Below the pieces are notes generated by a model. The model saw nothing but the letters and a program-made list of their open reading frames with translations. It was not told where the DNA came from and ran no database searches. A program made the position numbers and the translations under genes. From Chitinophaga lutea (GTDB lineage: Bacteria; Bacteroidota; Bacteroidia; Chitinophagales; Chitinophagaceae), in assembly GCF_003813775.1 (NCBI RefSeq), contig NZ_RPDH01000003.1, positions 186,001-250,000 of the forward strand: a stretch of DNA of 64,000 nt. The letters are read 5' to 3'. Below are positions 1 to 64,000 of the stretch, piece by piece (within the stretch, counting starts at the first letter, position 1; each line of letters opens with the position of its first letter).

Positions 1-47
1 GTTCTGCCTTTTGAAGTCCCTGTTTTAAAGAAAAATAACAATTGCAT

Positions 48-74
48 TTTGTTTACCAAAAAGGCATATATTTG
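48..74 (+). promoter_or_regulatory. Candidate promoter for SusC/SusD locus 1
   Basis: TATATTTG at 67-74 fits the Bacteroidota -7 consensus TANNTTTG. TTTG at 48-51 is the nearest -33 candidate, but the spacing is 15 rather than about 19 bases, so only the -7 element is convincing. Confidence 0.35.
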
Positions 75-189
75 TTTACATAGACACGAGTCAATCAAAA
101 TCATTCTACGTTCATTTAAACTTTCATAAAAGGGGAGATACGCAACATAAGGCTTCGTTATGCAGATCGCAACAATAGGGCGCCGGCTT

Positions 190-214
190 AAAAGTGCTCC
201 GGAGGGACTTTTTT
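190..214 (+). terminator. Nested hairpin with T-tract in the locus 1 leader
   Basis: AAAAGT (190-195) pairs with ACTTTT (207-212), and CTCC/GGAG pairs inside it. The hairpin runs into a T stretch. It may terminate an upstream transcript or attenuate the SusC message. The stem is A/T-rich and weak. Confidence 0.35.
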
Positions 215-369
215 GCCAACGGCTCCGGCTATCCGCAAGAGTGGATGTATGAGGGGGTGTATCACCGGTATTAAAAGACTATGAGATTTATTTAGCTGGA
301 TGTTCCATGGCGCTACGGCGTGTCAACGGTATTAACAACTTCATTTTTTAATCGTCTATTTTAAAATGT

Positions 370-3300
370 ATGAATTATAGCATTCATATTGAAAAGAGGG
401 TGAACAGCCTGTTTCGCACACTTGACAGGTCCCGTATGGCGAGCGCTTCCCGGCTGGTGGGGCTTTGTTTTGTAGCCTTCAGCCTGGTGGACGCACGGCC
501 CGCATTTTCGGCGCCGGCGCTTACGGATGCGCGCGTTACCGGTGTGGCTGTACTGAACGTCAGCGGTACCGTTAAAGATGACGCCGGTACGCCGATTCCG
601 GGAGTGGTCATACAGGTGTCCGGCGGCTCGCAGACCGCGGTAACGGATGCCAACGGGTATTATCAGCTCAGCCAGGTGCCGGAAGGTGCCGTGCTGGTGT
701 TCAGGATGCTCGGTTATGTGACCCAGGAGGTGCCGGCCGGCAAAAGCCAGATCAATGTTACCATGCAGCGCGACGTGCGTACGCTTGGTGAAGTGGTGGT
801 GTCGGACGGTTACCGTACCACCACCGTGGCCGCCAATACCAGTGCCATCAGTTCGGTAAAGGGCGATGTGCTGGAGAACAAACCTTTCTCCACTTTTGCA
901 CAAACCCTGCAGGGGCATATCGCGGGTCTGACCGCGCCTACCACCAGCGGGCAGCCGGGTGCGGCGGTCGACATCCGCATCAGGGGGCTGGGCTCCCTTT
1001 CCCTGTCGTCGAACCCGCTGATCGTGATCGATGGTATGATCGTGAATTCGGGTCAGCTGGGGTATAATATGACTACGTCCAACGCCCTCGCAGGCTTGAA
1101 CCAGAACGATATCGAAAGCATAGACGTATTGAAAGACGCGGCCGCAACGGCATTGTACGGCTCCCGCGGCAGCACGGGCGTGATCATTATCACCACCAAA
1201 CGCGGCAAGGCCGGAAAAACACAGGTGCGGGTGGATGCGGAAGCGGGTGTGAGCAGCCAGATGGATCCGCCGGATGCGGGCATGCCGCTCAACGGTCCGC
1301 AATATGCCGAAATGTTCAGGGAAGCATTGCGCAACGGCGGTTCCACACCCGACCAGATTGCCGCACTGGCGGAAAGTTACGGCCTCAACAGCGGCAAAAG
1401 CAACGATTGGTACAAACTGGTTACCCGCACGGGTAAACAGCAGCAATATAACGTCAGCCTCAACGGCGGCACGGAGAAAACAAAGTTCTTCGGCTCCGCC
1501 GGTTATTTTAACCAGGAGGCCACCACCATTGGCTCCGACTTCAAAAGAATTTCCGGTCTGCTGAATTTCGATCAGCATATCAGCAAACGGCTCCAGTTGT
1601 CGACCGGCATCAATGTTTCCAACGTAGGACAAAACACGCCCTACAGCACACAGTTTTCCGGCAACCCCACCTGGGCGGCACGCGTACTGCGGCCTTTCCA
1701 GCTGGCCTATAAAGACGACGGTTCCATCAACACCACCATCGCCGGCAATACGAACTTCCCCGGCATTTACAATCCGTTGTGGATTGCCGAGCACGATAAA
1801 AAATACCTCTCGGAAACACGTGTGCTGGGTAACGTGAAACTGAAATGGAACATCTGGGATAAACTGAATTACACGAGCTATATCAGCGCCGACTATCAGA
1901 CGCTGGAGGAAACCACTTTCCTCAATGCGACGATGGGCGACGGCGTTTCCCTCAAAGGCCGGAGCCGGAACTATTACACGCGTTACTTTAACTGGCTGAC
2001 GCGTAACCAGCTCGACTACCGGTACGATTTCAAAGGCGTGGATAATTTTTATGCCACGGCGGCGGTGGGTTACGAAGCGCAGCGTTCCAAGGAATACCTG
2101 CTGGCGGCAGACGGCGGCGGGTTCCCGTCTACGCACGAAAGCCTCACCGCGCTGAGCAATGCTGCCACGCCCCTCGGCGCCTATGGCCAGTACAGCAACT
2201 ATGCCTTCACCTCATTGTATGCCACCGCCGGTATCAACTACCGGAACAAATATGCCCTGAACGGCTCTTTCCGCCGGGACGGCTCTTCAAGGTTCGCGTC
2301 CAATAACAAATATGCCAGCTTCTATTCCGTAGGCGGCACCTGGAACGTGCACCAGGAAGACTTCTTCCAGCGCCAGCATGTTTTATCGTCGCTGAAGCTG
2401 CGGTCTTCTTACGGCACCACCGGTAATGCCAGCCTGGGCAACTATGCCTGGCTGCCGCAGGCGGGTTACGGGCTTGCTTACGGATATGCCGGCATCAACG
2501 GCCAGCAGTACGCCACCATCGGCAACATCGACCTGCGCTGGGAAACCTCCAGGAAGTTCGATGCGGGGCTCGACATCGGTTTTGCCGGCGACCGTTTTAT
2601 GCTCACGGTAGATTACTACCACAATAACATCGACGGCCTCATCCGCTCCGTACCTACTTCCCTCACCACCGGCTTCTCCGCCGTCAGCGAAAATGTGGGC
2701 GCGATGGTGAACAAAGGATGGGAATTTACGGTGAAGGGTGATGTGCTCCGGATAAAAGACTTTACCTGGAACAGCAATTTTAACCTCGCCCTCAACAAGA
2801 ACAGGATCACCCGGCTGCCGGCGGGCACCAGTGTGCAGAACAACCTGTTCTATCTCAAGGAGGGCTACAGTTTCAATACCTATTACATGAAAGAGTTCGC
2901 CGGCGTCGATCCGCAAACGGGCGACCCGCTGTATTATAAGGATGGCACGCATGCCGCCACCACGAACAATATCGCCGATGCGCAGCTCGTGCCGCTCGAC
3001 AGGCTCTCCGTTCCGAAAGCGACGGGCGGTTTCAATAACATGTTCAGCTACAAAGGCATCAGCCTGGGCATCGACTTCAGTTACAACCTGGGTTACTGGG
3101 TGTACGGCGCATCCGATCTCTACACCACTTCCGGCGCCAACTATACGTACAACAAATACAAATACATTTACGACCATCGCTGGACGACGCCCGGACAGGT
3201 TACGGACGTGCCGAAGTTCACGACCAAAACAGACAATTCGGTAAGTACCTACCGGTTGTATAAAGGTGATCACATCCGCCTGAAAAACGTTACGGTGGGA

Positions 3301-3498
3301 TACGATTTCCGGAACATCCCGCTGGTCAAACAACTGGGCATCAGCAAACTGCATGTGTACGGAAGGGCTACCAACCTGTTCACCCGCACGTTCGATAAAC
3401 GCCTGCCGTTCGATCCTGAAGTGAACTACTCCGGGTTCGATTACCAGGACATGATGCAATACAAAACTTTCACCTTTGGTATTAACGTAGGACTTTAA
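370..3498 (+). CDS. SusC-like TonB-dependent receptor, locus 1
   Basis: Outer-membrane TonB-dependent transporter that should import oligosaccharides together with the SusD lipoprotein encoded next. After a hydrophobic signal region (about residues 23-48) it has a carboxypeptidase-regulatory-like domain (about 64-120, SGTVKDDAGTPIPGV), then the plug with the family motif pattern VIDGM..., SIDVLKDAAATALYGSRG and GVIIITTKRG, and a long barrel ending in an aromatic-rich strand. The 1042 residues are normal for SusC. There is no STN domain, so sigma/anti-sigma signalling through this receptor is unlikely. The start is ATG 370; ATG 436 (MASASRL) is a plausible alternative because the signal peptide begins there. 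SusD follows after 11 bases. Confidence 0.93.
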   Translation: MNYSIHIEKRVNSLFRTLDRSRMASASRLVGLCFVAFSLVDARPAFSAPALTDARVTGVAVLNVSGTVKDDAGTPIPGVVIQVSGGSQTAVTDANGYYQLSQVPEGAVLVFRMLGYVTQEVPAGKSQINVTMQRDVRTLGEVVVSDGYRTTTVAANTSAISSVKGDVLENKPFSTFAQTLQGHIAGLTAPTTSGQPGAAVDIRIRGLGSLSLSSNPLIVIDGMIVNSGQLGYNMTTSNALAGLNQNDIESIDVLKDAAATALYGSRGSTGVIIITTKRGKAGKTQVRVDAEAGVSSQMDPPDAGMPLNGPQYAEMFREALRNGGSTPDQIAALAESYGLNSGKSNDWYKLVTRTGKQQQYNVSLNGGTEKTKFFGSAGYFNQEATTIGSDFKRISGLLNFDQHISKRLQLSTGINVSNVGQNTPYSTQFSGNPTWAARVLRPFQLAYKDDGSINTTIAGNTNFPGIYNPLWIAEHDKKYLSETRVLGNVKLKWNIWDKLNYTSYISADYQTLEETTFLNATMGDGVSLKGRSRNYYTRYFNWLTRNQLDYRYDFKGVDNFYATAAVGYEAQRSKEYLLAADGGGFPSTHESLTALSNAATPLGAYGQYSNYAFTSLYATAGINYRNKYALNGSFRRDGSSRFASNNKYASFYSVGGTWNVHQEDFFQRQHVLSSLKLRSSYGTTGNASLGNYAWLPQAGYGLAYGYAGINGQQYATIGNIDLRWETSRKFDAGLDIGFAGDRFMLTVDYYHNNIDGLIRSVPTSLTTGFSAVSENVGAMVNKGWEFTVKGDVLRIKDFTWNSNFNLALNKNRITRLPAGTSVQNNLFYLKEGYSFNTYYMKEFAGVDPQTGDPLYYKDGTHAATTNNIADAQLVPLDRLSVPKATGGFNNMFSYKGISLGIDFSYNLGYWVYGASDLYTTSGANYTYNKYKYIYDHRWTTPGQVTDVPKFTTKTDNSVSTYRLYKGDHIRLKNVTVGYDFRNIPLVKQLGISKLHVYGRATNLFTRTFDKRLPFDPEVNYSGFDYQDMMQYKTFTFGINVGL

Positions 3499-3509
3499 AA
3501 GATCGAGCC

Positions 3510-4949
3510 ATGAAAAGAAGACATGTATATATATCCATCCTGCTCTCATCCGTAATGGCGGTTGTTTCCTGCGGTAAAGACTTCCTGGAAGAAGAGCCTT
3601 CCATTTCGGTGTCCGTCGATAAAGCCATCCAGACCGAAGGCGATATGCTGGAGGCATTGGCGGGTACATACCGGGTGCTGAACAACTACTACCTCTACGG
3701 GCGCAACGCGCTGGTGTGGGGCGATCTGCTGGCCGACAATGTGTATATCAGCAGTTCTACCTCCGGCCGGCTGCTGCCCTGGAATAACTACACCTATGTA
3801 GGCAACAACGCCGAAGCCGGCCTGCTGTGGTCGCAGAATTATTATGCCATTTTGCAGGCCAACCGCATCCTGGCTGCCGGCATCGCAGAAACGAACAATG
3901 CAAGCCAGCTGAGAGGGGAGGCATATGCCATCAGGGCGTTTTGTTACCTGAACCTGGTGAACTGGTTTGCCAAACCGCATACCGTTAACCCTGCCGCCGA
4001 TGGTGTGCCGGTGGTGACCGTACCTGCCAATATCAGCGGGGCGTTTGTCAAACCCGCGCGGAATACCGTGGCGGAAGTGTACACGCAGATCATTGCGGAC
4101 CTCGACAAGGCTTTCGCCATCATGCCCGAAACACCGCCTGCCATTCACGCCAACAATACCAACTTCATTTCGAAGTATGCGGTAAAAGCCCTGCAGGCAA
4201 GAGCTTTCCTGTATAAAGGAGATTATGAAAAAGCCCGCGATGCGGCGCTGCTGGTGGTGCAGAAAGGCGGCTATAACCTGGCGGGCACCGCGGCTGCATT
4301 TACCTCGTACTGGGCATCGAACGTCACCCGCACCGATAAACTGGAAACGATTTTTGAACTCAACAATTCCGCCACCGCCAACAACGGCGTGGAAGGGCTC
4401 GACTATATGTACGCCAGGACCGGTCTGGGCGATCTGCTGGTGACCGACGATACCTATGCGCTCTATAGCGAAACCGACCGCAGGAAGGCGCTTATCGTAG
4501 CCGGTACGCGGGCCGGCCAGCAGGTGAACTATGTCAACAAGTACCAGAATACGGGCGTGGCCGACAGGGACGAGATCAAATTGCTGCGTTATGCGGAAGT
4601 GCTGCTGACCTTGTCTGAATCTTACGCCCGGGTGAACGATGAAACCAATGCGCGCCTGTACCTCAACATGCTCGCCAAAAACAGGGATCCTCTGTTGGTG
4701 GATTATACATATGCCGGGCCGGCCCTGCTGGATGCCATTTTGCGGGAAAGGCGCAAGGAACTTGCTTTTGAAGGTCTCCGGTTTTTCGACCTCGCGCGGA
4801 CTAACGTGAACTTCACCCGCCAGAACATGGGCGCCAAGGCATATTCGTTTTATGTGGACGTAAAAACAACGGATTTCAGGAGGCTGATGCCGATACCGGA
4901 AGCGGAATTGAGCGCCAACCCGAATGTAAAGCCGAATCCTGGCTATTAA
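3510..4949 (+). CDS. SusD/RagB-like surface glycan-binding lipoprotein, locus 1
   Basis: Surface lipoprotein that caps the SusC barrel and delivers glycan. The N-terminus MKRRHVYISIL... leads to a lipobox (VVSC) and the typical GKDFLEEEP start of mature SusD proteins. The TPR-like part carries the RGEAYAIRAFCYLNLVNWF motif and the C-terminal part the LRERRKELAFEGLRFFDLAR motif that define the RagB/SusD family. At 479 residues it is of normal length. It lies 11 bases after the SusC gene and is surely cotranscribed. A GC-rich hairpin follows at 4983-5005. Confidence 0.93.
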   Translation: MKRRHVYISILLSSVMAVVSCGKDFLEEEPSISVSVDKAIQTEGDMLEALAGTYRVLNNYYLYGRNALVWGDLLADNVYISSSTSGRLLPWNNYTYVGNNAEAGLLWSQNYYAILQANRILAAGIAETNNASQLRGEAYAIRAFCYLNLVNWFAKPHTVNPAADGVPVVTVPANISGAFVKPARNTVAEVYTQIIADLDKAFAIMPETPPAIHANNTNFISKYAVKALQARAFLYKGDYEKARDAALLVVQKGGYNLAGTAAAFTSYWASNVTRTDKLETIFELNNSATANNGVEGLDYMYARTGLGDLLVTDDTYALYSETDRRKALIVAGTRAGQQVNYVNKYQNTGVADRDEIKLLRYAEVLLTLSESYARVNDETNARLYLNMLAKNRDPLLVDYTYAGPALLDAILRERRKELAFEGLRFFDLARTNVNFTRQNMGAKAYSFYVDVKTTDFRRLMPIPEAELSANPNVKPNPGY

Positions 4950-4982
4950 ACGATAATTTACGGTAGGTTTATGTGAAATATT

Positions 4983-5010
4983 CCCTGGGGCCCGGTGCCC
5001 CGGGGATTTT
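4983..5010 (+). terminator. Hairpin between SusD and the lyase gene
   Basis: CCCTGGGGC (4983-4991) pairs with GCCCCGGGG (4997-5005), nine pairs with one G-U, loop CCGGT, followed by ATTTT. It sits 13 bases before the ATG at 5023. It is either a partial terminator or an mRNA-stabilising hairpin that lets the SusC/SusD and enzyme parts be expressed at different levels. Confidence 0.5.
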
Positions 5011-5022
5011 GATTTGACAAGC

Positions 5023-7764
5023 ATGAAGAAAGCAAGAACAGGTTTTATTGGCGTGCTGCTATTGCAGGTAATATCGCTGGCTGCTTATTGCCAGGCGTAT
5101 CCCGCCGTGGTGGGCGATAAATTCGTGAACAGGCAGCCGGCTGCCGAAGCATGGGTGAATGCGGAACATGCTGAAGTGGTACGAGGCGGTGAGGGTGGTG
5201 TGAGATTAAAAAAAGGGGCGACGGAGCATAACCCGCCGGTTGCCCCGGATGTTGTATTTCGCGTCAGGGTGCCCCTGGCGGGTACCTACCGGCTGTCTAC
5301 CTATGCCATTCCGGAGGGAGGGGCGGAAAAGCCGCAAAGGGATGAAAAAGGAAACATCGTGACCAGTTACATCAGGCTGCAGCTGGGCCGTCAGCGCGCA
5401 ACCAGGCGGATCGTATACGACAGGCACCACGCCGCCGGGCAGGTAACGGGCAGGTTCGAACTGAAGCAGGGAGAGCAGGAACTGAAAATCTGGCTGCCGC
5501 CGGGCATTCAACTGGTATATATCGAATGGAAAAATTATAATCCGCCCGCGGTACCTGCTGCCGCAAAAGATTACATGCCGAAAATTGTGCCGCCACCGGG
5601 CCATCCCCGTTTATGGGTGACGCCGCAAACGCTTCCCCTGGTGAAATCGCGGCTGACGGCGCCGGAAAACAAACCCGCCTGGGACGGCGTGCGCGCCACC
5701 GCTTTGCGGCCGTATGTTTTTCATTGCGACCCGCAACAGGAAGTGTTTTACAACGAAGGCCTGGAGAAAGCCGCCGAGGCGAAAGCATTTTATTACCTGA
5801 TGACAGGGGATAAAAAAGCCGGCAACGAAGCGGTGCGGCTGATGACGGATTATTTGTCCGCACTGGAATTCGGTAACGTGACATATGGCGATATTACACG
5901 CGAAATAGGCCGTGCCATTTATACGGCATCGTTGGTGTATGACTGGTGTTATCCACTACTGAGCAGGAAGGATAAAGCGGCGTTATACAGTAACATGCTG
6001 CGGCTCGCAAGGGATATGGAAATAGGATGGCCGCCCTTTATGGACAGCATCATCAACGGCCACGGTAACGAAGCGCAGATCTGCCGCGACTTGCTGGCGA
6101 TGGGTATCGCGCTGTATGATGTGGATCCGCTCCCTTACCGCTACACTGCTTACACGGTGCTGGAACAGCTGGTGCCCATGCGGAAGTTTGAATATGCATC
6201 TCCCCGGCATAACCAGGGCGTGGATTATGGCGCCTACCGCTTCGGCTGGGAGATGCATGCCGCCTGGTTCTATTACCGGATGACAGGGCTCCGCGTTTTC
6301 GACGACAACATCAAAAAACTGCCTTACTTCTGGCTGTACATGCGCCAGCCGGACGGATATATGCTGCGCGACGGCGATATGTTCAGCGGAAAAATCAGCG
6401 GCGGCAAACCGGTCTACTGGAAACAGCCGCAAACAATGTTGCTGAGTTATGCCTATTCGAATGATGCCGTGATCAAAGGTGAGTTCGAGCGGCAGGGCGG
6501 TTTGCCCGGCAATCCAGTACTGTTCCTGCTGGTGAATGATCCTGCGCTGAAAGCGGAACACCGCCTTGCACAACTTCCCCTGACCAAAGATTTCGGTACC
6601 GTGCTGGGTGGCATGGTAGCGCGTACCGGCTGGAATAATACAGACAGCAGTAACGACGTGATCGCGGAGATCCGGGGAGGCGGTTATCACTTCGCCAATC
6701 ACCAGCACGCCGATGCCGGTGCGTTGCAGATCTATTACCGCGGCATACAGGTAGGGGATATCGGCTTGTATGTTTCTTACGGCACGCCCTATGATTTTAA
6801 CTTCAACAAAAGATCGGTGGCGCATAGCATGATGCTGGCGGTGGATCCGGAAGAAAAATTACTCTTCCGCGCACGGGTGCGGGACGGCGGTACAAGGTTC
6901 AACCAGCGTTTTCCGCAAACACCGCAGGAGACCGTGTCCGATCCCTGGTTCAATAACGGGCAGGTGCAGTCGGCCGGCTTCGGCCCCTCGGCAACCGCAC
7001 CCGCGTTCAGTTACTTCAAGGCCGACCTGACCAGTGCTTACACATCCAAGATGACCCGATACACGCGCGGTTTCTGTTTCCTCAACCTTGGCCGCGAGGA
7101 TGTGCCGGCTGTGATCATCCTGACCGACGATATGACGACGGCAAAAGCAGACTTCAAAAAATACTGGCAGATCAACACCTTGCACCTGCCGGACACGACA
7201 GGGGGGCGGCTGGTGTTGCAAAACAGCCGCAACGGGCTGACGGGTAAAACCTACGTGGATATGCTGCTGCCGGCGCCCAAAGACCGCATCATGGCAATAT
7301 TAAGCGGTGATTCGGCTAACAGTGTTTTCGGGCAACCCTACCAGGTAGTGTCCGACAAACCGGAGGCCCATGCTCACCGCATCATGATAACGCCTGCAAC
7401 TCCGCGCTTACAGGATCGTTTTCTCACCGTATTCCAGATGGTAGCGGGCAATACCAAACCGTTGCCCGTAAATTTCAAAGCAGAAGCGACGCACTACCAG
7501 CTCGCCATCGCAGACAGGGTGGTGTGCATGAGCGCCGGCTCCGGTTTAATTGACCGTTCGTTTATAATGAAAGCACCCGCCGGAACGCGGCAGGTAACGC
7601 TGGCCGGATTGAAAGGCGGTTACTGGCATATCAGGAGCGCCGATGGAAAAATAAACTTTACTGCCGCCGTGGCGGACGGTAACAATACGCTGTGCTTCGA
7701 TGCCGGCGAAGGACACATCACCGCAACGCCCGGCGGTGTTGACGGCGTGCCGGTGTTGAAGTAA
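5023..7764 (+). CDS. Heparinase II/III-like polysaccharide lyase
   Basis: Predicted secreted lyase or lyase-like enzyme acting on a uronic-acid glycan. A signal peptide (MKKARTGFIGVLLLQVISLA) is followed by a beta-sandwich module (about 20-185), an alpha/alpha toroid (about 190-520) and a C-terminal beta-sandwich of the heparinase II/III type. Matching motifs include the NGHGNEAQICRD helix, HNQGVDYGAYRFGWEMH in the toroid, and HFANHQHADAGALQIYYRG, the His-rich metal and catalytic strand of the Hepar_II_III domain. About 913 residues, long for the family because of the N-terminal module. I chose ATG 5023 over an in-frame TTG at 5014 because the signal peptide starts there. The substrate cannot be read from the sequence. 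Confidence 0.8.
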   Translation: MKKARTGFIGVLLLQVISLAAYCQAYPAVVGDKFVNRQPAAEAWVNAEHAEVVRGGEGGVRLKKGATEHNPPVAPDVVFRVRVPLAGTYRLSTYAIPEGGAEKPQRDEKGNIVTSYIRLQLGRQRATRRIVYDRHHAAGQVTGRFELKQGEQELKIWLPPGIQLVYIEWKNYNPPAVPAAAKDYMPKIVPPPGHPRLWVTPQTLPLVKSRLTAPENKPAWDGVRATALRPYVFHCDPQQEVFYNEGLEKAAEAKAFYYLMTGDKKAGNEAVRLMTDYLSALEFGNVTYGDITREIGRAIYTASLVYDWCYPLLSRKDKAALYSNMLRLARDMEIGWPPFMDSIINGHGNEAQICRDLLAMGIALYDVDPLPYRYTAYTVLEQLVPMRKFEYASPRHNQGVDYGAYRFGWEMHAAWFYYRMTGLRVFDDNIKKLPYFWLYMRQPDGYMLRDGDMFSGKISGGKPVYWKQPQTMLLSYAYSNDAVIKGEFERQGGLPGNPVLFLLVNDPALKAEHRLAQLPLTKDFGTVLGGMVARTGWNNTDSSNDVIAEIRGGGYHFANHQHADAGALQIYYRGIQVGDIGLYVSYGTPYDFNFNKRSVAHSMMLAVDPEEKLLFRARVRDGGTRFNQRFPQTPQETVSDPWFNNGQVQSAGFGPSATAPAFSYFKADLTSAYTSKMTRYTRGFCFLNLGREDVPAVIILTDDMTTAKADFKKYWQINTLHLPDTTGGRLVLQNSRNGLTGKTYVDMLLPAPKDRIMAILSGDSANSVFGQPYQVVSDKPEAHAHRIMITPATPRLQDRFLTVFQMVAGNTKPLPVNFKAEATHYQLAIADRVVCMSAGSGLIDRSFIMKAPAGTRQVTLAGLKGGYWHIRSADGKINFTAAVADGNNTLCFDAGEGHITATPGGVDGVPVLK

Positions 7765-8225
7765 CGCGCCTAAAATAGAAGCTGCCGATGCACGTGTAGT
7801 GGCGATGAGCTTGTGCGTATTGTAGGTGGGATGATTATTCTTCCCGATCTGGTAATCCTCATTAATCGGAAACACTCTTCGTACAATGCGCCTGATCTTT
7901 GCGGTTTTACTACGGCATAGATCAGGCGCTGCGGACGGTCTTTTGATGCCGGCCGTTTGTAATCTTTCTCAAGCGCTTTTTTGTGGCTGAGCTCCATGCC
8001 ATCCCGTAATTATCTCCATTTTTTTAATCGGAACGTCCATTGTAATAAAAAAGAATCCGGGGGAACTTGAAGCGCCAATTATGAAACAACGCATGGCCTG
8101 CGGAACCGGCCGGGCAAACATAATAACCCGCAGAACAGGGCCATGTTCGACGGCGGCAGCGTTTTGAAACTGCCTCGGGGTTGTTGGCCCGCTTCCGGCA
8201 TAATTGCAGTATATTAAACCAAAGA
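7765..8225. other. Intergenic region without a supported gene
   Basis: About 460 bases between the lyase and the GH30 gene. Minus-strand frames at 7770-7997 and 7546-7875 read as fairly ordinary protein for short stretches and could be a frameshifted gene remnant, but they run into the 3' end of the lyase gene and show no family motif I recognise. No promoter of the TANNTTTG type was found upstream of GH30. Confidence 0.4.
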
Positions 8226-9881
8226 ATGATCAAGATGAACATGACGACGCTTACGATGATAGTCCTCATGGCCTGCGTGAAAAACAGTGGGCCGGCGCGT
8301 ACGGAAAATCCCTGTATCGTGAACGGCAGAGATACCTGTGCCGTCAGCAAGGCGTTGACCGCCACCATCGACCTGGCTGCCGAAAAACAGACCATGCACA
8401 GCTTCGGCGCATCCGATTGCTGGGGTATCAAGTTCATCGGCAAAAACTGGCCGGAGCGCAAACGCAACCAGATCGCGGACCTGCTGTTCAGCAAAGAGAT
8501 GGATGAAAAAGGCAACCCGAAAGGGATCGGTCTTTCCATGTGGCGCATCAACATTGGCGCCGGCAGTGCGGAGCAGGGAGAACAGAGTAACATCAGTTCG
8601 CCCTGGCGCCGGGAAGAATCTTTCCAGTTGCCCGATGGTAGCTACGACTGGTCGAAGCAGGCCGGCAACCAGTGGTTCGCCCGCGCCGCCAAAGCCCGGA
8701 ACGTGGAGAATTTCCTTTTGTTTTCCATCAGTGCGCCCGTGCATATGACGAAGAACGGATACGCGTTTGCACCGGGCGGCGTTGAGAAAGGGAAGCTGAA
8801 CCTGCAAGCCGGGAAAATGAACGCATTTGCGGAATTCCTGGCGGATGTGACGAAACACTATGTAGACGCGGGCATACCGGTGCAATACATCAGTCCCCTG
8901 AACGAACCGCAATGGGACTGGATGGCGAAAGAGAACGGCAAAGCCAGCCAGGAAGGCACGCCTGCCACTAACCAGGAAGCCTTCGAGCTCATCCGGGCCC
9001 TCGACGCCGGCATCACCCAAAGAGGATTGTCCACAAAGATTGCTATGGGCGAAGCCGGTGCGCTGAACTATGTGTATGGCACGGTGAATTCCGCACCCGA
9101 GCGAAGCGATGTGTTCAATTATCTCTGGAACCCCTCGAGTGCAGGGTACATCGGCTCATTCCGTTCCGTGGCGCCGGTACAGAGCAGTCATAGCTACTTT
9201 GCGCAGCCCGATATCCCCACGCTGCTCAATCATCGCCAACAGCTGGCCGCACGCATGGCCGCGGTGAATCCGAAAGTGGACTACTGGCAATCCGAATATT
9301 GCATTCTCGGCAAAGAGGACGGCATCCAGGGTGGTGGAAGAGACCTGGGCATCAATACGGCCCTGTACGTGGCGCGCCTCATTCATACGGATATCGTGGT
9401 GGGCAGGGCCACATCCTGGCAATGGTGGCTCGGCGTAAGCCCGTCCGATTATAAAGACGGACTTGTGTATGTGGCCAATGTGAACGGTACCATGGGCGAG
9501 TTATCGGCCACGCAGCAGGACGGTTTGATATACGCATCGAAATTGCTCTGGGCGCTGGGGAATTTTTCGCGGTTCGTTCGTCCCGGCATGATCAGAATAG
9601 ATGCTTCCCTGGAAAACAATACCGACCCGAAGACCGCTGCCGCCAACCTGATGATTTCCGCTTACAAGAATCCTGTCAGCAAAGAAGTAGTCGTGGTGCT
9701 GATCAATATGACAACGAAAGATGAACAAGTTAGTCTCGATGGGGTAAAATTCGCTACGCGACAGATCGCAGCGTACACCACGTCCGATACCAAAGAATTG
9801 CAGTATAGCAGCCAGCAGGCGGGTGCGCCGGTGATGATCGGGGCGAGGTCGGTGGTGACGCTGGTAGGGAAGTACCGCTAG
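8226..9881 (+). CDS. GH30-type glycosidase lipoprotein (endo-beta-1,6-galactanase-like)
   Basis: Retaining glycoside hydrolase of the GH30 group, closest in feel to the O-glycosyl hydrolase/endo-beta-1,6-galactanase subset. From ATG 8226 the signal sequence ends in a lipobox (VLMAC), so the enzyme should be membrane-anchored. The TIM barrel starts with MHSFGASDCWG; the acid/base is E227 in SPLNEPQWDW and the nucleophile E357 in WQSEYC; a beta-sandwich closes the C-terminus (about 480-551). ATG 8235 is an equally possible start. The surrounding lyase and SusC/SusD pair suggest breakdown of a galactan- or uronate-containing plant polysaccharide such as arabinogalactan; that substrate is inference. 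Confidence 0.8.
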   Translation: MIKMNMTTLTMIVLMACVKNSGPARTENPCIVNGRDTCAVSKALTATIDLAAEKQTMHSFGASDCWGIKFIGKNWPERKRNQIADLLFSKEMDEKGNPKGIGLSMWRINIGAGSAEQGEQSNISSPWRREESFQLPDGSYDWSKQAGNQWFARAAKARNVENFLLFSISAPVHMTKNGYAFAPGGVEKGKLNLQAGKMNAFAEFLADVTKHYVDAGIPVQYISPLNEPQWDWMAKENGKASQEGTPATNQEAFELIRALDAGITQRGLSTKIAMGEAGALNYVYGTVNSAPERSDVFNYLWNPSSAGYIGSFRSVAPVQSSHSYFAQPDIPTLLNHRQQLAARMAAVNPKVDYWQSEYCILGKEDGIQGGGRDLGINTALYVARLIHTDIVVGRATSWQWWLGVSPSDYKDGLVYVANVNGTMGELSATQQDGLIYASKLLWALGNFSRFVRPGMIRIDASLENNTDPKTAAANLMISAYKNPVSKEVVVVLINMTTKDEQVSLDGVKFATRQIAAYTTSDTKELQYSSQQAGAPVMIGARSVVTLVGKYR

Positions 9882-9895
9882 GTGCGCAAACTTAT

Positions 9896-9926
9896 TTTGA
9901 ATAATCTGACGGGCGTTCTATATTTG
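9896..9926 (+). promoter_or_regulatory. Consensus Bacteroidota promoter for the TonB/DUF4374 operon
   Basis: TTTG (9896-9899), exactly 19 bases, then TATATTTG (9919-9926) is a full match to the TTTG-N19-TANNTTTG consensus. The start codon at 9940 lies so close that the 5' leader would be about seven bases or less. Confidence 0.7.
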
Positions 9927-9940
9927 CAACATCGTTGCAA
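9924..9940. promoter_or_regulatory. Perfect palindrome overlapping the -7 box, Fur/Zur-like operator
   Basis: TTGCAAC (9924-9930), spacer ATC, GTTGCAA (9934-9940). This 7-3-7 perfect inverted repeat overlaps the end of the -7 element, the expected transcription start and the first base of the start codon, an ideal place for a repressor. Size and base content resemble boxes of Fur-family metalloregulators; the identity of the regulator is inference. Confidence 0.6.
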
Positions 9941-10287
9941 TGAAAATGGCGCCCGTCAGCACATATCGTTCCTGGTTAGCCGCGCTGTTATTGGCGCTGT
10001 ACGGGTTTATAGTCCTGCCGGTGCAGGTATGGCATCATCATGCCGGCACCAGTTGTCATACTGAAAAATCCTCTTCGCAGCTGCCGGCGTATGCGGGTGA
10101 AAGCGGGACGTTCTCCGGTTCCTGCAAAATTTGTGACCATCAGTATTCTTTCTATTACAATGATCAGCAGGTTTCCTTTGTATTCGTACGCAGGGCGCTG
10201 GCTGTCGTTTTTTCGTTTCATCGCCCAGGGCCGGTAACCGCTTCTTATTTCCATTCCTCCAACAAAGGCCCGCCGGCGGTGGATTAA
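9940..10287 (+). CDS. Small Cys/His-rich membrane-anchored protein
   Basis: A 115-residue protein with one N-terminal hydrophobic helix (WLAALLLALYGFIVLPVQV) followed by the pattern WHHHAGTSCH and, about 25 residues on, CKICDHQYSFYYND. Paired His/Cys clusters suggest metal binding on the periplasmic side. It is the first gene after a consensus promoter and palindrome and precedes a TonB receptor by about 150 bases, so a role in handling or sensing the imported metal is plausible. ATG 9946 is an alternative start. I recognise the type (small proteins upstream of metal-related TonB receptors) but no named family. Confidence 0.6.
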   Translation: MKMAPVSTYRSWLAALLLALYGFIVLPVQVWHHHAGTSCHTEKSSSQLPAYAGESGTFSGSCKICDHQYSFYYNDQQVSFVFVRRALAVVFSFHRPGPVTASYFHSSNKGPPAVD

Positions 10288-10439
10288 TTTCTTCTCTTAT
10301 ATCCGCGGCAGCTGCTGCGGGAACCGATATATTTTATCAGGCATGAACGCGTGTGAAGGCTGTGCCCCTGCGGGCGTACTGTTCCTATACCGGTACGTGG
10401 CATTCATGTAACTATCCAACTTTTACAACTTGAAACAGA

Positions 10440-12809
10440 ATGACGAAAAGGCTGCTTTTTGTGCTGCTGTGCTGCGTCGTTTCCCATTGCGCATTCGCCC
10501 AGGGGAACGTTATCCGTGGCAGGGTGCTCGATCAACAACGCTTTACCCCGCTCGGGCAGGTAACGGTGCACATCCGCGAATCGGGCGTTTCCACGCAAAC
10601 AGGGGCGAACGGCGTATTTGAATTCAAAAAAATAAATACCGGTACATACACTTTGCAGTTTTCTTTTGTGGGTTACCGGCCTGTCGAGCGAACCGTGCGG
10701 GTGGATAAAACCGGCCTTTCGGTAGAGGTCGCGATGGAGGCGGTCAGCACCGAGCTCTCCGGCGTAACGGTGACGGGCCTGAGCGAGGAACAGGCCGCTG
10801 CGCGTAAGGTCCGCAACAATGTGATGCCGGTTACCATCCTGTCTGGCCGGCAGATCGAGAACCGTGCCAGCAACCTCAACGAACTGCTTGCCCGGCAAAC
10901 GGGAGTACAAATCCGCAGAACCGGCGGGTTGGGCAGCGAGGCCAGAATTTCCGTACGGGGCCTGGAAGGCAGAAGGGTACAGATCTTCATCGACGGCAAC
11001 CCTCTTAATACCCCGGACGGCAGCCTCGGCATCAACGACCTGCCACTCCAGATCATCGAACGCATCGAGATCTACAAAGGAACGATTCCCGCCTGGCTGG
11101 GAGGAGACGGGCTGGGCAGTGCGGTGAACGTGGTCATCAAACACCGTGATGTCAGTTACATCGACGCAACGGCATCGTACCAGTCGTACAACACCCTTAA
11201 CACCGGCCTCATCCTTAAAAAAACATTCGACAAAGCGGGCATCGAAGCCGGGGCGGGCATCTTCACCAACAGCAGCGACAACGATTATACGATGGAATCT
11301 CCTTTTCAGCCGGGGCTGAAGATCCGCCGGGATCATGACCGCTTCCGTTCCATCCTGGCCGGCGCTTCCATTCGCTTTCACAAACTGTGGTTCGATGAGG
11401 TGGAACTGGAAGGCGCTTATGTGGACGTCGACAAAGAATTACAGGGCGTGCAGCGGAATATCCGGCACATCGAAAGCCATGGTAAAACAGGCGTGGCGAT
11501 TCTGTCGGCCAAAAAGAAGGGCCTGCTGGATAACAGACTGTCGTTTAAGTACAATGCCGCGTTGGCGAACATCAACGTGAGGTTTGTCGATACTTCGTCG
11601 TACAGCTACGACTGGGAAGGTATTCGTTCTCCGAGCATTTACGGGAAAGGGGAGATGGGCATCGGTCCCAACCTGACGACTACCGTGCAGAAGGAGTTCC
11701 GGCAGCTGGCCAATGTCAATTTCGAGCTCAACGAGGTGTTTACGCTGAACCTGAACAATACGCTCCGAAAAGGCGATTTTGAGCCGGAAGATGATGTGGC
11801 CAATGCGTTTGCCGGGAAAAACCTGTTCAATCATCCCGGTAAATTATTCAATACCATCACGGGCCTGACCCTGGAAAGCCGGTTGTTGCAGGAGCGACTA
11901 TTGCTCTCGGCCGCGGTGAAACATTATTACAGCGAGGTACAGGGTTATAACACCAATATCTACCTGCATGCGCCGCCGGACCGGGTGCGCAATATCACCA
12001 ACACCGCAGGTTATAACGCCGGCATGCGATACAGTTTTACGCCGGAGTGGATGGTGAAAGCGAGTTATGAAAGAGCGGTGCGCCTGCCGCTGAATGCGGA
12101 ACTTTTCGGTGACGGTGCGCTGATCACGCCTGCCATTTCACTGCAGCCGGAAAGAGCGAACAATTACACGGCAGGTGTCATTTTCGACAAAACCAACGGG
12201 GCCGGCAACCGCCTGCAGCTCGACGCCAATGCATTCTACATGCGGGTGAACGATATGATACAGCTGGCCGGCACCGGCGGCTTGACGACGGGTTACGTGA
12301 ATTACGCGAATGTGGACATATTGGGGGTGGATGCGGAAGCGAAACTGGATGTGACGAAACACGTATACGTCAGCGCTAACGTCACCTGGCAGCGGCTCCG
12401 GGACATTTCGCAATATCTGCCCGGTACCGATAAAGTGGATAATCCCACGTACCTGCTGCAAATCCCCAACGTGCCGGAGCTGTTCGGTAACTGGAATGTG
12501 GAATTTCATAAAACCGGCCTTCTCGCCAGGGGCGCGAAAACGCGGCTTATTTACGAAGGGAGCTTTACGAACGAATACAGTTACGGTTTTAACATCAGCC
12601 GGTACGACCAGTTTTTTATCCCTGCCTATGTGGCGCATAACCTCGTGATAGAGCAGTCGTTTCACGACGAACGATATACCATCACAGGAGAAGTGCACAA
12701 CATCACCAACGAAAATATCCTCAACAACTGGAACATGCCGCTTCCCGGCAGAACGTTCCGCATCAAACTGCGGTACCTGCTGATCGGTAAAGCCGGTCAC
12801 GGGCATTAA
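10440..12809 (+). CDS. TonB-dependent receptor (metal/siderophore type, not SusC)
   Basis: Outer-membrane active transporter of 789 residues. Signal peptide (MTKRLLFVLLCCVVSHCAFA), carboxypeptidase-regulatory-like domain (about 23-105, IRGRVLDQQRFTPLGQVTV), plug domain (about 125-230 with the VRGLEGRRVQIFIDGNPL and IEIYKGTIPAWLGGDGLG motifs) and a 22-strand-type barrel with a TonB-receptor C-terminus (EVHNITNENILNNW then PGRTFRIKL). It lacks the SusC-specific length and the SusD neighbour. The next gene, 21 bases on, is a DUF4374 lipoprotein, a pairing reminiscent of the Bacteroides xenosiderophore systems. The ligand is unknown. Confidence 0.88.
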   Translation: MTKRLLFVLLCCVVSHCAFAQGNVIRGRVLDQQRFTPLGQVTVHIRESGVSTQTGANGVFEFKKINTGTYTLQFSFVGYRPVERTVRVDKTGLSVEVAMEAVSTELSGVTVTGLSEEQAAARKVRNNVMPVTILSGRQIENRASNLNELLARQTGVQIRRTGGLGSEARISVRGLEGRRVQIFIDGNPLNTPDGSLGINDLPLQIIERIEIYKGTIPAWLGGDGLGSAVNVVIKHRDVSYIDATASYQSYNTLNTGLILKKTFDKAGIEAGAGIFTNSSDNDYTMESPFQPGLKIRRDHDRFRSILAGASIRFHKLWFDEVELEGAYVDVDKELQGVQRNIRHIESHGKTGVAILSAKKKGLLDNRLSFKYNAALANINVRFVDTSSYSYDWEGIRSPSIYGKGEMGIGPNLTTTVQKEFRQLANVNFELNEVFTLNLNNTLRKGDFEPEDDVANAFAGKNLFNHPGKLFNTITGLTLESRLLQERLLLSAAVKHYYSEVQGYNTNIYLHAPPDRVRNITNTAGYNAGMRYSFTPEWMVKASYERAVRLPLNAELFGDGALITPAISLQPERANNYTAGVIFDKTNGAGNRLQLDANAFYMRVNDMIQLAGTGGLTTGYVNYANVDILGVDAEAKLDVTKHVYVSANVTWQRLRDISQYLPGTDKVDNPTYLLQIPNVPELFGNWNVEFHKTGLLARGAKTRLIYEGSFTNEYSYGFNISRYDQFFIPAYVAHNLVIEQSFHDERYTITGEVHNITNENILNNWNMPLPGRTFRIKLRYLLIGKAGHGH

Positions 12810-12830
12810 AAACCTAAACATTACACCGAC

Positions 12831-14018
12831 ATGAAATATTTTTTGATTCCGATAGTTGCCATCTGCCTGCTCTGCGCCTGCACAAAACGAAGGGCGGACG
12901 CCGGCGGCCGTACAGCCGGGTACGACCATATCGCCATGGTCACCAACATCAACACGGGCACCACACCGGTAGCATACCTGGGTACCCGCAGCGATTTTTC
13001 CAAAGGCACTTACAACAACGCCAATGCCCGGCAGGTGGTGAGTTATGCGCTGGCGCAGGTGTACGGCAACGATGTTTATCTTATCGAAGCGCGCAGCGGC
13101 GACAAGGTGAAAAAGTATACCCGCAATATGGACGGTACGCTGCAGGAAGCAGGTAGTCTGGTCATGCCGGCCGCATCGTTCCCTTATTGCATCGCGTTCG
13201 AAAGCGCCGTAAAAGCATACGTGTCTTTAGGCAACACCGGGAAGATCGCCGTGATCAATCCCGCTACCATGACGCAAACCGGCCTGATCGACCTCACCCC
13301 TTACGCACTGGGAGATGCAAGCCCCGACCCGGGCGTGATGGTATACAAAAACGGCAGACTGTACGTAGCCTGCCTGCAAACCTCAGACGGTTATACCAGC
13401 ATGCATCCGGCACAGGTGCTGGTAATCGATGTGGCTGGTAACTACGGCATTACCAGCATCACCGACAACAGGGCCACTTATGCCGGCAACGCTTCGTCTT
13501 CAGGTTCGATGTTCTTTACGGAGAACGGCGATCTGTATGTGTTGTGCATGAGCTCATGGGGATTCGTACCGGGGCAGAAATGCGGCTTCCTGCGTATCAA
13601 AAACGGAGACACAAAATTCGACCCGGCGTACTTTTTCAACATCAGCGATTATGTGGTGGCCAACATACCGGGTAGCCACCTCGATTATCTTCACCGTGTC
13701 GAATATGCCGGCAACGGCATTGTGTATGCCACGGGGAATATCCCGAAGCTGATGAGCAATCCCCCGGATTATGTGAAGGACAAGACCTTCGGCGCATTCC
13801 GGGCGGACCTGCAAAACAAGGTGCTGACGAAGCTGGATATCCCTTATTCAAATGGATACGCGGCCTGTGTGTTGCCGTATGAGAACAAGGTGTATTACGG
13901 GATGTCGACCAACACCGGGGTGGGCATCTTTTCTTTTGACCCGGCTACGAATACAACGAGCGTGGGACCGGTGGTGAGCGCGCAGGGGGATCCGAGTATC
14001 CTGTGTGCATTTGAGTGA
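12831..14018 (+). CDS. DUF4374 beta-propeller-like lipoprotein, partner of the TonB receptor
   Basis: 395-residue lipoprotein: MKYFLIPIVAICLLCAC gives a clear lipobox (LCAC). The body is a run of repeated beta segments (AYVSLGNTGKIAVINPATM, RLYVACLQTS, DLYVLCMSSWG, KVYYGMSTNTGVGIFSFDP) consistent with a propeller fold and with the DUF4374 family. From memory, the surface lipoprotein XusB of the Bacteroides xenosiderophore system carries such a domain, so capture of a metal complex for the receptor upstream is a reasonable guess. No PepSY inner-membrane reductase gene follows, unlike that system as I recall it. An imperfect terminator follows at 14058-14094. Confidence 0.75.
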   Translation: MKYFLIPIVAICLLCACTKRRADAGGRTAGYDHIAMVTNINTGTTPVAYLGTRSDFSKGTYNNANARQVVSYALAQVYGNDVYLIEARSGDKVKKYTRNMDGTLQEAGSLVMPAASFPYCIAFESAVKAYVSLGNTGKIAVINPATMTQTGLIDLTPYALGDASPDPGVMVYKNGRLYVACLQTSDGYTSMHPAQVLVIDVAGNYGITSITDNRATYAGNASSSGSMFFTENGDLYVLCMSSWGFVPGQKCGFLRIKNGDTKFDPAYFFNISDYVVANIPGSHLDYLHRVEYAGNGIVYATGNIPKLMSNPPDYVKDKTFGAFRADLQNKVLTKLDIPYSNGYAACVLPYENKVYYGMSTNTGVGIFSFDPATNTTSVGPVVSAQGDPSILCAFE

Positions 14019-14057
14019 CTTTTTTAACGTAAAAACAAATATTGCCGGCAGAATTTT

Positions 14058-14094
14058 CCCGGTGGCGCCGGGGAGGATATTGTTCGCCACCGGG
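14058..14094 (+). terminator. Stem-loop after the DUF4374 gene
   Basis: CCCGGTGGC (14058-14066) pairs perfectly with GCCACCGGG (14086-14094) across a 19-base loop. An outer GCCGGC pair flanks it. There is no clear T-tract, so termination is only probable. Confidence 0.45.
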
Positions 14095-14251
14095 AGCCGG
14101 CATGTCTTCGGATTTATGGAAATCCACTCCCGTTGACAAGCCGGGTCAAAAAAACATGTAAATTGGTCAAAAAGCAGCTGGCAGGGCTGCCTGCGAGGGG
14201 ATTACATTTGAACTGACTGAAAACTGTTTTTTGAACTGCAATATTCCCGGG

Positions 14252-15145
14252 ATGAAATTCGAACGGCTTATATTAGGCACCGCCGGCATCGGCGGCATCT
14301 GGGGGGAGGTTTCCCCCGGTGCGTCCGTTCAAACGGTGCTGTTGGCACTGGAACGGGGCGTGAAGGCTATCGACACGGCGCCGGCCTATGCCCATGCGGA
14401 AGCATACCTCGGTGAAGCGTTGCGGCAATGGAAAGGGCCCGTTCCCGCAGTCAGCTCCAAAGTGGGCAGGCTGCAGGGTTTTACGGCTTACGATGGCCGG
14501 TACGACTACAGCCGGGATGCCATGTTCCGCAGCGTTGCCTCCACCCTTGAAAGAACCGGTCTTACTTCACTGGACATACTTTTTCTTCACGATCCCGCAC
14601 AGATCCCCGAAGGGGAATTCGGTGCGGCGGTGGCCGTGTTGCAGGAACTGAAGGAAAAAGGTTATGCGCGCGCCACCGGCCTCGGCGGTAACCCGCCGGC
14701 ATGGGCCTGGCCCTGGCTCCGGGATGGCGGGGTTGATGTGCTGATGGAATACAACCGTCTCAATGCCTGCCATACCGAAGCGATGGATACTTCTTTACCC
14801 GCCTGCATAGCGGCGGGGTTGCGTTATTTTGCGGCCAGCCCGCTAAATATGGGGCTTCTCGGTAAATCTTTTGCCGGTTTCTCCGGTGATTACCCGGCGT
14901 GGCTGCCGGCAGGTGATCTGAAGGCCGCAAGCCGGCTGCATCAGCTGGCGGAATCGGAAGGGATGCCCCTCCGCGCCATGGCCCACCGTTTTCTGTTATC
15001 AATTCCATTAACATTCAATATCGTCATCGGCCCGTCTAACCCGCAGGAGCTGGAAGAAACCCTCGGCGATTTTGCCGCCGGGCCTTTACCGGAAACCCTT
15101 TACGAAAAAATTTTGCATTACAGCAAGGAGATATCAACAAGATGA
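14252..15145 (+). CDS. Aldo/keto reductase (aldose 1-dehydrogenase-like)
   Basis: NAD(P)-dependent oxidoreductase of about 297 residues, cytoplasmic, with the AKR catalytic tetrad visible: D41 (KAIDTAPAY), Y46, K70 (AVSSKVG) and H113 (LFLHDP). It starts with MKFERLILGTAGIGG, typical for the D-threo-aldose/L-fucose dehydrogenase subset; ATG 14252 is preferred to the TTG at 14231. Its stop overlaps the next start (ATGA), so it is translationally coupled to an enolase-superfamily dehydratase. Together they would oxidise a free aldose to the lactone or acid and then dehydrate it. The exact sugar (L-fucose, L-galactose or L-rhamnose) is inference. Confidence 0.8.
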   Translation: MKFERLILGTAGIGGIWGEVSPGASVQTVLLALERGVKAIDTAPAYAHAEAYLGEALRQWKGPVPAVSSKVGRLQGFTAYDGRYDYSRDAMFRSVASTLERTGLTSLDILFLHDPAQIPEGEFGAAVAVLQELKEKGYARATGLGGNPPAWAWPWLRDGGVDVLMEYNRLNACHTEAMDTSLPACIAAGLRYFAASPLNMGLLGKSFAGFSGDYPAWLPAGDLKAASRLHQLAESEGMPLRAMAHRFLLSIPLTFNIVIGPSNPQELEETLGDFAAGPLPETLYEKILHYSKEISTR

Positions 15146-16314
15146 AAGACATCAGCGAACAAATCTTTAATATTGCCCGCGTCCGCATCAATGTGCTGGA
15201 GCCCGTGCCCGCCGTAACACCATTTCAGGATGCCACGATGGGGCCCTTCCTGACGTTCGGCCTGGCCGTCATTACCCTGGAAGATGAAAACGGATATGTG
15301 GGCGAAGCGCCGGTATTCAGCAGCTACACCAACATCCTGGAATCCTGCTTTCTGCCAATTCTCCTGCATAGTAACGGTGTTCCGTACGGTGAGATGTACA
15401 GCAAATTATACTGGTCTATCCGCAACGAGGGATTCCGCGGTGCGGCGGCGGCCATGCTGGGGCAGATAGATTTCGCCCTGCACGACCTGGCGGCGCGCCG
15501 CGCCGGCCTGCCGATGCACCGTTACCTGGGCAGCAACCGTGATCATGTAAAAGTATACGGCAGCGGGGGCGGCACGAATTACAGTTATGCGCAACTTGAA
15601 TCGGAAGCCACTTATTTCCTCGATAAAGGCGTGGATTGTTACAAGATGAAAATCGGGAAAGATTTTGGCGCCCGCCCGCATGAAGATGCCGAAAGAGTGA
15701 AGTTCGTGCGCAGCCTGCTCGGCCCTTCCGTTCAGCTGGCGGTAGATGTGAACCAGGTGTGGGATTGTGACCAGGCGCTCCGGTTCCTCGACCTGGTTGC
15801 GGATCAAAACATCGAATGGATAGAAGAACCGGTGCATTCGGCGGGAATGGACCAGATAGAACGGTTTTGCGCCGCTTCGCCTGTTAAAGTATCGTTCGGT
15901 GAATCCGAACGCACGTCCAAACTGTTCCCTACCTTGCTGCAAATGGGGGTTCGCCACCTGCAGCCGGTTCCAACGCAGATTGGCGGGGTGCGGGAATGGG
16001 CGGAGGTCCGTGATCTCGCCAAAGCGCACGGAGCCGATTTTTCTTCGGGCGGGTATTCGCTTTACACCGCCGGCCTGATGGCTACCGCAGAAGAAAACTG
16101 CCGCGTGGAATATCTTTACTCCATCATGCACGGGCTCGAACGGTACTTCAGTGTGCAGCCTGTTTGGGCGCACGGTGGATGGGCGCTGCCGGACATCGAG
16201 GGGGCGCCCGTGCGGATTGACTGGGAGCACTGGCGCCGCGCCGGCAAAATAATGCGCTCCGTACAATGGGAACCGTCTTCCGTTACCGCCTACCTGCCCA
16301 ATGTAACATTGTAA
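15142..16314 (+). CDS. Enolase-superfamily (mandelate racemase/muconate lactonizing type) sugar-acid dehydratase
   Basis: 390-residue cytoplasmic enzyme of the enolase superfamily, which abstracts the proton alpha to a carboxylate. The KxK base motif is K168-M-K170 (CYKMKIG), and the Mg2+ ligands fit D202 (AVDVNQ), E228 or E229 (WIEEP) and E254 (SFGESERT). The opposite-face His found in many sugar-acid dehydratases is not obvious; the region reads FSSGGYSLYTAG instead of a PH motif. It overlaps the upstream AKR gene by four bases. Probable role: dehydration of the aldonic acid made by that enzyme. Confidence 0.78.
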   Translation: MKDISEQIFNIARVRINVLEPVPAVTPFQDATMGPFLTFGLAVITLEDENGYVGEAPVFSSYTNILESCFLPILLHSNGVPYGEMYSKLYWSIRNEGFRGAAAAMLGQIDFALHDLAARRAGLPMHRYLGSNRDHVKVYGSGGGTNYSYAQLESEATYFLDKGVDCYKMKIGKDFGARPHEDAERVKFVRSLLGPSVQLAVDVNQVWDCDQALRFLDLVADQNIEWIEEPVHSAGMDQIERFCAASPVKVSFGESERTSKLFPTLLQMGVRHLQPVPTQIGGVREWAEVRDLAKAHGADFSSGGYSLYTAGLMATAEENCRVEYLYSIMHGLERYFSVQPVWAHGGWALPDIEGAPVRIDWEHWRRAGKIMRSVQWEPSSVTAYLPNVTL

Positions 16315-16332
16315 ACGCCTAAATACCACGTT

Positions 16333-17895
16333 TTGAATATAACACTGAATGGATCTGATTATGGGGTGCTGCTGCTGTACGTCATTGCGCTGCTGGCTAC
16401 CGGTTTTTACCTGAACCGCCGGAGTAAATCCGCCGGCCGCGATATTTTCCTCGGCGGGCGCTCCCTCAGTTGGTGGCAGATCGGCTTTTCGCTGTTCAGC
16501 GCCAACGCCGGGCCTTCGATGCTGGTGGGTTTCGCCAGTATCGGGTTTACGCAGGGCATGGTAGGCAGCAACTTCGAATGGCTGGCCTGGTTCTTCATCT
16601 TCCTGATGTCGATGTTTTTCCTGCCGCATTACATTTCCACGAAAGTGTTCACGATGCCGCAATTCCTGCTCGCCAGGTTCGGCAAACCGTCCTACAACTT
16701 CCTCGTGATCTACAGCCTCATTTCCATTCTGGTGGTGTGGCTGGGCAGCGCGTTATACGCCGGCGGCCTTATTATCTCGCAGATATTTCAGATACCGCTC
16801 ATGCAGGCCGTAACGGTGGTGGCGCTCATCGCTACCAGTTTCACTGCCGTGGGCGGGCTGAAGGCGGTGGTGCGCACGGGTATCTTTCAATCCGCGATCA
16901 TCATTCTGTCGTCCATCATCCTCGTATACCTGTCGCTGAAAAAAATCGGCGGCCTGCAGGCGCTGGCGGATGCGGTACCCACCGGGCACTGGCAATTGTT
17001 CCGCCCGGCTTCCGATCCGGAATATTCGTGGGTGGCGATAGTGCTGGGATATCCTGTGGTGGGTATTTATTACTGGTGTACCGATCAAACGATCGTGCAG
17101 AAGGTGCTCGCCGGTAAAAGCATGCAGGAAGGGCAGTATGGCGCGATTTTTATTTCCGTGCTGAAGATCATCATGCCCTTTATTTTCATCTTCCCGGGCA
17201 TCATGTGTTATGTGCTTTATAAAGATATCGCCCAGCCGGACAATGCCTATATCACGCTGGTAAGCCAGGTGATGCCGCACGGTTTTCTCGGCCTGTGCAT
17301 CGCCGCACTGATCGCTGCCCTGATCGACACCGTTTCGTCCGGGCTCAATTCCTTCAGCACTGTTTTTACACTCGACGTACTGGCGCGCTTCCGTGATATG
17401 GACGATACCGCGAAAAGAAAAACCGGGCAGTGGGTGACCGTGCTGGCGGCGGTGCTGGCCATTGGGGTGGCATACCTGTTCTCTCATTCGGGGAAAGGGT
17501 TCTTTGAACTGAGCCAGGGCATGGTGTCCATCCTGGCGCCGCCATTATCCGTTGTGTTTGTAGGCGGTATTTCATGGAAGCGGGTCAACCGCACGGCCGC
17601 GGAAGTGGTGTTGTACGGGGGAGGACTGGTTTGCCTCGTGGTGGGCGCCTGCCATGTGCTGAACTTCCCGTCCAAAGCCTTCTGGCCGCATTTCCTGTTG
17701 CTGTCGTTTTATCTCTTCGTGGCTATGTCGGCCGTATTGGTGGCGGTAACGCTGCTCACCAAGCCCCCGGCTGTGAACGTGCTGCCATCCATCGCCGAAT
17801 CATGGCGGGGAGCAGGCAAAAGTCCCGCGAGGGTATGGCTGCTCTGGGGAGCCCTGGCCATCGTGATGTGCGTCATTTATCTTTATTTCGGTTAA
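16333..17895 (+). CDS. Sodium:solute symporter (SSS family), likely sugar importer
   Basis: Inner-membrane Na+-coupled transporter, 520 residues and about 13 or 14 hydrophobic helices. The N-terminal YVIALLATGFYLNRRSKSAGRDIFLGGRSLSWWQIGFSLFS region is characteristic of SSS/SGLT proteins, as are FASIGFTQG and ALIDTVSSGLNSFSTVFTLDV in the later helix. Only a TTG (16333) gives a full-length start in this frame. It lies 18 bases after the dehydratase gene and probably brings the released monosaccharide into the cytoplasm for this catabolic cassette. Confidence 0.85.
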   Translation: MNITLNGSDYGVLLLYVIALLATGFYLNRRSKSAGRDIFLGGRSLSWWQIGFSLFSANAGPSMLVGFASIGFTQGMVGSNFEWLAWFFIFLMSMFFLPHYISTKVFTMPQFLLARFGKPSYNFLVIYSLISILVVWLGSALYAGGLIISQIFQIPLMQAVTVVALIATSFTAVGGLKAVVRTGIFQSAIIILSSIILVYLSLKKIGGLQALADAVPTGHWQLFRPASDPEYSWVAIVLGYPVVGIYYWCTDQTIVQKVLAGKSMQEGQYGAIFISVLKIIMPFIFIFPGIMCYVLYKDIAQPDNAYITLVSQVMPHGFLGLCIAALIAALIDTVSSGLNSFSTVFTLDVLARFRDMDDTAKRKTGQWVTVLAAVLAIGVAYLFSHSGKGFFELSQGMVSILAPPLSVVFVGGISWKRVNRTAAEVVLYGGGLVCLVVGACHVLNFPSKAFWPHFLLLSFYLFVAMSAVLVAVTLLTKPPAVNVLPSIAESWRGAGKSPARVWLLWGALAIVMCVIYLYFG

Positions 17896-17905
17896 AATTG
17901 ACGAT

Positions 17906-18322
17906 ATGCGCAAACCTGTTTTTTTTATGACAGCCCTGTTGGCCGCGGCCGTTTTTTTCTCGTGCGGTCAAAGTGAAAAACTGATAGATAAGGTATTTGT
18001 CATGAATATCAAGCCGGGTGACGACCAGTTGAAAGCGTACCTGGATTATCATCGTAACGTATGGCCGGAAGTGGAGAAGGGGTTTACGCTGGCCGGTTAT
18101 GAAAAGATCCGGTTATTCAGAAGTCATCATACGGTGGTGATGGTCATTGCCGTGCCGGAAGGCGCGGATCTGGCGGCGATGGGAAAAAAGGCGGAGTCGT
18201 ACGATAAACGCTGCGCTGAATGGAACCGGCTGATGGCGGGTTACCAGGAAGGCGTGGCGGGCACGGCGCCCGGCGAAACGTGGACGGAAGCGGCGCCGTT
18301 TTACGAGTTCAGCCGTCCCTGA
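17906..18322 (+). CDS. L-rhamnose mutarotase-family lipoprotein
   Basis: 138-residue protein with a lipoprotein signal (MRKPVFFMTALLAAAVFFSC) fused to a dimeric alpha/beta-barrel domain of the RhaM/L-fucose mutarotase type: VFVMNIKPGDDQLKAYLDYH, then NVWPEVEKGFTLAGYEKIRLF and VVMVIAVPEG. The family interconverts sugar anomers and is normally cytoplasmic. A lipobox would place this copy in the periplasm or on the outer membrane, where it could supply the anomer favoured by the symporter encoded 10 bases upstream. It ends five bases before the convergent AraC gene. Confidence 0.75.
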   Translation: MRKPVFFMTALLAAAVFFSCGQSEKLIDKVFVMNIKPGDDQLKAYLDYHRNVWPEVEKGFTLAGYEKIRLFRSHHTVVMVIAVPEGADLAAMGKKAESYDKRCAEWNRLMAGYQEGVAGTAPGETWTEAAPFYEFSRP

Positions 18323-18327
18323 GGCCA

Positions 18328-19200
18328 TTACTGGCTTTCAGGCGTTTCGTACTGGCGCATGAAGTCGCGTGGCGAAAGTCCCTTTACATCTTTGAAATGT
18401 TTGTTGAAATTCGAAAGATTGTTATACCCGCTCATGTAACAGGCCTCCGTTACATTGTGTTTCTTTTCCAGTAATAATTTGGCGGCATGGCCGATGCGCA
18501 CTTCCTTTACAAAGTCGATCAACGTGCGGTTGGTGCGCGCTTTGAAGAAACGGCAGAACGCCGCCGGTGACAAATGGAGTATATCCGCTACCGCCTTCAG
18601 GGAAATCTCATCCCTGAAATTCCTGAAAATAAAATCGAACACTTTATTGATCTTCTGCGCTTCGAGCGAGGAACTGACGGAGTTATAATAAGGCGACGAC
18701 AATACCTTCCGCTGATCCGCATTCGCCAATGTGTCGAGCAGGCTGAGCATCAGCGCCACCCTTGCCATACCGGTAGAAAACAGCATCTGCTGCATGATCA
18801 TTTTGGCCGTCTGGATGGTATAACCGGAAAAGGAAATGCCCTTTGCCGCCATTGCGAATAATTCGTTCATTTGCCGCGCTTCCGGTTTTTCGAGCAGCTG
18901 CTGCCCGAGGAAGTCCGGGAAAAAGTGAATGACGGTGGCCTGCGGCTGGATCATGGGATCCAATGCCGTGTAATACTGCCAGCAATGCGGCAGGTAACTG
19001 CCGAGCAATACCAGCTCTGTTCCTTCAAAATCTTCGATGTGGTCCCCGATAAACCTTTTGCCGCTGCAATTTTCCAATAACGCGATCTCGAAATTGATAT
19101 GCGATTTCAGTGCGGCGTATTTTTTTATTTCCAGTATTTCTGAACGGATGGTAAATGACTGGTCCGGTGGGAAAGTGAAATTTTCATATATGTATTGCAT
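18328..19200 (-). CDS. AraC-family transcription regulator
   Basis: 290-residue cytoplasmic regulator. The N-terminal half is cupin-like (sugar-sensing, AraC N-terminal type). The C-terminal half carries the tandem HTH AraC domain: LKAVADILHLSPAAFCRFFK, then VTEACYMSGYNNLSNFNKHF ending in GLSPRDFMRQY. It is convergent with the mutarotase gene and divergent from SusC/SusD locus 2, so it sits between the catabolic cassette and the uptake/enzyme cassette and is the obvious candidate to control both. ATG 19200 is the natural start. Confidence 0.88.
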   Translation of the reverse strand: MQYIYENFTFPPDQSFTIRSEILEIKKYAALKSHINFEIALLENCSGKRFIGDHIEDFEGTELVLLGSYLPHCWQYYTALDPMIQPQATVIHFFPDFLGQQLLEKPEARQMNELFAMAAKGISFSGYTIQTAKMIMQQMLFSTGMARVALMLSLLDTLANADQRKVLSSPYYNSVSSSLEAQKINKVFDFIFRNFRDEISLKAVADILHLSPAAFCRFFKARTNRTLIDFVKEVRIGHAAKLLLEKKHNVTEACYMSGYNNLSNFNKHFKDVKGLSPRDFMRQYETPESQ

Positions 19201-19474
19201 ACACTTGCTATCTCGTTGAAACGACCCTGGTTTGTAACACTGTTGTCCCTGAAGGACCTAAAATTACTCAAATTTAATGAATTGCAAGATATCCCTTGTT
19301 ACATCATGGTGAATGCGTTGAAAAGGGTCGCCTGCAAAAAAAGCATAGCTAATAGTCAAATTTAGGGTGGTAGAAGGGAAGGTATTGTTGGAATTTTATG
19401 TCATTGCCAATCACCTAGGATTTCAATTACAGAGGGGAATTTTTTATCATTTTTCCACCTATACAATTCCAATT

Positions 19475-22400
19475 ATGAGTCAATCAAAATTTATGTGCTG
19501 GCTGCTGGGCCTGTTATGCCTGGTATTGTACTCCACGCGTATGTATGCACAAGAGAAGGTCGCCTTGAAAGGGACCGTTACAGATTCTGCAGGCGCCCCG
19601 TTGCCGGGCGCGTCCATCAGCCAGATCGGCGGTGAAAAGAGAAATGCCGCGGCAGACGGCGAGGGCAAATTCCAAATGAACGTTTCCCTTGGTGCACGCC
19701 TGAAAGTTACCATGACAGGTTTTGAACCGCAAACGGTAACGGTGTCGGGAGCTTCCATCCGCATCGCGCTCAGAAACTCGGCTACCTCGTTGAGAGACGT
19801 GGTGGTGACCGGTTACGGCACACAGCGGAAAGACCTCGTGACGGGGTCGGTGGCGTCTATGAAAATGGACGAAGACCGCCGGAATTTTCCAACGACATCC
19901 GTAGCCAACCTGCTGGCCGGGCAGATGCCGGGCGTATTCATTTCCACGCCTTCTGGCATCCCTGGTTCGCAGCCTACGATCCGTGTGAGAACGGGGAGTA
20001 CCTTTCCCGGTACGGCCCAGAATCCGTTGTTTGTAATTGACGGGTTTGTAAGCTCGGCAGACGATTTTAACAACCTCGCGCCGAACGATATCGACAATAT
20101 TTCCGTATTGAAAGATGCGGCGGCCGCTTCCGTATACGGCGCACGCGCAGCGGGCGGCGTAATTGTGGTGACCACCCGCAGGGGAGCCAGCGGCCAGGCG
20201 CGCATCAATTATTCTTATAACAACGGTTTCTCTAAGCGCGGAAAGAATGCGGAGCGTACCAACGCCATCGAAACCGGCGAAATTTATAACCGCCTCAACC
20301 CCGGTTCCAGCAGCATGTGGTCTCAATCGGATTTTGACTACTTCCGCAAGATCAACAACGGATGGGGATATGATCAGCTGAAGGAAGTATATAATGATCC
20401 GAATATCAACATGCACAACCTCAGCGTCAACGGCGGCAGCGAAAAAGTGAAATATTTCGTGTCCGGTTCCTATGTGAAGGAAGACGCCATCATGAAAAAC
20501 CTCACCTTCAACCGGTATAACTTCCGCGCGAACCTGACGGCCGACATCACACCCCGCCTGCAGGCTTTTGCGGGGGTGGGATTGTACAACAACCTCACGT
20601 ATGGTCCTCCCAACACGGCCGTGGCCGGTAACCCGAACGACCTCTACCGCAAACAGCTGCTCTGGCAGCCTGAGCAGCCGGTATGGACGGACGGCGGCAA
20701 CCCTATCGATTACGGATGGATCGGTAACGTGGGCGCTGAGGCGCGCGGCGATGGCGGTTATATCAAGAGAAATTTTCTTACGCCGAACATTAACCTGCGC
20801 CTGCAATACAAGGTGCCGGGCATTGCGGGGCTCTCCGCTTCCGCGCAGTTCTCGAAAAGCTATACCTATAACCGGGCGAAAATCTTCGAGAAACAATATG
20901 ATATGTGGGTGATGAAGACTACCGGTGTCCGCCAGATCAGCACAAAAGACGGCGACAGGGTAGCGATCAAACGCTCTTCGCAGATCGGAAAGAATTTCCT
21001 GCAGGAAAACTATAACTGGATGACGAACTACCAGCTCAACTTCCAGGTGAACTATGATACGACATTCAATGGCGTGCACCACGTCCGTGCGCTGGCGGTG
21101 TTTGAAAAATCACAATGGGAAAACGGCGGTATTTCCACCGCGCGTGATAACTTCCCTGTGTACCTTACCGACCAGTGGTGGGCTACCAGCGGCGACAGGC
21201 TGGATTCTTATAACGGTGGCAACACCGAACAGGCCAACGGCCGCCGCTCGTGGGTGGGCCAGCTGGGCTACGATTACGACGGCAAATACATCGCTGCCTT
21301 CAGCTACCGGTACGACGGTTCGATGCAATTCGCATACGACAAACGCTGGGGTTTCTTCCCTTCCGGCTCTGTGGGCTGGGTGGTATCGAAAGAAAATTTC
21401 ATGACGGGGGTGAAAGGAATCCAGTTCCTGAAGCTCCGCGGTTCCGTGGGGCTTACCGGTAACGATGCGGTGGGCGGATGGCAGTGGCAGCAGTCTTACC
21501 AGAACGGCAGCAACGCCTTTTTCGGCAACGACGGCAGGACCAATGCAGGTATCACGTACGGTCCCATCGTGAACACGGACCTCACCTGGGAAAAAACGCT
21601 CAGCTATAATGCGGCTGTGGACGTGAACTTCCTGGAGCATTTCAACGCAACGCTTGAATTGTACAAGGCTAAAACTTACGACATCCTCGGCCAGCGTATC
21701 GCTTCCGTGCCGCCCACTTTCAGCCGCACACTGCCCAGCTCCAACTACGGTGAAGTGAATGTGAAGGGGATTGAGTTTTCAATCGGCATGAATCGAAAAG
21801 CAGGAGACTTCTCCTATTTCGTGAATGCGAACTTCGGTTACGGTGCGGCGAAATTCGCCATCCGCGACGAAAATATCACCTATCCCTACCAGAAAACCGT
21901 GGGGTCCAACCTCAACAGGGTGGTTTCCCGTGTGGCGACCGGCATGCTGCGCACACAGGCGGATGTTGACGCATTCCTGGTTAAAAATCCGGGTTACAAA
22001 TACTACGGCATAGTACCGCAACCCGGGCAGCTGACTTACAAAGACATCAGCGGCCCCGATAACAAACCTGACGGTATCATCAACGACTGGGACCTGGAGG
22101 TGCTGAAACCGAATAATAACCCGGTTGTGACCGGTGTGAACTTCGGTGGTTCCTGGAAAGGTATTTCCATCCAGGCTTCCTTCGGCGGCTACTTCAATCA
22201 GTGGAGGATGGTGAACAATCTGGTAGACGGCAACGTGGAATGGAACAGGATGTGGCGGAAATGGTATACAGACGCCTGGACGCCGGAAACGCCCAACGCC
22301 TCATTGCCCCGCCGTTATTCCGCTAACGACGGCACCAGAAGGGTGACCAACGACGCAAGCTCATTCTGGATGAAAGACGCCAGCTTCCTGCGCCTGCGTT

Positions 22401-22597
22401 TCGTGAGTGCGTCTTATTCAGTGCCATCAAGGCTGACCAGCAAGGTGGGTATTGCCGGAATGAGGGTCTACTTTAACGGCTCCAACCTTTTCACGATCAG
22501 CAAATTCGGAAAGGAATACTACGACCCGGAAATTGGCGACGGCTTCACTTATCCAACAATGAAAGCTTTCAATTTCGGTGCGTTTATTTCGCTGTAA
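19475..22597 (+). CDS. SusC-like TonB-dependent receptor, locus 2
   Basis: Outer-membrane glycan importer. From ATG 19475 a signal peptide (MSQSKFMCWLLGLLCLVLYS) leads to a carboxypeptidase-regulatory-like domain (KGTVTDSAGAPLPGAS), the plug with FVIDGFV, ISVLKDAAAASVYGARAAGG and VIVVTTRRG, and a long barrel ending NFGAFISL. About 1040 residues. A GTG at 19367 would extend it, but the extra 36 residues look untranslated. No STN domain is present, so transcription control more likely comes from the neighbouring AraC protein. SusD follows after 18 bases. Confidence 0.93.
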   Translation: MSQSKFMCWLLGLLCLVLYSTRMYAQEKVALKGTVTDSAGAPLPGASISQIGGEKRNAAADGEGKFQMNVSLGARLKVTMTGFEPQTVTVSGASIRIALRNSATSLRDVVVTGYGTQRKDLVTGSVASMKMDEDRRNFPTTSVANLLAGQMPGVFISTPSGIPGSQPTIRVRTGSTFPGTAQNPLFVIDGFVSSADDFNNLAPNDIDNISVLKDAAAASVYGARAAGGVIVVTTRRGASGQARINYSYNNGFSKRGKNAERTNAIETGEIYNRLNPGSSSMWSQSDFDYFRKINNGWGYDQLKEVYNDPNINMHNLSVNGGSEKVKYFVSGSYVKEDAIMKNLTFNRYNFRANLTADITPRLQAFAGVGLYNNLTYGPPNTAVAGNPNDLYRKQLLWQPEQPVWTDGGNPIDYGWIGNVGAEARGDGGYIKRNFLTPNINLRLQYKVPGIAGLSASAQFSKSYTYNRAKIFEKQYDMWVMKTTGVRQISTKDGDRVAIKRSSQIGKNFLQENYNWMTNYQLNFQVNYDTTFNGVHHVRALAVFEKSQWENGGISTARDNFPVYLTDQWWATSGDRLDSYNGGNTEQANGRRSWVGQLGYDYDGKYIAAFSYRYDGSMQFAYDKRWGFFPSGSVGWVVSKENFMTGVKGIQFLKLRGSVGLTGNDAVGGWQWQQSYQNGSNAFFGNDGRTNAGITYGPIVNTDLTWEKTLSYNAAVDVNFLEHFNATLELYKAKTYDILGQRIASVPPTFSRTLPSSNYGEVNVKGIEFSIGMNRKAGDFSYFVNANFGYGAAKFAIRDENITYPYQKTVGSNLNRVVSRVATGMLRTQADVDAFLVKNPGYKYYGIVPQPGQLTYKDISGPDNKPDGIINDWDLEVLKPNNNPVVTGVNFGGSWKGISIQASFGGYFNQWRMVNNLVDGNVEWNRMWRKWYTDAWTPETPNASLPRRYSANDGTRRVTNDASSFWMKDASFLRLRFVSASYSVPSRLTSKVGIAGMRVYFNGSNLFTISKFGKEYYDPEIGDGFTYPTMKAFNFGAFISL

Positions 22598-22615
22598 TCA
22601 CTTAATCAGGTAAAC

Positions 22616-24430
22616 ATGAAATTTCAACATAAATTTTTGACGCTGCTCTTAACGGGCGCTGCTGTGATCGGCGGCAGCCAGTCCTGCAAAAAAGGGCTGG
22701 ATTACGAGAACAAAAACAACCTGAATCCTGAAACCGTATGGCAGGATTCGGCGATGATCAAATCATTCCTGAGCGATATTTACGGGCGTATGATGCCGGG
22801 ATGGCCTTTCAACGGCAACAGTTCCGATGAGGGCATCAGCAACGTGCGCAGCATGCCCGATTATTCTCGCGGCATCATCTCGGTATCGACCACTACTTCC
22901 AGTCTGAACTACGAACAGATCGACCGTATTAATTTTTTCCTTGATCAGCTGTCTGAAACGCCGGCCAGTATACTGTCTACGCCCACTAACCAGCAGTACC
23001 AGGGCGAAGCCAAATTCTGGCGTGCCTGGGCTTACTGGGGAATGGTGAACAACGTTGGCGGCGTGCCGCTCATTTTGCACACACAGAAAACAGACGACCT
23101 GAAAGCGCTGTTTGTACCGAGAAACAAGACCTCGGAATGTGTGGCGCAGATCATCAAGGACCTCGACAGTGCCATCATGCTCCTGCCGGGCGTACATCCC
23201 AATGCGGGCGTGAACTATGGCCGTATTACCCGTGTGGCCGCTATGGCTTTCAAGGGGAAGGTGCTGCTCAGCTACGCCAGCCCGCTTTTCAATCCTGGTA
23301 ACGACGCCGCCAGGTGGCAGGCCGCTTACGATGCGAACAAAGCGGCGCTGGATTACGCGGTGGCACAGGGGCACGCACTGCATCCCACATTTGGTAAAAT
23401 CTGGGTGCAGGAAAGGAACAAGGAGATCATCATGGTCAACCAGTTCCAGTATCCCAATCATCCGAACAATTTCAACGGCATCCGTCCGGAGCCGCTGACC
23501 AAAGACGCTTCCAACAACAACCAGCCCATTTTATCCCTGTTACTGGCATTCCCGAAAAAAGACGGTTCGCCGATGCAATTCGACAAGACGCAGCTGACCG
23601 ACCCGGCTTACAACGCCCAGTTCCTCACGGATTTTTATACCAACCGCGACGACCGTTTTTATGCAACGGTGTTCTGCGGCGGTACGCCTTATCCGTGCCC
23701 GGATGAAGTGGCGCCCATTTACGTAAAAGGAAACAGCTTCTGGAACGTATGGCGGTACAACGCGGGTGAGAACAAATACGTGAACATCATGAACGTGATC
23801 CACCCCGCTATGCCGGGTAACCCCAGCATCACCGGCTTCTTCCAGCGGAAGGGGCTCGATACCACGGTGACGGCGGGCCTTGGCGGACAGGCGCAGACAG
23901 ACTGGGCTGAAATCCGCTTCGCTGAAGTGCTGATGAACTACGGCGAATGCGCCAACGAAACCGGCCGTGCGGCTGAAGCCATCCAGGTGCTGAAAGACAT
24001 CCGCAAGCGCGCAGGCATCCTCGCCGGTGTTGGCGACACGTACGGCATCACCGCCGTATCGAAAGCCGACATCCGCGAAGCATACATCCGCGAGCGCCAG
24101 GTGGAATTCGCCTATGAAAACAAACGCTTCGGCGACCTCCGCCGCTGGAAACGCTACGATGTGCTCAACAACCAGGTAACACGCCATGGCTTGTACATCA
24201 CCCTCAAAGACGGGCAGATGGTAGTGCCGGCGGATAACATCATGACCGCTGCAGTGCGGGCGAAGTTCATGGCCAACTACATCGATAACCTCGATGGCGA
24301 CGCCAACTTTAAATACAACCTGGATTTGAACCACTGGTTCTATGCCATCCCGGAAGGACAGATTTCACAGTCCAAAGGCGCATTGCAGCAGAACAAGGAG
24401 TGGGGCGGCGCATTTGACCCGCTGCAATAA
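22616..24430 (+). CDS. SusD/RagB-like lipoprotein, locus 2
   Basis: 604-residue surface lipoprotein with signal MKFQHKFLTLLLTGAAVIGG and lipobox SQSC followed by KKGLDYENKN. The RagB/SusD pattern is clear: EAKFWRAWAYWGMVNNVGGV in the helical core and IRERQVEFAYENKRFGDLRR near the C-terminus. It is longer than the SusD of locus 1 and matches the larger subfamily. It should bind the same glycan as the SusC just upstream. Confidence 0.93.
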   Translation: MKFQHKFLTLLLTGAAVIGGSQSCKKGLDYENKNNLNPETVWQDSAMIKSFLSDIYGRMMPGWPFNGNSSDEGISNVRSMPDYSRGIISVSTTTSSLNYEQIDRINFFLDQLSETPASILSTPTNQQYQGEAKFWRAWAYWGMVNNVGGVPLILHTQKTDDLKALFVPRNKTSECVAQIIKDLDSAIMLLPGVHPNAGVNYGRITRVAAMAFKGKVLLSYASPLFNPGNDAARWQAAYDANKAALDYAVAQGHALHPTFGKIWVQERNKEIIMVNQFQYPNHPNNFNGIRPEPLTKDASNNNQPILSLLLAFPKKDGSPMQFDKTQLTDPAYNAQFLTDFYTNRDDRFYATVFCGGTPYPCPDEVAPIYVKGNSFWNVWRYNAGENKYVNIMNVIHPAMPGNPSITGFFQRKGLDTTVTAGLGGQAQTDWAEIRFAEVLMNYGECANETGRAAEAIQVLKDIRKRAGILAGVGDTYGITAVSKADIREAYIRERQVEFAYENKRFGDLRRWKRYDVLNNQVTRHGLYITLKDGQMVVPADNIMTAAVRAKFMANYIDNLDGDANFKYNLDLNHWFYAIPEGQISQSKGALQQNKEWGGAFDPLQ

Positions 24431-24636
24431 AACAGATGCTATCCAATAATTTACCGGCTCAGTGTGGTTGTACCGTGGATGCAGGGGCCGGAAAAAAAGA
24501 AACAGATTTTATGACGTTCACAATCAATCAACAAGAAAGGCTACCTGTTATCTGTAAAGGATAAGGGGCAGGTAGGGTCTATGATCCTGACAGCTTGTCC
24601 TCTCCTTTGTTGACCCTGGTAACAGACGGAAAATCG

Positions 24637-24658
24637 ATTCCGCCGTTCCCGGCGGAAT
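24637..24658 (+). terminator. Perfect 9-bp hairpin downstream of SusD locus 2
   Basis: ATTCCGCCG (24637-24645) pairs with CGGCGGAAT (24650-24658) around a TTCC tetraloop. Only two T residues follow, so it may be an RNA-stabilising hairpin rather than a full terminator. Confidence 0.45.
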
Positions 24659-24718
24659 TTCACCGGAATACCACCAGGTTGCAGTATCTGACAGGAGCAC
24701 TTGCAACATCTCATATTC

Positions 24719-24748
24719 AACTGCAGCCGCGATTTTGCGGCTGCAGTT
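24719..24748 (+). terminator. Perfect 12-bp hairpin upstream of the enzyme genes
   Basis: AACTGCAGCCGC (24719-24730) pairs without mismatch with GCGGCTGCAGTT (24737-24748), loop GATTTT. The tract after it (ATTGTCG) is not a good U-run. It may trim transcription from the SusC/SusD part into the enzyme part. Confidence 0.5.
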
Positions 24749-24840
24749 ATTGTCGCCCGGCACTTGCAACGTTGTGCGGGCTATTAAAAACAGATATCTC
24801 TAAAATGATTACATCGCAACATTGACAAAAAGAAAGGATG

Positions 24841-27171
24841 ATGAAAAAAAGATCGATACTGGTATGGTTGATATTTGTTGTGTATGTAAGCAGCGCGGCC
24901 GGGCAACAGCGCGGCTTGCCGGAAATGCTGCGCCCGCTCAACGGCGGGCTGCAGGTTTCCATTCAGCAGTACGAAGGGAGTGCGCTCCGCAATACGCGCC
25001 TTTTCCACAACAATGAACTGACGGACGGTGAAAATACCTGGCAGCTCGCCTGGAAAACCGCGAAAGCGGCGGATGGCCGCAGCTGTGATGTAACGCTCAC
25101 CTGCAAGCTGGTTAAAGGCCGCGCCGCAGCTACTGCGCTGTCTGTGGCGTTTGCGTTCGGGCAGTGGGATGTCCGTAATTATGTAATGGTACCCGGCATC
25201 GTATATAACGGCAACCGTTACCGCGCCATCGGCAATGGCTACAACCCGGATTATCCGAAAGATATGTACTTCAACCCGGCGGTACCGCTAACCATTTCCA
25301 ACAACCCGAGGCTGTCGCTTTCAGCAAACGACAGTTCATTCCTCGAGCTCTCCACCACCAACACCGCTGCACCGGCAATGAGCTTTTATTCGCCGGCGGC
25401 GGGGAAAAGCTGGATGGTGCTGACGGAACAGGGTACCCGCTGGGGAAACAGCGGGTTGTTCATTCAAGAAAATAACCGGCGCGACAGCTGCATATTCCGG
25501 ATTTCGGCCCCCGCCATGCGTAACCGCGCGGCGGGCTTCGGCGATTTTCACCGCAGCGGCGACAAAGCGCCTGACTGGAACGAGGGCGATGAAATGGTGC
25601 TACGCTTCCGGGTATATGTATCGGACGCGGATGGTATCCCCGGTCACCTGCAGCAGTTTATGCATGCGCGCAAATCCGTGACCGGGCCTAATCAGCCGCG
25701 TAACCTGGTGCCGATGAGCAAATTGGTGCAGTTGGGAACAGATATCTGCCGCGATAATTTTGCGGAAACCACCGCCGGCAAATATTATCTTCCTGAAAAC
25801 AGTCGGCATTTCCAGCTGGGCTGGGTAAGCGGCATGATCAATACTTTCCCCATGCTCGCGCTCAACGATGCCACGGAGCGGAGAAGAGTAGCGGAAGAAC
25901 TGGATTTCATCACCTCGCGGATGCAGGGGAAAAGCGGTTATTTTTATGGCTTCATCAGTGCGGAGGGCAAGCTCGGTACTGAAAAAGCCCATCCCGATTT
26001 TCCCGCCCTGCAGGCGATGGTGCGTAAGAACGGGGATGTATTGTTCTGGCTGATGAAACACCTGCTGCTCCTGAAAGCGCAGGGCCACGGGCATATCATC
26101 AAACCGGAATGGGAAACAGCCGCCCGGAAACTGGCCGGCGCATTTACCACCACCTGGAAAAAATACGGGGAGTTTGGCCAGTACATCTTGCCCGAAACAG
26201 GCGAGATCGCTGTGTTCAATTCCACAGCCGGAGCGATTGCCCCCGCCGGTCTCGCGCTGGCAGCGGATTATTTCCGCCAGCCAGAGTGGATGACCATTGC
26301 GGAGGCCGCTGCTGCACATTATTATCAGCGCGATGTGGAACAACAGGGATTCACCAGCGGCGCATGCGGTGATATTTCTCAGGATGCAGATTCGGAAACC
26401 GCTTTCGGTTTCCTGGAGTCGCTGATGGCGTTGTATAATTACACCGGCAAACCGGTATGGCTGGCCCGTGCCAAAGTACAGGCCGCACTCTGCTCCAGCT
26501 GGGCCCTGGCATATGATCCGGTTTTCCCTCCCGGCAGTACTATCGCAAAACTGGGCGGCCGGATGACCGGTGCCATCTGGGCCAGCAGCCAGAACAAACA
26601 TGCGGCGCCGGGCGTTTGTACTTCCTCTGCAGACCATCTTTTCAAATTATACCGCGCCACCGGCGACGAACAATACGCAGAATTGATCCGCGACATGCAG
26701 CATGCGCATACCGAGGCGGTGAATATGCCCGGTCACATCACCACCAATTATCTCATCGGCAGCAGCATGGAACGCATTCAGCCGAGCGATGCGGAAGGGA
26801 AAGGTGCCATCGGCAACTTCATCCATACCCGCAACTCATGGACAGAAACAAACGGCATTCTCATGGCGATGGAGCTGCCAGGTATTTACGTGCGGCCGGG
26901 AGAAGGAAAAATGTATGTGTTCGATCACATCGGGGTGGCGAGGGTAGCGGAAGACCGGGTTTCCGTGACGTTACGCCTGACCAACCGCACGCCGTACGCC
27001 GCTGCCGTATCGGTATTCGCGGAAAACGCCCGCAAGGCGTCGCAACCATTGGGGTACACCGCATTTTTGCGCTGGCCGAAAGTAAATGTGCCTGCCGGCG
27101 GTGAACTGACCGTACGGATTACGGCGGACGGAAAGGTGACGCTGCAGCCAGCGGCGGACAATCATCGATAA
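24841..27171 (+). CDS. Secreted protein of unknown family, N-terminal beta-sandwich plus helical barrel
   Basis: About 776 residues from ATG 24841 (ATG 24838 is adjacent). Signal peptide KKRSILVWLIFVVYVSSAAG. Residues 20-265 look like a beta-sandwich; about 275-690 read as paired helices (DADSETAFGFLESLMALYNY, SSADHLFKLYRATGDEQYAE) as in six-hairpin glycosidases; a short C-terminal beta domain follows. I cannot assign a family or catalytic residues. Its place between SusC/SusD and two glycosidase-like genes suggests a glycan-active enzyme. What else it could be: a polysaccharide lyase with an alpha/alpha toroid. Confidence 0.55.
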   Translation: MKKRSILVWLIFVVYVSSAAGQQRGLPEMLRPLNGGLQVSIQQYEGSALRNTRLFHNNELTDGENTWQLAWKTAKAADGRSCDVTLTCKLVKGRAAATALSVAFAFGQWDVRNYVMVPGIVYNGNRYRAIGNGYNPDYPKDMYFNPAVPLTISNNPRLSLSANDSSFLELSTTNTAAPAMSFYSPAAGKSWMVLTEQGTRWGNSGLFIQENNRRDSCIFRISAPAMRNRAAGFGDFHRSGDKAPDWNEGDEMVLRFRVYVSDADGIPGHLQQFMHARKSVTGPNQPRNLVPMSKLVQLGTDICRDNFAETTAGKYYLPENSRHFQLGWVSGMINTFPMLALNDATERRRVAEELDFITSRMQGKSGYFYGFISAEGKLGTEKAHPDFPALQAMVRKNGDVLFWLMKHLLLLKAQGHGHIIKPEWETAARKLAGAFTTTWKKYGEFGQYILPETGEIAVFNSTAGAIAPAGLALAADYFRQPEWMTIAEAAAAHYYQRDVEQQGFTSGACGDISQDADSETAFGFLESLMALYNYTGKPVWLARAKVQAALCSSWALAYDPVFPPGSTIAKLGGRMTGAIWASSQNKHAAPGVCTSSADHLFKLYRATGDEQYAELIRDMQHAHTEAVNMPGHITTNYLIGSSMERIQPSDAEGKGAIGNFIHTRNSWTETNGILMAMELPGIYVRPGEGKMYVFDHIGVARVAEDRVSVTLRLTNRTPYAAAVSVFAENARKASQPLGYTAFLRWPKVNVPAGGELTVRITADGKVTLQPAADNHR

Positions 27172-27192
27172 ACTTTACAACAGCATATTGTG

Positions 27193-30186
27193 ATGAACTA
27201 CAGAAAAGGATTAATGAACACGCTGCTCCCTGCCGCATTCACTGTAATGACGGGCAACGCCCTCGGCCAGCAGGCCCCCGTGGTGTATTACAACATGGGC
27301 AGGGCAGGAGCCGTGACCTATGCAACGGCCCCGGATACTTTGTGGCAGGCAGCCGGCACACGCCTCCCGCTCAAAAGGAGAGGGCAGCCCCTGTTTTTTG
27401 CGGACGCACCGGCGGAAAAGAAACTGTCCGGGGAAGGAGCGGTGTTGTTCCAGGATAATGCAGGATACGTTTCATTGGGAACGGCAGGCGCAAAAGGGGA
27501 CTTTGTGCTGGAAGTATGGCTGCAGGCCAATGCACGGCAGGGCGCGGCCGACCGCCTGCCGGCCAAAACATCCGTCGTGCACATCGGCTCACAGGCGAAA
27601 GGCTACGGTATATCAAGAGAGGGCGGCGAATGGGCGCTTCGTACACCCGGAAGCGTTGCAGGCACACCCATAGGCAAAGTGATGCCCGGTGAATGGGCGC
27701 ACATCGCGCTGGTGAGCACCGGTAAAAACGTGTCCGTTTACCTGAACGGCAAAAAGAGCCTCGACGTGCCCGGCACAACGGCGCTCGATTCAGATTCTCT
27801 TTTCCTTGGCGCCATTGGCCGTACGCCGGCTTTCAGCGGTTTGTTGTATGATGCCCGGCTGACGAAGCTGGCAAACGGGAAATTCAATCCTGCCAAAGAC
27901 CTGCATTATAACCAGCAAACCGTCGCCCGCAACAAACAGCTGGCAGACAGCAGGCAGAAAGCGATCATCGCCGCCATCGTTGCCAATAAAAAAGTCAACA
28001 CCGTAGATGTACTGACGGAAAATGCCGTGCAGCAGGACTGGCTGGTGACAAAAATCAACCGGCCATCGGCATTGTCGTTCCGCCAATCGCCCGACGGGCT
28101 CACCGGTAAGCTGCAACTGTCGAACGGCCTCATCAGCCGCGAGTTTTACATTGGCGACAACCTCGCCGGCGTCAGTTTCAGGAACCTGGCGAATGGCGCG
28201 CAATATCTCCGTGCGGTGAAGCCGGAAGCAAGGATCAAGCTGGACAGCACCTGGTACGATATCGGCGGACTTTCCGGTCAGCCGGAAAAATCATACCTGC
28301 TGGAAAGCTGGCTGAAAGACATGGTCACCGAACCGTCCGCATTTCAGTTCACCGGGCTGGAGCTCCGGCAGCCGCAGGCGCGTTACCCCTGGCAGCAGAA
28401 ATACAACGCGGCGCATGCGGACTGGCCGCCGAAAGGTCTGCAGGTGGTGATGCACTATGAAGCACCCGGCAGCAAACCGGAGTGGAAGAACAATTTTAAA
28501 GTGTCTGTACACTACGAAATATACGACGGCATTCCCGTGCTCGCAAAATGGATGACCATCCGGAACGGAACAGGGAAGCCCGTGCTGGTGGCGGAAACGG
28601 AATGTGAAGTGCTGGCCGTGTGCCAGGACCAGGAAAAACGCCTGCATGTGGAAAGCGATTATTCCTTTGCATTGGCGAATGCGGACCGCCGCGGTAGTGC
28701 GCTGATGCATTACAAAGGCGAACCGCCTGCGTACCACGTAGGCGGCTCCACTACTTCCTGGCAGGTAGACAGGGATTATCACACCTGGGCGTCGCATAAC
28801 CAGGCGGAAGACAAATTCCTCGATTTTCCACATCATTCGCTGTTGGTGAGTAAGCTGCCCATGGGGCCCGCCGATATGCTGGCGCCGAAAGATACCTTCA
28901 CGTCCTTTACCACCTTCGAAATGCTGCACGACAGCGACGACCGTGAGCGGCAGAGTTTGGCCCACCGCCGGTTCTACCGTACGCTGGCTCCGCAGGTGAC
29001 CGAATCGCTGCTTACCGGCGGCATCACGTCGCACGACCGCGCCGAGCTGAAACATTTCATCACGCAGATGGGGGAGCTTGGTTTCGAACGGCTCGATATC
29101 ATGGCATGGCCCGGTATATCGCACGACCGGCTCGATACCGGGTATGTGGCATTGTGGAAAGAGATCGCAGCTTTTGCAAAAGAAAAAGGCATCGTGATGG
29201 GAGGCTATGAATTGCAGGTAGCATCACGGGGCAGGGGGAAAGAAGTGGATTGTGTGGACCCGGAAAGCGGCAAACCCGGCAGCCTGTTCGGGCAAAGCGT
29301 TTGCATCGCGAGTGGATGGAAGGATACGTATTATCCCAACATGTGGAAGTTTTACGACCGCACAGGCCTGATGACCTACAATATGGACGGACCGTATCAC
29401 GGCGACGTGTGCGCGGCCACCACGCATGCGCATCACAGCGGCCTGGAAGATTCACAGTGGAAGCAATGGAAAACACAGGTGGAAGTACTGCATGAACTGC
29501 AGCGCCGCAATATGTACGTCCCCATACCGGACTGGTATTTCCTCAACGGTCAGTCGTCTACCGGCATGGGCTACCGCGAGGCCAGCGCCAACCTGACGCC
29601 GCAACAGCAGCTGCTGTTGGGCCGCCAGTATATCTACGACGGCACCTGGCATAAAACGCCGACGATGGGCTGGCTCGGCTTGCAGCTCGTTGGTTTTTAC
29701 ACCAACGATCCGCGTGTAGGGCTGGAACCATTGTCGCAGAACCTTCACCGCTACGAAACTGGCCTCTTCCAGCACCTTGCCAGCGGCTGCCAGTTTACGG
29801 TAAGGGGCAAACGTTTGTACGATACGCCTGAAACCAAAGCGATGGTGTCGAAATGGGTGAACTGGTTCAAACTGTACCGCGACATCCTGACGGCGGACAT
29901 CATCCATCTCGGCCGTCCGGACGGGCGGGACATCGACCTGATGCTGCATGTCAATCCTTCGGCCGGTAACAAGGGCATGCTCGTTGCCTTCAACCCCACC
30001 GACCGCGCCATCACAAAAACAGTGCGGGTGCCCCTGTATTATACCGGCGTTAAAGGGAAAGCAGCCATCTCCAACGGTAATGAAGACCGCATGACGCTCG
30101 CGCTGAACAATGACGCCACGGTGGAAATGCAGTTATCGCTCCCCGCGGGCGGGTTTGGCTGGTACCTCATCCGGCAGGCAGAATAA
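27193..30186 (+). CDS. LamG-domain protein with an alpha-galactosidase-like (clan GH-D-like) barrel
   Basis: About 997 residues from ATG 27193, secreted (signal ends near GNALGQQ). The N-terminal part (about 25-235) contains a concanavalin/LamG domain (VLEVWLQANAR, GEWAHIALVSTGKNVSVYLNG). A beta-supersandwich follows (about 300-590), then a TIM barrel with FERLDIMAWPGISHDR, MTYNMDGPYHGD and PTMGWLGLQL, and a C-terminal beta domain. The order resembles GH36/GH27-like alpha-galactosidases; D732 in YNMDGP is my nucleophile candidate. It follows the unassigned enzyme by 21 bases and precedes the GH95-like gene. Confidence 0.6.
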   Translation: MNYRKGLMNTLLPAAFTVMTGNALGQQAPVVYYNMGRAGAVTYATAPDTLWQAAGTRLPLKRRGQPLFFADAPAEKKLSGEGAVLFQDNAGYVSLGTAGAKGDFVLEVWLQANARQGAADRLPAKTSVVHIGSQAKGYGISREGGEWALRTPGSVAGTPIGKVMPGEWAHIALVSTGKNVSVYLNGKKSLDVPGTTALDSDSLFLGAIGRTPAFSGLLYDARLTKLANGKFNPAKDLHYNQQTVARNKQLADSRQKAIIAAIVANKKVNTVDVLTENAVQQDWLVTKINRPSALSFRQSPDGLTGKLQLSNGLISREFYIGDNLAGVSFRNLANGAQYLRAVKPEARIKLDSTWYDIGGLSGQPEKSYLLESWLKDMVTEPSAFQFTGLELRQPQARYPWQQKYNAAHADWPPKGLQVVMHYEAPGSKPEWKNNFKVSVHYEIYDGIPVLAKWMTIRNGTGKPVLVAETECEVLAVCQDQEKRLHVESDYSFALANADRRGSALMHYKGEPPAYHVGGSTTSWQVDRDYHTWASHNQAEDKFLDFPHHSLLVSKLPMGPADMLAPKDTFTSFTTFEMLHDSDDRERQSLAHRRFYRTLAPQVTESLLTGGITSHDRAELKHFITQMGELGFERLDIMAWPGISHDRLDTGYVALWKEIAAFAKEKGIVMGGYELQVASRGRGKEVDCVDPESGKPGSLFGQSVCIASGWKDTYYPNMWKFYDRTGLMTYNMDGPYHGDVCAATTHAHHSGLEDSQWKQWKTQVEVLHELQRRNMYVPIPDWYFLNGQSSTGMGYREASANLTPQQQLLLGRQYIYDGTWHKTPTMGWLGLQLVGFYTNDPRVGLEPLSQNLHRYETGLFQHLASGCQFTVRGKRLYDTPETKAMVSKWVNWFKLYRDILTADIIHLGRPDGRDIDLMLHVNPSAGNKGMLVAFNPTDRAITKTVRVPLYYTGVKGKAAISNGNEDRMTLALNNDATVEMQLSLPAGGFGWYLIRQAE

Positions 30187-30230
30187 ACGGCGGGTACAGG
30201 CTCGCAAAAAAAATCGTATTATGGGGTTAA

Positions 30231-30259
30231 ATCCGGTTGCCGGCACAAGGCAACCGGAT
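30231..30259 (+). promoter_or_regulatory. Perfect 11-bp hairpin nine bases before the GH95-like start
   Basis: ATCCGGTTGCC (30231-30241) pairs exactly with GGCAACCGGAT (30249-30259), loop GGCACAA. No T-tract follows and the start codon is at 30268, so it may shape mRNA stability or translation rather than terminate. Confidence 0.45.
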
Positions 30260-30267
30260 GTAAAAAG

Positions 30268-32538
30268 ATGCACTCTATGAAATTTATTGTCTGTATTTGT
30301 TTGTCGCTATTGGCGGCAGGCGCGGTGGATGTATACGCCCAGCCTAAACCCGAACATAACCTTCGTTTTAATCATCTCGCCAAAAGATGGGATGAAGCGA
30401 TGCCCCTGGGTAACGGCATGATGGGTGCGCTGATCTGGCAAAAAGAAGGAAAGCTCCGCCTTTCGCTCGACAGAGCGGATCTATGGGACGAACGCAAAGC
30501 GCTGGACATGTCGAAGCTCACTTTCAAATGGGTGGAAGAGCAGGTGCTGAAAAAAGATTATGGCCCCGTACAGGCCGTGGGCGACCATCCCTATAACGCC
30601 ATTCCATATCCGACCAAACTCCCGGCAGCTGCCGTAGAGTTTGATATCCGTTCCCTGGGCGAGGTAGCGTCCAATGAACTGGATATCGCCACCGCGCTCA
30701 ATACCGTCAAATTCACCAACGGGACCGTGTTCAACTGTTATATCCATGCTTCGCAGCAGGAAGGGTATTTCAGTTTTGAAAACCTGCACGATACTTCTTT
30801 GGCCGCATTACCCCGACTGCTGGCACATAATTACAACGGCGGGAAACGGGAGAACGATAACAGTCATGCCGGCGAAGGCCTGGAGAAACTCGGCTACGCC
30901 AAAGGGACCATCACCCAAAACGAAAATTCCACGCTGTACCATCAGCCTATTTACGACGGGCATTATTACGAAGTGATGATACAGTGGAAAAAATATCCCG
31001 GCAACAAGGTGATCGGCAGCTGGACGATCAGCAACGACCGGCCCGCCAAACTGTCGCGTCTCACCAGCACGGACGAACCTACGGAGTGGCCCGCGCATCT
31101 CGCCTGGTGGAAAAATTTCTGGGCGCAGTCGGCCGTGGTACTACCCGATAAAGCCGTGGAGAAACAATATTACCTCGAATTGTACAAGCTCGGCAGCGCA
31201 GCCCGCAAAGGTGCTCCTGCCATTACTTTGCAGGCGGTATGGACGGCCGACAACGGGAGCCTGCCGCCCTGGAAAGGAGATTTCCACAACGACCTGAACA
31301 CCCAGCTGAGCTACTGGCCAGCTTATACGGGCAACCGTTTGGCGGAAGGCGCCACGTTCACCGATTGGCTCTGGAAAATACGGCCGAAGAACAAGGAGTA
31401 TACAAAAAGTTATTTCGGGGTGGAAGGACTGAATGTACCGGGCGTTGTAACGCTTGGCGGCGACCCGATGGGCGGCTGGATCCAGTATTCGCTGTCGCCG
31501 ACGGTGGTGGCCTGGTGTGCCCAGCACTTTTACTGGCAGTGGAAATATTCGATGGACAAACGTTTCCTGAAAAAGCAGGCTTACCGCTACATCCACGAAG
31601 CCGCCACGTACCTCGAGAATATTACCCGGCTGAAAGACGGCGTACGGAAGCTGCCGCTGAGCTCCAGCCCGGAATATAACGACAACCGGATCAGCGCATG
31701 GTTCCTGGAATGGAGCAATTTTGACCTGTCGCTCGCAAAATTCCTGTTCACCGCTGCCGGCGAGGTGGCTACGGCCATGGGGAAATCCAAAGAAGCCGAA
31801 CACTGGCAGGCAATACTGGCGCAGCTGCCGGCATACGAAGTCAATGAAACCGGCTTCACGGTGGCCCCGGGTCAGAACCTCAACGAATCGCACCGGCATA
31901 TGTCGCAGTACATGGCCATTTATCCGCTGGCCCTGCTCGACGTCAATAAACCCGAAGACAAAACCATCATCGACAATTCGCTGAAACGGATTGAAGAAAA
32001 AGGGACGATGGCCTGGTGCGGTTATTCGTTCAGCTGGATGGCGTCGTTGTACGCGCGGGCCTACCAGGCAGACAGTGCGGTGAAGCAGTTGCAGATTTTT
32101 GCGTCCAACTTCTGTTCGCCTAACAGTTTCCATCTCAACGGCGATCAGAAAGGCGGGCAATATTCTTCCTTCACCTACCGCCCGTTCACGCTGGAAGGTA
32201 ATTTCGCCTTTGCGCAGGGCGTGCACGAACTGTTGCTGCAAAGCAGGAACGGGTATTTGCAGGTATTCCCGGCGGTGCCCCGCAGCTGGAAAGACGTTTC
32301 GTTCGAAAATTTAAGGGCCGAAGGCGCCTTCCTGGTATCCGCCGCGAAAGAAAACGGGGTGCCTTCAAAAGTGACCGTGGTGGCGGAAAAGAAAGGACTG
32401 CTGCGGATACGGTTGCCGTTCAGGACATGGTTGTCCAAATCCATGCCCATGTCGGCCTTTACCATATCGGCAGACGGTATTGTGACCGTGCAGCTCAAAA
32501 AAGGACAGTCGGTAGTGTTTGAGAACGGATATGAATAA
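30268..32538 (+). CDS. GH95-like glycosidase (alpha-L-fucosidase/alpha-L-galactosidase fold), diverged
   Basis: 756 residues with a signal peptide (MHSMKFIVCICLSLLAAGAV). The N-terminal super-sandwich has the GH95 hallmark WDEAMPLGNGMMGALIW; the alpha/alpha barrel has WKGDFHNDLNTQLSYWPAY, an SPEY motif (E469, at the general-acid position), the HRHMSQYMAIYPL helix and the final PFTLEGNFAFAQGVHELLLQ motif. Relative to canonical GH95 as I remember it, the first of the two Asn is Asp (D342, with N344 kept) and the Asp of DGNFG is Glu (E643). Family fold is fairly sure; specificity is not. It ends the locus 2 enzyme block. Confidence 0.7.
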   Translation: MHSMKFIVCICLSLLAAGAVDVYAQPKPEHNLRFNHLAKRWDEAMPLGNGMMGALIWQKEGKLRLSLDRADLWDERKALDMSKLTFKWVEEQVLKKDYGPVQAVGDHPYNAIPYPTKLPAAAVEFDIRSLGEVASNELDIATALNTVKFTNGTVFNCYIHASQQEGYFSFENLHDTSLAALPRLLAHNYNGGKRENDNSHAGEGLEKLGYAKGTITQNENSTLYHQPIYDGHYYEVMIQWKKYPGNKVIGSWTISNDRPAKLSRLTSTDEPTEWPAHLAWWKNFWAQSAVVLPDKAVEKQYYLELYKLGSAARKGAPAITLQAVWTADNGSLPPWKGDFHNDLNTQLSYWPAYTGNRLAEGATFTDWLWKIRPKNKEYTKSYFGVEGLNVPGVVTLGGDPMGGWIQYSLSPTVVAWCAQHFYWQWKYSMDKRFLKKQAYRYIHEAATYLENITRLKDGVRKLPLSSSPEYNDNRISAWFLEWSNFDLSLAKFLFTAAGEVATAMGKSKEAEHWQAILAQLPAYEVNETGFTVAPGQNLNESHRHMSQYMAIYPLALLDVNKPEDKTIIDNSLKRIEEKGTMAWCGYSFSWMASLYARAYQADSAVKQLQIFASNFCSPNSFHLNGDQKGGQYSSFTYRPFTLEGNFAFAQGVHELLLQSRNGYLQVFPAVPRSWKDVSFENLRAEGAFLVSAAKENGVPSKVTVVAEKKGLLRIRLPFRTWLSKSMPMSAFTISADGIVTVQLKKGQSVVFENGYE

Positions 32539-32542
32539 ACCG

Positions 32543-33433
32543 CTACTTCGCGAATTTTCGCGAACCAGCCACACAGAGAATAACGCCGACCGTGACGCCC
32601 AGCATGCCGATGCTGACCTGTTCGTGCAGCAGCGTGGCGGCGAGGGCCAGCCCGAAAAACGGCTGCAGTAACTGCAGTTGTCCGACGGCGGCGATGCCTC
32701 CCTGGGCGAGGCCGCGGTACCAGAAGATAAATCCGATCAGCATACTGAAAAGGGCCACATATCCCAGGCTGACCCAGGCGGGGGTGCTGACCCCGGCGAA
32801 AGATGCGGGCTGCAGGAGAAGTGTTAAAGGCGCCATGAACGGCAGGGACAATACCAGCGCCCAGCAGATGACCTGCCAGCCGCCAAGCGTTTTAGACAGT
32901 TTGGCCCCTTCGGCATAACCGAGGCCGCATACCAGCACGGCCAGCAGCATAAGGATGTCGCCCGCCGGTGACGCCGTAAGGCCTTGCGCAACGGCAAAAC
33001 CGATTACCAGCAAACTACCCGTGATCGAAAAAATCCAGAACGCCGGGCGGGGGCGTTCACCTGCCCGGATGACGCCGAAAATAGCGGTCGTCAGCGGCAG
33101 CATACCAAGGAAAACGATGGAGTGGGCCGATGTTACATATTGCAAAGCCAAAGCGGAAAGCAGGGGAAATCCCACCACCACGCCTATGGCAACGATGATC
33201 AATGAAAAGAGCTGCGACCGCACCGGGCGCTTCTCTTTAAATATCAGCAGCAAACCCAGCGCCAGTACGCCTGCAATGGCGGCACGGGCCACGGTGACGA
33301 ACACCGGGCTGAAATCCTGCACGGCTACCCTTGTGGCAGGCAGGGAACCGCTAAAAATAAGTACGCCGATAAATCCGTTTATCCATCCGCCGGTGGTATT
33401 ATCCGTCGATGGCATAGTGCGCGCTGCTGGCAT
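32543..33433 (-). CDS. EamA/DMT-family transporter
   Basis: About 296 residues, an inner-membrane drug/metabolite transporter with ten predicted helices in two EamA repeats (INGFIGVLIFSGSLPATRVA in the first, GLGYAEGAKLSKTLGGWQV at the middle, GYVALFSMLIGFIFWYRGLA and LQPFFGLALAATLLHEQV in the second). I start it at ATG 33433; ATG 33415 is close and a TTG at 33475 is less likely. It converges on the GH95-like gene four bases apart. The substrate is unknown and it need not belong to the glycan locus. Confidence 0.85.
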   Translation of the reverse strand: MPAARTMPSTDNTTGGWINGFIGVLIFSGSLPATRVAVQDFSPVFVTVARAAIAGVLALGLLLIFKEKRPVRSQLFSLIIVAIGVVVGFPLLSALALQYVTSAHSIVFLGMLPLTTAIFGVIRAGERPRPAFWIFSITGSLLVIGFAVAQGLTASPAGDILMLLAVLVCGLGYAEGAKLSKTLGGWQVICWALVLSLPFMAPLTLLLQPASFAGVSTPAWVSLGYVALFSMLIGFIFWYRGLAQGGIAAVGQLQLLQPFFGLALAATLLHEQVSIGMLGVTVGVILCVAGSRKFAK

Positions 33434-33929
33434 GGCTTCCGTGAAATTTCCTGCAAAATAGAGAACGGTGGTCAATAAATACAGTATCAGATTTGATTGT
33501 TTTGAAAGGTGCAGTTGTCACCTGGGAGGAGATGAAAGACCACATTAAAACGGGGAATCCTTCTTTCGCTTCCCCGGATACCAACGTTGCTGAATGCCGT
33601 TCCGCGCAAAAATAACATGCAAAACGGTCAAAATAGAACTGGTGCAGCGCCCTTGTTGTCACTTACATTTGGCGGGCATCCCTTCCGCACGTTGAACCGA
33701 ACTCCGCGGCCCGGAGAAGTTATGGGCGGAAATGACAGCAGGTTAAAAACTGCATAGAAATGGTCAATCGGTGATAACGGGCCTATTGGTTTTTCCGTTA
33801 CCTTTCCTGCACGATTAACTGACAAGCTGAAACAAAAAACCAAAATTATATCCACAGGATTGATAGCGATGGTTGGCATTCCACGCTTACACCGGCCACT
33901 ATATTCCACTTATAACCGTCTATTACACT
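33434..33929. other. Divergent intergenic region between the transporter and the sigma factor
   Basis: About 495 bases with no gene. It holds a weak hairpin (CGGGGAA at 33551-33557 with TTCCCCG at 33570-33576) and, just before the sigma gene, the promoter-like TACACTTTG (33924-33932), which has one base too many for TANNTTTG. Nothing else stands out. Confidence 0.35.
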
Positions 33930-34526
33930 TTGCAGGTTATTCCGTTATACAATGAAACAGCCCTTCTGGCGAGGGTGGCGGAGGGTGATGAAACCGCCTT
34001 CAGGAGAGTTTTTGACCATTATTGGGACAATGTCTACGGCGTTGCCCTGGCTTTCACCAAATCGGCTGCCATCGCCGAAGAAATGGTGCAGGATGTTTTT
34101 CTGAAAATCTGGCTGAAGCGGGAAAAGCTCTCAGGTGTGGAAAAATTCGACGGCTATCTTTTTATGGTGGCCCGGAACCATATTTTTAATGAACTCCGGA
34201 GGAAAGTAAAAGAGGAGGAATTTACCGATCACCTGTTCGGCTATTTCCTGGAAACGGCGCAAACGCCCGACGCGCCGCTGCTGTGCAAGGAACTGGAACA
34301 AATGGTAGAGACGGCCGTGGCAGGGCTGCCGCCGCAGCAACGGGCCGTGTACCAGATGAGCCGCCGCCAGGGCCTCAGCCAGGAAGAGATCGCCGATTCG
34401 CTCAATATATCCCGCCATACCGTGAAAAGCCATATGAATAAAGCCTTACAGGCCATCCGGCACTATATGCAGCAACGCCACGAAACGGAAATCCTCCTGG
34501 TCATTTATTTTTTTTGCCGCAACTAA
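33930..34526 (+). CDS. ECF RNA polymerase sigma factor (sigma-70 family)
   Basis: About 198 residues with region 2 (FRRVFDHYWDNVYGVALAF then EEMVQDVFLKIWLKREKL) and region 4 (LPPQQRAVYQMSRRQGLSQE then SLNISRHTVKSHMNKALQAI). It pairs with the FecR-type anti-sigma factor encoded 70 bases downstream and the STN-bearing SusC beyond, the standard cell-surface signalling arrangement. The start is uncertain: no ATG lies in frame before the conserved LYNETALLARVAEGDE; TTG 33930 is taken here, and ATT 33939 or TTG 33873 are alternatives. Confidence 0.88.
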   Translation: MQVIPLYNETALLARVAEGDETAFRRVFDHYWDNVYGVALAFTKSAAIAEEMVQDVFLKIWLKREKLSGVEKFDGYLFMVARNHIFNELRRKVKEEEFTDHLFGYFLETAQTPDAPLLCKELEQMVETAVAGLPPQQRAVYQMSRRQGLSQEEIADSLNISRHTVKSHMNKALQAIRHYMQQRHETEILLVIYFFCRN

Positions 34527-34596
34527 TACCTCCCCTCAAATTTGGTGTCTTTACTAATAGACCGGGCCAACCGGTGAAATTTCACGCTGATACAAC

Positions 34597-35763
34597 ATGG
34601 ATAATGCACGTTTGAAAACGCTGCTGCAACGCTACCTTAAGAATGATCTCTCTGCCGGTGAATTACAGGAACTCCTGGAATTGATGCGCGGGGATGCATC
34701 ATACGGCCACCTGCAGCAGGCCATTGAACAGGCCTTGACTGAAAATTCGTTTGCCGGTGCTGCCGACAAAAGCCGCGCCGATGTTGTTTTCCGGGGCATC
34801 ATGGAAAAAGCGGCGGAAGTCGCGCCCCGGAAACGGATATCCCTTTACCACATGGCCGCCGCGGCGGCCGTTATCCTGGTGGCCGGCGCATTGTCGCTGC
34901 TCTTCCTGCATCCGTTCCAACCTGAAAAGCCGGGCATGGCCCATTCTTCCGGAAACACTAAAAAAGCGGTATCACCCGGTACCAACAAGGCACTGCTGAC
35001 GCTGGCCGACGGCAGCACCGTGGTGCTTGACAGTGCGGGCAGCGGCACCGTTGCACAGCAAGGAAATACCCGGGTATTGAACCTTGGCACCGGCCGGCTG
35101 GTGTACACGCCCGGTCAAACAACAGGAAGCATTGTGTACAACACCATCTCCACGCCCAGAGGGGGCCAGTTCCAGGTGGTGCTCCCCGACGGCAGCAAGG
35201 TGTGGCTGAACGCGGCATCGTCTGTGCGCATCCCTTCCGCTTTCACCGGCCACGAGCGACAGGTGGAACTGACAGGGGAGGCGTATTTCGAGATCGCGCA
35301 CAACAAGGAAAAGCCGTTCAGGGTCATTGTGGGGGAAACGGAAGTGAAAGTACTGGGCACACACTTTATCATCAATGCATATGCGAATGAACCGGTGCTC
35401 AGCACCACCCTGCTCGAAGGCCGCGTAACGGTGCGCAGCAAAGGGAAAGAGGTGGCCCTTATACCGGGGCAGCAGGCGCGGGTGAAAGAAGGCATCAAAG
35501 TGCTGGAACAGGTAGATACGGAGGCCCTCACGGCGTGGATGAACGGCCGGTTCTCTTTTAACAACGCCGGCCTGGACGTGATCATGCGCCAGATCGGAAG
35601 GTGGTACGATGTGGAAGTGAGATTCAACAGCACGATCACCGATACCTATAGCGTGGACATATCCCGGCAGGTGCCTCTCCCCGAATTGTTGCGCTTCCTG
35701 GAACTCAGTGGAGGCGTACGTTTTACCATGAACGGAAATAAGATCGTGGTCGACAAAAACTAA
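34597..35763 (+). CDS. FecR-family anti-sigma factor
   Basis: 388-residue inner-membrane regulator. A cytoplasmic helical segment (about 1-85) binds the sigma factor; one transmembrane helix (about 88-108, MAAAAAVILVAGALSLLFL); the periplasmic FecR domain with TPRGGQFQVVLPDGSKVWLN and LTGEAYFEIAHNKEKPFRV; and a C-terminal DUF4974-type domain (FSFNNAGLDVIMRQIGRWYD). It receives the signal from the STN domain of the SusC encoded next and releases the sigma factor to switch on this Sus locus. Confidence 0.92.
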   Translation: MDNARLKTLLQRYLKNDLSAGELQELLELMRGDASYGHLQQAIEQALTENSFAGAADKSRADVVFRGIMEKAAEVAPRKRISLYHMAAAAAVILVAGALSLLFLHPFQPEKPGMAHSSGNTKKAVSPGTNKALLTLADGSTVVLDSAGSGTVAQQGNTRVLNLGTGRLVYTPGQTTGSIVYNTISTPRGGQFQVVLPDGSKVWLNAASSVRIPSAFTGHERQVELTGEAYFEIAHNKEKPFRVIVGETEVKVLGTHFIINAYANEPVLSTTLLEGRVTVRSKGKEVALIPGQQARVKEGIKVLEQVDTEALTAWMNGRFSFNNAGLDVIMRQIGRWYDVEVRFNSTITDTYSVDISRQVPLPELLRFLELSGGVRFTMNGNKIVVDKN

Positions 35764-35885
35764 GTGAAACAGTTGTCTGAACGAAAAACGGGAAGTGTTT
35801 GCGGCACTCCCCGGGAATAGTTGGATAACTCAATTATACAATCATAGGGACTGCTAATTGTTTACATCCAAACACTCACAAAAGT

Positions 35886-38800
35886 ATGCAAAATGTTTTT
35901 TGTAGGGCCCCTTTTTCCGGCGGCCGCTACGGCGGGTTGAAACAACCCCGGACGCATTTTTTCGCCAAAATCCGGTTAGTCATGAGGCTGGTTACGTTTT
36001 TTACACTGGTGTTGCTGGTACAGGCCAACGCGGCAACAAGAGCGCAGACCATTACCCTTTCGCTGAGGAACGCTCCGCTGGGTGCGGTATTCAAGGAAAT
36101 CCGCAAACAGGGTGGGTACAATTTCGTGTACAATACCGGCCTGTTGAAGCAGTGTTCCAATGTAGACATCGAGGTGAAGCAGGTTTCCCTCGAAGAAGTG
36201 CTGCGCCTGTGTTTTAAAAATCAGCCTGTTTCGTACGGGATCATCGACAAGACGATCATCGTCAGGAAAGGCGCTCCGGAAGAAAACGGTTCGTCCAGCG
36301 TTTCCCCGCCCGTTTACGCGGAGGTAACGGGAAAGGTGACGGACGAAGACGGCGCCCCGCTCATCGGCGTAACCGTGCAGCTGAAAGGTTCCAGCACCGG
36401 TGTGGTGACCGGCGCGAACGGGGAATTCAGGATCAATGTGCCGGATAACCGGGCAGGCGTGCTGCAATTTTCCTTCGTGGGCATGGAAAGGCAGGAAGTG
36501 ACGGTTGGCGGCAGATCCAGTATCCGCGTGGTATTGAAGAGGCTGGTATCGCAGCAGCAGGAACTGGTGGTAGTGGGCTACGGCGCACAGAAAAAAGCCA
36601 GCCTCACCGGCTCGGTAGCCTCCCTGAAAGGAGACGACATCGCCAAAGTAGCGACCGCCAACGTGTCTAACACCTTCGCAGGGCGCATCCCCGGTGTGAT
36701 CGCCAATAACCGGTCCGGCAGGCCGGGCGACGATTATTCGTCCATTTACATCCGCGGCTTTAATTCCTTCAGCGGGGGGGTAGATCCGCTGATCATCGTG
36801 GACGGTATACCGGACAGGAACCTCGACCGCATCAACCCCGACGACATCGAAAGCGTAACGGTGTTAAAAGATGCCGCCGCGGCCATTTACGGCGTTCGTT
36901 CGGCCAACGGGGTGATACTGGTAACCACCAAAAGAGGGAAGGCCGGCAAGCCGCAGATTTCCTATGAGGGCACCTACGACATCCAGCAGCTGACGAGGAT
37001 GGACCGCCGCGTGAACTCCTGGCAGTACATGACCTATTACAACGAACTGAACGGCTACCGGGGCAATACATTGCCCTATACGGCCGAAGAGATCGCAAAA
37101 CATAAAGCGGGCAACGATCCCAATTACACGAGCACGGATTGGCTGAGGAAAGTGTTCCGGCAGAATGCGCCCCAAACCAGCCATGGTGTTACCGTGCGGG
37201 GAGGAAGCGAAGCTGTCAGGTTCTTTATCTCCGGCCGTTACATGTCGCAGCAAAGCAACTGGCAGAACAGCGATGAACGCTACCGCAACTATAACCTGCG
37301 CTCCAATATCGACGCCTCGGTGTCGAAGAACCTGAAAATCAACCTCGACATCGCCGCCCGGAAAGAAGAAAGAGATTATCCCGCGCTCCCTTCCGCCAAC
37401 ATCCTCCACGAAACGGTGAGCATGTATCCTTTCATCCCTGTGTTCTGGACGAACGGGCAGCCTTCCGCAGGTATTTCGAACGGCCGGAACCCTTACCTGA
37501 TGACGTCGTCGGCGCCCGGTTACGACAAGGTGACCGACCTGGTGGTACAACCCAAGCTGGGCTTCGACCTTGCGCTGCCGGCGATCACGAAGGGATTGTC
37601 GGTGAGCGGATATGCGGCATTCGACTACCGCGTCAGGAGCGAAAAGATCTTTACCCGCCCCTGGGATGCCTATACCTACAGCCTTTCTACCAACACATAC
37701 AACAATCAGAAATCAACCACTGCTATTCTCAGCCTCACGCAGGACGAACGCACCTACAGTATGAACACGTACTTCTACAAGGTGGCGTACGACAGGGCGT
37801 TCGGACTGCATAGTTTCAATGCGTTCGTGGGGTACGAGCAGACCGTCAGCAGCTACCGTAAAACCACCGCTTACCGGCGGAACCTCGTGAGCGACCAGCT
37901 CGACCAGCTGTTTACGGGCAGCACGGTGGATCAGAATGCTTCCGGTAGCGCGGACCAGGACGGGCGCGAAAGTTATCTCGGCAGAATTGGCTACGCCTAT
38001 GCCGGTAAATACCTCGCAGAGGTGGTGGGCCGCTACAACGGTTCGTTCAACTTTCCCGAAAACAAACGCTGGGGGCTGTTCCCTTCGGTGTCTTTGGGCT
38101 GGCGCGTGTCTGAAGAGCCGTTCTTCAAAAACAACGTGACCTTCGTCGATAACCTGAAAGTTCGTGGGTCATGGGGCCTGATGGGCAGCGACGCGATTTC
38201 GAAATACCAGTATATCGCCCGGTACGGGCTGGTGGCCAGCGGTTTGTCGAAACAGTACAATACCTATTTCGGCCCGAATTATTCAGAAGCCACCGCCATC
38301 TACCTGTCGTCTGTCCCGAATGCCAATATCACCTGGGAGAAGCAGGATACGCGGAACCTGGGGTTGGACGCCTCGTTGCTGAACAACAAACTCAGTATCA
38401 CCGTGGATTATTTCAGGAACCTCCGCAAAGACATCCTCGCACCGCGCAATGCTTCCGTTCCGTTATACACGGGCCTGAAACTGCCGGATGAAAATATCGG
38501 CCGTACACTGAACAGGGGATTTGATCTCATCGTCAACTACACGAGTCAGGTGCGTGCATTCAAATACAATGCTGGGTTCAATTTCACCTATGCCAAAAGC
38601 AAAGTGCTGTTCAGGGATGAAGCGCCCAATATTCCTGTTTATCAACGGTCTACGGGGCTACCCATCGATTCGTGGGTAGTGTTTGAAACCAACGGTATTT
38701 ACCGCACCCAGGACGAAGTGAACCGTTCACCCCATATGGCGGGCGCAGCGCCCGGCGACCTGTGGCTGGTCGATAAAAACAAGGACGGCGCCATCACGAA

Positions 38801-39305
38801 CGATGACCAGGTGCGTATCCCCGAGTCTGCTTATCCCAAAATTGTATTCGGGGTAACATTGGCGGGCGAATACAAAGGGCTCGCTCTGGAAATGGTATGG
38901 GCCGGGCAAACAAAAGCCAGGCAGCTGATATTGCCCCAGATGCAGGGCTCGGTGGTAGCGCCGCCGCAATGGCTCTATGACGGAAGATGGACGGCTGAAA
39001 ACCCTGATGCGGCTTACCCAAGGGCATTCAACGCAAGGGATACGAGGAACTCCGTGTACGCAGACTTCTGGCTCATGGACGCGTCGTTTATCCGGCTGAA
39101 ATCGGCCCAGCTGTCGTACCTGCTGCCGCGGAGCGTATATAATCGCATCGGCATCGAAAACATCCGGGTGTTCCTGAGCGGGTTCAACCTGTTCTCCATC
39201 GACCACATGAGAAAATACTACCGCGATCCTGAAACCAACAACGTGACCGGCATCAATTACCCGCAAACAAGGATCTACCGCGCCGGCATCAACATCGGTT
39301 TATAA
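35886..39305 (+). CDS. SusC-like TonB-dependent transducer with STN domain, locus 3
   Basis: 1139 residues. After the signal region (MRLVTFFTLVLLVQANAAT, starting near residue 33) comes a secretin/TonB short N-terminal domain (about 54-128, TLSLRNAPLGAVFKEIRKQG), which in FecA-like receptors contacts the FecR protein; then a carboxypeptidase-regulatory domain (GKVTDEDGAPLIGVTVQL), the plug (IVDGIPDRN, SVTVLKDAAAAIYGVRSANG, VILVTTKRG) and the barrel. The STN domain matches the sigma/FecR pair upstream, so ligand binding should induce this operon. Confidence 0.93.
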   Translation: MQNVFCRAPFSGGRYGGLKQPRTHFFAKIRLVMRLVTFFTLVLLVQANAATRAQTITLSLRNAPLGAVFKEIRKQGGYNFVYNTGLLKQCSNVDIEVKQVSLEEVLRLCFKNQPVSYGIIDKTIIVRKGAPEENGSSSVSPPVYAEVTGKVTDEDGAPLIGVTVQLKGSSTGVVTGANGEFRINVPDNRAGVLQFSFVGMERQEVTVGGRSSIRVVLKRLVSQQQELVVVGYGAQKKASLTGSVASLKGDDIAKVATANVSNTFAGRIPGVIANNRSGRPGDDYSSIYIRGFNSFSGGVDPLIIVDGIPDRNLDRINPDDIESVTVLKDAAAAIYGVRSANGVILVTTKRGKAGKPQISYEGTYDIQQLTRMDRRVNSWQYMTYYNELNGYRGNTLPYTAEEIAKHKAGNDPNYTSTDWLRKVFRQNAPQTSHGVTVRGGSEAVRFFISGRYMSQQSNWQNSDERYRNYNLRSNIDASVSKNLKINLDIAARKEERDYPALPSANILHETVSMYPFIPVFWTNGQPSAGISNGRNPYLMTSSAPGYDKVTDLVVQPKLGFDLALPAITKGLSVSGYAAFDYRVRSEKIFTRPWDAYTYSLSTNTYNNQKSTTAILSLTQDERTYSMNTYFYKVAYDRAFGLHSFNAFVGYEQTVSSYRKTTAYRRNLVSDQLDQLFTGSTVDQNASGSADQDGRESYLGRIGYAYAGKYLAEVVGRYNGSFNFPENKRWGLFPSVSLGWRVSEEPFFKNNVTFVDNLKVRGSWGLMGSDAISKYQYIARYGLVASGLSKQYNTYFGPNYSEATAIYLSSVPNANITWEKQDTRNLGLDASLLNNKLSITVDYFRNLRKDILAPRNASVPLYTGLKLPDENIGRTLNRGFDLIVNYTSQVRAFKYNAGFNFTYAKSKVLFRDEAPNIPVYQRSTGLPIDSWVVFETNGIYRTQDEVNRSPHMAGAAPGDLWLVDKNKDGAITNDDQVRIPESAYPKIVFGVTLAGEYKGLALEMVWAGQTKARQLILPQMQGSVVAPPQWLYDGRWTAENPDAAYPRAFNARDTRNSVYADFWLMDASFIRLKSAQLSYLLPRSVYNRIGIENIRVFLSGFNLFSIDHMRKYYRDPETNNVTGINYPQTRIYRAGINIGL

Positions 39306-39323
39306 TCCATTAAATCTACCAAC

Positions 39324-41006
39324 GTGAAAAGAATATACTCGACAATAGGCGTTGCATTACTGGCGGTTGCTTCCCTGACGGCCTGTAAAAAAAATGTGCT
39401 GGATAAAGTGCCGCTGGACTCGTTTTCCGACAAATCTGTCTGGAACGATCTGAACCTCGCAAAAGCATTTGCTGATTTTCAATACAACGTGCTGCCGAAT
39501 CCCGGCCACTACTGGAACAAGTTGTCTAACCGCTCCTGGGCGCTGTCTTCCGCCTGCGATGAGGCGTTCAACAAGTTCGACGACTATAACGCTTCCATTA
39601 TGAACTCCGGCGCGCTGACGCCCGATAACCTGGGTAATTTTGATATCTGGGACGAAACGTACAAACGTATTCAGGACTGCAACCTGTTTCTTTCTAAAAT
39701 CGAAAGTGTGCCCGGCGACGCAGCTGTCCGTGGCCGGTTGAAAGGCGAGGTAATGTACCTGCGTGCATATGCTTACTTCAAGCTGATCAGCGACTATGGC
39801 GGCGTGCCGCTGGTGAAAACGCCTTTCAGTCTCAACAGTAATTTCGAAGTGCCGCGCAGTACGTTCGACGAGTGCGCGGAATTTATCGCAGCGGAATGCG
39901 ATGCCGCGGCTGCTCTGCTGCCTGTGAATTACAGCGCGGGCAATAAGGAGTTCGGTCACGCCACGAAAGCCGCTGCATTGGCGCTCAAATCGAGGGTGTT
40001 GTTATATGCCGCCAGCCCGCAATGGAATGCCGCCAACGACAGCCGTAAATGGCAACGCGCGTCCGATGCGGCGAAAGCCGTGCTCGACCTGCAGGGTTTC
40101 CAGCTTTACACGGGCAACTACGCAGACATCTTTACCACCCTCAATTCGGAACTGATCATGACGCGCGGCGTGAACAAGGAACACCAGTGGAACGCGTTCC
40201 AGGGAGCGGAGATGTTCCTGTCGCCCAACGGTTTCCACGGCTGGTCGTCTTTCGCGCCCAGTCAGAACCTGGTAGACGCTTTCGGTATGGCCAACGGGAG
40301 AGATATTGCAGATCCCGCTTCCGGGTATAACCCGCAAAACCCGTATGCCGGCCGCGACCCGCGTTTTTACAGCGACATCGTTTTTGATGGCCGCCCTTAC
40401 GGAAGGCCTGATTTTTTCAAAGACCGTTACGACGCGGGGCACAGCAATGTTGCCGAGATGTATGAAGGCGGCCTGGATTCCCAGCAGGGCTGGGATAACT
40501 GGAACGCCAGCTTCACCCGGTACAGTTTCCGCAAGTATGTAGATACCACCTTCAATTTTAATGTGGAAACACAAACCAACAAATTCTGGGTAGTGGCACG
40601 GCTCGCGGAAATTTACCTCAACTACGCCGAAGCCGAGTTCAACCTGGGACACGAAAACGTGGCCCGGCAGCAACTCGATATCCTCCGGCGCAGGGCGGGC
40701 ATTGCAACAGACCTTCCGGGTACGCTGACCGGCGCAGCACTGTTACAGAAAATACAAAACGAACGCCAGGTGGAACTTTGCCTCGAAGGGCATCGTTATT
40801 ACGACGTGCGCCGCTGGAAGATCGCGGATGTGACGGAGAATAAACAACTGGGCGGTATGAAAATCGTGAAGAACGCGGATGGTTCCAAAACTTATACGCC
40901 GATCAAAGTGCAGGACAGGGTCTTTAAGCCCCAGCACTACCTGCTGCCTATTCCACGTGATGAAATCAGGAGAACGAATCTGCCTCAAAACGCCGGTTAC
41001 AATTAA
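39324..41006 (+). CDS. SusD/RagB-like lipoprotein, locus 3
   Basis: 560-residue surface lipoprotein starting at GTG 39324, with signal MKRIYSTIGVALLAVASL and lipobox LTAC followed by KKNVLDKVPL. Family motifs are RLKGEVMYLRAYAYFKLISD in the core and IQNERQVELCLEGHRYYDVR near the end. It follows the SusC stop by 18 bases. A long stem-loop with five T residues at 41039-41093 probably ends or attenuates this message. Confidence 0.93.
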   Translation: MKRIYSTIGVALLAVASLTACKKNVLDKVPLDSFSDKSVWNDLNLAKAFADFQYNVLPNPGHYWNKLSNRSWALSSACDEAFNKFDDYNASIMNSGALTPDNLGNFDIWDETYKRIQDCNLFLSKIESVPGDAAVRGRLKGEVMYLRAYAYFKLISDYGGVPLVKTPFSLNSNFEVPRSTFDECAEFIAAECDAAAALLPVNYSAGNKEFGHATKAAALALKSRVLLYAASPQWNAANDSRKWQRASDAAKAVLDLQGFQLYTGNYADIFTTLNSELIMTRGVNKEHQWNAFQGAEMFLSPNGFHGWSSFAPSQNLVDAFGMANGRDIADPASGYNPQNPYAGRDPRFYSDIVFDGRPYGRPDFFKDRYDAGHSNVAEMYEGGLDSQQGWDNWNASFTRYSFRKYVDTTFNFNVETQTNKFWVVARLAEIYLNYAEAEFNLGHENVARQQLDILRRRAGIATDLPGTLTGAALLQKIQNERQVELCLEGHRYYDVRRWKIADVTENKQLGGMKIVKNADGSKTYTPIKVQDRVFKPQHYLLPIPRDEIRRTNLPQNAGYN

Positions 41007-41038
41007 TAGCCGGCCGGTTGATAATGGATCGTAACCCC

Positions 41039-41093
41039 GTACGGCCCGTTCAGGGTACAGGAGCATTCTTCTGCCCGGCGGGTCGTACTTTTT
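41039..41093 (+). terminator. Terminator-like stem-loop after SusD locus 3
   Basis: GTACGGCCCG (41039-41048) pairs with CGGGTCGTAC (41079-41088), one G-U pair, across a 30-base loop, and TTTTT follows at 41089-41093. The next gene starts 24 bases later, so read-through may set its level. Confidence 0.5.
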
Positions 41094-41116
41094 AGTGCGT
41101 ATAAAACAAAACGACT

Positions 41117-42157
41117 GTGAAAAAATATTTTGTTATAGTGGTGCTTGCAGGCATTTGCTGGTCCTGCAAGAAAAACAATCCTTCCGGCGAACCGCCTCCT
41201 GCTTCCGGTTACGTAAAAGTGACTGTTGCTGCCACGGAAACCGGCTTCATTTACCTCGACGGAAGTTATACCGGCATCCGGTCGCCCAATACGATTGAAG
41301 TGCCGAAGGGAAACCATGTCATCGGGGTGGCTTTGCAAAGTTCCTTTCAGTATCTGAAAAAGGAAGTCAACCTGACGGCGAATGCCACCGTGAATTTAAC
41401 GGCAGCGGACAAACCGGCGCCGAAAGTATGGAAAGCGTTATGGATAGGGTTGCATGAAACAACCGGCAGCGCTGCCACAGGCGATTGCAGCACCCGTTTT
41501 TCCAAAGCCGATCTGGATGCGGGGTTCGATTTTTACAAGTGGAGCATCAGCCAGCACTTTGAGAAATATTCTTACGGTACGATGCAATGGGAAACTGAAA
41601 GGCGGGACATTTCCGTGCCGGTGCGTCTCAAAAAAGGCAGTAACACCTGGTTTACCGTAGAGCCCGATTCGATCACGAAATTGTTGCCGGATATCCGGCC
41701 CGGCGCTTACGATTGTATTTTTGTGTTCTGGCGGGAAAGTGAAGGCAATTGCAGTTTTACGAGCAATTATTTCGGCCTGGCATGGACCAACCCGATGAAC
41801 GAAACCATCAAAACCGGTTTTGTGACGATCAAGTTCAATGCCGGTACGAATATCAACGACAGGATCAACTATTACAAAACCACCGATCCGGGCGTATGGC
41901 TGCACGAATGGCTGCATACGACAGGGGAATATTTCTACCAGGCCAAAGGGAAAAAGATGCCGCAAAAGGCCGGCGACGGATTAGTGGTGCATGCCGCCGA
42001 GCTGTACGGCTATAATTTTCCATGGATGAACTGGTACCTCGATTTTATTTCCGGCAGGGTGCCCGGTTTGCAGACCGGTTCGGGCTACCTGGGCATTGGC
42101 CCGGAAACCTTTTTGAAATGCACGGTCAGGGAAACGGCCGTGAATAACTGCCCCTGA
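41117..42157 (+). CDS. PEGA-domain lipoprotein with HExxH putative zinc metallopeptidase motif
   Basis: 346-residue lipoprotein from GTG 41117: signal MKKYFVIVVLAGICWSC with a plausible lipobox. Residues about 31-95 form a PEGA-like domain (GFIYLDGSYTGIRSPNTIEV and PKGNHVIGV). The rest is not a family I know, but contains GVWLHEWLHTTGEYF with H263-E-W-L-H267, a textbook HExxH zinc-binding motif in a helix context. It is the fifth gene of the sigma/FecR/SusC/SusD block. Possible roles are a surface peptidase or glycopeptide-directed enzyme; a non-enzymatic binding protein is the alternative. Confidence 0.6.
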   Translation: MKKYFVIVVLAGICWSCKKNNPSGEPPPASGYVKVTVAATETGFIYLDGSYTGIRSPNTIEVPKGNHVIGVALQSSFQYLKKEVNLTANATVNLTAADKPAPKVWKALWIGLHETTGSAATGDCSTRFSKADLDAGFDFYKWSISQHFEKYSYGTMQWETERRDISVPVRLKKGSNTWFTVEPDSITKLLPDIRPGAYDCIFVFWRESEGNCSFTSNYFGLAWTNPMNETIKTGFVTIKFNAGTNINDRINYYKTTDPGVWLHEWLHTTGEYFYQAKGKKMPQKAGDGLVVHAAELYGYNFPWMNWYLDFISGRVPGLQTGSGYLGIGPETFLKCTVRETAVNNCP

Positions 42158-42232
42158 AATCCTGTTGGGTCTTTGAATGATAACAATGAACATTGCCTGG
42201 CCATACGGGCTTCGGATTTTTAAATTATAACG

Positions 42233-43684
42233 ATGAACATTCAGCATATTGTAAGAAGATGGCTGCTGCTGACGGCAATCTGTTGTGGGTATGGACTGGC
42301 GGCTGCGCAACACGCAGCGCTTACTTTCAGCACTACCGATACGGCCATGCAACTCGTTTTCGACCGGGCGCAACAAATGGCCATGCGTTACCGGGGTAAC
42401 CCGGCAGACCCGGTGGGGCCATGGTACGAAGCGGCTTTGCCCGCCCGTTTTGCATTCTGTATGCGCGATGTGTCGCACCAGGTAATTGGCGCTGAAATAC
42501 TGGGCCTGGGCAGGGAAAACAAAAACATGCTGACACGTTTCGCCGAAAATATTTCCGAGGGTAAAGACTGGTGCTCCTATTGGGAAATCAACCGGGATAA
42601 CCGGCCCGCGCCGGAAGACTACCGGAACGACCGCGAATTCTGGTATAATCTCAATGCCAATTTCGACCTGCTGTTCGCCTGTTGGCGATTGTATATGTGG
42701 ACGGGAGACACGGCCTATGTCCGTCATCCCGTGTTCACGCATTTTTTTGAAAAGTCCGTGAACGAATACGTTGACCGGTGGGTGTTGCACGAAGACTCGT
42801 TGTTAACCCGGCCCACCCATCCGAATGCCCCTGTTCCTTTTAATCCCCGCGATAACTTCCACCGCTGCCGCGGCCTCGCGTCGTATGTGGAAAACGTGCC
42901 GGATCTGAAGATGGGCATCGACCTTGTGGCGGCCATTTACAGGGGAATGCAGACTTACGCTGACATTTTGCAGTTGCAGGGACATCCCGTTCAGGCGCAG
43001 CAATACCGGCAAAGAGCTGCGCGCTACCGCCAAAAGATCGATGAGGCCTGGTGGGACGGCGAGACTTCCCTTTATTTTACCAACTATGCCGGCAATGGAA
43101 AGTTCGGGAAAGGCGAGGGAGAGGTATTCCTGCTGTGGTTCGATGCACTGACCGATACGCTGCGCCGGAAAAAAACGATCGACCACCTGGTGGCCGGTGA
43201 ATTTAATGTCGAAAATACTTCGTACCTGCCGGCATTGCTCTACCGGTACGGTTATTGGAAGGAGGCGAACAAATACATGCGGTATCTCACCAATCCCGCT
43301 ACACCCAGAAGGGAATACCCGGAGGTGTCGTACGCCGTGATGGAAAGCATCGTCGGTGGTTGGATGGGCATCACACCGGATGCGGTTCATAACACGATTG
43401 CCACATTCTACCGTGGAGGAAAGGAAGCCGTTTCCTCGCTTGATGGGCTGCTGCTGCTGAATACCACTGTTCGTGTGGAGCATACCGGTGCCGCCACGAT
43501 CTTTGTCAACAAAGGTAAAGCCCCGCTTCGCTGGAGGGCGGTATTCGCCGGGAACCGGACGGCTATTGCAGTCAATGGTAAAAAGATGAAGGTAGCTTAT
43601 ACGGTCGACGCAAATGGTGATCGGCTGTCGTTTGTGGAGGTGATGGTAAAAGGAGGGGAACGAATGACGGCAAAATGCCTGTAG
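42233..43684 (+). CDS. Six-hairpin glycosidase-like secreted protein
   Basis: 483 residues with signal peptide (RRWLLLTAICCGYGLAAA). The helical body has paired aromatic-rich helices: PWYEAALPARFAFCMRDVSH, FWYNLNANFDLLFACWRLYM, KIDEAWWDGETSLYFTNYAG, and a C-terminal beta segment (about 400-483). The alpha/alpha six-barrel look resembles family 63/37-like or rhamnosidase-like proteins, but I cannot place it in a family. R, D and E in CMRDVSH and DNFHRCRG are catalytic candidates only. It closes locus 3 and is followed by a strong terminator. Confidence 0.55.
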   Translation: MNIQHIVRRWLLLTAICCGYGLAAAQHAALTFSTTDTAMQLVFDRAQQMAMRYRGNPADPVGPWYEAALPARFAFCMRDVSHQVIGAEILGLGRENKNMLTRFAENISEGKDWCSYWEINRDNRPAPEDYRNDREFWYNLNANFDLLFACWRLYMWTGDTAYVRHPVFTHFFEKSVNEYVDRWVLHEDSLLTRPTHPNAPVPFNPRDNFHRCRGLASYVENVPDLKMGIDLVAAIYRGMQTYADILQLQGHPVQAQQYRQRAARYRQKIDEAWWDGETSLYFTNYAGNGKFGKGEGEVFLLWFDALTDTLRRKKTIDHLVAGEFNVENTSYLPALLYRYGYWKEANKYMRYLTNPATPRREYPEVSYAVMESIVGGWMGITPDAVHNTIATFYRGGKEAVSSLDGLLLLNTTVRVEHTGAATIFVNKGKAPLRWRAVFAGNRTAIAVNGKKMKVAYTVDANGDRLSFVEVMVKGGERMTAKCL

Positions 43685-43688
43685 TATA

Positions 43689-43717
43689 ACAAAACCCGCT
43701 CCGTGAGCGGGTTTTGT
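43689..43717. terminator. Strong 13-bp Rho-independent terminator (both directions)
   Basis: ACAAAACCCGCTC (43689-43701) pairs perfectly with GAGCGGGTTTTGT (43705-43717), loop CGT. T and A tracts on either side allow it to stop both the locus 3 enzyme transcript and, on the minus strand, the metallophosphoesterase transcript. The core is the same as in the terminator at 52279-52307. Confidence 0.85.
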
Positions 43718-43762
43718 GTTGAATATCTTTTCTGAAAATGGGCGGCTGTTCTTCCGCCGCAT

Positions 43763-44932
43763 TTATTTCGATGGTGCAATCGTTACCGCGTCGATTTTCT
43801 TCCCTTGCAGGTCGAATACTTCTATCTGCAGCTGCCGCGCATCGGCTTTTGCCTTGATGATCGCTGAATTGGAGTTCACCAGAACGGGGAAACGCCAGCC
43901 ATTGGCTTCCGGCGCTTTTTTGACATGCCGGTGCAGGTGCCCAGACAGCATGATCTGGGCGCCGGCCTCATTGAGCAAAGGCACGAATTTCTCCGCCACT
44001 TCTTTCTCTCCGTGCCAGCCGCCGAATGGCGGAATATGCGCTACCACCACTTTATAGGGTGCGCTGGTATATTCGGGGCGTTTCAGGGCTTCTTTCAGCC
44101 AGGCTGCCTGTTGCGTGCGGTATGCATCATAATCGGCAATGCCGGTGTATTCAATGTCGGAGTCCGGCTTGTCTTCTCCCGTATCCAGCACCACGAAACA
44201 GACAGGGCCGGTGCGGACGAGGTAATACAGCTTGCCGGTGGCGGTAGGGAAGTACCGGGGGAATGCGGCGGCAAACTCCCCGCGCGTTTCGTGGTTGCCG
44301 CGGGCATAGTACATGGGGATGCGATCCGCAAAGATACGGATGGCCGTGTCCATGAACGAACTGAATATCTGGGCCTCGTTCCGCGAGTTGTTCTGCATGT
44401 CGCCGTTGAAGAACACAAGCTGGTTGTCTGTCCAGTCTACCTGCCCCAACAGTTTTTTGATCACATCATTTTGCTGGTGCATGTCGTTGATGACGGCGAA
44501 GTTGATGTGATCGGCCGAGGGATTATGCGTGGTGAAGGTGGGCAGTTCTGCCCGGTAAGCCGCACTGGCCGCGATGCTGCCGTATTTCACGATGTAACTC
44601 TCGTGGCTGAGCACTTCCTGCGTATAAACCCGGTAACGGTATCTGGTGGCGGGCCGCAACCCTTCAATCCGCACGCTGTGAACGGTGGATTCCGTTTTAC
44701 TTCCATGCTCGGCCGCAAAGTATTTCGGGCGTTCCGTGGCGTAAAAATGAGAGCTGTCGGCAGGCGCGAGCTCCACCCAGGCGATCGCTTTTTTGTTGGT
44801 GGTCCATACGATGTTGACGCCGTTTTCTCCCAAAGCCTGGAGGTAAGGGCCGTGCGTGATGGTGAAAGGTTCCTGGCAAACGGAAACCAGCGACGTTAGT
44901 ACAAACGCAACAAAGAGTAGGAAATTTTTCAT
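43763..44932 (-). CDS. Calcineurin-like metallophosphoesterase with N-terminal Fn3-like domain
   Basis: 389-residue secreted phosphohydrolase. Signal peptide MKNFLLFVAFVLTSLVSVCQ, a purple-acid-phosphatase/Fn3-like domain (about 22-135), then the dinuclear metal site: D150-x-H152 (INDMH), G177-D178 (FNGDMQ), N213-H214-E215 (RGNHE), H299 (VVAHIP) and G331-H332-x-H334 (GHLHR). All the ligands are present, so the enzyme should be active. The substrate (phosphomonoester or diester) cannot be told. It stands alone on the minus strand and ends at the shared terminator. Confidence 0.9.
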   Translation of the reverse strand: MKNFLLFVAFVLTSLVSVCQEPFTITHGPYLQALGENGVNIVWTTNKKAIAWVELAPADSSHFYATERPKYFAAEHGSKTESTVHSVRIEGLRPATRYRYRVYTQEVLSHESYIVKYGSIAASAAYRAELPTFTTHNPSADHINFAVINDMHQQNDVIKKLLGQVDWTDNQLVFFNGDMQNNSRNEAQIFSSFMDTAIRIFADRIPMYYARGNHETRGEFAAAFPRYFPTATGKLYYLVRTGPVCFVVLDTGEDKPDSDIEYTGIADYDAYRTQQAAWLKEALKRPEYTSAPYKVVVAHIPPFGGWHGEKEVAEKFVPLLNEAGAQIMLSGHLHRHVKKAPEANGWRFPVLVNSNSAIIKAKADARQLQIEVFDLQGKKIDAVTIAPSK

Positions 44933-45075
44933 CAGTACAGTTTATTATACGAGCAGACAATATAGGGCGAATTTGCGGGGATTCCCAGCATTCTGTCCGT
45001 TGCATGGAGAGACACTCCTTTGTACGAAAGAAAGTGATAGGAAGGCCGGTTCTTGTGGACCGCCTGCGGACTGTT

Positions 45076-45672
45076 CTAATCCCTTTTCAGCCAGCCGGTG
45101 ATGCTCATCCTGGGTTTGTTCGCCACCAGCACTTCATGCTCCAGCTCGCTGCTTTTGAAGAATACCGTTTTGCCGCCGGTGGGGTCAATTTCCTGGGCGG
45201 CCTGCCCGGCATGTTGAATGGATAACTGCCCGCCATCGCCGGCAACCCAGTCTGTGTTCAGGTATATGATCATGGAGTATTGCCTGCTGGAATTATTGCG
45301 GAACTGGTCGATGTGTTTTTTGTAAAAACTTCCCGTTTTGTATAAAGCGTAATGGAACTCATACCCATTGATACCGGTGTAGCAGGAATTATTCAGGTGG
45401 AGGATGAAGGCGTCCATCAGTGCAAAAAAGGCGTTTTCATGAACGTCGTTATGTTTTTTGTCCAGCCAGTAAATGACGTCGCTTCGCACGGCTTTATCGT
45501 GTGAAACCTGTTCACTGTTGCCGGTGCCGGCGGACTGCATCTGCCGGTTTTCAAACAGCTGGATCAGGTTGTTTTTAAGATCGCCTGCCAGTTGAGGGCT
45601 TAGAAAGTTTTCGGCGATGCCGACCCTGTTTTCAACAAAACTGTTGATGAGGGTGTCGAAGATGGTTTGCAA
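45076..45672 (-). CDS. 2-oxoglutarate/Fe(II)-dependent dioxygenase (prolyl hydroxylase-like)
   Basis: 198 residues, cytoplasmic. The double-stranded beta-helix carries the iron triad H120-x-D122 (KKHIDQF) and H179 (LEHEVL), and R188 (KPRMSITGW) for 2-oxoglutarate. This matches the 2OG-Fe(II) oxygenase superfamily of the P4H/SM-20 type, which hydroxylates proteins or small molecules. The only convenient start is TTG 45672; no in-frame ATG occurs before residue 45. It has no evident operon partner. Confidence 0.85.
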   Translation of the reverse strand: MQTIFDTLINSFVENRVGIAENFLSPQLAGDLKNNLIQLFENRQMQSAGTGNSEQVSHDKAVRSDVIYWLDKKHNDVHENAFFALMDAFILHLNNSCYTGINGYEFHYALYKTGSFYKKHIDQFRNNSSRQYSMIIYLNTDWVAGDGGQLSIQHAGQAAQEIDPTGGKTVFFKSSELEHEVLVANKPRMSITGWLKRD

Positions 45673-45805
45673 AGAGCAGAGAATTATATGGACAGCATTA
45701 TCCGTATTGCGGTGAAGGTAAGCTTAAAACCGGTAAAAATGGCGCGATGGAGCATCTTCTCCGTATTGTTGATACAGACGCCTGTTGCCATGTTCCGCGG
45801 CAAAT

Positions 45806-45838
45806 AAAAAAGAAGGAGCGCATGGCTCCTTCTTTTTT
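45806..45838. terminator. 14-bp terminator hairpin
   Basis: AAAAAAGAAGGAGC (45806-45819) pairs with GCTCCTTCTTTTTT (45825-45838), loop GCATG. The A/T flanks give a U-run in either direction. On the minus strand it follows the DUF4091 gene by 22 bases. Confidence 0.8.
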
Positions 45839-45860
45839 ATCGAAAATACGAAACGGTTGT

Positions 45861-47645
45861 TTAATTCTTCAGCGACGCTGAAATATCGTTCAACAGTTTT
45901 TTGGCTGCATTCAGATCGTCGTTCCAGCCATCGTGGCGTTTATTGTTGTTGAGTTTCGCAATGGCGGCATTCAGTGCGTTCAGTTGGGTTTTATCCTGCT
46001 TTTGCTCCAGCAGTTTCTTCAGTGCCCGTACTTTCTCGTAGTCCTGGATGCCTTCCAGCAGCCGCTCGTAACGGATGGAGCTACGCGCCTGCGGGTACAC
46101 GATGTAGGTATCGCCTGCCGGCCATGTCCGGAAACGGGAGTCTACGAGCGGATTTTCCACCCAGGAATTGAATGCCCAGCGCAGCACGCCGTTGTAGCCG
46201 GCGGCTGTTGCATACCAGCCCATGTAGGCGGATTCCCCGGGGTCTGAAAAGGTAAACTGGTTGGGGAAATTGTTGCCGCAATACACATAAAATGTGGTGT
46301 TCAATCCTCTGGCGGTGCGGTCTGCCAGATCTTTCGAGTCGATAGGATGCTGCACGGCGGTACTTACATCACGGCTGTCAGGATAACGCTGGTAAGTTTT
46401 CTGGTTGTCGGCGTAGGATACGCTCAGCGCAGGCGATGCCTTTTCGATCAGCGCAAAAGCCAGTCCCATTTCTTCCTTGTTCCGCTCATCGAGGGCAATG
46501 TTGGTGATCTCCAGCCAGCCTTTCTGCCGGAGGTGGTTCACGAAGTCTTTCAGGAAGGGCTCCCACATGTCGTTGAACGCGGGCGTGCCGGGTTTGGCCA
46601 CCACGTTCACGAATTTGCCGGTGGCGGCATCTTTGTAATGGATCTCGTTGTTCCAGGGCACGATGGAGTAACAGTTGATCATCTTCTTAATCCCCAGGCC
46701 CATCATGAAAGAAACCCATTTATCGAACACCTGGTAGTCGTACGACCATTTGCCGTCTTTTTCTTTCGTCCAGATGATCATGTCCTCGTAAGGATCCAAC
46801 GTCTGCACGTGCCAGGGATCCTTATTGAGGGTGGCCGTGATCACTTTCTGGCCCAGTTTTGCCAGCATGCGCATTTGCGGCTCCATAGCCCTGAAATGCT
46901 CGTCGCTCCATACAGGTACCTTGTTGACGCGGGCAATGGCCGAAGGGTGCTGCCACTGGTCGAGATGGAATGTCCAGGCTGTCGGCTCCGGGAGGGTAAG
47001 ATCGATCACGTCGAGGGTCAGGTCAAGTTCCTGTTTTTTGCCTTTCGGTGTGATGACCTGCACTTTCGCGGCATAAGTGCCTTTTTCGGCGGTGCGGGGT
47101 ATGTCGACCGTTATCCAGACGGGACGTACCTTTTTCTTTTCAAGGTTGAAGGAAGAAAGGTCGTCGAGCAGGTCCGGCGATAACGACGCCGGGAAGTCGC
47201 CCGGCTTGCGCCAGCCGCATCCGGGCCCGTAGGTGTCTGTAATAATGTATCGTTCAAAACGGGCGTAGGCCACAGGGCCGAGTTTTTTGCCGTTGGAGGC
47301 GGTCGGTTCGGATACCAGCACTTTTACACCGGCAATGGAATCGGTGGTCCAGAGCAGGAGCTGTGCAGACAGGCGTTCTCCTTTCCATCCTTTCAGATGC
47401 ACGGCCTTTTCGGTGGTAATACCGGGTGCTTCGGATTTGGCGAAACGTTTGTCGATCGAAACGAAGGAGGTGTGGAGACCGGGTTTTACCGGCAGCCAGC
47501 TTTTCCCGTCGGATGCCACGGGGTCCGGCGCCTCTGTAAAAGTCTGTCCTTTATCCCATTGCGGCTGCTGGGAAAAGGCGGCCGCGGAAATACTGGTGAA
47601 TATGCCCAGGCAAATGAGTCGGTGAATCTGTCTTTTTGCAATCAT
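45861..47645 (-). CDS. DUF4091/GH123-like secreted protein
   Basis: 594 residues with signal peptide (IHRLICLGIFTSISAAAFSQ). An N-terminal beta-sandwich (about 40-215, LKGWKGERLSAQLLLWTTDS and VWITVDIPRTAEKGTYAAKV) precedes a TIM-barrel-like region (PTAWTFHLDQWQHP onward) and the DUF4091 segment near the C-terminus (PAGDTYIVYPQARSSIRYER, LLEGIQDYEKVRAL). The architecture is that of GH123-type N-acetylgalactosaminidase relatives, but the sugar specificity is not evident. It reads toward the dioxygenase but ends at its own terminator. Confidence 0.8.
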   Translation of the reverse strand: MIAKRQIHRLICLGIFTSISAAAFSQQPQWDKGQTFTEAPDPVASDGKSWLPVKPGLHTSFVSIDKRFAKSEAPGITTEKAVHLKGWKGERLSAQLLLWTTDSIAGVKVLVSEPTASNGKKLGPVAYARFERYIITDTYGPGCGWRKPGDFPASLSPDLLDDLSSFNLEKKKVRPVWITVDIPRTAEKGTYAAKVQVITPKGKKQELDLTLDVIDLTLPEPTAWTFHLDQWQHPSAIARVNKVPVWSDEHFRAMEPQMRMLAKLGQKVITATLNKDPWHVQTLDPYEDMIIWTKEKDGKWSYDYQVFDKWVSFMMGLGIKKMINCYSIVPWNNEIHYKDAATGKFVNVVAKPGTPAFNDMWEPFLKDFVNHLRQKGWLEITNIALDERNKEEMGLAFALIEKASPALSVSYADNQKTYQRYPDSRDVSTAVQHPIDSKDLADRTARGLNTTFYVYCGNNFPNQFTFSDPGESAYMGWYATAAGYNGVLRWAFNSWVENPLVDSRFRTWPAGDTYIVYPQARSSIRYERLLEGIQDYEKVRALKKLLEQKQDKTQLNALNAAIAKLNNNKRHDGWNDDLNAAKKLLNDISASLKN

Positions 47646-48000
47646 GGATGTAAAAAATTGACCAGGTTATACGGTGATACAATGAGGTGAAGGGGGAAAT
47701 TACAAAAAGTTTAAAATTATTTCGAAAACTTTCATTTGGTGGAGGTGTTCCCGGATAGGGGATACTGTTACCCGGTCGACCCTGGTTCCCACAGGCAAGC
47801 ATTCTAAGGTTTCCCGTTCATTTTCAGGGCACGGGACAGCAATCCGGTTGTTGCGGGATAGAGATCGGGCACCTAAACCGGACTGTTGTGTTAAACGAAA
47901 GGCCCGCTCCGGAGGCAGGCCTTCGGTTTGATATCATTTAGAGGAAGTTTCGCTACCAGTTTATTCAAAGCGTGCCCGCCCCCGGAAACTTTTTGGGCCG
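47646..48000. other. Intergenic region between the DUF4091 and GH43 genes
   Basis: About 355 bases, both flanking genes on the minus strand. It holds one imperfect hairpin at 47899-47924 that would end the GH43 transcript. No consensus promoter for the DUF4091 gene was found. Confidence 0.4.
47899..47924 (-). terminator. Imperfect hairpin downstream of the GH43 gene
   Basis: AAGGCC and GGCCTT form the outer stem and CTCC/GGAG an inner one, with mismatches between. On the minus strand it is followed by a short T-rich tract (TTCGTTT). Confidence 0.4.
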
Positions 48001-49149
48001 TTATTTGCCGGCCGGTATGGCCTGCGGGGCGGTAGTGGGCCCTTCTACAACAAGCATCCCGTCTTTGAGTATCTTCATCCGGTCGATAAAAACCACCCGT
48101 TTTTCACCTGTAGACGACGTTCTGGCGTGATACACACAAAACATCTGTTTGCCATCCGGTGAATAAGTAATGCTGTTATGCCCTGTTCCGGTCACAACGC
48201 CTCCCTTTTCAACGTTTTTCTGCAAAACGGGATTATTGGCTGCTTTGGTGAACGGCCCCAGCGGGTTTTTTGAAGTCGCGTATCCAACCGCGTAGTTCTT
48301 CCCGCCGAAATAATTGGCGGAATACATCATATAGTAGGTATCTCCTTTTTTGAATGCAACGGACCCTTCCGTCCACCGGCGGTTGACTTCTTTGGACGTC
48401 ACGGAGCGGCTTTCCCATTCAGCCTGCTTGTCGTCCATTTTTACAGGCGGGCGTAATAACATGACGGGTTCTCCCGCCACACCGCTGAAATCCGGTTTCA
48501 GCTCAACGCCATACACCCAGCTTTCCTCAATTATATCGAACCATCCCTTTTGTTTGGCCCAGGCGGCCACTTCGCTTTCTACGGGATGTTTATAGCAGCA
48601 ACGGGAATAATAAAGGTAGACTTTGCCGTTTTTGTCAAAAAGGACGTTGGCATCAATGACCGGGTAGCCGGGATCAAAAACCGGCTTGTTGCTGATGTCG
48701 GTGAATGGCCCTGTGGGACGGTCCGCCACAGCCACTCCGATACGGAAGTTCTCGAGTTCCTTCGTGGGATTCTCTTTCCATTGTGCGCTGTAGAACATGT
48801 AAAACTTTCCTTTGTATGCGTACACTTCAGGCGCCCAGTACGCGCCGTGCCATGCGGCCGTGGAGTCGCTCCAGCCGTTTGGGTTGCCTGCATAATATAC
48901 CTGGCCTTCGTCTTTCCAGTTTACGAGATCGCTCGAGGAATAAGCGGCAAATCCATTCCTGGCGATGCCGCCGGTCCCGTACATATAATATTTGTCGCCT
49001 TTCACATGCAGCACATACGGGTCGCCAAATTCCACCGGCAGGGGATTCTGGTAAGTGCGCCCGGTTGAGGATTGTGCAAACAAGCCGGTCGTGTGCAGGC
49101 ATAATAGCAGGAGGGAAGCCCCGGTTAAAATCTTTACTGTCCGTTTCAT
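48001..49149 (-). CDS. Glycoside hydrolase family 43 enzyme (arabinofuranosidase/xylosidase type)
   Basis: 382-residue secreted enzyme with a five-bladed beta-propeller. Signal peptide VKILTGASLLLLCLHTTGL. The inverting GH43 triad fits D43 (VEFGDPYVLH, general base), D166 (PVIDANVLF, pKa modulator) and E261 (RRWTEGSVAF, general acid), with YNKYYMYGTGG-like blade repeats (GDKYYMYGTG, GKFYMFYSAQ, DTYYMMYSAN). It would remove arabinose or xylose side chains. There is no CBM. The OMP gene beyond is also on the minus strand but separated by about 115 bases. Confidence 0.85.
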   Translation of the reverse strand: MKRTVKILTGASLLLLCLHTTGLFAQSSTGRTYQNPLPVEFGDPYVLHVKGDKYYMYGTGGIARNGFAAYSSSDLVNWKDEGQVYYAGNPNGWSDSTAAWHGAYWAPEVYAYKGKFYMFYSAQWKENPTKELENFRIGVAVADRPTGPFTDISNKPVFDPGYPVIDANVLFDKNGKVYLYYSRCCYKHPVESEVAAWAKQKGWFDIIEESWVYGVELKPDFSGVAGEPVMLLRPPVKMDDKQAEWESRSVTSKEVNRRWTEGSVAFKKGDTYYMMYSANYFGGKNYAVGYATSKNPLGPFTKAANNPVLQKNVEKGGVVTGTGHNSITYSPDGKQMFCVYHARTSSTGEKRVVFIDRMKILKDGMLVVEGPTTAPQAIPAGK

Positions 49150-49263
49150 CTTTTAATTTTTCTTAAGTGGAATATAGCGTTGGCTGATCGCTAATATAGC
49201 TGCGGGAAACTACATTTTAAAATTTACCGGTCGCCGGGAAGGCATTCACTGGCCGGCGACGGC

Positions 49264-52092
49264 TTAATCCGGCTCAACATAGAGGTGCTGGCCGCCGAAT
49301 TTCGAGATGTTATAGCTTAACCCGATGGTCAACACCCTTCCCGCCTGGTTGCTACGCCTGTCTACAATCGAACTGCCTGAAATGTACCGGGTCAGGTTGT
49401 TTCGCTGGTTTAACAGATCGTTGGCGCTGACATTAAAGCTTAGCGACTGATCTTTCAGGAACTTTTTGCTGAAATTGGCATTAACGATGAAGGGGTTGGT
49501 ATTGGCCATCGCATAACCGGTATTGAAGGTTTTTGCTGCATTGATACCCAGCAGGTAGGTCTTTTTGATCGTTCCCCTGGCAGAGAAAGACAAAACAAGT
49601 CTTTGAACGTTGTTGAATTGACCGGTAACTCCGTCGCCCCTGTTCATGGTGAGGCTGTAGTTCATTTTGGCGTCGAAGGTGAATTTGTTTACCCTGAGCA
49701 TACTGCTCAGGTCGGCCAGGTAATTATGCGTGCGGAAAAAAGCCGTGCCGTTTACCTGTTGCAGTACATCAACGAGCGGATTCTGGTTCAGCACATTATT
49801 GTTGCCGTTGTAGTTGTAACCTAACTTTGCGTCGGTCGTCATTTTTTTAGATATAAGCATTCCCCTCAATTGCTGGGATACATCGATGCCTTTACTATGC
49901 CGCTTGTTATTATTGATGAAAACTACCTTGTTTGAAGTCCCGATTTTACCAGAATAGAAAATGGCATATTTGTTTTTTTTGACGGGTATATTTAACATGT
50001 AGTGGCTGCTGATTCCATAGTTTCCATTGGTGTTTTCGAATCGGGTTTCCTGCCTGTAGCTGTTTAAAGTATCCGGTATCAATACCATGTTTTTGACGAT
50101 TTCGTTCCGGGTAGTATTGAAATGTAACCCGGCTTGCAGCGATACGCCTGTTTTGGGATTCGCAAAGTTGTAGTTCGATGTGATATTGTGGGAAAACGAC
50201 GGTTTCAGGTTGGGGTTCCCGATCACGATGTCTTGTAAGTTCTCGGTGTTTCGAATGGGTTGCAGCTGGTTGATTGTCGGATTGATATTGCTGCCATTGT
50301 AGTCGAACGAAATGGTTTTGCCTTCCGCGATGGTCCTGTTCAGGTTAATGCTGGGCGAATAGTTGAAGGTGCTGTTCCTGATTTTTTGGCCCAGATGAAC
50401 GTGGTAGTTGCTCAACATGGATGGATTGGCGTTAATGCCCATATTGTAGCGCATCCGCCTGCCGGAATACCCATAACTTAAGCCGAGGCCCTGGTTAATG
50501 AGCACAGAGGTGTAGTCTGTACTTAAGGAGTCGACAAAAGCGGGTTTGCTGCTCTGCTGATCGATGACATACGTCTGTACCGAGCTGGTGCTTTTGCCGG
50601 CAGACAGGCCATAGGTTAAGTTTAAACTTTGCCTGGCCAGGGTATCCTTAGGTTTTTTCAGGCCCAGGCTGTAGTTGACCCTGAAATGGAACCGCTGGCT
50701 GTTATTATCGGTAATGAGGTTCCTGTTTAGCAGGGAATCCTTCACCAAAAGCTCCGTTGTTTTATCATAATACCGCATGTGGGTGCTGATATATTGATCG
50801 GCATGGTTGGAAGAATTGGTGATGCCGAATTCCGTCGAAAGGTTACTTTTCTTGTCTTTTAATATCTTCGAAAAAATCAGCCGGGCATTGATCGAAGGCG
50901 ATTTTACAGTAGAACCGTTGATATTGTCAATGTCCTGTTTGATCACTCCCCATTGGTTGTTCGACGAAGTGTTGTTGTTTTCGCCATCAGTGTAAGAAAC
51001 ATTTACATTGCCTTCGACAAAAACTTTTTTGTTCTTGTAGTTGATACCGGTATTGAGGCTATGGTTGTTGTTCTGGTTTTCACCATCGCTAACGGTCTTA
51101 TTATAGAAAGTGCCCAATGGGTTCAGGGTTTCAATGCGCTGTTCGCTGGTGTAGGCGTTTCCGTTACGTTGATGATTATAGTGAACGTTGTAGCGCATGT
51201 TTTTATTTATCTCCTGGCCATGCGATGCATTGACGCTCATTGATTGTGCTGTTCCGGCCCCGTTGTCTGAAGTATTGTAGTGAAAGCCGCCGCTGCTTTG
51301 CCTGGTGTCTTTCCATAGGTTGACGTTTCCGCTGCCTCCAAACATATCGTTGGTTCCGCCGTTTACCACTATGCCTCCAAAGGCGGCATGGTTCATGTCC
51401 GGCTTGGTTACAATGTTCAGCATTTTAATGGGCTCGCCCGTCTTTATTCCTGTAAAATTGGCCAGGTCGCCAAAATCATCGATAACCTGGATCTTTGATA
51501 CAATGGCGGCAGGCAGCTTGTCGATAAAATCCTTGACATTACTGGTAAAGAAGTCTTTCCCGTTTACACGTAGTTTGACCATCTCCCTGCCCATTGTTGT
51601 AACGTTGTAGTCGCCATCCACTTCAAGGCCTGGCAGCTGTTTCAGCAGGTCTGCCACATTATCGCCCTCCAGCACCTGGTAGGCTGCGGCATTGTACTCG
51701 ATCGTATCCTGCACAACCCGTACGGGAACAGGTTTGGCCTTTATGACCACTTCCCTGAGCATGTGTACGTCGGGTTTCAGTTGTATGGTCCCGAGCGCCA
51801 GTACATTTTTCCGGTCGAAGGTATAATTGCCTTTAAAGGCTTCATGCCCGGCAGCGCTGATTTTTAATGAAAATGATGTGGATTTTATTGTTGTGAAAGT
51901 GAAGTGCCCTTTTTCATTGGTGGTGGTGCTCAGGGTGTCTTTATCGGCCACCAGCAACACATGGGCGTGTTGAATGGCATTTTGGGCGCTATCGACCACC
52001 TGGCCGTTAATGCGGTTACTGTTTTGTGCGTATCCGCGCAAGCAGCACAAAAATAAGAGGATGGATAGGAAGAGGGAAAAATGTTTTTCCAA
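49264..52092 (-). CDS. Outer-membrane beta-barrel protein with regulatory-like and plug domains (OMP_b-brl_3 type)
   Basis: 942 residues from TTG 52092 (no in-frame ATG nearby). Signal peptide EKHFSLFLSILLFLCCLRGYA, a carboxypeptidase-regulatory-like domain (INGQVVDSAQNAIQHAHVLL), a plug-like region (EVVIKAKPVPVRVVQDTIEY, LKQLPGLEVDGDYNVTTMGR, VRVN-type GKDFF) and a long barrel rich in aromatic strands ending with GLSYNISKFGG. This is the TonB-receptor-related outer-membrane family common in Bacteroidota; the ligand is unknown. It is the last host gene before the prophage. Confidence 0.85.
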   Translation of the reverse strand: MEKHFSLFLSILLFLCCLRGYAQNSNRINGQVVDSAQNAIQHAHVLLVADKDTLSTTTNEKGHFTFTTIKSTSFSLKISAAGHEAFKGNYTFDRKNVLALGTIQLKPDVHMLREVVIKAKPVPVRVVQDTIEYNAAAYQVLEGDNVADLLKQLPGLEVDGDYNVTTMGREMVKLRVNGKDFFTSNVKDFIDKLPAAIVSKIQVIDDFGDLANFTGIKTGEPIKMLNIVTKPDMNHAAFGGIVVNGGTNDMFGGSGNVNLWKDTRQSSGGFHYNTSDNGAGTAQSMSVNASHGQEINKNMRYNVHYNHQRNGNAYTSEQRIETLNPLGTFYNKTVSDGENQNNNHSLNTGINYKNKKVFVEGNVNVSYTDGENNNTSSNNQWGVIKQDIDNINGSTVKSPSINARLIFSKILKDKKSNLSTEFGITNSSNHADQYISTHMRYYDKTTELLVKDSLLNRNLITDNNSQRFHFRVNYSLGLKKPKDTLARQSLNLTYGLSAGKSTSSVQTYVIDQQSSKPAFVDSLSTDYTSVLINQGLGLSYGYSGRRMRYNMGINANPSMLSNYHVHLGQKIRNSTFNYSPSINLNRTIAEGKTISFDYNGSNINPTINQLQPIRNTENLQDIVIGNPNLKPSFSHNITSNYNFANPKTGVSLQAGLHFNTTRNEIVKNMVLIPDTLNSYRQETRFENTNGNYGISSHYMLNIPVKKNKYAIFYSGKIGTSNKVVFINNNKRHSKGIDVSQQLRGMLISKKMTTDAKLGYNYNGNNNVLNQNPLVDVLQQVNGTAFFRTHNYLADLSSMLRVNKFTFDAKMNYSLTMNRGDGVTGQFNNVQRLVLSFSARGTIKKTYLLGINAAKTFNTGYAMANTNPFIVNANFSKKFLKDQSLSFNVSANDLLNQRNNLTRYISGSSIVDRRSNQAGRVLTIGLSYNISKFGGQHLYVEPD

Positions 52093-52278
52093 GGTATTTA
52101 AAGGGTTACAATGCTAATTTATTTTTTAAAAGCGGTCTTTTTAAGTGTTCCCGTAAATTTTAACAAATCTTTCCAGGTTTGAAATAAACGGTGGGTGGTG
52201 TGTTTTGTCAGAATCAGGTTCAAACCGATGTGAAAGTTTATCATGATCGTTGGCGCCGGGGTAGTACTCGCCAAAATA

Positions 52279-52307
52279 GCAAAACCCGCTCTAGGAGCGG
52301 GTTTTGC
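52279..52307 (-). terminator. Terminator downstream of the tRNA-Leu fragment
   Basis: GCAAAACCCGCTC (52279-52291) pairs with GAGCGGGTTTTGC (52295-52307), loop TAG. On the minus strand it comes seven bases after the tRNA-Leu 3' end, as expected for the original tRNA terminator left on the host side. Confidence 0.8.
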
Positions 52308-52313
52308 CTGGAG

Positions 52314-52339
52314 TGCCCAGAACTGGATTCGGCACACCC
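52314..52339 (-). other. Prophage attachment site (attL): tRNA-Leu 3' fragment
   Basis: On the minus strand the sequence contains CGAATCCAGTTCTGGGCA, the T-loop, T-stem 3' strand, acceptor 3' strand and discriminator typical of a Bacteroidota tRNA-Leu, preceded by GGGTGTGC of the long variable arm. Compared with the usual GTGCTGGTTCGAATCC it lacks five bases (TGGTT), and no 5' half follows; the sequence diverges right after the variable arm. That is what integration into the 3' end of a tRNA leaves behind. Confidence 0.65.
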
Positions 52340-52470
52340 GCTTTCTGAAAAAAGTTATTATTCATTTTCAATTACTTATGCACTTAATTGGCTACTCGAA
52401 ACCGTATTTTTTGGCGATCTTTGGCCCCGATGTGGCCCCAAATTGATACTGTAAACTGCCTGTGTTATTG

Positions 52471-53085
52471 CTACTTCATAAAGCACTCGTCAATGAAGAA
52501 GAATAATTCCTGATTGGCAGCCGTAAATGATTTGTCAAGAATTTTTTTTGCTGATTTGAATCCGAATGATTCGCCGGTACTCTCTGTCTTGCTGATGTCT
52601 TTTGTCTTCTTGAGATCTGTCCCGTTTCTCTTGTCGTATACTTTTAACGAATAAGCAGTAATGGCATTCCAGGAACTGCTAGGGAAAACTCCGTAGGAAA
52701 AATTTCCTCCAAATGTCCCAAAGCCAGTTGTGATATCGGTTCCGTAAGCCGCATGGTAGCCCACAATTCCAACCTTTATGGTAATCCGGTCTGGCGCAGC
52801 ATCAAGGGGGTATTTCTCGCTCGTTAAAATATTGAACACAGCTTGTGGATACGTCTGCGAAATTGCTCGCTGCAGATTTTTGGCTAGCTGTCCTTCCTCA
52901 CATCCGTTCCTTTTCAGAGCTTCGAGGTTCCTGCCATCGAATATTACAACGTCGATGGTATCACCCTGTAGAAAGCCAATCCGAGGTTTTGTTCTTATTT
53001 CATCAGCGCACCACGCATACGTTTTCTGAGCACTGGAAACTGAGAAGGTGAGTAAAAATGCCATGAGCAGTGTGAGATATTTCAT
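52471..53085 (-). CDS. Secreted protein of unknown function, lysogenic-conversion candidate
   Basis: About 204 residues from ATG 53085, with a clear signal peptide (MKYLTLLMAFLLTFSVSSAQ). The mature part is mixed alpha/beta (GDTIDVVIFDGRNLEALKRN, DRITIKVGIVGYHAAYG) with a glycine-rich stretch (GFGTFGGNFSYGVF) and three Cys. I do not recognise the family. It is the outermost prophage gene, transcribed away from the lytic genes and behind the repressor, the usual place for a gene expressed in the lysogen. Start GTG 53124 is less likely because the signal peptide begins at 53085. Confidence 0.65.
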   Translation of the reverse strand: MKYLTLLMAFLLTFSVSSAQKTYAWCADEIRTKPRIGFLQGDTIDVVIFDGRNLEALKRNGCEEGQLAKNLQRAISQTYPQAVFNILTSEKYPLDAAPDRITIKVGIVGYHAAYGTDITTGFGTFGGNFSYGVFPSSSWNAITAYSLKVYDKRNGTDLKKTKDISKTESTGESFGFKSAKKILDKSFTAANQELFFFIDECFMK

Positions 53086-53110
53086 AGTGTTGAATTTGGA
53101 GTTTACATAA

Positions 53111-53200
53111 ATTGCGCTGCGCACTGTAACTGCGCAATGATTTTTATTTGTTAACTGTGGACAATCTAATCACTACGCAGAATACCTGCGCACTACGCAG
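53111..53200. promoter_or_regulatory. Repeat cluster upstream of the secreted prophage gene
   Basis: ATTGCGC (53111-53117) and GCGCAAT (53132-53138) form an inverted repeat, and CACTACGCAG occurs at 53171-53180 and again at 53191-53200, exactly 20 bases apart (two helical turns). The spacing and repetition suggest operators for a DNA-binding protein controlling the minus-strand gene. Confidence 0.5.
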
Positions 53201-53286
53201 TATATTTGCTAAATATTTTAGTATTGTGAATGTTCAACCTCGCAACTGTTTACTTATGAATAATTCTACGAATCACCAGGACACGC

Positions 53287-53685
53287 TTACTGCTGAGGAA
53301 GCCAGGAATCTAAACCTCCTAATATTCGACGCCCTCTTTTCTTTATGCCATCCTTCACGCTCTCAAACGTCTGGTGTGTCATCTCCGCTTTCCATTCCGC
53401 GTAGTCCTCAAGAATTGCCAGCATCAACGCAGTCTGAGGATTCAGTGGCGCCCCCGGCGGCGCAATAAGAATAGGCTTTCCGGCCAGCTGATCGCCAAAC
53501 ACATTTTTGAATTGATTAATGTGATCTTGGGTAACAGATCCACTTTTCCCATTCAAGGAGGAAAAGTAGTCTGGATTATACCCCAGTTTCTGCGCTATGT
53601 CGGCATTCCTCAATTTAACACCTCCCTCAGCCGCAACCTCCTTTAGCTTTTTTACTAATTCTTGGTACTCTTCTTTGAGATTCAT
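53287..53685 (-). CDS. Phage repressor-like helix-turn-helix protein
   Basis: 132 residues. The N-terminal part reads as an XRE-like HTH (VKLRNADIAQKLGYNPDYFS then SLNGKSGSVTQDHINQFKNV), the C-terminal part (about 75-132) as a helical oligomerisation tail. It is transcribed leftward, divergent from the early genes, with a palindromic operator between, which is the layout of a CI-type lysogeny switch. No protease or LexA-like domain is present, so induction may not be by RecA-stimulated cleavage. Confidence 0.78.
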   Translation of the reverse strand: MNLKEEYQELVKKLKEVAAEGGVKLRNADIAQKLGYNPDYFSSLNGKSGSVTQDHINQFKNVFGDQLAGKPILIAPPGAPLNPQTALMLAILEDYAEWKAEMTHQTFESVKDGIKKRGRRILGGLDSWLPQQ

Positions 53686-53720
53686 CTAATAATGATTTCT
53701 AATTTTAATCAACTTCGAAA

Positions 53721-53737
53721 AATTAGAAAATCCAAGT
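53721..53737. promoter_or_regulatory. Second, degenerate operator copy
   Basis: AATTAGAAAATCCAAGT matches the perfect operator ACTTAGAAAATCTAAGT at 15 of 17 positions. A third, weaker match (ACTTCGAAAAATTAG) starts at 53712. Arrays of two or three graded sites are usual in phage switches. Confidence 0.5.
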
Positions 53738-53744
53738 ATTTTAC

Positions 53745-53775
53745 TTTGCTACTTAGAAAATCTAAGTTAGATTTG
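53745..53775 (+). promoter_or_regulatory. Early rightward phage promoter
   Basis: TTTG (53745-53748), 19 bases, TAGATTTG (53768-53775) is a full match to the Bacteroidota promoter consensus. It drives the plus-strand early genes starting at 53807 and is fully covered by the operator in its spacer. Confidence 0.75.
53751..53767. promoter_or_regulatory. Perfect palindromic operator inside the early promoter
   Basis: ACTTAGA (53751-53757), AAA, TCTAAGT (53761-53767): a 7-3-7 perfect palindrome filling the spacer between the -33 and -7 elements. Binding of the divergent repressor here would block the early promoter. Confidence 0.7.
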
Positions 53776-53806
53776 TATTGTCAATGCAAAACAACAGCTA
53801 AAGACG

Positions 53807-54094
53807 ATGCAAAACAAGAGTAAAAATAAGGGAAATAAGGCATACGTAGAAACACGCAACCGGAAGCGCCGGCAGATCAAGCGGGCACTACGCGCCCAGC
53901 TGGCAATCAACGAAGGTGAATTTGAAAAAATCGCAGCACTCGCTGGCGTTCCGATCCATTCTGTATATAAGTCCCTGAACGAAAATCAGCCGTTGTTCAT
54001 GCCGAGAGTGATCGATGCAGCCAAGGAGTATATCCGATCCCGAAACGAGTCAGAAGGTATTCCCCAACCTGAAATTGTTACGCGATGTATGTAG
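53807..54094 (+). CDS. Small basic DNA-binding early protein (Cro/antirepressor candidate)
   Basis: 95 residues, first gene of the rightward early transcript. The N-terminus is strongly basic (NKSKNKGNKAYVETRNRKRR). The rest contains a possible HTH (GEFEKIAALAGVPIHSVYKS) with a following helix. Position and size fit a Cro-like or transition regulator, but the family is not recognised. The next gene overlaps it by ten bases. Confidence 0.6.
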   Translation: MQNKSKNKGNKAYVETRNRKRRQIKRALRAQLAINEGEFEKIAALAGVPIHSVYKSLNENQPLFMPRVIDAAKEYIRSRNESEGIPQPEIVTRCM

Positions 54095-54276
54095 CCTATA
54101 GAAAAGGAGACGAACAAGAAGCAGTTCGGCGTAAGCCTCCTTCTCGAAAAGAAATGATTGCTCGATGGTCACTGGTGTTAGAGAGGAAATGGCGGGCTAG
54201 AGACAGGGCTGAAGCAATCAGAAAGAATATTGATCGCATTAATAAGCTGGGCGTCCCCGTACCCCCGAATCTTTAA
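54085..54276 (+). CDS. Small early phage protein, unknown
   Basis: 63 residues, highly charged and helical (PPSRKEMIARWSLVLERKWR, DRAEAIRKNIDRINKLG). The ATG lies within the last codons of the preceding gene in another frame, implying translational coupling. No family recognised. Confidence 0.5.
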   Translation: MYVAYRKGDEQEAVRRKPPSRKEMIARWSLVLERKWRARDRAEAIRKNIDRINKLGVPVPPNL

Positions 54277-54288
54277 AATCCACTTTAT

Positions 54289-54576
54289 ATGCAAAACGAC
54301 ATTTTATTCAACCTCATGGAGAATTCCGACTTCCAGGTAAAGTGCTACGGCGAATACATGGAGTTGTCTAAAAAAGCCGACAGGCTTGCTAATGAGTCTA
54401 CCTGGAAAGTGTTCAAAGCAATCCATAGCGGGCATGCTGATTTTCTTCGCCAGACGGCGCAGGCACACCTGGATAAGCATCTCGAAATAGAAAACAAAAT
54501 CCGCGTTCAAACTAATTCACAAATAATGGTGTCGGCTCACGGGCTGATTGACCTGCAAGATATTTTGGGGTTGTAA
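54289..54576 (+). CDS. Small early phage protein, unknown
   Basis: 95 residues, mostly helical and acidic to neutral (FQVKCYGEYMELSKKADRLA, RQTAQAHLDKHLEIENKIRV). It starts 12 bases after the preceding gene and is probably in the same transcript. A short inverted repeat (CCGGTG at 54593-54598 with CACCGG at 54609-54614) follows. No family recognised. Confidence 0.55.
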   Translation: MQNDILFNLMENSDFQVKCYGEYMELSKKADRLANESTWKVFKAIHSGHADFLRQTAQAHLDKHLEIENKIRVQTNSQIMVSAHGLIDLQDILGL

Positions 54577-54651
54577 CAAAATACAGGTTCCGCCGGTGTT
54601 GGTCTCGGCACCGGGTTCTCAAACTAAACATTAACACCTAAACTTTTTCAG

Positions 54652-54795
54652 ATGCAACAGATCATAACTTTTATTCAGGAAGCGCCTGCAGCAGCGGCTT
54701 TCGTTGCTGTGTCGGTTGGCTCACTTACGTTCATAGGTATTCGCCTTTTCGGCGCCGGGTTGTTAAAGCATTTCATCAAATACGGTAAAAAGTAA
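54652..54795 (+). CDS. Tiny membrane protein (47 residues)
   Basis: Reads MQQIITFIQEAPAAAAFVAV then SVGSLTFIGIRLFGAGLLKH and FIKYGKK. One hydrophobic helix followed by a basic tail, so N-out/C-in insertion is expected. The next tiny gene starts three bases after the stop. Function unknown; a holin-like, ion-flux or superinfection-exclusion role is possible. Confidence 0.5.
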   Translation: MQQIITFIQEAPAAAAFVAVSVGSLTFIGIRLFGAGLLKHFIKYGKK

Positions 54796-54798
54796 ACT

Positions 54799-54951
54799 AT
54801 GAGGGCAACTATACTCCTTCTGATCGCATTCTTCTTTGTGACGGTCGCAATTGCGGTGATTCTGCAGGACTATGAGATCATAATCATCGGCCTGGTGATA
54901 GCGGTGGTGTCGGGCGTAGGCTGTCAGCTTTTAAAAGAGCCTGAGCAATGA
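54799..54951 (+). CDS. Tiny membrane protein (50 residues)
   Basis: MRATILLLIAFFFVTVAIAV is a first helix, followed by ILQDYE and a second one (IIIIGLVIAVVSGVGCQLL), ending KEPEQ. Two short helices form a hairpin. It overlaps the next gene by ATGA, showing translational coupling. Confidence 0.5.
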   Translation: MRATILLLIAFFFVTVAIAVILQDYEIIIIGLVIAVVSGVGCQLLKEPEQ

Positions 54952-55043
54952 ATCGCCGTCATACTGCGCGCCTGGAAGTATGCGGCGCCGTGTTCACCAT
55001 ATTACTGGTATTGCTGGCAATATGGTGTATATCGAACAGTTAA
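54948..55043 (+). CDS. Tiny membrane protein (31 residues)
   Basis: MNRRHTARLEVCGAVFTILL then VLLAIWCISNS: a short basic N-terminus and one helix to the end. The start overlaps the previous stop (ATGA). The three-gene set of 47, 50 and 31 residues looks real because of the tight coupling and uniformly hydrophobic coding. Confidence 0.45.
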   Translation: MNRRHTARLEVCGAVFTILLVLLAIWCISNS

Positions 55044-55319
55044 TGTGCATTCTTGCGTCGGGCAGTATCTACTGCCTGAATCAATCAAAAGTTCTTTGAA
55101 TCAAAATATTGCGATGTCTGGCAGATGGCCGCCCTCCGCGCCATGTCGGTAAAGAAAGATAAAGCTGGTCTACAGGCATCGCATACCTCGTTTTTCATAA
55201 CGTGGAATTTATAGAAAGCCAACCGGCCATGTCTATGGCTGGTGTTTACTAAAGATCCTTCGGTTGTAGGTGACGTGCCAGTCAGGAACCTTCTCACCGG
55301 GCGGAGAGTGTGCCGCACC

Positions 55320-55390
55320 TGGGGGCGGTAAGCAGAGGTTTTTGAATGTTTCCCTCTGTTTGGCCTGGGGTTCGATTCCCCAGCCTCCAC
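55320..55390 (+). ncRNA. tRNA-like element lacking a D arm
   Basis: TGGGGGC (55320-55326) pairs with GCCTCCA (55383-55389) as a 7-bp acceptor stem with one G-U. TGGGG, loop TTCGATT, CCCCA (55366-55382) is a perfect T arm. CAGAGG (55333-55338) and CCTCTG (55353-55358) form a 6-bp central hairpin, but its loop has 14 bases instead of 7. Only six bases (GGTAAG) stand where a D arm belongs. No anticodon can be assigned with confidence and no CCA is encoded. It may be a degenerate tRNA or a tRNA mimic. Confidence 0.45.
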
Positions 55391-55526
55391 AACGCACCAA
55401 TGAGGAAAGATCGGCTGTATGAGTACCCTGGTTTAATCTGGGTTGCACAAAGATAGACGCTTGACATCCTGGACAGAGCATAGTGATACCGACAGGACGG
55501 GACGCGATTCGTGGGCCCTGCCAATG

Positions 55527-55590
55527 GGCGGGGATAGCAAAGCGGTCGAAGCACATGGCGCTGGACTGTAAATCCAGCACTGCACCAGGA
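55527..55590 (+). ncRNA. tRNA-Tyr-like 5' portion with GTA anticodon arm
   Basis: GGATAGCAAAGCGGTCGAAGC-type D-arm sequence leads to a 6-bp anticodon stem, GCTGGA (55560-55565) and TCCAGC (55573-55578), around the loop CTGTAAA with anticodon GTA, as in tRNA-Tyr. Seven extra bases separate the D and anticodon arms, and no T arm or matching acceptor strand follows before the terminator. It looks like a truncated or chimeric tRNA. Confidence 0.35.
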
Positions 55591-55610
55591 GAGAAAGTAC
55601 AGCCTGACCA

Positions 55611-55636
55611 GCCCGGGAAAGTAGCGGGCTCTTTTT
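55611..55636 (+). terminator. Rho-independent terminator after the tRNA-like region
   Basis: AGCCCG, nine-base loop GGAAAGTAG, CGGGCT, then CTTTTT. A compact six-pair GC stem with a U-run; it should end the RNA transcribed from this region. Confidence 0.65.
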
Positions 55637-55670
55637 GAGTCATTTATTTTTTCACCATAAAACAAAACAC

Positions 55671-55787
55671 ATGTACGTGCAAAATGATCCGCCTGAACAG
55701 GCGCAGCAGGAACAGGAAGCAAACGCAACTACTGAAGTTCCGGCAGAAAATTCAAATGAAAAAACTGTGACCGAACCGGCGCAGTAA
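55671..55787 (+). CDS. Short Gln/Glu-rich phage peptide (38 residues)
   Basis: Reads MYVQNDPPEQAQQEQEANAT then TEVPAENSNEKTVTEPAQ. Acidic, low complexity, no hydrophobic core, probably unstructured. It lies between two terminators, so it would need its own promoter; supported only by an open frame and a good ATG. It may be spurious. Confidence 0.35.
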   Translation: MYVQNDPPEQAQQEQEANATTEVPAENSNEKTVTEPAQ

Positions 55788-55811
55788 AGTAACAAGTTCT
55801 CGAATGGGTAA

Positions 55812-55837
55812 GAAGGCCCGCGACAGGGCGGGCCTTC
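55812..55837 (+). terminator. Perfect 10-bp hairpin before the ATPase gene
   Basis: GAAGGCCCGC (55812-55821) pairs with GCGGGCCTTC (55828-55837), loop GACAGG. It is followed by ATTTCACC, a weak U-run. Terminator or attenuator upstream of the recombination genes. Confidence 0.6.
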
Positions 55838-55903
55838 ATTTCACCAAAAAGGGCCGGCAAGAGTACCGACCCATCAGGCTAAAAAGTAAATAATCACGAA
55901 TTT

Positions 55904-57949
55904 ATGAAAAGAATTTCTTTACAAACACTCACGCTCCGAAATTTTAAAGGAGTGCTGGAACTGGCAGTCAACTTTTCGGACACTACTAAAATCATGGGCG
56001 CCAACGAAACCGGGAAGTCTACAATACTCGCAGCCTTCTACTGGCTGCTCACCGGTAAAGACGAGTTCGACCGCAAGGACTTTGAGATCAAAAACACCCA
56101 CCGAAAAGAACTCAATTCTCAATCACATGAAGTAGAGGCAGTGTTTCTGGTCGGTGACCGGAAGGTAAAACTGAAACGGGCTTACCTGGAGGACTGGCAG
56201 AAACCCAAAGGCCAATCTCAAAAGGTTTTCAAGGGCCACCACACAGACTATTACATAAACGACGTGCCTTGCTCGGCGACTGAGTATCAATCGAAGGTGG
56301 ATGAAATGATTCCGGGCTCCCTTATCAAGCTGGTAACCAATCCCATGTTCTTCAACTCCATGAAATGGGACGACCAGCGCCGCGGGCTGATCGGGATAGC
56401 CGGCGAAATATCCGAGGCTGACATTTTCACTCAAATCACTACCCCGGAAAATAACTTTTCTCACCTCAAAGAAGTAGTCGCCAGCGGAAGGTATAAGAAC
56501 CTGGATGAGTACAAGAAGGAGCTCGCGGCTAAACGCTTGCTGCTGAAAAAGGCTGCTGAAGAATATGCACCGCGCATAGACGAGGCAAAACGTAACAGGC
56601 CGGAACCACTTAACTGGAAGGTTATCGAAAAGCAGATCGCCTATACACGCGGTAAGATCGCAGAAATTGACGAGCAGATTGCCGATGCTTCAAAGGCCCA
56701 GCTGGAAAAACAGAAAGGCATTACCGAATTGCGTAACCAGGTCTTTGGAAAAGATGTAAACCTCTCCGAAATCCGCAATCGAATCAGAACAGGGCTCGTC
56801 GAAAAGCAGTCTGATGGCGCCGGCGAGATGGCTTCGCTGGAGAAGCACATAAAAGCTATTGGCGAGGACATCAACCGGGCAGTAGAAGATATCAAACGCC
56901 GCGAGCAGGCTATCGAGAATTGCCAGAAGGAGGTGGAGCGCCTTGATCAGCTGATTGAGGCCAACAGGGCGAACTGGTCAGCGATTAATGCCGAAAAGTT
57001 CCAATTCGACGAAGCCTCTTGTACGTGCCCAACCTGTAAGCAGCAGCTGCCGGAGGGACAGGTAGAAAAAACGAAAGCCGACCTGCTGAAAAATTTTAAT
57101 GATGATGTAGCCACCCGCAAAGCCAACGAGGTGAGGAAGTCCGAGCAGAGCAAGGCTGAAAGGGCCCGTCAGATGGATGCTGTTATTGCCCTTCAGAGCT
57201 CAATTGCAGAACTCCAGGCAACCATCGATGCCGATAATGCCCGGCTTCCTTACCTGCAGCAGAAGCTGGAACATCTTCAGAAGGAGAATAAAGCCAAGTC
57301 TATCCCTGACATTGACGCAGCAGTTGAAGTCCTGCTGAGTAAAAATGGTGATGCCTTGAACCTGCAGGACGAGATTATAGAGCTCAGAACGCAGATTGAG
57401 ATTGCCACCGCAGCGTTGGGTCAGCCAATGACTTTCGAGGTTGAAAAGATTGAAAAAGTTAGACTTACGAAAGAGCTTGAAGCGCTTCAGAAGGATTTAG
57501 CCATCCGGGAAACCATCGAAAAGGCCGATGCCCGCATTGCCCAGCTTGAGCAGGAGGAAAGCGCGAATGCGCAAGAGATCGCCAGCATTGAGCAGCAGCA
57601 GTTTGAGGTTGAGGCCTACACAAGGGCCAAAATGGATATTCTGGAACAGAGAGTGAACAGGATGTTCCGTTACGTGTCATTCCGGTTGTTTGAAACCCAG
57701 GTGAACGGAGGCATTGCAGAAACCTGCGTTTGTGAGTACAAAGGCGTACCATACCCTACGTTGAACACCGCCGCCAAGATGCTGGCCGGGCTGGATGTAC
57801 TCGAAACCTTCTCAAAGCACTACCAGATACTCGCCCCCGTATTCTGCGATAATCGGGAATCGGTGAGCTTCATCCCTGAGTGCAGTTCTCAGTTGATCAG
57901 CCTTTTTGTTTCACCCGCCGACACCACACTCCGGGTGGAAGCAGCCTAA
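55904..57949 (+). CDS. SbcC/Rad50-like coiled-coil ATPase
   Basis: 681-residue SMC-type ATPase. Walker A is GANETGKST at 32-40 following NFKGV. Long coiled coils flank a central zinc hook (C373, C375, C378 in CTCPTCKQQLPEG). The C-terminal lobe has a signature-like stretch (LNTAAKMLAGLDVLETFSKH) and a Walker-B-like APVFCDNRE. Rad50/SbcC proteins tether DNA ends and gate a nuclease; no SbcD/Mre11 gene is adjacent, but RecT and an MBL-fold protein follow directly, suggesting a phage end-resection and annealing system. Confidence 0.82.
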   Translation: MKRISLQTLTLRNFKGVLELAVNFSDTTKIMGANETGKSTILAAFYWLLTGKDEFDRKDFEIKNTHRKELNSQSHEVEAVFLVGDRKVKLKRAYLEDWQKPKGQSQKVFKGHHTDYYINDVPCSATEYQSKVDEMIPGSLIKLVTNPMFFNSMKWDDQRRGLIGIAGEISEADIFTQITTPENNFSHLKEVVASGRYKNLDEYKKELAAKRLLLKKAAEEYAPRIDEAKRNRPEPLNWKVIEKQIAYTRGKIAEIDEQIADASKAQLEKQKGITELRNQVFGKDVNLSEIRNRIRTGLVEKQSDGAGEMASLEKHIKAIGEDINRAVEDIKRREQAIENCQKEVERLDQLIEANRANWSAINAEKFQFDEASCTCPTCKQQLPEGQVEKTKADLLKNFNDDVATRKANEVRKSEQSKAERARQMDAVIALQSSIAELQATIDADNARLPYLQQKLEHLQKENKAKSIPDIDAAVEVLLSKNGDALNLQDEIIELRTQIEIATAALGQPMTFEVEKIEKVRLTKELEALQKDLAIRETIEKADARIAQLEQEESANAQEIASIEQQQFEVEAYTRAKMDILEQRVNRMFRYVSFRLFETQVNGGIAETCVCEYKGVPYPTLNTAAKMLAGLDVLETFSKHYQILAPVFCDNRESVSFIPECSSQLISLFVSPADTTLRVEAA

Positions 57950-57961
57950 AATATCTGTGAA

Positions 57962-58768
57962 ATGTCAAATGTTAATGCTCCGGCAGCGCCGGTAAAATCA
58001 AAGATTGAAGTCCTGAAGGATATCATGAATGCGCCCAGCGTTCAGGAGCAATTCCAGAATGCCTTGCGGGAGAACAGCGGTGTGTTCGTTGCATCAGTGA
58101 TTGACCTGTTCAATTCGGATACATATCTGCAAAACTGCGAACCAAAGCAGGTTGTTATGGAATGCCTGAAAGCAGCAACGCTGAAGCTTCCCATAAATAA
58201 AAATCTTGGCTTTGCATACGTTGTTCCTTATAAATCGAACGGGAAACAGATTCCCCAATTCCAAATCGGGTACAAGGGATATATCCAATTGGCTATGCGA
58301 ACCGGACAGTATCGGATCATAAATGCCGACAAGGTATATGAAGGCGAATATCGAACGAAGAACAAACTGACCGGTGAATTCGACCTCAGTGGTACAGCAA
58401 CAAGCGAGACGGTAGTAGGCTATTTTGCTCATATCGAAATGCTGAATGGTTTTGCCAAAACCCTCTATATGACGAAAGAAAAGGTTGCGGCGCATGCAAA
58501 GAAATACAGCAAATCCTTCGGTAAGGAAACATCTCCCTGGCATACTGAATTCGATGCTATGGCGCTTAAAACAGTGCTCCGCAACCTGCTATCTCACTAT
58601 GGGTACCTGTCGGTTGAGATGATGGGGGCTATGAATGCAGATATCGAGTCCGACCAGGTAGGGTCTGAAGTGAGCCAGACCATCAACGATAAGGCAAACA
58701 AACAGGAAATGACATTCGATGACGCCGAAGTTGTAGATGATGACGAAAAAGAACAAAATCCCATCTGA
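57962..58768 (+). CDS. recT: RecT-family single-strand annealing protein
   Basis: 268 residues. The RecT core is clear: CLKAATLKLPINKNLGFAYV then VPYKSNGKQIPQFQIGYKGY, IQLAMRTGQYRIINADKVYE, and SPWHTEFDAMALKTVLRNLL. It anneals complementary single strands and promotes strand exchange during phage replication. The C-terminal acidic tail (TFDDAEVVDDDEKEQ) is probably for protein contacts, as in SSB. It starts 12 bases after the ATPase gene, and its TGA overlaps the ATG of the MBL gene by one base. Confidence 0.93.
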   Translation: MSNVNAPAAPVKSKIEVLKDIMNAPSVQEQFQNALRENSGVFVASVIDLFNSDTYLQNCEPKQVVMECLKAATLKLPINKNLGFAYVVPYKSNGKQIPQFQIGYKGYIQLAMRTGQYRIINADKVYEGEYRTKNKLTGEFDLSGTATSETVVGYFAHIEMLNGFAKTLYMTKEKVAAHAKKYSKSFGKETSPWHTEFDAMALKTVLRNLLSHYGYLSVEMMGAMNADIESDQVGSEVSQTINDKANKQEMTFDDAEVVDDDEKEQNPI

Positions 58769-59490
58769 TGCAGCTACACGTCATAGGAAGCAATAGTTCT
58801 GGAAATGCCTACATTCTTCAGGGAGAAAAGGACACCCTACTCATTGAGTGCGGTGTCCACTTCCGGAAGATCAAGGAAGCCTTGGGATTTAATGTGCGGG
58901 GAGTAAACTGTATTGTTTCGCACTCCCACGGTGACCACGCCAAATCCCTCAAGGATGTGATGAATGCAGGCATACCGGTATACGCTGGCCTAGAAACCTT
59001 CAAAGCTGCTGGTGTAGATAAGCACCATAGGGCTGTTCCAGTTCGGCCTGGCGTGTCGTACCAGATAGGTGGATTCAAGGTAAAACCATTCTCAGTAAAC
59101 CACGATGTGCCATGCTTCGGTTTCCTAATTCAGCATGCAGAGTGTGGGCTGGCATTGTTCCTGACTGACACATACTTCTGTGATTATACGTTTCCCGGCC
59201 TTAATAACATCATTGTTGAGTGCAACCATGCTCTGGATATCATCGACTCGAACGGTACGCCGGGATTCCTCCGTGATCGTATTATTCAGTCACACATGAA
59301 CCTGGAAACCTGCAAGGGCCTGCTGGCTGCCAATGACCTGACCAGCGTCAATAATATTGTCCTGATTCACCTCAGCGACAGCAACAGCGATGAACGGAGG
59401 TTCCAAAGGGAGGTACAGGAGCTCACAGGAAAAGATATACACATAGCTACTGCCGGCCTTTCAATTCCATTCAACAAAACAGCGATATGA
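58768..59490 (+). CDS. MBL-fold metallohydrolase, putative phage nuclease
   Basis: 240 residues of the metallo-beta-lactamase fold. The dinuclear metal motif H52-S-H54-G-D56-H57 (SHSHGDHA) is intact, followed by a D (LTDTYF) and a late His (LIHLSDSN). The start MQLHVIGSNSSGNAYIL is like WalJ/YycJ-type phosphodiesterases. Coupled by a one-base overlap to recT and following an SbcC-like ATPase that lacks SbcD, it is the likely exonuclease of this recombination cassette. That role is inference. Confidence 0.8.
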   Translation: MQLHVIGSNSSGNAYILQGEKDTLLIECGVHFRKIKEALGFNVRGVNCIVSHSHGDHAKSLKDVMNAGIPVYAGLETFKAAGVDKHHRAVPVRPGVSYQIGGFKVKPFSVNHDVPCFGFLIQHAECGLALFLTDTYFCDYTFPGLNNIIVECNHALDIIDSNGTPGFLRDRIIQSHMNLETCKGLLAANDLTSVNNIVLIHLSDSNSDERRFQREVQELTGKDIHIATAGLSIPFNKTAI

Positions 59491-59897
59491 TGTCCGAACG
59501 TCTTTGCCATATTGAAAACGGAAAGATTAGGAATCCGGCTGATATCCGGAAACAATTTGAGGGTCTGAATGATGGCACCTATCTCGTGAAGGTATCGCCT
59601 CGTAAAGTTCGCAGCCTGAAGCAGAATGCATTCTACTGGGGAGTGGTCTGTGATATGGTGAAGGACGGACTAAGGTATGCTGGTTTTGCGGAGGTATCAA
59701 CGTCGGAAGATGCGCATGACGTCATGAAAGGGCTATTCCTGAAAAAGAACATCATCAATTTTCAAACCGGCGAGGCTCTTGAGGGGACAAAGAGCACCAC
59801 AGAACTAACGACTGCTGAGTTCAGCATTTACATCGAACAAATTCAACAGTGGGCCGCTGAATATCTGGGTATCAGCATCCCATCGCCAAACGAATAA
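59487..59897 (+). CDS. NinB-like phage recombination protein
   Basis: 136 residues with the pattern VRSLKQNAFYWGVVCDMVKD, DAHDVMKGLFLKKN, STTELTTAEFSIYIEQIQQW and AAEYLGISIPSP. This resembles the NinB (Orf) group that assists RecA-independent recombination by binding single-stranded DNA. The ATG overlaps the MBL stop (ATGA), so four genes form one coupled recombination block. ATG 59490 is an alternative start. The assignment is by pattern memory. Confidence 0.65.
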   Translation: MMSERLCHIENGKIRNPADIRKQFEGLNDGTYLVKVSPRKVRSLKQNAFYWGVVCDMVKDGLRYAGFAEVSTSEDAHDVMKGLFLKKNIINFQTGEALEGTKSTTELTTAEFSIYIEQIQQWAAEYLGISIPSPNE

Positions 59898-59899
59898 CC

Positions 59900-60139
59900 A
59901 TGGAACAAAAATTCTCATACCGTGATAGCAAAGGGGTAACCCACAGGCGCCTGATCACTGGCGAAGAGTATCAGCACGGCCGGCGTATCTACCTGATGGA
60001 AGACCCGGACACTAAGGAACAGTATACAGGAATTGCCGATGAAATAGATCAGCAATTTCTGCCAAGGAAAGGGCAAATCCTTGTTCGGCCAAAAAAGGGT
60101 TTCCAAGGCGTTAACAAGCGCCGCGCTGGTGGCCGATAG
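59900..60139 (+). CDS. Small phage protein, unknown
   Basis: 79 residues, basic, beta-rich (KFSYRDSKGVTHRRLITGEE, GQILVRPKKGFQGVNKRRAG). It starts two bases after the NinB-like stop. No family recognised; nucleic-acid binding is possible from the charge. Confidence 0.55.
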   Translation: MEQKFSYRDSKGVTHRRLITGEEYQHGRRIYLMEDPDTKEQYTGIADEIDQQFLPRKGQILVRPKKGFQGVNKRRAGGR

Positions 60140-60170
60140 CCTGCGCAATAAATTGTAATTCGGGGATACA

Positions 60171-60521
60171 ATGAAAAAACGGAAAGAAAAAAAGTATTCG
60201 GGGTTCAAGATCCAGAAAAAAGATGCTGAGGGGAAAGTTATTGAAACCTACGAAAGCACTCTGGTGGCTATGCGGAACGAGAGAGTGTCGCATAAAGTCC
60301 TGATAGAGTGTATCAAAACAGGGGCTCCACACAAAGGCTTTACGTTTTCTTACGGAGATAAAGGGGATTTCAAAAAACGTGTTCCAAAGGGAGAAGCTCA
60401 GGAGCCGTCAGAAGAATTGTTTGATGTTGACAGATTCGGCGAGCATTATAACTGCGGCCGTTGGGAAGAGAATTCCTCGATACAGCCTTTAAAGTTTAAA
60501 TCTAAGCTATATGGACTTTGA
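60171..60521 (+). CDS. Small phage protein, unknown
   Basis: 116 residues with a Lys-rich N-terminus (KKRKEKKYSGFKIQKKDAEG) and a segment IECIKTGAPHKGFTFSYGD reminiscent of homing-endonuclease-type NUMOD DNA-binding repeats (sequence-context reading only). No catalytic domain. It starts 31 bases after the preceding gene. Confidence 0.5.
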   Translation: MKKRKEKKYSGFKIQKKDAEGKVIETYESTLVAMRNERVSHKVLIECIKTGAPHKGFTFSYGDKGDFKKRVPKGEAQEPSEELFDVDRFGEHYNCGRWEENSSIQPLKFKSKLYGL

Positions 60522-60616
60522 ACGCTTTAAATGAAATTCTTTCGGCAGTTGAATTTGCCGCGTCGCTCTGTCTATGAGCGAGGTGAACCATTACAAATTC
60601 TAAACCACATATCACA

Positions 60617-61129
60617 ATGGAGAAAATTAAGATTAAAAAAGTTGCGCTTGTAACTGGAGGCGCCCTGAAAGTTGAGTATACCATCCGGGAGAAAGACGGC
60701 ACCTACTCTGGCGTCACTAAAGATTGCGGTGCGCCGGCGCACGATGACCTGATCGACGCATTCCGCCGGATGGACATCCACCTAGCCATCATCAGCGAAT
60801 ACCTGCCGGCCGACCAGGTGGATGACATCGAGAGTGCCGACTTGGATATGATCAGAGAACTGTTCCGCGTAAAGCAGGTATCCATCAGTGGCGACGATGA
60901 GGGCGTGAGCATCGCCGGTAGCCGGAAGTTATCAAAAGGTAGCCTTTCCCTGGCATCTCCGACCATCAAGTGGGGTGACAAAAAGCCTTACTTATTCGAA
61001 GGCGACCTGGCTGAAGCAGTAGAGCAGCTGAAGAGCGAAACCCTGCTGTACCTGGACGGCAAGAAGGCACCGGACGCCCAGACGGCCATTGACTTTCCCG
61101 ATGAAGTCGCAACTGAGGAAGCAATTTAA
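60617..61129 (+). CDS. Phage protein of unknown function
   Basis: 170 residues, acidic. The N-terminal half (KIKKVALVTGGALKVEYTIR, HDDLIDAFRRMDIHLAIISE) is conserved-looking; a serine-rich beta segment follows (SIAGSRKLSKGSLSLASPTI). It comes 95 bases after its neighbour; that gap has a 40-residue frame at 60531-60653 that overlaps this start and is probably not real. It sits in the replication/recombination block. Confidence 0.55.
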   Translation: MEKIKIKKVALVTGGALKVEYTIREKDGTYSGVTKDCGAPAHDDLIDAFRRMDIHLAIISEYLPADQVDDIESADLDMIRELFRVKQVSISGDDEGVSIAGSRKLSKGSLSLASPTIKWGDKKPYLFEGDLAEAVEQLKSETLLYLDGKKAPDAQTAIDFPDEVATEEAI

Positions 61130-61168
61130 CCACCGGCTGGGGAGCTGTTCCCGGCCAAACATTCCCAA

Positions 61169-61441
61169 ATGAGAGGAAACAACACCATCATCACCGACAT
61201 CCTGCTGGAACTCCGCGCCGCCAAGCGGAAACAGCCAACCTGGCCTGATCACATCGTTGCGCGGGCCGCAATGGTGGCCGAAGAGGCTGGGGAGTTACTC
61301 CGGGCATCGCTGCAGTATAAGTACGAGCCTTTGCTCTTCCTCGATAACGAGGGTATGCGCGCCGAGATGAGGAAGGAAGCCATTCAGACCGCAGCCATGT
61401 GTTTGCGGTTCATCGAAGCACTGGACAAAGACAAATTATAG
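61169..61441 (+). CDS. MazG-like nucleotide pyrophosphohydrolase-type small protein
   Basis: 90 residues, all-alpha. The pair AMVAEEAGELLRASLQYKYE and EMRKEAIQTAAMCLRFIEAL matches the EExxE...E helices of phage MazG-like proteins, which hydrolyse nucleoside triphosphates or alarmones. The second metal motif (ExxD) appears as E-A-I-Q, so activity is uncertain. It ends three bases before the helicase gene. Confidence 0.6.
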   Translation: MRGNNTIITDILLELRAAKRKQPTWPDHIVARAAMVAEEAGELLRASLQYKYEPLLFLDNEGMRAEMRKEAIQTAAMCLRFIEALDKDKL

Positions 61442-61444
61442 ACG

Positions 61445-63118
61445 ATGCAGATTATAGACAAAGGTACTCATTACGAAATACCACGCCCCTCTCGCACGGT
61501 GCTGAACGACCTGATCAAGCACCATTTCCCGGCGAACGTACGCGTTTTCGATGCGGCTCGGAAAGTGTATGTCATCCAAAGTACTGAAGGCCCAAAAGTG
61601 ACGGCTTTTGCGCAAAGGCGAGGCTTCAGCGTCGTGAAAAATGTTGCCCCGGCCATCGATTATACGAAGGTGGAAGTACCCCCAGCGGTTGAAAGCTATG
61701 GGCTGGACTTCGGGAAGTTGCTTAAACGTGACCTTTTCCCCTTTCAAACCGATGGTGTCTCTTTCTGGCTGAAGTACGCAGGAACACTCTGTGGGGATGA
61801 CATGGGGCTGGGTAAAACAACACAGGCCATCGCCGCCACTATTGCCCGCCAGAAGTTGTACGGCGATGCTTTCCCGGCCCTGATCGTTTGTCCGGCGTCA
61901 CTGAAGCTCAACTGGCAGGCAGAAATCAAGGTGAATACAGGGTTTGATTCAATAATTCTCACTGACACAGTAAAACGCACTTGGCCGAATTTCTGGCGGG
62001 TAATGAATGTCCCCTTCTTCATCGTGAACTACGAAAGCCTGAAATCCTTTTTTGTTCAGAAGATGCCGCCTGCTGGCCAATTACTGGTAAAGAACATCGT
62101 CTTTACTGAGCACTCGAAGCTGTTCAATACCATCATTTTCGATGAAGCGCACAAGTTGAAAGATATGAGTACCCAGCAGGCAAAATTCGGCGTAGGTCTG
62201 TCCTTTGGGCCCAAGTATCGCGGTTTGCTCACAGGCACACCGGTTGTAAACAATCCGAAAGACTTGGTACCGCTGCTGGCGATCATGGGGGTATTGAACA
62301 GCGTATTCGGCGGTGTGAAGGCATTCCAGGACCGATACTGCCCTGGTGGCAGGGGCGCCCAGAACCTGGCGGAACTCAGCTACATGCTGAAGAAACACGG
62401 TTTCTACCAGCGGTTCAAAAAAGAGGTTGCAAAAGACCTTCCTGATAAAACCAGGCAGGTGGTTACAATACCGATTACCAACAAAGAAGAGTATGCCCGC
62501 GCTGAAAACAGCCTTGTATCCTACCTATATGAGATGGGTAAGAGTTCCGAAGAAGTACAGCGCTCGATGAACGGAGAAGCCATGGTTCGCATCGGCGTGC
62601 TGAAGAAGTTATCCGCACAGGGAAAACTGAAGGCAGCCGTAGAGTGGATTGGTACCGTTCTCGAGTCTGGTCAGAAAATGGTCTTCTTCGCCCATCACAA
62701 GGAAATCGTACTGGCTATTAAACGGGAATTCCCTGGCTCCGTAACAATCACTGGCGATGACCCGGTGGAGCTGCGGCAAGCGAATAAAAACCGCTTCCAG
62801 GAAGATCCTGGATGTCAGCTGATCATTTGCACATACGCTGCTGGGGGCGTCGGGCATACGCTTACCGCCGCTTCCCACTGGGGGTGCATAGAAATGGGCT
62901 GGAATCCGAAGGACCAGGACCAAGCAGAGGACCGCTGCCACCGTATCGGTCAGAAAAATGCCGTTAACTGTGGCTACCTGATCGGTGAGGGCACCATTGA
63001 TGAGGACATCTACAACCTGATTGACGAGAAACGTAAGATGATCAACCAGATACAAGGAGGTGGCCAGGACGTCGAGGTGTCGATTCTTAAAGACCTGATT
63101 AAACTGTTGACAAAATGA
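61445..63118 (+). CDS. SNF2-type DEAD/DEAH-box helicase
   Basis: 557 residues with both helicase lobes. Walker A M120-G-L-G-K-T125, Walker B D233-E-A-H236 (IIFDEAHKLKD), LLTGTPVVNN motif III, and C-terminal motifs (VFFAHHKEIV, CTYAAGGVGHTL, QAEDRCHRIGQKNAV) as in SNF2/SMARCAL-like proteins. It has no nuclease or other fused domain. Such proteins remodel DNA structures in phage replication and recombination. It is coupled to the next gene by an ATGA overlap. Confidence 0.9.
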   Translation: MQIIDKGTHYEIPRPSRTVLNDLIKHHFPANVRVFDAARKVYVIQSTEGPKVTAFAQRRGFSVVKNVAPAIDYTKVEVPPAVESYGLDFGKLLKRDLFPFQTDGVSFWLKYAGTLCGDDMGLGKTTQAIAATIARQKLYGDAFPALIVCPASLKLNWQAEIKVNTGFDSIILTDTVKRTWPNFWRVMNVPFFIVNYESLKSFFVQKMPPAGQLLVKNIVFTEHSKLFNTIIFDEAHKLKDMSTQQAKFGVGLSFGPKYRGLLTGTPVVNNPKDLVPLLAIMGVLNSVFGGVKAFQDRYCPGGRGAQNLAELSYMLKKHGFYQRFKKEVAKDLPDKTRQVVTIPITNKEEYARAENSLVSYLYEMGKSSEEVQRSMNGEAMVRIGVLKKLSAQGKLKAAVEWIGTVLESGQKMVFFAHHKEIVLAIKREFPGSVTITGDDPVELRQANKNRFQEDPGCQLIICTYAAGGVGHTLTAASHWGCIEMGWNPKDQDQAEDRCHRIGQKNAVNCGYLIGEGTIDEDIYNLIDEKRKMINQIQGGGQDVEVSILKDLIKLLTK

Positions 63119-63309
63119 TAACTGAAGAACGATTTCATCAGTTGGCGGAAGCCGTTCACATGATGCGTGACGCCCAGCGCCGGTACTTCAATGTTCACAC
63201 CAGGGACCGGGAATCACTCGAAAACGCAAAAAAGTGTGAGCAGATCGTGGACCGGATGATCGAAGAATACCGAAAAAGGAACCCGCAGCAGCAGCTATTC
63301 GAACAGTAA
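63115..63309 (+). CDS. Small phage protein, unknown
   Basis: 64 residues, helical and charged (RFHQLAEAVHMMRDAQRRYF, DRMIEEYRKRNPQQQLFEQ). The start overlaps the helicase stop (ATGA). No family recognised. Confidence 0.5.
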   Translation: MITEERFHQLAEAVHMMRDAQRRYFNVHTRDRESLENAKKCEQIVDRMIEEYRKRNPQQQLFEQ

Positions 63310-63335
63310 CAATCCAATTTTAGAAGGACATGGCG

Positions 63336-64000
63336 ATGAAGAAAGACGCATATTATTTCCCACACTTTTCCAATGCCCGAAGCGACCGAAAAGTAAAAAG
63401 ACTGATTAAAGACCTGTCATTTGAGGGGTACGGGATTTACTTCATGCTGCTGGAAGTATTGCGCGACCAGTCCGATTTCCGGTATCCGATTGCTGACCTG
63501 GACCTGTTGGCGGACGAGTTCGGCACCTCGGATGAGGTAATGCACAAAATAGTGCATCAGTATGAGCTGTTCGAAATCGACGAAGAAGGTATGTTCCACT
63601 CGCCAAAGCTGATAGAATACCTCCAGCCGTACTTGGATAAATCGGAGCGCGCGCGAAAGGCGGCGGACAAACGATGGAATTTATCCAAAAGCAATGCAAA
63701 TGCATTGCCGGAGCAAAGCAAATCGAATGCCGGTCAGAATGCAAGTAAAGTAAAGAAAAGTAAAGTAAAAGAGAGTAAAGAAAGCAAAGTAAAGGAAGAT
63801 TTGGATGCTTCGCATCCGCTGACGGATACGGCTGCCGCCGATCCTGCAATCACAAAGTTTCGTGAATGGGTAGGCAAAGAGGCACCACTGGTAAACAAAA
63901 TGGAAGAGCCATTCACCGAAGAGCAAATCCTAAAGCTGCAAGAGGCTTACAGTGCTAAGATCGTGGCTGAAGTGCTATCCGCGATGCACAACAAGAAGGA
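63336..64000 (+). CDS. DUF4373 (Lin1244/Lin1753-like) phage replication protein, truncated by the window
   Basis: The frame opens at ATG 63336, with AGAAGGA eight bases before (ATG 63330 is too close to it), and runs past the window end. The N-terminus YYFPHFSNARSDRKVKRLI and GYGIYFMLLEVLRDQSDFRY is the winged-helix start of DUF4373 replication-initiation proteins. A Lys/Ser linker built from short repeats (63741-63795) separates it from a DnaD-like second part (FREWVGKEAPLVN). It follows the helicase block, consistent with helicase loading. Confidence 0.75.
   Translation, partial: MKKDAYYFPHFSNARSDRKVKRLIKDLSFEGYGIYFMLLEVLRDQSDFRYPIADLDLLADEFGTSDEVMHKIVHQYELFEIDEEGMFHSPKLIEYLQPYLDKSERARKAADKRWNLSKSNANALPEQSKSNAGQNASKVKKSKVKESKESKVKEDLDASHPLTDTAAADPAITKFREWVGKEAPLVNKMEEPFTEEQILKLQEAYSAKIVAEVLSAMHNKK

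What the first reader, a model, noticed from the sequence alone, without database searches (positions are those of the whole stretch)
9896..14018. Palindrome-gated, nearly leaderless operon: Cys/His membrane protein, TonB receptor, DUF4374 lipoprotein
A consensus TTTG-N19-TATATTTG promoter is overlapped by the perfect palindrome TTGCAAC-ATC-GTTGCAA, whose last base is the first base of the start codon. The first product has HHH/C/H and CxxC clusters behind one helix. The receptor and DUF4374 lipoprotein recall xenosiderophore systems, but no PepSY reductase gene follows. This may be a metal-uptake system of another kind (zinc, copper or a metallophore) with a new accessory protein.
Basis: partly seen in the sequence, partly recalled or inferred. 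Interest (0 to 1): 0.7.

Follow-up and report, generated by a model that had tools for sequence, protein, structure and literature searches.

The report
Zinc-gated leader heads XusAB-like pump
This bacterium carries a receptor-lipoprotein pair of the kind that gut bacteria use to steal iron, but here it stands behind a conserved DNA site shared with genes that resemble zinc-handling genes, and behind a small protein predicted to sense a metal while it is being made, so the operon likely imports zinc when zinc is scarce.

Summary
The palindrome TTGCAACATCGTTGCAA (9924-9940) overlaps a Bacteroidota-type -7 box and ends in the start codon of a three-gene run. It is a conserved operator: 40 exact sites in 38 of 147 family genomes, none for the reversed control, mostly at loci with MerC, SCO and a Fur-family gene. 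In the home genome, sites with 1-2 mismatches precede an AztD-like zinc chaperone and flank the Fur cluster with a ZigA-like zinc GTPase, so the regulon is probably a Zur (zinc) regulon. Receptor and lipoprotein are XusA/XusB relatives that form their own clade, with the operator and without PepSY; 19 PepSY-linked pairs lack the operator. The 115-residue protein is probably not a metal carrier: CxxC and a C-terminal K/R-x-P/S-P motif stand 43-45 residues apart in 30 of 31 family members, with 14% identity in between. That is the signature of CruR, a copper-sensing arrest-peptide leader of a TonB-receptor operon (PMC9426467). Best reading: a zinc-uptake operon with two gates, a Zur-type operator and a CruR-like leader. 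Zinc response, ribosome arrest and ligand are untested.

The parts
9896..9899 (+). -33 element TTTG of a Bacteroidota-type promoter (predicted)
   Evidence: Read in the sequence; 19 bases before TATATTTG.
9919..9926 (+). -7 element TATATTTG (predicted), overlapped by the operator
   Evidence: TAnnTTTG overlaps the operator in 10 of the 12 leader-gene sites scored at <=3 mismatches.
9924..9940 (+). Operator palindrome TTGCAAC-ATC-GTTGCAA, predicted Zur-type site
   Evidence: conserved in the family and before homologous genes.
9940..10287 (+). 115-residue leader protein, predicted CruR-like zinc-sensing arrest peptide (start may be the ATG at 9946)
10033..10041 (+). Codons of His32-His34 (WHHH motif)
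   Evidence: His32 and His34 in 31 of 31 family rows, His33 in 26.
10123..10134 (+). Codons of Cys62-x-x-Cys65, predicted metal-sensing motif
   Evidence: Cys62 in 31 of 31, Cys65 in 30 of 31 rows.
10264..10275 (+). Codons of Lys109-Gly-Pro-Pro112, predicted arrest motif three residues before the end
   Evidence: Spacing 43-45 from CxxC in 30 of 31 rows.
10288..10439 (+). 152-nt gap between leader and receptor, predicted site of conditional transcription termination
   Evidence: no unusual RNA fold (z -0.17) and no Rfam match at E<=1, so termination here is an inference from CruR.
10440..12809 (+). TonB-dependent receptor, XusA-like
   Evidence: Pfam Plug and barrel; best solved relative is the receptor of the XusAB complex, 9gbc_A, E 4.6e-68 over residues 7-780.
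12831..14018 (+). Lipoprotein, XusB-like beta-propeller (Cys17 predicted lipidation site)
14054..14076 (+). Terminator-like hairpin after the operon
   Evidence: weak, 7 such sites found in the region against 5.6 in shuffles.

Best explanation
The run 9896-14018 is likely a zinc-uptake operon with two gates in series: a Zur-type repressor would bind the palindrome over the promoter, and the first gene's product is predicted to be a CruR-like leader whose nascent chain would sense zinc and decide whether the downstream XusA/XusB-like receptor and lipoprotein are made. Shown here: the operator is conserved across the family and shared with zinc-chaperone-like genes and with loci of the Fur-family regulator; the receptor-lipoprotein pair is a separate clade of the Xus family that has the operator and lacks PepSY; the leader family keeps CxxC and K/R-x-P/S-P at fixed distance. 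Inferred: the zinc-loaded regulator represses by covering the -7 box and start site. When zinc is scarce the operon is transcribed, the ribosome arrests on KGPP and transcription continues into the receptor gene. When zinc binds HHH/CxxC of the nascent chain, arrest is relieved and transcription stops in the 152-nt gap. The lipoprotein captures zinc or a zinc complex at the cell surface and passes it to the receptor.
For: Operator: exact in 38 of 147 family genomes, reversed control in 0; of 39 such loci outside the window 31 hold a Fur-family homologue within 5 kb and 34 Fur or MerC; <=2 mismatches within -150..+20 of the leader-type gene in 11 of 15 places against 0.10% of 6,816 background windows. 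Zinc: own-genome sites with 1 mismatch precede an AztD-like lipoprotein (NF038015 E 8e-34, below cut-off; AztD 6ck1 E 7.6e-29), and two 2-mismatch sites lie in the Fur cluster that holds a ZigA-like GTPase (544.5 bits, cut-off 600). Close relatives of the pair stand in one run with operator, MerC, ZigA-like GTPase and Fur in a Cytophagales genome (L207) and with ZigA-like GTPase, QueD-type and LCIB-type carbonic anhydrase genes in Flavobacterium (L202). Pair: operator at 4 of 12 PepSY-free pairs and 0 of 19 PepSY-linked pairs; the four form one branch with support 100/100. Leader: spacing 43 in 26, 44 in 2, 45 in 2 of 30 rows, 14% mean identity in between; CruR has CXXC, RAPP three residues from the end, 45 residues between and 162 bp to a TonB receptor gene (PMC9426467, passages). 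A Bacteroidota protein just over the DUF2946 cut-off heads a ZigA gene over its cut-off (L249).
Against: No expression, binding or metal data. The Fur-family protein matches Zur only far below cut-off (37.2 against 167 bits), and the one in L207 matches PerR best. An SCO gene (copper-chaperone family) is in 29 of the 39 exact-site loci. The leader has KGPP, not RAPP, matched DUF2946 in no Pfam scan, and its profile aligns to five Bacteroidota DUF2946 proteins only over 18 columns around CxxC (probability 23.8). Two close orthologous operons (L172, L173) have the operator but no leader. Three of 12 close-clade loci show no operator at the receptor (L205, L210, L212) and L202/L203 have it only at 3 mismatches; L072 has it 2.2 kb before the receptor. 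Of 15 leader-type places, L061, L066 and, with my chosen start, L068 show no site at <=3 mismatches, and L068 has no metal gene after it. The Xus authors regard DUF4374 proteins as likely genuine xenosiderophore systems.
Confidence: 0.6

Rival explanations
1. A xenosiderophore (iron) system of the Xus type that lacks its PepSY gene; the Fur-family regulator is an iron-sensing Fur.
For: Receptor and lipoprotein are XusA/XusB relatives; only one Fur-family protein was detected in the genome, so it could be the iron sensor. The Xus authors hold that DUF4374 proteins are likely genuine xenosiderophore systems (PMC13142918, passages).
Against: 0 of 19 PepSY-linked DUF4374 pairs carry the operator while all four members of the window branch do; operator loci and clade neighbours hold ZigA-, AztD- and QueD-like genes. 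Of the BfXusB side chains named as ferrichrome contacts, I could map four: L93 and W235 are not kept, Y52 is not kept in my alignment (a Tyr stands one column away), Y77 is Tyr in 18 of 26 rows; F398 lies outside the aligned stretch. The authors say such residues differ completely among proven XusB proteins, so this is weak.
Confidence: 0.17
2. A copper system: the leader is a true copper CruR and the regulator controls copper genes.
For: CruR and CutF are copper sensors; SCO, a copper-chaperone family, is in 29 of 39 exact-site loci.
Against: ZigA-, AztD-like and zinc-enzyme-paralogue neighbours; Fur-family copper sensors are not known to me (recalled); the WHHH motif is not among the two conserved motifs described for DUF2946.
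Confidence: 0.13
3. The 115-residue protein is a membrane-anchored periplasmic metal chaperone that works in trans, as the first reader's 'accessory protein' implies.
For: One predicted helix and conserved His/Cys.
Against: The rest has no confident predicted structure (mean pLDDT 56.7) and varies freely except for fixed CxxC-KGPP spacing and the C-terminal motif. CutF, at first conjectured to be a chaperone, must lie immediately upstream of its target (PMC9973294, passages).
Confidence: 0.2

Closest known systems
CruR leader of the bp2923-bfrG-bp2921 operon (DUF2946), PMC9426467
   Same: Short protein predicted to be exported, CxxC, C-terminal x-x-Pro-Pro three residues from the end, about 45 residues apart with fixed spacing, first gene before a TonB receptor, long gap (152 against 162 nt).
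   Different: KGPP instead of RAPP, added WHHH and CxxCxH, no DUF2946 profile match, in a Zur-type regulon; metal predicted to be zinc; arrest untested.
XusABC xenosiderophore system of Bacteroides (PMC13142918)
   Same: XusA-like receptor next to a XusB-like propeller lipoprotein.
   Different: No PepSY XusC, own branch, operator of a zinc-type regulon.
Zur regulons (reviews PMC6103462, PMC8000910; Caulobacter znuK/znuGHI, PMC4176598)
   Same: Palindromic operator at the promoter, Fur-family regulator, COG0523/ZigA-type GTPase, TonB receptors; sister operons L059, L060, L065, L071 put a leader-type gene, ABC ATPase, TonB receptor and two further large membrane-protein-like genes in a row, as znuK/znuGHI combine receptor and ABC-2 transporter.
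   Different: Operator TTGCAAC-N3-GTTGCAA; the two reviews hold no word beginning with Bacteroid-.
CutF-like proteins (PMC9973294)
   Same: Small proteins with signal, C-terminal PP and metal motif, 40% (normalised) of them from Bacteroidota, often before TonB-like genes.
   Different: That paper proposes copper, and nickel/cobalt for His-only groups; the word zinc does not occur. Whether the present family is in its lists was not checked.

Membership tests
Zur regulon | Fur-family regulator with an operator of the same type at its own locus | tested here: met
Zur regulon | Regulator is a Zur by sequence | tested here: inconclusive
   Best NCBIfam is Zur but 37.2 bits against cut-off 167; best solved relatives are E. 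coli Zur 4mtd (E 3.3e-7) and FurB 2o03 (E 6.2e-7); L207's matches PerR best.
Zur regulon | Operator shared with zinc-specific genes | tested here: met
   AztD-like and ZigA-like loci, both models below cut-off; L207, L202.
Zur regulon | Zinc-dependent repression | not testable with these tools
   Needs expression or binding data.
Xus (XusABC) | XusA-like receptor beside a DUF4374 propeller lipoprotein | tested here: met
Xus (XusABC) | Adjacent PepSY reductase XusC | tested here: not met
   Next gene is an aldo/keto reductase; no BLAST match to four PepSY references in 12 of 12 close-clade loci.
Xus (XusABC) | Ferric siderophore binding | tested here: inconclusive
   Of four BfXusB contacts mapped, L93, W235 and (in my alignment) Y52 are not kept, Y77 mostly is; contacts differ among XusB proteins.
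CruR / DUF2946 | CxxC at fixed distance from a C-terminal x-x-P-P motif | tested here: met
   43-45 in 30 of 31 rows, tail 2-6 residues in 29 of 30; motif mostly NKGPP, not RAPP; two rows have GSP.
CruR / DUF2946 | Gene directly before a metal-uptake gene of the same strand | tested here: met
   Of 15 leader-type places: next gene is a receptor in 8, an ABC ATPase and then a receptor in 5, a ZigA-like GTPase in 1; L068 has none.
CruR / DUF2946 | Pfam DUF2946 profile match | tested here: not met
   No match at E<=1 in 16 and 20 members; hhalign probability 23.8. One relative (P0011) is named DUF2946 domain-containing by UniRef.
CruR / DUF2946 | Metal-dependent ribosome arrest in cis | not testable with these tools
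   Needs reporter fusions or toeprinting.

The most novel reading that the evidence does not exclude
The operon shows the first zinc-sensing member of the arrest-peptide leaders: a Bacteroidota family (WHHH, CxxCxH, fixed 43 residues, NKGPP) that reads zinc on the ribosome and, together with a newly defined Bacteroidota Zur box, doubly gates zinc receptors, among them a Xus-family branch turned from iron piracy to zinc piracy.
Probability: 0.4. Interest if true: 0.85.

Novelty: new variant of a known kind. Interest (0 to 1): 0.7.

Why it matters
If true, it supplies a zinc operator for a phylum that the two Zur reviews I searched do not mention, shows that DUF4374/XusB lipoproteins are not all siderophore binders, and gives a protein-based zinc sensor acting during translation. 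The CruR authors note that no riboswitch has been described for copper or zinc. Each claim is directly testable with reporter fusions.

Tried and rejected
Own-genome sites: of the 29 with <=2 mismatches, 8 stand at the loci described, 6 (TTGCAACAYRATTGCA followed by GGTATCTACGCTTCATCT; L017, L019, L020, L021, L024, L028) are a dispersed repeat, and 15 look like chance, 10 of them inside predicted ORFs; the reversed control gives 16 sites.

AlphaFold2 of the leader gave no usable model beyond the helix, so no metal site can be claimed. No Rfam match and no unusual fold in the gap: a CutF-type stem-loop is not supported. The gap after the leader-type gene has more C than G in 10 of 12 cases, compatible with Rho but without a background control. 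DUF2946 membership was looked for and not found (0 of 40 relatives; 6 of 247 genomes of the phylum hold DUF2946 at all). C181 and C239 of the lipoprotein looked like a pocket pair, but C181 is missing in three of the four operator-clade members aligned; only C239 is clade-specific (0 of 25 Xus rows). The DUF3299/Zrg resemblance of the regulator's ABC cluster is weak (E 0.009). VIA-align and Foldseek were run on the lipoprotein only.

Papers: a search for the letters of the half-sites returned 4,340 papers, 20 listed, none of them relevant by title. No Bacteroidota Zur box was seen in the listings or in passages of PMC11960050, PMC9976891, PMC6613475 and PMC12574912; subscription papers are not held. 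PMC10434189, an iron-stimulon study that names DUF4374 three times, was seen only in the listing.

Full report
WHAT IS THERE. The sequence reads TTTG (9896-9899), 19 bases, TATATTTG (9919-9926), palindrome TTGCAACATCGTTGCAA (9924-9940), then ATG sharing the last A. Three genes follow on the same strand: 115 residues (9940-10287), 789 (10440-12809) and 395 (12831-14018). Upstream lies a GH30 hydrolase gene preceded by SusC/SusD-like genes (by eye), downstream an aldo/keto reductase. The window is G000:C3:186001-250000. Three same-genus genomes have contig lengths equal to those of Chitinophaga records (compare), so the genus is probably Chitinophaga.

IS THE PALINDROME REAL? Alone it proves little: 28 of 100 shuffles of the window give a match with <=2 mismatches. 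Conservation decides. The exact pattern occurs 40 times in 38 of 147 family genomes, its reversed control in none. Besides the window and L063 I fetched the other 38 sites; of the 39 loci outside the window, 31 hold a homologue of the home Fur-family protein within 5 kb, 29 a MerC-like gene, 29 SCO, and 34 Fur or MerC. The usual place is the gap between MerC and SCO, with the Fur-family gene after SCO, which suggests autoregulation. The home genome has one Fur-family protein at E<=0.001, in such a cluster, with two 2-mismatch sites (L018).

THE HOME REGULON. I looked at all 29 sites with <=2 mismatches. Eight stand at plausible places: the window (exact); tandem sites (1 mismatch each) before a 399-residue AztD-like lipoprotein and a third (2) before a 110-residue His protein and receptor (L016); two (2) at the MerC/ABC/SCO/Fur cluster with the ZigA-like GTPase (L018); one (2) before a paralogue of the 115-residue protein followed by an ABC ATPase and a receptor (L023); one (2) before a thioredoxin-reductase-like gene (L025). 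Exact sites stand before genes with a similar N-terminus in L138 and L139. Six more are a dispersed repeat and 15 look like chance; the reversed control also gives 16.

WHY ZINC. The L016 lipoprotein matches AztD (NF038015 E 8e-34, 116.9 bits against cut-off 400; solved AztD 6ck1 E 7.6e-29). The L018 GTPase is ZigA-like (E 1.3e-163, 544.5 bits, cut-off 600). The Fur-family protein is nearest to Zur, weakly. Sister operons with a leader-type gene, ABC ATPase, receptor and two further large genes (L059, L060, L065, L071; the corresponding genes of L072 are DUF3526 ABC-2 permeases) recall the Zur-repressed znuK receptor and znuGHI ABC-2 transporter of Caulobacter (PMC4176598, one passage). Zinc remains an inference; SCO beside the regulator keeps copper open.

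THE LEADER. Relatives occur in 12 of 147 family genomes, the home genome included; a profile search of the protein collection listed 21. In 31 aligned rows His32, His34, Cys62 and Pro112 are invariant, Cys65 30 of 31, His67 27. Of 31 rows, 30 have both CxxC and the C-terminal K/R-x-P/S-P motif: spacing 43 in 26, 44 in 2, 45 in 2; tail 2-6 residues in 29 of 30, 23 in one; P0009 has neither motif intact. The HxH-CxxC linker varies from 13 to 37. Residues 7-42 of the spacer share 14% on average in the 26 rows of equal length. Fixed length with free sequence is what a ruler from the ribosome to the sensing motif would need. CruR has CXXC, RAPP three residues from the end, 45 between and 162 bp to its TonB receptor gene; changing RA or PP abolished receptor expression, changing CxxC removed most copper control (PMC9426467, passages). 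The same signature in 543 small ORFs of my loci selects 17 (16 distinct), 12 of them with an operator of <=2 mismatches within 160 nt; these include L171, whose product showed no BLAST match to my leader references, and an extra one in L210. One, L067:5481-5849, has no operator. Operators lie within -150..+20 of 11 of 15 leader-type genes (12 at 3 mismatches) against 0.10% of 6,816 background windows; L061, L066 and, with my chosen start, L068 have none, and L061 and L066 have a Fur gene in the cluster. In 10 of the 12 sites the operator shares TTTG with a TAnnTTTG box. A Bacteroidota protein just over the DUF2946 cut-off (VHHH, CSLC, SRAPP, spacing 45) heads a ZigA gene over its cut-off (608.2 against 600; L249). 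Against: no DUF2946 profile match and weak profile alignment, so I do not file it as DUF2946; I say it works like CruR. CutF-like proteins were already mapped in Bacteroidota (PMC9973294, section 11 and passages), with copper, nickel or cobalt proposed and zinc not mentioned.

VERDICT. A predicted zinc-uptake operon under a Zur-type operator and a CruR-like leader, with a Xus-family pump. My odds: regulon zinc about 0.8, leader mechanism about 0.55; the lipoprotein's ligand is open. New variant of known kinds.

Noticed in passing
L017:6758, L019:5524, L020:4941, L021:5477, L024:5373, L028:4625: A dispersed repeat of the home genome begins with an operator-like TTGCAACAYRATTGCA and continues GGTATCTACGCTTCATCT; six copies seen.
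   Followed up: partly
L249:29-1824: A protein just over the DUF2946 cut-off stands directly before a ZigA gene in a Bacteroidota genome: a second candidate zinc-type CruR.
   Followed up: partly
L210:451-841: A 2-mismatch operator and a CruR-signature ORF, 2.6 kb upstream of the Xus-like pair of the same locus, which itself shows no operator.
   Followed up: partly
L025:5872-6786, L138:4052-4969, L139:4050-4955, L072:2121-3035: A thioredoxin-reductase-like FAD enzyme (family scan for L025 and L202 only, the others by N-terminal resemblance) recurs behind the operator and in the Flavobacterium run L202; its role is unknown.
   Followed up: partly
L216, L218, L219, L220, L228, L232, L234-L237 (Prevotella and relatives): Nearly identical starts of a regulator-like gene and of the receptor gene recur in differently named Prevotella-group genera, suggesting recent transfer of a distant Xus-like pair without operator.
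   Followed up: no
L213, L214, L226, L231: Relatives of the pair or its lipoprotein in records labelled Campylobacterales/Epsilonproteobacteria, Gammaproteobacteria and Handelsmanbacteria, the last beside CobW-like genes.
   Followed up: no
L174:4790-5884: A lipoprotein relative (37%) in a same-genus genome without an adjacent receptor and without operator.
   Followed up: no
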